23,545 nucleotides of DNA. It comes from Bacilli bacterium. Its GTDB lineage: Bacteria > Bacillota_I > Bacilli_A > ML615J-28 > CAG-698. The notes beneath the pieces are model-generated. The model did no database searches, had not been told where the DNA came from, and saw only the letters and a program-made list of their open reading frames with translations. The DNA lies in assembly GCA_028693885.1 (NCBI GenBank), contig JAQUUM010000002.1, forward strand, positions 1 to 23,545, in the 5' to 3' direction. The position numbers were made by a program, and so were the translations under genes. This document shows, piece after piece, positions 1 to 23,545 of the stretch (the first letter of the stretch is position 1; every line of letters begins with the position of its first letter).

Positions 1-458
1 ATATTAATAATTTGATGTTTTCAAAAAGTATTAATAGAAAAAATATAGCAGATGAAAATATAAAGAAGTATCCTTTCATGAAGAAAAAAGAAGTTTTTAA
101 ATTGATTTCAAAAGGTGGAGAATGTTATATTCCTTCATCAAAAATACATACTGCAAAGATGGTTGAATATTTGCATAATCACAATGCTCTAGCAATTATT
201 GCTCATCCAGTTTTAGTTAAAGATTTTGAAATTGAAGAGTTTATTGCTATGGGGATTGATGGTCTTGAAGCAATATATCCTCAAAATACGAAAAAAGATA
301 CGATTAGATTACTTTCTTTATGTAAAGATAATAATTTATTAATTACTGGAGGATCTGATTTTCATGATTTTGAAGATCAAAAGCATGGTATAATCGGAGA
401 CTTTTTTGCTTATGGAAATCAAATTAAAGAATTTTTGGAAAAGATAGGTGTAAAATGA
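1..458 (+). CDS. PHP-domain metal-dependent phosphoesterase (TrpH/YciV-like), C-terminal part
   Basis: The reading frame is open to the left edge of the window, so the gene starts outside it; about the last 150 residues are visible. PHP-domain proteins are metal-dependent phosphoesterases. The TrpH/YciV branch acts on nucleotide or short RNA 5' ends, but the substrate here is not determined. Supporting motifs are IIAHPV (metal-ligand His in the usual AHP context), GIDGLEAIYPQNT, and the C-terminal GGSDFH block, whose Asp and His are typical last metal ligands of the fold. The remnant also contains the lid-like region with a GGECYIP segment, resembling the GKPAYVP segment of the family. The stop codon overlaps the rsmB start as ATGA, so the two are translationally coupled. 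The family call is firm and the exact activity is not. TTG at 12 or ATG at 15 are unlikely starts because homologous sequence lies upstream of this point in the family. Confidence 0.85.
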   Translation, partial: INNLMFSKSINRKNIADENIKKYPFMKKKEVFKLISKGGECYIPSSKIHTAKMVEYLHNHNALAIIAHPVLVKDFEIEEFIAMGIDGLEAIYPQNTKKDTIRLLSLCKDNNLLITGGSDFHDFEDQKHGIIGDFFAYGNQIKEFLEKIGVK

Positions 459-1720
459 ATGCAAGAAGATTCGCTTTAGAAGCGATAGAAAAAATAATAA
501 GAGAGAAAGCTTTTTCTAATTTAATAATAAGTGAATATTTAAATAAATTTTCTTTATCAAAAGAAGATAAAAAGTTTTTTACTCAGTTAGTGTATGGTAC
601 TGTAGAAAATCAAATTTTACTAAATTATTATTTAGAACCATTTATTGGTCAAAAGACTCAAAAAACTTGGGTTAAAATACTTTTATATATGAGTGTATAT
701 CAAATAGTTTTTATGAAAATGGCCGATTACGCTGTAGTCAATGAAAGCGTAGAAATAGCGTCAATAAAAAATAAACAAATTGGTTCTTTTGTTAATGCGG
801 TCTTAAGAAATTTTTTAAGGACAGACTTAAGAAAATTAGATGGACTTGATGAAATTACAGAACTTAGTATAAAATATAGTTACCCAATTTGGATAATAAA
901 GAACTTTCTAAATGATTATAGTTATGAGAAAGTTAAAAAAATACTTGAAGAGAATTCTAGTGTAAAGAAAACTCATCTAAGAGTTAATACTTTAAAAACG
1001 ACGAATTCAAAAGTTGAGAAATTTTTACTTGGTAGAAATTATGAAATTGAGAAAAGTAAACTTGTTAAAAATGGGTTTATTGTTGATGGAGCTTTGATAA
1101 AAAGTGAACTTTTTGAGGATGGATTAATTACCTTTCAAGATGTGTCAAGTCAACTAGTAGCGGAAGTAGTAAATCCAAAAGATTTAAATTTTGTTGTTGA
1201 TCTTTGTAGCGCTCCGGGTGGAAAAACTAGCCATATGAGTGCATTGATGGAAAATAAAGGTAAAATATTAGCGTGTGATATTTTTCAACACAAGGCTAAT
1301 TTAATGAAAAAAACTTTTGAAAGACTTGGTTGCACAAATATTGAAATAAGTATAATTGACGGTAGGCTAATAAAAAATATCATTGAAACAGAAACAGTTG
1401 ATGCATTAGTTATAGATGCACCTTGTAGTGGTCTTGGTGTTATTAGAGATAAACCTGATATAAAGTTTAAATTGAGTGATGAAAGTATAAATGAAGTAAT
1501 ACAAATTCAAAAGGAATTATTGGAATCAAGTTATGAAATTGTTAAAAAAGGGGGTAGCTTAACTTACAGTACATGTACTATAAATAGCTTTGAGAATCAG
1601 AAACAAATTTCTAATTTCCTTAAAAATCATACTGATTTTGAAAAGGAATATGAAAAAATAATTTTGCCATATGAATATCATAGTGATGGTTTTTATATAT
1701 GTAAGTTAAGAAGGAAATAA
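455..1720 (+). CDS. rsmB: 16S rRNA (cytosine-967-C5)-methyltransferase RsmB
   Basis: RsmB methylates C967 of 16S rRNA (E. coli numbering) using S-adenosylmethionine. The 421-residue protein has the usual two parts: an N-terminal NusB-like helical RNA-binding domain (about residues 1-140) and a C-terminal Rossmann methyltransferase domain. Visible motifs are the SAM-binding DLCSAPGGKT (249-258), D275 after strand 2 and D302. DAPCSG (321-326) carries the Cys that helps release product (C324), and YSTCT (371-375) carries the catalytic Cys (C374). Both cysteines of the two-cysteine RNA m5C mechanism are present. The ATG overlaps the preceding stop by four bases and has AGGTG just upstream (446-450). 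rlmN follows directly, as in Bacillus subtilis. Length and motifs are ordinary for the family. Confidence 0.96.
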   Translation: MNARRFALEAIEKIIREKAFSNLIISEYLNKFSLSKEDKKFFTQLVYGTVENQILLNYYLEPFIGQKTQKTWVKILLYMSVYQIVFMKMADYAVVNESVEIASIKNKQIGSFVNAVLRNFLRTDLRKLDGLDEITELSIKYSYPIWIIKNFLNDYSYEKVKKILEENSSVKKTHLRVNTLKTTNSKVEKFLLGRNYEIEKSKLVKNGFIVDGALIKSELFEDGLITFQDVSSQLVAEVVNPKDLNFVVDLCSAPGGKTSHMSALMENKGKILACDIFQHKANLMKKTFERLGCTNIEISIIDGRLIKNIIETETVDALVIDAPCSGLGVIRDKPDIKFKLSDESINEVIQIQKELLESSYEIVKKGGSLTYSTCTINSFENQKQISNFLKNHTDFEKEYEKIILPYEYHSDGFYICKLRRK

Positions 1721-2770
1721 TTGAAAAATATTTTTGAATTTTCAAGAGAAAAATTAGAAGAAGATTTGTTATCAAAGGGTATAAGCAAATATCGTTCACA
1801 ACAAATTTTTGATTGGATATATAAAAAAAATGTTTTGGATGTTGAAAAAATGCAAAACATTAGTAAAATCGATATTGAAATTATTAAAAATGAGTATTCT
1901 TTTGAAAAAATGAAAGTGGTTGATGTAAAAGAATCGTCTGATAGAACTAAAAAGTTTTTATTTGAATTAAATGATGGGAATTATATTGAAACAGTTCTTA
2001 TGAATTTTAGTTATGGTAAAAGTATTTGTATATCTACACAAGTTGGTTGTGATATGGGCTGTAGTTTTTGTGCTAGTGGGAAAGATAAAAAAGTTAGAGA
2101 TTTGACTGTAGCAGAAATGGTTTTGCAGGTTGTTCAAGTTAAAGATTCCTTAGTAGAAGGGGAAAATCTCACGAATATTGTGATAATGGGCATTGGCGAA
2201 CCGTTTGATAATTATATAAACTTGATTGATTTTATTAAAATTGTTAATGATAATAAAGGAATAAATATAGGAGCGAGACATATAACTGTCTCAACTTGTG
2301 GTTTAGTTCCTCAAATTTTAGAATTTGCGAATTTACCATTACAAGTAAATTTAGCAATAAGTTTGCATTTTGCTAATGATGAAAAAAGAAGCAAATATAT
2401 GAAAATAAATAAAGCTTATAATCTTGAAAAATTATTTAATGCATTAGAAATATATTATAATAAAACTAATAGAAGAATTACATTTGAGTATTTGTTGATA
2501 AAGGAAGTTAATGACAGTTTAACAGATGCTAAGCAACTTGTTTCTTTAATTAAAGGGCTTAATGCTTATGTTAATTTAATACCATATAATGATACACAAA
2601 TGTTTTCAAGAAGTCCGAAAGAAGCTCAAAATAGGTTCTATGATTATTTAATGAAAAATAGAATAAATGTAACGCTGAGAAGAGAACAAGGGTTAGATAT
2701 AAGTGCTGCTTGCGGACAATTAAGAATTAAGAAAATGAGAGATGATTATGGAAAAAGGGTTGATAATTAA
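1721..2770 (+). CDS. rlmN: Dual-specificity radical SAM methyltransferase RlmN (23S rRNA A2503 / tRNA A37)
   Basis: RlmN installs m2A at 23S rRNA A2503 and, in many bacteria, at position 37 of some tRNAs. The 349-residue protein has a small N-terminal helical domain followed by a radical SAM barrel. The [4Fe-4S] motif C-X3-C-X2-C is at C110, C114 and C117 within QVGCDMGCSFCASG. The C-terminal GLDISAACGQLR carries the conserved Cys (C331) corresponding to the methyl-carrying C355 of E. coli RlmN. MGIGEPFDNY, the family's MGMGEPL-type SAM contact, is also present. TTG at 1721 is taken as the start: it lies directly after the rsmB stop, AAGGA sits about six bases upstream, and the first residues match the usual RlmN N-terminus. 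The 3' end overlaps rsgA. prpC and prkC, which lie between rlmN and rsgA in B. subtilis, are absent. Confidence 0.96.
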   Translation: MKNIFEFSREKLEEDLLSKGISKYRSQQIFDWIYKKNVLDVEKMQNISKIDIEIIKNEYSFEKMKVVDVKESSDRTKKFLFELNDGNYIETVLMNFSYGKSICISTQVGCDMGCSFCASGKDKKVRDLTVAEMVLQVVQVKDSLVEGENLTNIVIMGIGEPFDNYINLIDFIKIVNDNKGINIGARHITVSTCGLVPQILEFANLPLQVNLAISLHFANDEKRSKYMKINKAYNLEKLFNALEIYYNKTNRRITFEYLLIKEVNDSLTDAKQLVSLIKGLNAYVNLIPYNDTQMFSRSPKEAQNRFYDYLMKNRINVTLRREQGLDISAACGQLRIKKMRDDYGKRVDN

Positions 2771-3599
2771 ATCAATTAGTGGCGAATATAGTATAATCAA
2801 AAAAAATCAAGAAATACTTGTGTGTAAACCAAGAGGGGTTTTTAGATATAAAAATTTAGTTCCCAAGGTTGGAGATATTGTAGAACTAGAAAATAATACA
2901 ATAGTTGCAATTCTGCCTAGAAAAAACGAATTAGAAAGACCTTTTATTGCAAATGTAGATAAATTGTTTTTAGTTTTTTCTATTGAGGAACCTACTTTTA
3001 ATTCTAATTTATTAGATAGGATTTTAGCTATTAATGAATATCGTAATATTGAAAGTATCATTATTGTAACAAAATTAGATTTACTAACTGATTTATCAAA
3101 ATATGAGCATTTTTTTGAATATTATAAGAAGATAGGTTATAAAGTTTTTTTTAGCGATAGAGACATAGAGATAATAAAAAAAGAAATTAAAGATTCAATC
3201 GCGGTTTTTGCTGGTCAAACAGGTGTAGGTAAGACTACTCTGTTGAATACTATAAGTGGACTAAAGTTAAAGACGTCAGAAGTTTCAATTGCTTTAGGTC
3301 GTGGAAAACATACAACAAGGCATGTAGAGCTCGTAAGAGTAAAAGATGGTTGGATTGCAGATACACCAGGCTTTGGAATTGTAGATTTTCATGAAATTGA
3401 TGCACTGACATTAAGTCATTCGTTTAAAGAATTTTTTAAGTATAGTGAAAATTGTAAATTTTCTAAATGTACACACATAAATGAGCCAAATTGTTATGTA
3501 AAAAAAATGGTAGAGAAAAATGAAATTATTTCTTCAAGATATGATAATTATAAATTATTTATTAAAGAAATAGAAGAAACTAAAAAAAATCAATATTAG
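2742..3599 (+). CDS. rsgA: Ribosome small-subunit-dependent GTPase RsgA
   Basis: RsgA (YjeQ/YloQ) is a circularly permuted GTPase that checks late 30S subunit assembly. The three expected parts are present: an N-terminal OB fold (about residues 5-65), the permuted G domain, and a zinc-binding C-terminal domain. The permutation is visible in motif order: G4 TKLD (110-113) precedes the P-loop GQTGVGKT (158-165), then the G2 threonines near 191-192 and G3 DTPG (207-210). Zinc ligands are C238, C243, H245 and C251. The gene overlaps the end of rlmN. ATG 2742 and ATG 2748 are both possible starts; 2748 gives a protein two residues shorter and neither has a strong ribosome binding site, so translational coupling to rlmN is likely. 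rpe follows after 13 bases. Confidence 0.95.
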   Translation: MIMEKGLIIKSISGEYSIIKKNQEILVCKPRGVFRYKNLVPKVGDIVELENNTIVAILPRKNELERPFIANVDKLFLVFSIEEPTFNSNLLDRILAINEYRNIESIIIVTKLDLLTDLSKYEHFFEYYKKIGYKVFFSDRDIEIIKKEIKDSIAVFAGQTGVGKTTLLNTISGLKLKTSEVSIALGRGKHTTRHVELVRVKDGWIADTPGFGIVDFHEIDALTLSHSFKEFFKYSENCKFSKCTHINEPNCYVKKMVEKNEIISSRYDNYKLFIKEIEETKKNQY

Positions 3600-3612
3600 A
3601 AAGGAAAAAAAC

Positions 3613-4257
3613 ATGATTGTTGCTCCATCAATTTTATCAGCAGATTTTTCTAAATTGTTAGAAGAAGTGCAAGAAGTTAAAAAAAATGGTGCCCAATTTT
3701 TACACATTGATGTAATGGATGGACACTTTGTACCTAATATAAGTTTAGGCTCTGTTGTATATAAAGATTTAAAAGGAAAAGTAGATATAGTTTTTGATGT
3801 TCATTTAATGATAAGTGATCCAGTAAAATACGCAAAAGACTTTGTAACAGCTGGGGCGGATTATATTACCTTTCATATGGAAGCGGTAGATAATCCAAAA
3901 GAAACTATCGATTATATAAAATCATTAGGTGTAAAGGTAGGGCTTTCTATTAAGCCGAATACGAGTATTGACACAATTGTTCCATATTTGAATGAATTGG
4001 ATTTAGTACTTGTAATGTCAGTCGAGCCTGGGTTTGGCGGCCAAAAGTTTATGGAGTCATCAATACCTAAAATTTTAAAACTAAAAGAGTTAAAAGAAAA
4101 AAATAAATATAATTATTTAATTCAAGTTGATGGAGGAATTAATGATCAAACTGCCAAGCAAGTTGCTTTAGCAGGGGTCGAAGTGATTGTTGCAGGTACA
4201 TATATTTTTAAAAGTATTAATAGGGAAAGAACGATTAAAGAACTTTTAGAATTATAA
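3613..4257 (+). CDS. rpe: Ribulose-phosphate 3-epimerase
   Basis: Rpe interconverts D-ribulose 5-phosphate and D-xylulose 5-phosphate in the pentose phosphate pathway. The 214-residue TIM barrel carries the family motifs in order: APSILSADF, the metal-binding HIDVMDGHFVPNIS, DVHLMI, the flexible VEPGFGGQ loop, and QVDGGIN with the second catalytic Asp. The start is supported by AGAAAGGA (3598-3605), a strong Shine-Dalgarno sequence that overlaps the rsgA stop. rsgA-rpe adjacency is conserved in Firmicutes. The gene ends the first operon at a hairpin terminator. Nothing about it is unusual. Confidence 0.97.
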   Translation: MIVAPSILSADFSKLLEEVQEVKKNGAQFLHIDVMDGHFVPNISLGSVVYKDLKGKVDIVFDVHLMISDPVKYAKDFVTAGADYITFHMEAVDNPKETIDYIKSLGVKVGLSIKPNTSIDTIVPYLNELDLVLVMSVEPGFGGQKFMESSIPKILKLKELKEKNKYNYLIQVDGGINDQTAKQVALAGVEVIVAGTYIFKSINRERTIKELLEL

Positions 4258-4287
4258 AAAAAAGCTATATAATATAGCTTTTTTTAT
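4256..4287. terminator. Bidirectional terminator between rpe (+) and rpmB (-)
   Basis: AGCTATA and TATAGCT form a short hairpin at about 4263-4279, flanked by an A-run on the left and a T-run on the right. The A/T flanks let it act on both strands, fitting the convergent genes. It begins at the rpe stop and ends at the rpmB stop. Confidence 0.8.
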
Positions 4288-4475
4288 GCTCTTTTTACAA
4301 GTCCAGATTTAAGAGCTCTAGTAGAAACATAAACTTTTTTAATTTTCCCATTTTCATCAATGATTCTAACTTTTTGCAAGTTAGCTTTCCAAACTCTTTT
4401 TGATCTTCTCAAAGAATGAGGTTTATTATTTCCAGTTACTGTACCAACTCCAGTAATATAACATTTTCTAGCCAT
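4284..4475 (-). CDS. rpmB: 50S ribosomal protein L28 (bL28)
   Basis: The product is the 63-residue large-subunit ribosomal protein bL28. It begins MARKCYITG, followed by [20 protein letters not shown] and a basic C-terminal part, all typical of the family. One Cys is seen near the N-terminus (ARKCYITG), so a full four-Cys zinc site is not present. A longer frame of 75 residues exists, but ATG at 4475 is correct because GAGGAGGA (4483-4490, minus strand) lies seven bases upstream and the family starts here. It faces away from fakA, with its own promoter. In Bacillus subtilis rpmB is also opposite to its neighbours in this cluster, so the orientation is ancestral. Confidence 0.97.
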
Positions 4476-4510
4476 TTCAAAATCCTCCTCGCATATAATT
4501 TTACTTATCA

Positions 4511-4539
4511 ATTATAACATTTAAAATACTTATTTGCAA
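4511..4539 (-). promoter_or_regulatory. Sigma-A-type promoter of rpmB
   Basis: On the minus strand, TTGCAA (4534-4539) and TATAAT (4511-4516) are separated by exactly 17 bases. The expected transcription start is near 4504, about 29 bases before the rpmB ATG, leaving room for the ribosome binding site. This is a near-consensus vegetative promoter. Confidence 0.8.
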
Positions 4540-4635
4540 GTATTATTTTAAAAAAACGGAGAGATTATTTATCTTTAAAAAAGGCCGAAAATGATACATA
4601 AAAGGTTTTCAAAGGCTTAAAATAAATCTAAATTC

Positions 4636-4664
4636 TTGCAATTAATTAATGTTAGTGGTATAAT
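4636..4664 (+). promoter_or_regulatory. Extended -10 promoter of fakA
   Basis: TTGCAA (4636-4641) and TATAAT (4659-4664) are 17 bases apart, and TGG directly before the -10 makes it an extended -10 promoter. The predicted start is at about 4671. Together with the rpmB promoter it forms a divergent promoter region. Apart from these elements and the leader hairpin I see nothing else recognisable in 4540-4635. Confidence 0.82.
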
Positions 4665-4670
4665 AACTAA

Positions 4671-4692
4671 AGATATAAGTTAGCTTATATCT
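4671..4692 (+). promoter_or_regulatory. Perfect 9-bp hairpin at the predicted 5' end of the fakA transcript
   Basis: AGATATAAG, a four-base TTAG loop and CTTATATCT pair perfectly. The hairpin begins at the base where transcription should start, and it ends about 11 bases before the ribosome binding site GGAGGA (4704-4709). No T-run follows, so it is not a terminator. A 5' mRNA-stabilising stem or a protein-binding operator are the likely roles (inference). Confidence 0.55.
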
Positions 4693-4715
4693 AAAAAATC
4701 TTTGGAGGATTAATT

Positions 4716-6404
4716 GTGGATATATATAAATTAAAAGGCTCTATATTTAAAGCTATGCTTTTGTCAGGTGCCGAAAAATTGTCAAAAGAATACGAGGCTA
4801 TTAATGCTTTGAATGTTTTTCCGGTTCCAGATGGTGATACAGGAACTAATATGAAGATGACCTTAAATGGTGGTGTTACAGAGATTAATGGGTATGAAGA
4901 TGATAACATTTTTGAAGTTTCAAAAAAAATATCGCGTGGAATGTTGATGGGGGCTAGGGGTAATTCTGGTGTTATATTGTCTCAATTATTTCGCGGAATT
5001 AATAAAGGATTTGAAGGTTACGAAGAAGTAGATGCTTCAATTTTGGCTAATGCTTTTTTTAGTGGAGTTAAGCAAGCTTATAAAGCAGTTATGAAACCAG
5101 TTGAAGGAACCATCTTAACTGTAGCCAGAGAGGCTAGTGAAAAAGCTTTGATGGTATGTAAATCAAATACTACTATAAATGAATTTTTTAAAGTTTATAT
5201 TCAAGAAGCAAAGGAGTCACTTCAGAGAACGCCTGATTTGTTACCTGTTTTAAAAGAAGCTGGAGTTGTTGATAGCGGTGGAGTAGGACTTATTTGTATA
5301 ATTGAAGGTATGCTTGCTGCAATTGAGGGTGACTCTATAGTAAAAAATTCTTCAATTGATAACTTGCATATGGTAAGCACATTAAAAAAACAAGATAAAG
5401 TTGAAGTTTCTTTTGGATATTGCACAGAATTTATTTTGAAGTTAGCAACTAAAAAAGTAGGCGATATTGAGAAATTCGATGAAAAAGTTGTTTTAGAAAA
5501 AATTGAAAGTTTGGGAGATTCAATTGTTCTTGTTAAGGATGAAGATTTATTAAAAGTTCATATTCATACTTTAGTACCAGGAAATATATTAAATGAAGGT
5601 CAAAAATATGGAGAATTTATTCATTTAAAGATTGAAAATATGGAAGTTCAACATCAAGATCATGAGGAATTGATTAGTTCACATACGAATGGTGAATGTG
5701 CTTGTGGGGAAGTCCATGAAATGGTAAAAAAACCTGAAATCAAATCAAAATATGCGATAGTTTCAGTAGCTACAGGCGATGGATTGATGAAAACCTTTAA
5801 AGAAATGGGTGCTGATTATATCGTTTCTGGTGGGCAAAGTATGAACCCATCAACTGAGGACTTCATAAAAGGCTACGAAACTTTAAACGCTGAAAACATT
5901 ATTGTTTTCCCAAATAACAAAAATATTATTTTAGCAGCTAGACAATCTGCAAAGTTATATAAAGAAAGCAATGTTTATGTTGTTGAAACAACATCGCTAG
6001 CTCAAGGATTTGCGGCTTTAACTATGATAGATTTGAATGATGAACCAAATAAATGTATTGCTGATCTTCAAATAGTTGTAAGTAATGTTACTACTGGCTT
6101 AATTACATATGCGGTAAGAGAAACACAACTTGAAGGATTGCATATTAAAAAAGATGATTTTATAGGAATTTTGGATGGAAAAATTGTCACAAGTTGTAGA
6201 AGAAAAATAGATGCTGTTAAAAGTTTGCTTCAAAAAGCTATAAACGATCAAAAAGAAATAGTTACAATTATTTATGGTAAAGATGTTAGTGAAAAAGAAG
6301 CAACTGAGCTAGTTAAGCATATTGAAAAGAATTTCTCTAATGTTGATGTCGACGTAGTGGATGGAAGCCAAGATGTATATAGCTATATTTTTGCGATTGA
6401 ATAA
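4716..6404 (+). CDS. fakA: Fatty acid kinase catalytic subunit FakA (YloV, DhaL/DegV-like)
   Basis: FakA phosphorylates fatty acids held by a FakB partner, giving acyl-phosphate for phospholipid synthesis. The N-terminal DhaL-like kinase domain contains NVFPVPDGDTGTN (33-45), whose Asp residues bind Mg-ATP. It also contains ARGNSGVILSQ (80-90) and DSGGVGL (187-192). The middle domain keeps C236, H282 and H284, matching the zinc ligands described for Staphylococcus aureus FakA. The C-terminal DegV-like domain occupies about 345-562. The 562-residue length is typical. The GTG start at 4716 is supported by GGAGGA six bases upstream and the absence of a better in-frame start. A His/Cys-rich linker (about 313-334) before the C-terminal domain is unusual. 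yloU (Asp23 family), normally between rpmB and fakA, is absent. No fakB is present in the window. It has its own promoter and a terminator at the 3' end. Confidence 0.93.
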   Translation: MDIYKLKGSIFKAMLLSGAEKLSKEYEAINALNVFPVPDGDTGTNMKMTLNGGVTEINGYEDDNIFEVSKKISRGMLMGARGNSGVILSQLFRGINKGFEGYEEVDASILANAFFSGVKQAYKAVMKPVEGTILTVAREASEKALMVCKSNTTINEFFKVYIQEAKESLQRTPDLLPVLKEAGVVDSGGVGLICIIEGMLAAIEGDSIVKNSSIDNLHMVSTLKKQDKVEVSFGYCTEFILKLATKKVGDIEKFDEKVVLEKIESLGDSIVLVKDEDLLKVHIHTLVPGNILNEGQKYGEFIHLKIENMEVQHQDHEELISSHTNGECACGEVHEMVKKPEIKSKYAIVSVATGDGLMKTFKEMGADYIVSGGQSMNPSTEDFIKGYETLNAENIIVFPNNKNIILAARQSAKLYKESNVYVVETTSLAQGFAALTMIDLNDEPNKCIADLQIVVSNVTTGLITYAVRETQLEGLHIKKDDFIGILDGKIVTSCRRKIDAVKSLLQKAINDQKEIVTIIYGKDVSEKEATELVKHIEKNFSNVDVDVVDGSQDVYSYIFAIE

Positions 6405-6424
6405 AAGGGCTTTTGCCCTTTTTT
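6403..6424 (+). terminator. Hairpin terminator after fakA
   Basis: AAAAGGGC, loop TTTT, GCCCTTTT, then more T. It begins within the fakA stop codon. recG starts only 22 bases later with no obvious promoter in the gap, so recG depends on read-through or a promoter inside fakA. Confidence 0.85.
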
Positions 6425-6446
6425 GCACTAAAGTTAAGGAGATAAA

Positions 6447-8474
6447 ATGGAAAATATTTTATTGTCTTGTATAAATTATATAAACCCAAAAATCGTTGCT
6501 CAATTAAAAAAAGCCAATATTGAGACTGTAGCGGATTTATTGTTTAATTATCCTACTAAGTTTGAAGATTATACAATAACTCCTATGGATGAAGTTGTGG
6601 CTGAAAAAAGTTTAACTATAGAAGCAATTGCACAATCAAAAGCTACTGTTGCAAATGTGAAAACAAAATTATCTGTAATGAATTTTTTTGTTGAAGCAGA
6701 TGGACATAGAATTAGAGTAACAATTTTTAATAGACATTTTTTGAAATCAAGAATTAATTATGGAGTTTACGTAAGGCTAACGGGAAAATTTAATGAAAAA
6801 TTAAATAATTTCACGGCAGCTGAAATTCATTTCGATGAGTTCAGCAACCAAATTAATCCGATTTTCAACATAAAAAATGTTGCTGACAATAAAATTTTAG
6901 AAATTAAAGAAAAATTATATCGAGAATATAAGGATTTAATAATTGATGATTTACCTCAAGATATAAAAGATAAATACAAACTTATTGATTTAAAGAAAGC
7001 TATAAAATATATTAACATACCTGAAGATATTGATGAAGTAAATAAAGCAATCCGTAGAATAAAATTTGAAGAGTTATTTAAATATCAGTTGATGATAAAA
7101 TATATGCTTTATAAAAGAAAAAATTTTCCTGAAGGAGTTTTAATAAATTATAATCAACAATTAGTCAATGAATTTATCGGTAGATTACCTTATAAACTAA
7201 CAATTGATCAAGAAAAAGTGTTAGAAGAAATCTTAAATGACATTAAATCTCCTTATAAAATGAATAGATTACTTCAAGGCGAGGTTGGTAGTGGTAAAAC
7301 TGTAGTAGCAGCAATTGCTTTATATGCGGTTGTTACAAGCAGATATCAAGGCGCTATTATGGTTCCAACTGAGGTTTTAGCAAATCAACATTATCAAACT
7401 TTTAAAGAGTTGTTTTTGGGAACAGATATAAAGATAGTTTTACTAACATCTTCTGTTTTACAAAAAGATAAAAAAGAGATAGTTGATTCTTTGAAAAATG
7501 GTGAAGTTAATATTATTATTGGTACTCACTCGCTATTTCAAAAGGACATTGAGTTTAAAAAATTAGGATTGGTTATTACTGATGAAGAGCATAGATTTGG
7601 TGTTCGCCAAAGAGTATCAATTGTTGGTAAAGGGTATTTAATTGATCATTTAAAGATGAGTGCGACTCCAATCCCAAGAACTTTAGCAATTAGTATTCTT
7701 GGCGAGTCAGACATTTCTGTTATCAAAGTTTTGCCTGGATATAAAAAAGATGTAATTACAAGAGTTGTAAAAGGTTCAGACTCAAAGCAAGTCATTGATC
7801 ATATGAAGGAAGAACTTGCTAGAGGAAGACAAATATATGTTATTACTCCGATGATAGAAGATTCAGACCTAATAGATTTAAACAATGCTAATCAGGTATT
7901 TGAAAAAACAAAATTGTACTTTAAAGATATATGTGAAGTAGGTCTAATTCATAGTAAATTGAAAACTGAAGAAAAAGAGAGTGTAATGAGAGCTTTTTCT
8001 AATAATGAAATTCAAATTTTAGTTTCAACGAGTGTTATTGAAGTAGGTGTTAATATTATTAATGCTACAACTATCGTAATATTAGATGCTGACAGATTTG
8101 GAATTGCTCAACTTCATCAAATGCGTGGTAGAGTTAGAAGAAGCGATTATCAAGCTTATTGTTTCTTAGTTAGTGATTCAACTGCTGAAACAGCTGTTAA
8201 GCGTTTAAAGTTAGTTGAAGAAAATAGTGATGGGTTTGTATTGGCTGAAGAAGATTTAATCATTCGAGGACCTGGCGACTTTTTTGGTGAAAAACAGTCA
8301 GGGATAGTAACATTTAAAATGGCTGATTTAGTTGTTGATAAAGATATATTAGAGATTGTTAATTTAGAAGCAGAATTAGTAATAAAAGAAAATAGGCTGA
8401 ATAAAAACGAATATTCTAAAATGCTAAAAATAGTTGATGAAAATTATAATAAAAATAAAGAAATGTTAAATTAG
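6447..8474 (+). CDS. recG: ATP-dependent DNA helicase RecG
   Basis: RecG remodels stalled replication forks and branched DNA. The 675-residue length is normal. Domain order is an N-terminal wedge/OB region (about 1-150), the helicase core, and a C-terminal TRG region. The motifs are Walker A GEVGSGKT (278-285), Walker B DEEH (379-382), motif III SATP (405-408), motif V near TSVIEVGVN (528-536), motif VI QMRGRVRRS (558-566) and RGPGDFFGEKQSG (607-619). Motif VI normally reads QLRGRVGRG, so a conserved Gly has become Arg at 564, while the neighbouring R562 and R565 remain. The start has AAGGAG upstream at about 6436. recG next to fakA and plsX is the standard Firmicutes order, without sdaAB-sdaAA and fapR. 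Confidence 0.96.
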   Translation: MENILLSCINYINPKIVAQLKKANIETVADLLFNYPTKFEDYTITPMDEVVAEKSLTIEAIAQSKATVANVKTKLSVMNFFVEADGHRIRVTIFNRHFLKSRINYGVYVRLTGKFNEKLNNFTAAEIHFDEFSNQINPIFNIKNVADNKILEIKEKLYREYKDLIIDDLPQDIKDKYKLIDLKKAIKYINIPEDIDEVNKAIRRIKFEELFKYQLMIKYMLYKRKNFPEGVLINYNQQLVNEFIGRLPYKLTIDQEKVLEEILNDIKSPYKMNRLLQGEVGSGKTVVAAIALYAVVTSRYQGAIMVPTEVLANQHYQTFKELFLGTDIKIVLLTSSVLQKDKKEIVDSLKNGEVNIIIGTHSLFQKDIEFKKLGLVITDEEHRFGVRQRVSIVGKGYLIDHLKMSATPIPRTLAISILGESDISVIKVLPGYKKDVITRVVKGSDSKQVIDHMKEELARGRQIYVITPMIEDSDLIDLNNANQVFEKTKLYFKDICEVGLIHSKLKTEEKESVMRAFSNNEIQILVSTSVIEVGVNIINATTIVILDADRFGIAQLHQMRGRVRRSDYQAYCFLVSDSTAETAVKRLKLVEENSDGFVLAEEDLIIRGPGDFFGEKQSGIVTFKMADLVVDKDILEIVNLEAELVIKENRLNKNEYSKMLKIVDENYNKNKEMLN

Positions 8475-8483
8475 GAGAAAAAT

Positions 8484-9488
8484 ATGATTAAAATAGCAAT
8501 TGATGCAATGGGAGGAGACTACGCTCCAAGGGAAACAATCAAAGGCGTTAACATGGCGATCGAAATGTTTGATGATATTCAGTTAATAGTTTTTGGTGAT
8601 GAAAAAGAAATAAGAAAATATTTAGTAGAAAATGAAAGAGTATCTGTGGTTAATACTTTGCAAAAAATTGATATGGGAGTAAAAAATGCTATTGCTGAAG
8701 TTAGAAATAATAAAGAAACTTCAATGGTTCTAGCATTTAGGGCTGTAAAGGATGGTTCTGCCCAAGGGTTAGTTACCGCTGGTCCAACTCAGGCAATAAT
8801 CGCTGCTGCGCATTTATACTTAAAGCGAATAAAAGGTATGGCTAGGGTAGCTTTATGTCCGAGCTTACCCAATATAGGAGGTAAAGAAAGATTATTTCTA
8901 GATGTTGGCGCTAATATAGATTTAAGAAGTGAGCATATTGTTCAGTTTGCAGATTTTGCATCTATATATGCAAAAGAAACAATGAAAATTGAAAAGCCAT
9001 TGGTAGGGCTTTTAAATATAGGCACTGAGCCTGGAAAAGGCAGAGAATTAGAAAAAGAAGTATTCGAATTGTTAAAAAATGATAAAAACATTAATTTCTA
9101 TGGAAATGTTGAATCAAAAGAAATATTTCAAAGTGAATGTGATATTTACGTGACTGATGGATTTACTGGGAATATGGTATTAAAAACAATTGAAGGAGTA
9201 ACTAAATCAATAGGAAATCTTCTTAAGGATGAAATTAGTAAAAGTTTTAGTAATAAACTTGGATATTTGTTAATGAAAAATGTTTTTGTTAATTTTAAAA
9301 AAACAATGTCAGCTGATGAGATTGGTGGAGCTAATGTTTTAGGTGTGCAAGGTGTTGTTATTAAAGCTCATGGCTCTAGCACAGCATATGCTTTTTCTCA
9401 AGCTATTAGTCAAGCTAGAAGAACTGTTCAAGCCGATGTTATTGCTAAAATGGAAAAATTAATTGATAGCAGTGGTAAAAATGAGTAA
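8484..9488 (+). CDS. plsX: Phosphate acyltransferase PlsX
   Basis: PlsX converts acyl-ACP and phosphate reversibly to acyl-phosphate, the donor used by PlsY to acylate glycerol 3-phosphate. The 334-residue protein starts with IAIDAMGGDYAP and contains FLDVGANIDLRSEHIVQFA, GLLNIGTEPGKG and DGFTGNMVLK, all family landmarks. The segment usually read as SAGNTGA is TAGPTQA here (about residues 94-100), and NIGEE is replaced by NIGTE. AGGAG (8474-8478) precedes the ATG. The stop overlaps the rnc start by eight bases. In Bacillus subtilis fabD, fabG and acpP lie between plsX and rnc; none is present here. Together with fakA this suggests that acyl-phosphate can be supplied from external fatty acids. 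Confidence 0.95.
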   Translation: MIKIAIDAMGGDYAPRETIKGVNMAIEMFDDIQLIVFGDEKEIRKYLVENERVSVVNTLQKIDMGVKNAIAEVRNNKETSMVLAFRAVKDGSAQGLVTAGPTQAIIAAAHLYLKRIKGMARVALCPSLPNIGGKERLFLDVGANIDLRSEHIVQFADFASIYAKETMKIEKPLVGLLNIGTEPGKGRELEKEVFELLKNDKNINFYGNVESKEIFQSECDIYVTDGFTGNMVLKTIEGVTKSIGNLLKDEISKSFSNKLGYLLMKNVFVNFKKTMSADEIGGANVLGVQGVVIKAHGSSTAYAFSQAISQARRTVQADVIAKMEKLIDSSGKNE

Positions 9489-10170
9489 AGAAGAGTTTAT
9501 AGAAAAGTTTAAAAAAATTTCTGAAAAATTAAGTATTCCTTATAAAAATATTGATATATATTATATGGCTTGTACCCACTCATCTTTCGCGAATGAGAAT
9601 GGTGTTTTAAGTAATGAAAGGCTTGAATTTCTTGGTGATTCTATTTTAGGTTTTTATATAGCTGAGTTGCTATATAAAAAATTTCCGGATATGCCGGAAG
9701 GAGAAATGACAAAAAATAGATTTAATTACGTTTGTGCACACGCTAATTCTAAATATGCAGTTGAAATAGGTTTGAATGAATGTTTAATGCTAGGAAAAGG
9801 TGAGATGGATCAAGGCGGCTTGAATAAACAAAATTTATTGGCTGATTTATTTGAGGCTTTTTTAGGTGCTGTTTTTTTAGACTTAGGTATTGAGTTTGCT
9901 AAAGAAACTTTAAATAAGATAATTTTGCCTAAAATAGGTAAAAAAAGTTTTTTTGAAGATTATAAAAGTAAATTACAAGAATATGTACAATCATCAAGTA
10001 GAGTTGCTGTTAAATATGTGCTTGTTTCTGAAACTGGTCCGAGTCATAATAAAAAATTTACAATTTCTGTTTTTCATAATAATATTAAACTTGGTACTGG
10101 AGAGGGAGTAAGTAAAAAAGAGGCTGAGCAAATGGCTGCTAAAGATGCTTTAGATAAACTTGCAAAATAA
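9481..10170 (+). CDS. rnc: Ribonuclease III
   Basis: RNase III cuts double-stranded RNA, including rRNA precursors. The 229-residue protein has an N-terminal nuclease domain with the signature NERLEFLGDS (45-54). Putative metal-binding acidic residues are E46, E49, D53, D122 and E125, and ADLFEAFLGAVFLD is the second conserved helix. A double-stranded-RNA-binding domain covers about 160-229. The ATG at 9481 is preferred over an upstream TTG at 9463, because it matches the family N-terminus and overlaps the plsX stop by eight bases, a coupling arrangement. In many Firmicutes smc and ftsY follow; here dnaD does. Confidence 0.95.
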   Translation: MSKEEFIEKFKKISEKLSIPYKNIDIYYMACTHSSFANENGVLSNERLEFLGDSILGFYIAELLYKKFPDMPEGEMTKNRFNYVCAHANSKYAVEIGLNECLMLGKGEMDQGGLNKQNLLADLFEAFLGAVFLDLGIEFAKETLNKIILPKIGKKSFFEDYKSKLQEYVQSSSRVAVKYVLVSETGPSHNKKFTISVFHNNIKLGTGEGVSKKEAEQMAAKDALDKLAK

Positions 10171-10187
10171 ATATAATAAGAGGAATT

Positions 10188-10811
10188 ATGAATCATTATA
10201 AAGAGATGTTAGAAAAAGAAATAATTGGGTTTGAGCGTTTATTATTAGAAAAATATCATTTACTAGAAATAACTGAAGTAGATGTTGTTATTTTAATCAA
10301 GTTAAATGACTATCTTAAAAAAGGTAAAAATATTTTAGCTGTAAGCGATATAATTAGCACTATGAGCATAAATGAAGGAGATTTTTCAAGTAGAGTTACT
10401 TTGTTAGTGGCTAAAGGCTTTATTTCTTTAAAGTTAGATTCGAAAAATAATGAAACTTTTTCTCTTGAAGGAGTATACTCAAGACTTTCTTTTATACTTG
10501 AAAATGGAAAAGATGATTTTGAAAAGCAACATTCTGATTCAGAAATGTATACAATTATAAATACAATTGAAAAAGAGTCAAAAGCAATTCTATCTCCGAT
10601 TGAACTAGAAATTGTTTCAAAATGGTTTTTCGAATATAAGTATTCAAGGGATTTAATCGAAAAGATGGTTTTAAAGGCCTTGAAAGACAAGAGAGTTAAT
10701 GTTAGATATATTGACAAATTATTAGCAAAAAATGAAAATAAATTAGAAAAAAATGATAGTTCTAATACTACGAATATACAAGAGCTATTTAATAAAGTAT
10801 ATGATAAATAA
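10188..10811 (+). CDS. dnaD: Replication initiation/primosome protein DnaD
   Basis: DnaD is a Firmicutes primosome component that remodels DNA and helps DnaB/DnaI load the replicative helicase, with PriA in the restart pathway. The 207-residue protein has an N-terminal winged-helix region (about 1-100), a variable linker, and a C-terminal DnaD domain (about 117-183). The C-terminal domain shows the pattern ILSPIELEIVSKW followed by NVRYIDKLL, like LSPMEIEIISKW...FRYID.IL in the family. A short polar tail follows. AGAGGA precedes the ATG. The dnaD-nth pair is conserved in Bacillus. The nth start lies inside the end of dnaD. Finding a DnaD next to a degenerate PriA in the same window is of functional interest. 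Confidence 0.88.
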   Translation: MNHYKEMLEKEIIGFERLLLEKYHLLEITEVDVVILIKLNDYLKKGKNILAVSDIISTMSINEGDFSSRVTLLVAKGFISLKLDSKNNETFSLEGVYSRLSFILENGKDDFEKQHSDSEMYTIINTIEKESKAILSPIELEIVSKWFFEYKYSRDLIEKMVLKALKDKRVNVRYIDKLLAKNENKLEKNDSSNTTNIQELFNKVYDK

Positions 10812-11430
10812 AGATTTTTTATATAAAACACTCGCTGAAATGTTTCCAAATGCTAAATGCGAATTAAATTATAATAATATTTTTGAGTTACTTGTTTCGG
10901 TTATTTTATCTGCTCAGACAACTGATATATCAGTAAATAAGGTTACTAAAAATCTATTTTCGAAATATAATACTATTAGCAAATTAGCAAATGCAAAAGA
11001 AGAGGATGTTAAAGAAGTTATAAAAACTATTGGATTGAGCAATACTAAAGCAAAAAATATTATTAAGTTAAGTCAAATATTAATAGAAAACTATGACAGT
11101 ACGGTTCCAAAAAGTTTTGAGGAACTATTGAAATTGCCAGGTGTTGGAAGAAAAACAGCGAATGTCTTGATAAGTGAAGGATATAAGATTCCAGGCATAG
11201 CAGTTGATACACATGTTTTAAGAGTGTCTAATAGACTTGGGTTAGTAAGTAGCAGTAATCCTGAATTTGTTGAAGATAAATTGAAAAATATTTTTGAAAA
11301 AGAAAGATGGAATATGCTTCATTTATATTTGCTTTTTTTTGGGAGGTATCATTGTAAAGCAAAAAAACCTAACTGTTTAATATGCCCTTTTATTGCTGAT
11401 TGTGTATACTATAAAAAACAAGCCCAATAA
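10801..11430 (+). CDS. nth: Endonuclease III (DNA glycosylase/AP lyase)
   Basis: Nth removes oxidised pyrimidines and cleaves the abasic site in base-excision repair. The 209-residue protein has the helix-hairpin-helix LPGVGRKTANV with catalytic K118 (E. coli K120) and VDTHVLRVSNRLG with D136 (E. coli D138). The C-terminal [4Fe-4S] loop is intact: C185-X6-C192-X2-C195-X5-C201. ATG at 10801 is preferred to an in-frame TTG at 10753. The extra 16 residues from the TTG would lie inside dnaD and are not part of the family, whereas the ATG overlaps the dnaD stop by 11 bases. The gene ends in a terminator shared with rqcH. Confidence 0.96.
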   Translation: MINKDFLYKTLAEMFPNAKCELNYNNIFELLVSVILSAQTTDISVNKVTKNLFSKYNTISKLANAKEEDVKEVIKTIGLSNTKAKNIIKLSQILIENYDSTVPKSFEELLKLPGVGRKTANVLISEGYKIPGIAVDTHVLRVSNRLGLVSSSNPEFVEDKLKNIFEKERWNMLHLYLLFFGRYHCKAKKPNCLICPFIADCVYYKKQAQ

Positions 11431-11443
11431 TTGGGCTTTTATT
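11420..11443. terminator. Bidirectional terminator between nth (+) and rqcH (-)
   Basis: AAGCCCAA (11420-11427) pairs with TTGGGCTT (11431-11438) around a three-base loop. T-rich sequence follows on the + strand and an A-rich run precedes it, so it can serve both convergent genes. It overlaps the nth stop codon and abuts the rqcH stop. Confidence 0.85.
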
Positions 11444-13013
11444 TTATTAGTTTTTTTATTTCGCTATAATTTGGTGTTACGTAAACTGTTTTATAGTTTG
11501 AGTATCTCACAAAAGACCCTCTTATTCCTGGGATTTTTTTAACATTTTTCATTTCAGTATAATCAACGGCTACATTTTGAGAACTGCTAGCACTTGAAAA
11601 ATAAGAAGCTAAAGTTGCAGCAAGAAATATCGAGTCATCGTTTAAAACTCCTTTTAGAATTGTATGGCTACCACTATAATTTTTTACGTGAAAGAAATAA
11701 TCGGTTTTTTTGGCTATTTTGCTAGACAAATAATCATTTTGGATGTTATTTTTTCCTACATAATACTTATTATCAAAATAATCTGTGAAAATTGAAATGT
11801 TAGGTTTAACTAATTTTTTAGAGTTTGTATTTTTTGGCTTTGTTTGCTTTAACTCTAATAGCACTTCTTTAAGATCAGCTGTTTTACCTATTTTTATTTG
11901 GGCTAAAATTTCTTCAAAATAAACAATTTCATTTTTTGAATATTCAATTTGTTTTGTTAAAATAGGAACTGTTCGTTTAGCCTTTTTGTACATTTTAAAA
12001 TATTTTTCTGCATTTTGCTTGACTGAAATATTTTGATTTAAGTCTATTTCAATATTTTCGTTAGTATAGTAATCTAATACAACAACTTTGTTAGAGTGTT
12101 CAGGCAAATTATGCAAATTACTTATAATCAGATTGCCTATTTTTTCAAATTCTAAATTATTTTTTGCTATTTTGAGTTCATTTTCTTGTTTAAAAATTTT
12201 CTCTTTGATTTTTTTAATTTCTTTTATAACATAGTTATTAATTTTTTTGAATTCGTTACTTTCGATAGATTCTTCTGTAGAAGTTTTGAAGTAATATTCT
12301 AACATAGTTGAAATGCTTGAAAAGGGTATTTTTTCACCATTTAGGTGTGTTAATTCAAAAACATGAAAGAAAAGTTTGTTTTCTTTTTTTATAATACATG
12401 GGGTTGGTTCTGAATAAATGAAATCCATGTTTTTTCTAAAAAAGATTTCTTCTTTTAAAATTTTTGAAAAACCTAAATAATTTTTATATATATCTATATT
12501 TTTTTCTTTATATGGGTTGATTTTATCAATAGATATCGGAAATATATAAGTTAGTTTTGGTTGAATTATGCGCTCATCAAGATATTCTAGACTTGTTTTT
12601 TTAAAACAGTCAATGATTTTATAATCCTTATTAATAAGAATTAGATTGCTATGTCTTCCGAAAAATTCAAAAATAAGTGAAAATTCATCTACATAACCAA
12701 GTTCATCACTTTTTTTAAAATCTATAATTGCAATCCGGTCATTTTCAAATTGGTAAATATTACTTAAAATAGCCCCATCAATATGTCTTCTAAGTGTATT
12801 TGTAAAAGTATCAGAAGCGCTTGAGGGATAATTAGTATCATTAAGTCTAAAATGCGAATTATTATTAAGCGTAATAAATAGATTTAAATTGTTTTGAAAT
12901 GCAATAAAAAAATCATTATTATTAATTTTAAAAAATGATTTGACTCGTTTATTTAATAAAGCTTTTTTAAGCTCAAATATTAAAAAATGAATTAAAACTC
13001 CATCAATACTCAT
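11439..13013 (-). CDS. rqcH: Ribosome quality-control factor RqcH (NFACT family, formerly FbpA/YloA)
   Basis: RqcH binds split 50S subunits carrying stalled nascent chains and recruits Ala-tRNA to add C-terminal alanine tails. The 524-residue protein begins MSIDGVLIHFLIFEL, the NFACT-N start. It carries the functionally critical Asp-Arg pair (D92-R93; D97-R98 in S. aureus) in ENDRIAI, followed by FEFFGRHSNLILIN. The centre is a Lys/Glu-rich coiled coil with a weak helix-hairpin-helix region. The NFACT-R domain (about 400-515) contains YVGKNNIQNDYLSSKIA, DYFFHVKNYSGSHT and the C-terminal GSFVRYSNYKTVYVTP. ATG 13013 is chosen over an upstream in-frame GTG at 13022 because AAGGTGG lies just upstream. 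It diverges from gmk, close to its B. subtilis neighbourhood (yloA near gmk). No clear promoter was found on this strand. Confidence 0.92.
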   Translation of the reverse strand: MSIDGVLIHFLIFELKKALLNKRVKSFFKINNNDFFIAFQNNLNLFITLNNNSHFRLNDTNYPSSASDTFTNTLRRHIDGAILSNIYQFENDRIAIIDFKKSDELGYVDEFSLIFEFFGRHSNLILINKDYKIIDCFKKTSLEYLDERIIQPKLTYIFPISIDKINPYKEKNIDIYKNYLGFSKILKEEIFFRKNMDFIYSEPTPCIIKKENKLFFHVFELTHLNGEKIPFSSISTMLEYYFKTSTEESIESNEFKKINNYVIKEIKKIKEKIFKQENELKIAKNNLEFEKIGNLIISNLHNLPEHSNKVVVLDYYTNENIEIDLNQNISVKQNAEKYFKMYKKAKRTVPILTKQIEYSKNEIVYFEEILAQIKIGKTADLKEVLLELKQTKPKNTNSKKLVKPNISIFTDYFDNKYYVGKNNIQNDYLSSKIAKKTDYFFHVKNYSGSHTILKGVLNDDSIFLAATLASYFSSASSSQNVAVDYTEMKNVKKIPGIRGSFVRYSNYKTVYVTPNYSEIKKLIK

Positions 13014-13063
13014 ATATACCACCTTTTATATTCTAACATTTATATGAAAAAAAGAAAATACTT

Positions 13064-13090
13064 TTATTTTATAATAAAATGTAGTATAAT
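13064..13090 (+). promoter_or_regulatory. Probable promoter of gmk-rpoZ
   Basis: A perfect -10 hexamer TATAAT occupies 13085-13090. The region upstream is T-rich with only a weak -35 match at about 13062-13069. The expected start is near 13097, giving a leader of about 45 bases before the gmk ATG. Confidence 0.5.
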
Positions 13091-13141
13091 AAGTGATATA
13101 AATCAGAAAGGCATTATAGGGTAAAACCTATTTGGTATTTT

Positions 13142-13765
13142 ATGAAATTAAATGAGCGAGGAATTCTAGTAGTATTATCAGGACCATCTGGTGTTGGTAA
13201 GGGTACTGTTAGATCAGCACTTTTTAAAATAGAAAATCACAACTTAGTTTATTCAGTCTCAGTTACAACTAGAAAACCAAGAGGCCAGGAAAAAGAAGGA
13301 ATAGATTATTATTTTGTTAGTGAGGATGAATTTATTAAAAAGGTAGATAAAGGAGAATTCCTTGAATATACTAAGTTTGTAGGAAATTATTATGGTACCT
13401 TAAAAGAATCAATCGATAGTAAATTGTCTGAAGGAAGCGAAGTTATTTTAGAAATTGAAGTTGATGGAGCTTTACAAGTTAAAGAGAAAATGCCAGGAGC
13501 TGTTTTTGTTTTTATTGCACCTCCTTCACTTAAAGATTTAGAAAAAAGATTAATTGAACGAGGAACTGAAAGTAGTTATGAATTGCAAGCTAGATTAGAA
13601 AAAGCAAAAAACGAATTAAAACTTGCATATTTATATGATTACATTGTAATTAATGATACTGTAGAAAATGCAGCTGATAAAATTTTAGCAATCATACGTG
13701 CTGAACATGCGAAGACTGAAAGAACAATTAATACATATTATAAAATGTTGGAGGTGAAACAATGA
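13142..13765 (+). CDS. gmk: Guanylate kinase
   Basis: Gmk phosphorylates GMP (and dGMP) to GDP with ATP. The 207-residue protein carries the P-loop GPSGVGKGT (14-22) and the GMP-binding block SVTTRKPRGQEKEGIDYYFV. Other family landmarks are FLEYTKFVGNYYGT, VILEIEVDGALQVK and RLIERGTES in the lid. The N-terminus MKLNERGILVVLSG matches the family, so the ATG is right even though no good Shine-Dalgarno sequence lies just before it. The nearest, AGAAAGG (13105-13111), is about 30 bases upstream. The stop overlaps the rpoZ start as ATGA. gmk-rpoZ is a conserved pair. Confidence 0.97.
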   Translation: MKLNERGILVVLSGPSGVGKGTVRSALFKIENHNLVYSVSVTTRKPRGQEKEGIDYYFVSEDEFIKKVDKGEFLEYTKFVGNYYGTLKESIDSKLSEGSEVILEIEVDGALQVKEKMPGAVFVFIAPPSLKDLEKRLIERGTESSYELQARLEKAKNELKLAYLYDYIVINDTVENAADKILAIIRAEHAKTERTINTYYKMLEVKQ

Positions 13766-14025
13766 AAAAAGACGGAATTAGATATCCATCAATTGACCAA
13801 TTAGTAGAAAAAGTAGGTTCTAAATATATACTAGTTATTGGGGCGGCTAAAAGATCAAAAGAGTTAGCATTAATTAATCCTGAGACTAATGAGCCTACAA
13901 TGCGTTTAATAACTAAACCACATAATGTAAAAAATTTAGGTATAGCTTTAGAAGAAATCTATGAAGGCAAAATAGTAATAAAAAAACTAAATGTTAAAGG
14001 CGAAGAAGAATTATTGATTAAATAA
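13762..14025 (+). CDS. rpoZ: RNA polymerase omega subunit
   Basis: The omega subunit stabilises the beta' subunit during RNA polymerase assembly. The 87-residue protein begins MKKDGIRYPSIDQLVEKVGSKY, followed by VIGAAKRSKEL, the conserved helix that contacts beta'. A C-terminal stretch with ALEEIYEGKIVI is also typical. GGAGGTGAAAC directly upstream is a strong ribosome binding site, and the ATG overlaps the gmk stop by four bases. coaBC, which follows rpoZ in Bacillus subtilis, is missing; a terminator and then priA follow. Confidence 0.93.
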   Translation: MKKDGIRYPSIDQLVEKVGSKYILVIGAAKRSKELALINPETNEPTMRLITKPHNVKNLGIALEEIYEGKIVIKKLNVKGEEELLIK

Positions 14026-14053
14026 TAATGGTGACAAAATCACCATTATTTTG
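14024..14053 (+). terminator. Terminator after rpoZ
   Basis: AATAATGGTGA (14024-14034) and TCACCATTATT (14040-14050) form a perfect 11-bp stem with a CAAAA loop, followed by TTGATTTTTATTTT. It starts at the rpoZ stop. The following 14053-14119 is very A/T-rich and must hold the priA promoter; TATATA runs at 14087-14096 are candidates for the -10, but I cannot fix it. Confidence 0.9.
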
Positions 14054-14119
14054 ATTTTTATTTTATTTTTTGTATTTTTTTGCTAATATATATATAGAAG
14101 CTATTAGGGAGATGATTGA

Positions 14120-16408
14120 ATGTATGCAAAAGTAATAGTAGATATACCAACCTCAATAATAAATGAAGAATTTGACTATATTATTCCAAATCAATTTGAA
14201 AAAATTTTAGAAATAGGCAGTAGAGTTTTAGTAGTTTTTGGTTTTAAAGAAACTATGGGGTTTGTTGTAGGAATAAGTGATACAACTGAATATCAAGGAG
14301 ATCTAAAAGAGATTGTTGATGTTTTAGATTTAGATGCTTCATTGACTATCGAACAAGTTGATCTAGCAAAAAAAATGAGTTTTGATCTTAATGTTAGTAG
14401 ATCTATTTGTTTAAATATGATGTTACCTGCTTTTTTAAAAGGGAAATACAAAAGATATATCAGGGTAATTAATACTAATCAGATTGATCAAAAACTTATT
14501 GAGGCCTTCAATAATAAATCAAAAATTTTACTTACAAAGGATTTACTTAAAGAATTTCCAGATATTAAAGAAGAGGTAAAAAAAGGAAATATAAGTTTTG
14601 AATATGAAGTTAATCAATACAAAGGTAAACAAAAACAAAAATATTATAATTATTCAAATACTAATTCTTTAGTACAACTAAGTACTAAAAAAACAGAGTG
14701 CTTGAATTACCTTAAGTTACATAAAGATGCATTGTTAGAAGAAATATGTGATTATGCTAATTGCAGTGCTGATTTAGTATTGAAACTTGAAAAAGAAGGT
14801 TATATTACAAGTTTTGTTAGAGATGAGGAAACTACTGAAAAGTCAATAATAGAAATTAGTTATGATTTCACACAAAATCAGTTAAAAAATAAGTGGTTAA
14901 AAAATGAAAAAAAACCAGCCTTATTGTTTTCGAATGATAATGAATATCGCCTTGATTTTTGTTTAGATGTTTGTCAAGAAAAAGCAAAAAAAGAAAAAAA
15001 GACAATGTTTATTGTTCCAACAATACTAGCATGTGAAGAATTAGAGATATTTTTGAAAGCTAGATTAAAGGGGTATAAAATTGTGTCTTTCAATAGCTCG
15101 GTATCTAAAAAAGAATTTTATGATAATTATATAAATTTGAAGAATGATTTAGTTGACATTGTTATAACTACGAGAGTAGGAATTTTTTTCCCAATTAATA
15201 AATTGGGTTTAATAATTATGATCAATGAAGAAGAAGGGAATTATATAAATGAATATGCGCCTAATTTTGATACTAAAGATATAATTGAATTTAGGGCTAA
15301 TTATAATAATGCTAAAATTTTATATGTTTCACCAACTCCGCTTATTGAAACGTACTACAAAGCAATAATGGGAAAATATACTTTACTAGAATATCAAAAA
15401 GATTTAGAGATCGATTATAAGATTATTAATATGAAAGATGAAATTCTTTCAAATAATAAGATAATTTCAAGACAACTGTTAGAAAAACTAAAAGAATGTT
15501 TATTATTAAAAAAACAAGCACTTTTAATTTTAAATAATAAGGGTTATAGTTCTCTTCTTACTTGTAGAAGTTGTGGGAAAGTATTAAGATGTCCAAAATG
15601 TGATATTCCACTTGTTTTATATAAAGAGAAAGGTTATGCTCAGTGTAGTTATTGTAATCATAAAGAAGCAAATTATGAAAAATGCCGTCATTGCGGTTCG
15701 GAAACTATTAGCAAACTAGGATTTGGATTAGAACAGGTAAGAGAAAAAATAATTGAACAATTTCCACAAGCTAAAATTTTGCAAATCGATAGCGATAATC
15801 TTAAAGCTTTTGATGACATAAAGCAAGCTCTCTTAGCAATTGAAGAGGGAACTGTTGATTTTATTATAGGAACTAATGTCATAACAAAAATGTTGAAAAA
15901 TAATAATATTCATGTTGTAGGCGTATTAAATGCTGATAATTTTTTAAACATGAATGATTATAATAGTTCTTTTTTAGTATATAGTTTAATTGCTAATTGT
16001 GCTATAAGGTATAGTGGTTCTTTATATGTACAAACTAATTATGAAGATAATGCTATTATAAAAAATGGCTGCCTTGCTAACTATAATAATTTCTTTAATG
16101 AAGAAATTAAAATAAGGAGAATGTTATCATATCCTCCATTTTTAGAGTTAAATAGAGTTTATATTAGAAGCGAGTACAAAAAAATGTATATATTTGCCAA
16201 TAGTTTTAAAAAACATTTTTTAGAGTTAGTTGAGGGAGAAAAAGATTGTCTTGGACCTGTTTATGTTAATAAATATAAAAGTGTACAGTTGTTATTAAAG
16301 CACAATGATCCTAAGGGAATAAATATGTTATTTAAAGAGATGTATAAAAAAAGTCTTGAAAGAAAAGTAGAACTTGTTTTCGAAAAAAATCCAAAGATGT
16401 TTAAGTAG
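14120..16408 (+). CDS. priA: Primosomal protein N' PriA, probably an ATPase-dead pseudohelicase
   Basis: PriA recognises abandoned replication forks and starts helicase reloading. The 762-residue protein keeps the family plan: an N-terminal 3' DNA-binding domain (YAKVIVDIP, EFDYIIPNQF, GFVVGI; about 1-100), a winged helix, a helicase-like core with an inserted zinc region, and a C-terminal domain. All eight zinc cysteines are present (C482, C485, C491, C494, C509, C512, C522, C525). The ATPase motifs are not. At the Walker A site (about 268-282), where GVTGSGKTE is expected, the sequence reads LFSNDNEYRL. The DEEH box is NEEE (369-372). GTQMIAKG is GTNVITKM (584-591), and QVAGRAGR is NCAIRYSG (626-633). 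The frame is uninterrupted, so this is a kept protein and not a decaying gene. AGGGAG sits eight bases before the ATG. fmt follows directly; def is absent between them. Confidence 0.9.
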   Translation: MYAKVIVDIPTSIINEEFDYIIPNQFEKILEIGSRVLVVFGFKETMGFVVGISDTTEYQGDLKEIVDVLDLDASLTIEQVDLAKKMSFDLNVSRSICLNMMLPAFLKGKYKRYIRVINTNQIDQKLIEAFNNKSKILLTKDLLKEFPDIKEEVKKGNISFEYEVNQYKGKQKQKYYNYSNTNSLVQLSTKKTECLNYLKLHKDALLEEICDYANCSADLVLKLEKEGYITSFVRDEETTEKSIIEISYDFTQNQLKNKWLKNEKKPALLFSNDNEYRLDFCLDVCQEKAKKEKKTMFIVPTILACEELEIFLKARLKGYKIVSFNSSVSKKEFYDNYINLKNDLVDIVITTRVGIFFPINKLGLIIMINEEEGNYINEYAPNFDTKDIIEFRANYNNAKILYVSPTPLIETYYKAIMGKYTLLEYQKDLEIDYKIINMKDEILSNNKIISRQLLEKLKECLLLKKQALLILNNKGYSSLLTCRSCGKVLRCPKCDIPLVLYKEKGYAQCSYCNHKEANYEKCRHCGSETISKLGFGLEQVREKIIEQFPQAKILQIDSDNLKAFDDIKQALLAIEEGTVDFIIGTNVITKMLKNNNIHVVGVLNADNFLNMNDYNSSFLVYSLIANCAIRYSGSLYVQTNYEDNAIIKNGCLANYNNFFNEEIKIRRMLSYPPFLELNRVYIRSEYKKMYIFANSFKKHFLELVEGEKDCLGPVYVNKYKSVQLLLKHNDPKGINMLFKEMYKKSLERKVELVFEKNPKMFK

Positions 16409-16416
16409 GTGATATT

Positions 16417-17349
16417 TTGAAAGTTATTTTTATGGGGACTCCTGAATTTGCTGTTAAAATTGTAGAAAAAATTTCTTTGAATCATGAGGTTGTCTTGGTG
16501 GTTACTCAGCCTGATAAATTAGCTGGCAGAAAGAATGAATTGATGGCTTCTGCAGTTAAAAAATGGGCTATAGATAAGAGAATACCTATATATCAACCTA
16601 CTAATATTAAAAAAGAATTTAATACTATATTGAATAATAAGTGTGATATAATTGTTACAGCAGCTTACGGACAAATTGTTCCAGACATTGTACTGAATCA
16701 CCCTAAATATAAAGCAATAAATGTGCATGCTTCTTTATTGCCTAAATATCGAGGAGGAGCTCCGATTCAAAAAGCTTTGCTTAATGGTGATGAAGTAACA
16801 GGAATAAGTATAATCTATATGACAAGCAAGATGGATGCTGGTGATATTATTATGCAAAAGTCGATTAAAATTGATGAAAATGATTATCAAAACAATTTAT
16901 TTGATAAGTTGGGTGATTTGGGGTCTATAATGATAAGCGAATGTTTAGAAAAAATTGAGAAAAATCTTGTTGAAACAGTTCCTCAAAACGAAGAGTTTGT
17001 ATCGTATGCTCCAAATATAAAAAAAGAAGATGAAAAAATTCTTTTTACAAAAAATGCATTTCAAATAAGAAATCAAGTTAGAGCACTTAATCCTAATCCT
17101 GGTTGCTATTTTGAGTTGGATGATAAAAAAATTAAAGTCTTTAAAGTTAATAGTTTATTAATAGAAAGCAAATATGAAAGCGGCCAAATTATAGATATTA
17201 AAAAAGATTCATTCTTTATAGCTTGCGCAGAACAAAGTGCTGTTGAAATATTAGAATTACAACTTGAGGGAAAAAAGAAAATGTCTGTTAGAGATTTTTT
17301 AAACGGAACGGGTAGAAATATTATTTTAAAAGATAAAAAAATTCAATAG
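16417..17349 (+). CDS. fmt: Methionyl-tRNA formyltransferase
   Basis: Fmt formylates initiator Met-tRNA using 10-formyl-tetrahydrofolate. The 310-residue protein starts MKVIFMGTPEFAV and contains the catalytic N102 and H104 in INVHASLLPKYRGGAPI and D140 in MDAGDI (E. coli N106, H108, D144). The C-terminal domain (about 205-310) is the tRNA-binding OB fold. The start is TTG at 16417. AGGTGAT (16407-16413) provides the ribosome binding site and the N-terminus begins exactly where the family does. priA lies eight bases upstream and pgpA follows after 13 bases. A peptide deformylase gene, usually next to fmt, is not in the window. Confidence 0.96.
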   Translation: MKVIFMGTPEFAVKIVEKISLNHEVVLVVTQPDKLAGRKNELMASAVKKWAIDKRIPIYQPTNIKKEFNTILNNKCDIIVTAAYGQIVPDIVLNHPKYKAINVHASLLPKYRGGAPIQKALLNGDEVTGISIIYMTSKMDAGDIIMQKSIKIDENDYQNNLFDKLGDLGSIMISECLEKIEKNLVETVPQNEEFVSYAPNIKKEDEKILFTKNAFQIRNQVRALNPNPGCYFELDDKKIKVFKVNSLLIESKYESGQIIDIKKDSFFIACAEQSAVEILELQLEGKKKMSVRDFLNGTGRNIILKDKKIQ

Positions 17350-17362
17350 AGGAGATTTGAAA

Positions 17363-17896
17363 ATGAAAAAAATTTATTTTTCAAGAGATGAAATGTACAG
17401 TTTGAATGTTGAAAGGTTGACAGAAAGAGGAGTAAAAATTGAAGACATTGCTATGATTGCCTATAAGCAACAAATCAAATATAATCCTAAAACAACTTTT
17501 GAATTATGTTTAGCTAGTGTTAAAAAAACTTTGTCGTATAGAGATATATTCCACATCGTTCAATTAAGTGTTGAAATTGATAGATTGACTGAGCAAGGAG
17601 GAATTTTTAGAGAGCCGATTCAGAGTATAATGAAAGATGATTTAGGCATGTTTGGAATAGATGAAATTTTAGGATTGAGTATAGCAGCTAACTATGGAGT
17701 TATTGGCCAAACAAATTTTGGAGATATTGATGTAAATAAACCTGGTATTGTTAAAGAGTTAAATGACCATGGTAAAAGTGAAAGTGAACAATGTCATACA
17801 TTTTTAGACGATGTAGTAGGAGCTATTGCTGCGGCTGCTTCAACAAGAGTTGCGCAAATCATAAGTGAAGAAGAAGCAACAAAGAAGGCTGAGTAA
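17363..17896 (+). CDS. pgpA: Phosphatidylglycerophosphatase A family protein (PgpA/YutG)
   Basis: PgpA-family enzymes remove phosphate from phosphatidylglycerol phosphate to give phosphatidylglycerol; the Bacillus member is YutG. The 177-residue protein shows the family blocks RDIFHIVQLSVEIDRL, DDLGMFGIDEILGLSIA, YGVIGQTNFGDID, KPGIV and, near the C-terminus, CHTFLDDVVGAIAAAA with conserved acidic residues. No clear hydrophobic membrane spans are seen apart from short amphipathic stretches, as in YutG. ATG 17363 is preferred to a TTG two codons earlier because GAGGAG (17349-17354) is at good spacing. The stop overlaps the next start by one base (TAATG), so it is coupled to the DUF2804 gene. 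The family call is firm; the reaction is inferred from the family. Confidence 0.83.
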   Translation: MKKIYFSRDEMYSLNVERLTERGVKIEDIAMIAYKQQIKYNPKTTFELCLASVKKTLSYRDIFHIVQLSVEIDRLTEQGGIFREPIQSIMKDDLGMFGIDEILGLSIAANYGVIGQTNFGDIDVNKPGIVKELNDHGKSESEQCHTFLDDVVGAIAAAASTRVAQIISEEEATKKAE

Positions 17897-18915
17897 TGGA
17901 CAATAAATTAACTGTAGGTAATTTATTAGACCAGCATGGGAAGTTAGTAGAAAAAGGTTATTCTAATAAATTAGTCAAAACATTTGAAAGAGAGCGAATC
18001 AAAGCTAGTAAAAGTAAAATTAAAGAGACAAATTTTTATTTTTTTGGTAATCAAGATTACGGGTTCTCTATTGAAATAAGTAATAATTTCTTTTATAAAT
18101 TAGCAGAAATTGGTTTTTATGATATTAAAAAGAATTTTAGGTTTTCTAAATCATACTATAAGTTTTTCGCGAGTAAAGATTTTTTTATTTCAGAAAGCGA
18201 TTCATCAGGTGAAAACTATTTTAAAAATAAAAAAATATTAGTAAGTATAAAAAATTTTGATAACTATAAAAAGATTTATGTTTCAGCAGAAAAATATGAT
18301 GGTAAAAATGACTTTGTATGTGATATTAAAGTTCTAAATGAAAATTCACAGGCAATTGTAGTTGCTTGCCCTTTTGAAGAAAAAAATCAATTTTGCTATT
18401 TCCAAAAAAGTTTTAACCATAAAAATGAAGGATTTTTAAGGATTGAAAACCAAATTTATGATGTACAGATTTTAAATACTTCTTTTAAGTGGATTAGATC
18501 AGTAATGCCTTATATGAGCAATTGCTTTTGGGCTAGTATAAGTGGAAAAATAGAGAAAGATTTATTTACAATTACATTAGGGGAAGGGATTTCTGATACA
18601 TCGTCTGCTAGTGAAAATATAATTTTCATAAATGAAAAAAGTTATAAAGTATGCAATGTTATTTTTAAAATTAAACTTGATGAAAGTGAAAATGAGATGT
18701 TATTAGATGAGTGGAAGATTTTATCTGATGATGGGATAGTCAATATTACTTTTAATCCGATTTTACTTACACATGTAAAAAATAATTATATTATAACAAG
18801 TAGAAAAAATTTAAAATTATTTGGTAAGTTTAGTGGCTTTATTAAATTAAATGATATAGGTTATCAAGTAAATGATTTTTTTGGTTTTATTGAGCGAAAT
18901 TCTTTAAGAGGATAA
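17896..18915 (+). CDS. DUF2804 family protein of unknown function
   Basis: The 339-residue protein resembles the DUF2804 family. The N-terminus carries GNLLDQHGKLVEKGYS, then a conserved Arg-rich stretch (FERERIKASKSKIKETNFYFF). The C-terminus ends with KLFGKFSGFIKLNDIGYQVNDFFGFIERN, like the family's GKFxGxxxLDDG...GFxE ending. There is no signal peptide or membrane span, and the rest is beta-rich with many Phe and Tyr. No catalytic residues can be named. It starts within the pgpA stop codon, and a role linked to membrane lipid metabolism is a possible but unproven inference from that. A galU promoter follows. I recognise the family from its ends only; the middle is poorly conserved. Confidence 0.65.
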   Translation: MDNKLTVGNLLDQHGKLVEKGYSNKLVKTFERERIKASKSKIKETNFYFFGNQDYGFSIEISNNFFYKLAEIGFYDIKKNFRFSKSYYKFFASKDFFISESDSSGENYFKNKKILVSIKNFDNYKKIYVSAEKYDGKNDFVCDIKVLNENSQAIVVACPFEEKNQFCYFQKSFNHKNEGFLRIENQIYDVQILNTSFKWIRSVMPYMSNCFWASISGKIEKDLFTITLGEGISDTSSASENIIFINEKSYKVCNVIFKIKLDESENEMLLDEWKILSDDGIVNITFNPILLTHVKNNYIITSRKNLKLFGKFSGFIKLNDIGYQVNDFFGFIERNSLRG

Positions 18916-18944
18916 ACTTGAATACAACTCGTGTTTTTTCAAGT
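18916..18944 (+). terminator. Weak hairpin after the DUF2804 gene
   Basis: ACTTGAA (18916-18922) pairs with TTCAAGT (18938-18944), with a few more pairs inside. There is no uninterrupted T-run after it (AGTTTACTTTT), so termination may be weak. Confidence 0.35.
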
Positions 18945-18946
18945 AG

Positions 18947-18975
18947 TTTACTTTTATAAAAAAATTTGGTATAAT
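18947..18975 (+). promoter_or_regulatory. Promoter of galU-argS
   Basis: TTTACT (18947-18952, four of six to TTGACA) and TATAAT (18970-18975) are separated by 17 bases. The start would be near 18982, leaving GGAGAAG (18994-19000) as ribosome binding site for galU. Confidence 0.7.
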
Positions 18976-19004
18976 AAGATATAATAATATTATGGAGAAG
19001 AGCA

Positions 19005-19892
19005 ATGATGAAAATTAAAAAAGCAGTTATTCCAGCTGCGGGGTATGGTACTAGGTTTTTACCGGCCACAAAAAGTCAACCTAAAGAGATGTTACCTATA
19101 GTTGATAAACCCACTATTCAGTATATTGTTGAAGAGGCAGTTAAGGCTGGAATTGAAGAAGTATTAATAATAACAAACCATCAAAAGCAGGCTATTGAAA
19201 ACCATTTTGATAGATCGCTTGAGTTGGAATATTTTCTTGAAAAAAATAATAAATTAGAAGAACTTGAAATGGTTCGAGATATAAGTAAATTAATAAACAT
19301 TCATTCGATAAGGCAAAAGGAAGCAAAGGGGCTAGGTAATGCTATTCTTTGCGCGAAATGTTTTGTTGGAGATGAGCCGTTTGCAATTTTGTTAGGTGAT
19401 GATATAATAGTAAATGACGAAAAACCAGTTCTAGCACAACTATGCGATACTTTTGAAAAGTATCAAAGCTCTGTTGTTGCTGTTCAACAAGTTGAAGCTA
19501 AAGATATCAGTAAATATGGGATTGTTAATCCTAGATATATAAATAATAAAGATGTAGAAGTAATCGATTTGGTAGAAAAACCAAATGTAGAAAATGCTCC
19601 GAGCGATCTTGCAATTTTGGGAAGATATATATTAACTCCTGAAATATTCAATATTCTTGAGACGCAAGCTCCAGGACATAATGGCGAAGTGCAACTAACT
19701 GATGCAATAAAAACATTACTTTTAAAAGAAAAAGTTTATGCTCATAAATTTGAAGGTAAATATTATGATGTTGGTAAAAAAATTGGTTTTTTAGAAGCTA
19801 ATATCGATTTTGCCTTGAAAAGAGATGATTTGAGAGAAGAATTTATGCAAATGCTAATGAAAAAAGTTGAGGATTATAAATTTGATAAATGA
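19005..19892 (+). CDS. galU: UTP-glucose-1-phosphate uridylyltransferase
   Basis: GalU (GtaB) makes UDP-glucose from UTP and glucose 1-phosphate, for glycolipids, polysaccharides or galactose use. The 295-residue nucleotidyltransferase contains the glycine-rich loop AAGYGTRFLPATKSQPKEML and the metal-binding LGDDIIV. KYGIVNP, LVEKP, GRYILTPEIF and NGEVQLTDAI are further family markers. A second ATG at 19008 is equally plausible as start; GGAGAAG is four to ten bases away depending on the choice. The stop codon overlaps the argS start region. galU beside argS is not a standard pairing that I know; the window does not contain a glycosyltransferase that would show the use of UDP-glucose. Confidence 0.95.
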   Translation: MMKIKKAVIPAAGYGTRFLPATKSQPKEMLPIVDKPTIQYIVEEAVKAGIEEVLIITNHQKQAIENHFDRSLELEYFLEKNNKLEELEMVRDISKLINIHSIRQKEAKGLGNAILCAKCFVGDEPFAILLGDDIIVNDEKPVLAQLCDTFEKYQSSVVAVQQVEAKDISKYGIVNPRYINNKDVEVIDLVEKPNVENAPSDLAILGRYILTPEIFNILETQAPGHNGEVQLTDAIKTLLLKEKVYAHKFEGKYYDVGKKIGFLEANIDFALKRDDLREEFMQMLMKKVEDYKFDK

Positions 19893-21519
19893 AATACTTT
19901 TGAAGATAAAAAATAAATTAAATAATATAATAGAAGAAAAAGGTATAAGTGAGGAAATAATTTTAGAAATTCCTAAAGAAGAAAGTAATGGGGATTATGC
20001 AACCAACTTAGCTTTAAAGTTGGCTAAAAGTTTAAAAAAACCGCCGATGGCAATTGCTCAAGAGATGGTTAAAGAATTTGATTTAAAAGATCTTCATCTC
20101 GATAAGATTGAAATAGCAAATCCTGGATTCATTAATTTCTTTTTGGATAAAAAATATCTTACAAACATTATTTTTAAAATTATCAATCTAAAAGACGATT
20201 ATGGAAAATTAAAAATTGGAGCTAATAAAAAAGTTAATATTGAATTTGTAAGTGCTAATCCGACTGGATATTTGCATATAGGGCACGGACGTGGTGCTGC
20301 CTATGGAGACTCACTATCAAGAATTTTTAAAAAAGTAGGTTATGAAGTAACTAAAGAACATTATGTTAATGATGCAGGAAATCAAATTAAAAATTTGGCG
20401 ATTTCAATTTACGAAAGATATAGAGAATTATTCGGCTATGTTCCTAAATTAGGGGATGACAGTTATTATGGACAAGAAATAATTGAGATAGCTAAGATGA
20501 TTAAAAAAGAAAAAAACGATGTATTTTTAGAAAATGAATGGTATGATTTTTTTAGAAATTATGGGACAAAGTTCTTATTAGAGGGCTTAAAAAAAGATTT
20601 AAAATCTTTTAATGTAGAATTTGATATATGGTTTTCTGAACAATCACTTTATGATAATGGTGAGGTAGAAGCTGCTTATAAAAAAATTAGTGAGTTAGGA
20701 CATACATATGAGGAAGGTGGTGCTACTTGGTTGAAGACTCAAGCTTTTGGTGATGAGAAAGACCGAGTATTAATCAAAAATGATAAAACATTAACGTATT
20801 TGATGCCTGATATTGCCTATCATTATAATAAAATTAGTAGAGGTTATGATTATTTGATTGATGTTTTAGGTGCTGATCATCATGGGTATATTAATAGATT
20901 AAAAGCATCAATAGCGATGCTAGGTAAAGATCCTAATATGCTTGATGTAGATATACTACAAATGGTTAGAGTGATTCAAAATAACGAAGAAATTAAAATG
21001 AGTAAAAGAAGTGGTAAAGCAATAACTTTGCATGACCTTATAGAAGAAGTTGGAACTGATGCATTAAGGTTTTTATATAGTTCAAAAGCCTTAAATACTC
21101 ATATGGATTTAGATTTAGATTTAGCATTAAAAAATTCTAATGAAAATCCTGTGTATTATGTTCAATATGCATATGCTAGAATTTGTAGTTTGTTTAAGGT
21201 GGCTGAAAATAGAGGAATAATTTATACTGGTGTATCTGAATTTGCTGATATTGATATAAAAAATATTGAAAAGATTGTTAAAGTGTTAATACAATATCCA
21301 AATTATATTGAAGAAGCAGCAATAAAAAGAAAGCCACATAAGTTAATTCAATATGCTTTAGAATTAGCAACTTGCGTGCATGCTTATTACAATGATGAAA
21401 AGATTATTACTGAAGATGAAGAAATGACGATTGAAAAAATGACTGTTTTTGAAGCTGTAAAAATTGTTTTAAAAGATTGCTTATCTCTAGTAGGGGTAGG
21501 AGTAAAAGAAAAAATGTGA
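19882..21519 (+). CDS. argS: Arginyl-tRNA synthetase
   Basis: ArgS attaches arginine to tRNA-Arg. The 545-residue class I synthetase has an N-terminal Add-1 domain (NGDYATNLALKLAKSL), the HIGH motif (132-135) inside NPTGYLHIGHGRGAAYGD, and KMSKRSGK (372-379). It ends with a helical anticodon-binding domain starting near YVQYAYARI. Upstream in-frame TTG 19867 is possible, but TTG 19882 is chosen: GAGG (19869-19872) lies nine bases upstream and the N-terminus then fits the family. The start lies 11 bases inside galU, so the genes are coupled. It ends at TGA, directly followed by a membrane protein gene. The window also carries a tRNA-Arg gene nearly 2 kb downstream. No T-box leader is present. 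Confidence 0.95.
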   Translation: MINEILLKIKNKLNNIIEEKGISEEIILEIPKEESNGDYATNLALKLAKSLKKPPMAIAQEMVKEFDLKDLHLDKIEIANPGFINFFLDKKYLTNIIFKIINLKDDYGKLKIGANKKVNIEFVSANPTGYLHIGHGRGAAYGDSLSRIFKKVGYEVTKEHYVNDAGNQIKNLAISIYERYRELFGYVPKLGDDSYYGQEIIEIAKMIKKEKNDVFLENEWYDFFRNYGTKFLLEGLKKDLKSFNVEFDIWFSEQSLYDNGEVEAAYKKISELGHTYEEGGATWLKTQAFGDEKDRVLIKNDKTLTYLMPDIAYHYNKISRGYDYLIDVLGADHHGYINRLKASIAMLGKDPNMLDVDILQMVRVIQNNEEIKMSKRSGKAITLHDLIEEVGTDALRFLYSSKALNTHMDLDLDLALKNSNENPVYYVQYAYARICSLFKVAENRGIIYTGVSEFADIDIKNIEKIVKVLIQYPNYIEEAAIKRKPHKLIQYALELATCVHAYYNDEKIITEDEEMTIEKMTVFEAVKIVLKDCLSLVGVGVKEKM

Positions 21520-21529
21520 GGTGAAAGAA

Positions 21530-22237
21530 ATGAAAAGTATTTTTAAGAAGTATTTGTGGTTGTTTGAGTGGATTGGTGCTGCCGTTATTTTAGCAATGGG
21601 AATTATTATTGTTGCTCAAAATGAGATTATTTATGTAATTGTAGGACTTGCTTTATTTATTTTAGGCGTTTTTAGAGTTGTTCCTTTGTTAAAAACAACA
21701 TCTGACAAGTTGCTAGCTTCAATATATTTTATTGAAATTTTAGCAAACGTTGCTATTGGTATTACTTTGATTGTTATTGGAGTAAAACAAACTACAGGTA
21801 TTGGGAAAACGTTAGGTTATTTAATGGGGTCGGTTTTATATTTGAGAGGATTGGTATATTTCTTTGCAAATATAATGCGCGATGAAGAAACTGATAAGAC
21901 TCAGTTTATTACAAGTGTTATTGTATTTACTTTGGGAACTATGGTTATTAGTGCTGGTCTTTTTGGAGCAGGAATTGATGCAAATGTTTTAGCTTGGATT
22001 GTTTTTGCAATTGCTGTTATCAGTGCTTTGTTCATAATTTTTAGTGGAGTAAAGAATTATCGAAACTATCGTTATGAATTTGCTTCTGAAAAAGTCACTA
22101 AGAAAAAGACTGTGAAAGAAAAGAAAGGTGTAGAACTACCTGCAGAGCAAAAAGATGAAGTTATAATTCCTGAAAAAGAGGAGAAGACTCCAGTTATTGA
22201 GCCTGAAGAGAAAGAAAAACCTAGTATTAATGCGTGA
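21530..22237 (+). CDS. Six-span membrane protein with charged C-terminal tail, DUF308/HdeD-like
   Basis: The 235-residue protein has about six hydrophobic segments (near 12-30, 33-53, 64-85, 95-113, 126-147 and 153-174). They are followed by a soluble, Lys/Glu/Pro-rich tail of about 60 residues (175-235). The paired short helices resemble DUF308/HdeD-type membrane proteins, but I claim that only weakly. No catalytic motif is visible. ATG 21530 is preferred to GTG 21521 because AGGTGA lies at 21519-21524, which overlaps the GTG and is well spaced from the ATG. It follows argS by ten bases and its last codon runs close to the M42 peptidase start, so it is part of that operon. Function is unknown; the charged tail suggests a cytosolic interaction partner (inference). 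Confidence 0.75.
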   Translation: MKSIFKKYLWLFEWIGAAVILAMGIIIVAQNEIIYVIVGLALFILGVFRVVPLLKTTSDKLLASIYFIEILANVAIGITLIVIGVKQTTGIGKTLGYLMGSVLYLRGLVYFFANIMRDEETDKTQFITSVIVFTLGTMVISAGLFGAGIDANVLAWIVFAIAVISALFIIFSGVKNYRNYRYEFASEKVTKKKTVKEKKGVELPAEQKDEVIIPEKEEKTPVIEPEEKEKPSINA

Positions 22238-22241
22238 TGTA

Positions 22242-23315
22242 ATGAATAAAAAAATTAAATTACTAAAAGAAATTACTGATATATATGGTATAAGTGGTCA
22301 TGAAGCTAAGGTAAGAGAATTTGTAAAAGAAAAGTTTTTAGATTCTGTCGGTGTAAATGATCTTATTTATGATGGAATTGGGTCAATCATTGCTAAAAAA
22401 ATTGGGGATGAAAAAGGTCCTAAAATTGCAATTGCTGGACATATGGATGAAGTCGGTATGATTGTATCCAAAATAACAGATAGTGGGTTTGTTAAGTTTC
22501 AGACAATTGGAGGCTGGTGGAGTCAAGTAATGCTTGCTCAGCAAGTTGTGATTGTTTCTTCAACAGGATCTGAAATCAGAGGTGTTATTGGATCCATTCC
22601 TCCTCATATTTTAACAAAAGAGCAAAGAGATAAAGTTGTTAAAATAGAAGATATGTTTATAGATATCGGGGCTTCAAGCAAAGAGGAGGCTGAAGGCTGG
22701 GGGATTAAAATTGGTGATATGATTGCTCCTTACTCTGAGTTTCATGTCATGAAAAATGAAAAAATGCTTTTAGCAAAAGCTTGGGACAATAGAATAGGCT
22801 GTGCAATTGTTATTGACACTTTAAATGAGTTAAAAAATATTAAACACCCAAACATTGTTTTTGGAATTGCGACTGTACAGGAGGAATTGGGTTTAAGAGG
22901 TGGAAGAACTTCTGCCACGCTGATAAAACCAGATATTGTATTTGCTTTAGATGTTGGTATTGCAAAAGATACTCCAAATGTTGAAGAAGGTTCAAAACTA
23001 GGTAATGGAGTTGAGGTATTAGTGTATGAGAATGGCATGATAGGTCATGTAGGTTTAAGGAAAAAGGTTATTGAAATAGCTGATGAACTTAAAATTCCTT
23101 ATCAACTAGATATGTTAGCAGGTGGATCGACTGATGCATCTTCAATGCATCTAGCTAATTCAGGAGCTCCTGGTATGTCTCTTTGCATCCCTACTAGGTA
23201 TATTCATTCTCACAGTTCTATTATTCACTACGATGATTATGAAAATACAGTTAAATTAATTGTAGAAATTATAAAAAGACTAGATAGCAAGATGCTTACT
23301 GAAATATTAAAATAA
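22242..23315 (+). CDS. M42 family metallopeptidase (glutamyl aminopeptidase/YsdC-like)
   Basis: M42 enzymes are cytosolic, self-compartmentalised dimetal aminopeptidases that trim peptides. The 357-residue protein carries the metal ligands and catalytic acids in place: H67 (with D69) in GHMDEVG, D182 in AWDNRIG, E214-E215 in QEELGLRG, D237 in LDVG and H322 in RYIHSHSS. AGGSTDASSM (293-302) is the typical C-terminal loop. The start is uncertain: ATG 22242 has a GTGAT match to the ribosome binding consensus; ATG 22230 would add four residues and TTG 22197 would lie deep inside the preceding gene. I chose 22242. Substrate preference (Glu, Lys or broad) cannot be read from sequence. A terminator directly follows. 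Confidence 0.93.
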   Translation: MNKKIKLLKEITDIYGISGHEAKVREFVKEKFLDSVGVNDLIYDGIGSIIAKKIGDEKGPKIAIAGHMDEVGMIVSKITDSGFVKFQTIGGWWSQVMLAQQVVIVSSTGSEIRGVIGSIPPHILTKEQRDKVVKIEDMFIDIGASSKEEAEGWGIKIGDMIAPYSEFHVMKNEKMLLAKAWDNRIGCAIVIDTLNELKNIKHPNIVFGIATVQEELGLRGGRTSATLIKPDIVFALDVGIAKDTPNVEEGSKLGNGVEVLVYENGMIGHVGLRKKVIEIADELKIPYQLDMLAGGSTDASSMHLANSGAPGMSLCIPTRYIHSHSSIIHYDDYENTVKLIVEIIKRLDSKMLTEILK

Positions 23316-23338
23316 AAGCACCTTTCGGTGCTTTTTTC
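23314..23338 (+). terminator. Terminator after the M42 peptidase gene
   Basis: AAAAGCACC (23314-23322), loop TTTC, GGTGCTTTT (23327-23335), then more T. The stem starts at the last bases of the stop codon. The tRNA gene begins a few bases later, so it needs read-through or its own promoter, which I cannot find. Confidence 0.92.
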
Positions 23339-23343
23339 TATTT

Positions 23344-23420
23344 GCGCCTGTAACTCAGCTGGATAGAGTATCTGACTTCGAATCAGAAGGTCATGGGTTC
23401 GAATCCTATCAGGCGCGCCA
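23344..23420 (+). tRNA. tRNA-Arg (anticodon TCG)
   Basis: This is a 77-base tRNA gene with CCA encoded. The acceptor stem GCGCCTG (23344-23350) pairs with CAGGCGC (23410-23416), followed by discriminator G and CCA. The anticodon stem TCTGA/TCAGA (23371-23375, 23383-23387) holds the loop CTTCGAA with anticodon TCG at 23378-23380. GGTTCGAATCC forms the T arm. UCG reads CGA and, if U34 is unmodified or suitably modified, other CGN codons, so it may be the main or only CGN reader in an AGA-rich genome (inference). Confidence 0.95.
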
Positions 23421-23456
23421 TATTGAATGAATAGGTTTGATACAATTTACTTTTGT

Positions 23457-23485
23457 AAAAAGTCCCTTAAGATAGGCACTTTTTT
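23457..23485 (+). terminator. Hairpin with T-run downstream of tRNA-Arg
   Basis: AAAAAGTCCCT (23457-23467) pairs with AGGCACTTTTT (23474-23484) apart from one C-C mismatch, and a T-run follows. It is a plausible terminator for the tRNA transcript. ACTTTT (23449-23454) could pair with the same 5' arm instead. Confidence 0.6.
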
Positions 23486-23498
23486 GTAAAAACCTTTT

Positions 23499-23539
23499 AA
23501 AACTGATGAGATAATTTACTAATTTCATCAGTTTTTTTT
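23499..23539 (+). terminator. Strong hairpin terminator at the window end
   Basis: AAAACTGATGA (23499-23509) and TCATCAGTTTT (23525-23535) form an 11-bp stem, followed by a T-run to 23539. No gene is seen between it and the tRNA, so it ends either tRNA read-through, a small RNA, or, read on the other strand, a gene beyond the window. Confidence 0.75.
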
Positions 23540-23545
23540 GCTTTT

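Follow-up and report, generated by a model that had tools for sequence, protein, structure and literature searches.

The PriA protein of Deinococcus radiodurans is described as neither hydrolysing ATP nor unwinding DNA and as binding single-stranded DNA, forks and DnaB, and decay of the PriA motifs has been reported across Deinococcus-Thermus (Lopper et al. 2015, PMC4504706). Forked DNA is contacted by PriA through its 3' DNA-binding domain (3'BD), winged helix (WH), HD1, cysteine-rich region (CRR) and C-terminal domain (CTD); a loop of HD1 is reported to act as a wedge in the fork, and pivoting of the CRR to open a pore for lagging-strand single-stranded DNA (PMC10175261). In the same report, an ATPase-dead Escherichia coli PriA (K230A) was used with PriB, DnaT and DnaC for DnaB loading in vitro. 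A duplex lagging arm is described as being opened by the PriA helicase (PMC13377028). The E. coli PriA-PriC-DnaT pathway is reported to require PriA helicase activity (PMC13220808), so a dead motor should carry a cost; E. coli tolerates ATPase-dead PriA alleles, yet the helicase motifs are well conserved (PMC4504706). For Bacillus subtilis one restart system is described as known, that of PriA with DnaD, DnaB and DnaI (PMC12748557, PMC13220808).

We analysed a stretch of 23,545 nucleotides (the window) from a draft genome of the order ML615J-28, class Bacilli_A (assembly GCA_028693885.1, contig JAQUUM010000002.1, positions 1 to 23,545). As in the pseudohelicase of Deinococcus type, the catalytic motifs of its PriA have been lost and the DNA-binding domains retained under selection; the absence of helicase activity in D. 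radiodurans PriA, on which the original prediction had drawn, is a real precedent (PMC4504706). As the retained parts serve fork binding and loading, and the lost ones unwinding, we infer that the window PriA has very probably given up its helicase and acts as an ATP-independent platform for fork recognition and loading within a DnaD-DnaB-DnaI system.

The priA locus, its retained domains and its presumed partner genes

The features of the locus are collected in Table 1. The open frame proved correct in coordinates, length and reading frame, and the N-terminal DNA-binding domain said to be kept was recovered as PF17764. The protein matched TIGR00595 (PriA) with 295.7 bits against a cut-off of 230.35, from model position 15; in the best-scoring 30 PriA of the search for relatives, the match ran from position 1. 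At an E-value threshold of 0.01, Pfam matches to the window PriA were limited to the 3' DNA-binding domain and the zinc ribbon (PF18319), with none to the DEAD or Helicase_C domains. Solved PriA structures matched the protein (best 6dcr_A, E 4e-45), and its AlphaFold model had the full PriA fold (pLDDT 87). Family score, 3' DNA-binding domain, eight zinc cysteines and overall fold together place it within PriA.

Table 1. Features of the priA locus and of related genes in the window
Feature	Position	Strand	Remarks and basis
priA (predicted PriA pseudohelicase)	14120..16408	+	762 codons plus stop
3' DNA-binding domain, residues 4-103, retained	14129..14428	+	Pfam PF17764, E 3.3e-18
Motif I / Walker A site, residues 269-278, LFSNDNEYRL, erased	14924..14953	+	alignment
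Motif II site, residues 368-372, INEEE; acidic relic, no DEEH	15221..15235	+	alignment
Loop 3' of motif II, with Y375 and P381	15242..15262	+	each residue kept in 41/41 order rows
Cysteine-rich region (CRR), zinc cysteines C482 C485 C491 C494 C509 C512 C522 C525	15563..15694	+	PF18319, alignment
Motif V site, residues 584-591, GTNVITKM; GT and K kept, rest lost	15869..15892	+	
Motif VI site, residues 626-633, NCAIRYSG; QVAGRAGR lost	15995..16018	+	
C-terminal domain, residues 646-762; conservation above reference PriA	16055..16405	+	alignment
gmk, guanylate kinase, upstream of priA	13142..13765	+	Pfam, family models
rpoZ, RNA polymerase omega, upstream of priA	13762..14025	+	Pfam, family models
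fmt, downstream of priA	16417..17349	+	family model
DnaD-type protein, presumed partner	10188..10811	+	PF07261 match 10560-10724, size
recG, intact helicase motifs; internal control, candidate fork remodeller	6447..8474	+	

The order was sampled with 43 genomes from two families and 22 genera. In all 38 other order loci fmt followed priA. Upstream, gmk was present in 19 and rpoZ in 20 of the 23 loci fetched from the window's family; neither was detected near priA by tblastn in 15 loci of the second family. The start of recG lies about 7.7 kb upstream of priA. Between fmt and galU, a DUF2804 protein (17896-18915) stands beside a short ORF (17357-17896) whose CobZ match is far below cut-off.

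The loader genes were widespread. PF07261, which covers DnaD and DnaB, matched in 43/43 order genomes, with at least two matches in 39; the window genome has the DnaD-type ORF and a 431-aa frame on contig C61, where DnaI_N adjoins that frame; DnaD is thus encoded in the window, and DnaB and DnaI at other places in the genome. DnaI_N was found in 35 of the 43 order genomes (32 over cut-off) and not found in the other 8. The original proposal that DnaD or another helicase does any unwinding is weaker, and for DnaD it is not supported: DnaD is not known to be a helicase, and neither RecQ nor RecD2, the two families searched, emerged as a compensating helicase specific to the clade. RecQ exceeded its cut-off in a single order genome of the 43 (G011, in a 1,607-aa frame), and RecD2 in 37, as it did in most other families sampled.

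Conservation was compared between 41 order rows and 43 reference rows. The former are 38 of 39 ORFs (from 38 genomes) and the database proteins P0003, P0005 and P0006; a 389-aa piece (G021) and P0004 (469 aa) were excluded from the motif counts. The reference rows, mostly from other families of the class, comprise the loci of the 30 best-scoring relatives (one of them a contig copy in G015) and others picked as motor-bearing; Acholeplasma and phytoplasma rows were counted separately from both. Mean conservation was higher in the order than in the reference for the 3'BD (0.529 versus 0.449), for the winged helix with its linker (0.398 versus 0.285, partly an effect of reference gaps) and for the CTD (0.478 versus 0.399). 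The motor lobes were less conserved in the order (lobe 1, 0.462 versus 0.593), with the greatest drop at motifs VI and I. Median identity was 0.36 and 0.37 within the two order families, 0.27 between them and 0.45 among the 30 reference rows; since the order identities are the lower, the higher conservation does not come from closer kinship. All eight zinc cysteines, correctly predicted to be kept, were invariant in 41/41 order rows (26/26 in a smaller set).

Some of this conservation is particular to the order. In the CTD, Y715 (41/41), Y690 (Y/F, 41/41), K697 and N678 show conservation in the order rows but vary among the reference rows, and residues within 113-168 look gained, but about 18 of the 43 reference rows are gapped there, which lowers their score and inflates the gain. 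Such positions could mark a scaffold that no longer takes part in fork restart and has been recruited, with a new partner, to other work. We consider this unlikely, as the fork-binding parts are retained and the genes of the restart partners persist; moreover, E. coli DnaT is described as docking on HD2 and the CTD of PriA (PMC13377028), and given that docking the CTD gains fit a tuned DnaD dock too.

Erosion of the motor motifs

The defining motifs of a catalytic SF2 DNA helicase, a Walker A GK[ST] and DEEH with QxxGRxGR, are missing from the window PriA. When mapped against reference PriA P0029 (Gordoniibacillus), motifs I, II and VI were lost; at motif I, FSNDNEYRLDF replaces QGVTGSGKTEV. 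All four strings listed in the original prediction occur in the protein: LFSNDNEYRL at 269-278, NEEE at 369-372, GTNVITKM at 584-591 and NCAIRYSG at 626-633. Its statement that every ATPase landmark is gone holds for the P-loop, DEEH and QVAGRAGR and is too strong for the remainder, as relics of motifs II to V and R630 persist: motif III reads SPTP, motif IV NNKGY, motif V keeps GT and K590, and R630 lines up with the first arginine of motif VI. Likewise, the reading of DEEH as NEEE was one column off, a gapless alignment anchored on Y375 placing the DEEH columns at I368-N-E-E371. An acidic relic of motif II, offset by one residue, is frequent across the order: 29/41 rows have D where the first E would stand. 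The loop that follows we take, by position, to be the aromatic-rich fork-wedge loop of PriA HD1.

The loss goes beyond chance, as no GK[ST] was found within 25 columns of motif I in any of the 41 order rows and the GKT glycine and second motif VI arginine are missing from all of them. GK[ST] was present in 43/43 reference PriA, a count that is no independent control, because the rows were selected as motor-bearing. Three proteins outside the reference set with altered motifs or long branches (L079, L087 and L090) also retain GKT. One of them, L079 (genome G062, family f15), has DDAH at motif II and no GRAGR and is a possible intermediate of motor loss. In the window itself, RecG keeps GEVGSGKT, DEEH and QMRGRVRR, which argues against a general artefact.

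The relics of motifs II, III, IV and V, and a lysine in the GKT column in 16/41 order rows, leave a place for hidden ATPase activity at an unconventional nucleotide site. This is highly improbable: all 41 order rows lack the GKT glycine, a T or S following the lysine, and the second arginine of motif VI, and D. radiodurans PriA, which differs only in a K to R exchange within GKT and a weakly matching motif II, is reported already to be without ATPase (PMC4504706).

Distribution, selection and history of the loss

A PriA match of 218-306 bits, starting at model position 8 or later, was found in 39 of the 43 order genomes; in one of these (G021) it is the 389-aa piece, located at a contig end. 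In a 40th genome (G006), residues 1-219 and the final 48 of the profile are all that is matched, both pieces lying at contig ends, and the motor region is unseen. PriA was not found in G008, G019 and G027 (82, 93 and 61% complete). The 37 order ORFs that lie inside contigs, that of the window included, span 744-812 codons from stop to stop.

Whole-gene dN/dS (NG86) was 0.065-0.181 in seven close pairs of order relatives, none of which includes the window gene, and 0.057-0.226 in the same pairs for residues 261-440, the dead first lobe, indicating purifying selection in these relatives far from the value near 1 expected had the original prediction been wrong. The pairs are the eight closest in the order and are not independent (G031, G039 and G040 recur), one being dS-saturated and undefined. 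NG86 is quoted because YN00 gave a whole-gene value for only 3/8 pairs (0.020, 0.036 and 0.058). The claim that selection keeps a non-catalytic form is thus supported by order-wide occurrence, intact frames, low dN/dS in relatives, invariant zinc cysteines, predicted fold and a conserved locus.

These data also bear on the notion of a decaying pseudogene heading for loss, suggested by the lack of PriA in mycoplasma-like families of the class. Families f5 and f16, which we take to be mycoplasmas, have no PriA-level match in the class sample (best E 1e-5 to 1e-11), and PriA was not found in three order genomes. The long frames and low dN/dS, the eight cysteines kept in 41/41 rows despite a median identity of about 27% between families, and the sharing of the loss by two families, which makes it old, stand against decay. 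The low dN/dS and the conserved frames largely refute it, unless the pairs are unrepresentative, and we give it very little credence.

The idea that the assembly is wrong, or that the genome encodes an active PriA at another place, is barely credible: the window genome is a 1.34-Mb draft in 207 contigs, 86.5% complete, and G015 carries a second, active copy, but motif I is erased in the same way in 38 genomes, counting that of the window, and in three database proteins, of which the motorless P0003 sits on a 639,747-bp contig. A second intact priA, named beforehand as a possible refutation, was not found in the 86.5% complete window genome, which holds a single PriA-level match and three other TIGR00595 matches of at most 52.7 bits; the sub-threshold match elsewhere in the window falls in RecG. 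A sequencing artefact hiding a GKT, the other such refutation, is very unlikely given the same loss in independent relatives. The extra motor-bearing copy of G015 (L075 / L013, on the 3,466-bp contig C34) groups with family f11, and that genome is listed at 6% contamination, for which reasons we read the copy as probable bin contamination.

Some TIGR00595 match was obtained in 393 of the 395 genomes of the class sample, many of these merely RecG- or Mfd-like. In the table of best matches, read by eye, E-values from 1e-100 to 1e-60 were confined to the order and to genus g56 of family f10. A phylum-level search drew genomes of the same class only and added no new clade. Two near-complete 2.3-Mb genomes of family f19 (G249 and G350) lack any TIGR00595 match, even of RecG or Mfd type. 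On contig C45 of G355, the PriA-like matches L093 and L107 have many internal stops within about 2.3 kb, reflecting either a broken priA or frame errors.

In a tree of 84 rows built with the motif columns excluded (12 rows omitted, two fragments and ten thinned by eye), the order PriA formed a single clade (SH-aLRT 100), with families f10 and f15 next to it. Two relatives from the database, P0085 (A. granularum) and P0095 (A. hippikon), identify genus g56 of f10 as Acholeplasma; this genus has lost GK[ST], DEEH and GRxGR in 7/7 genomes (L074, L081-L086), whereas the three other f10 genera aligned retain the motor motifs. P0133, a protein from a metagenome-assembled genome labelled Acholeplasma sp., retains all motifs, so the name Acholeplasma alone does not define the loss. 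Acholeplasma PriA lacks four zinc cysteines (window positions 491, 494, 509 and 512); the order lost none. Among phytoplasma PriA, P0139, P0152, P0181 and P0195 are without a P-loop and P0115 has one, which suggests a third independent loss.

Three state changes were needed in a tree of 32 rows picked after the larger tree, and on these rows the hypothesis that the order and Acholeplasma share one origin of the loss was rejected (p-AU 2.99e-05). The trees give one loss of the motor in the ancestor of the order, with Acholeplasma and some phytoplasmas having lost it separately.

A proposed role and comparison with known systems

For the window PriA, fork binding, loading, the partners and the absence of ATPase are predictions. 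The platform that we favour would contact forked DNA with its 3'BD, winged helix, zinc domain and CTD and with the loop past motif II; the fork would be passed to DnaD, and DnaB with DnaI would then load the replicative helicase. At a fork with a single-stranded lagging arm no unwinding would be required, and a duplex lagging arm would go without restart unless RecG, RecD2 or a nuclease opened it. A bolder and doubtful extension, offered tentatively, is that the motor was lost at least three times in Bacilli and their wall-less relatives and that the order's new CTD surface (Y715, Y690, K697 and N678, perhaps with 113-162) serves as a dock for DnaD or some other partner in place of ATP-driven fork remodelling, completing a fully ATP-independent restart switch.

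Whether the PriA helicase is needed in nature is an open question, for which an old, order-wide and recurrent loss is a natural experiment. Losses alongside a DnaD-DnaB-DnaI loader suggest that the motor is dispensable and the platform is not, and a motorless PriA separates the residues of fork recognition and loading from those of the motor. The label 'replication restart helicase PriA', carried by the motorless P0003 and P0085, would then be misleading. Among the papers listed by the literature searches, whose coverage mostly excludes subscription papers, none dealt with such a pseudohelicase in Bacilli or Acholeplasma.

Degenerate Walker and helicase motifs are also a feature of actinobacterial PriA. 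The putative orthologue there is described as 'smaller and very divergent' (PMC1193525), whereas the window PriA is of normal length. The PriA of Acholeplasma g56 shares the motif loss and differs in its independent origin and its four lost zinc cysteines. With B. subtilis the window genome shares the loader genes and the PriA domains, the reference for the motif alignment being Gordoniibacillus P0029; B. subtilis PriA is reported to have single-stranded DNA-dependent ATPase (PMC13220808), in contrast to the lost motifs of the window PriA.

The likeness to D. radiodurans PriA is that the motor has been lost and the DNA-binding parts kept, replisome reloading being thought to persist there (PMC4504706). 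According to that report, the P-loop there has arginine in place of the GKT lysine, and motif II matches poorly, whereas the window PriA is missing its P-loop and motif VI altogether and is predicted to be inactive; D. radiodurans is described as having no clear priB or dnaT homologues and a PriA that binds DnaB directly, whereas genes for DnaD, DnaB and DnaI accompany the PriA analysed here. Within the literature searched, what is new relative to Deinococcus is the fuller erasure, its order-wide age, the DnaD-type loader and the recurrence of the loss in Bacilli and their wall-less relatives.
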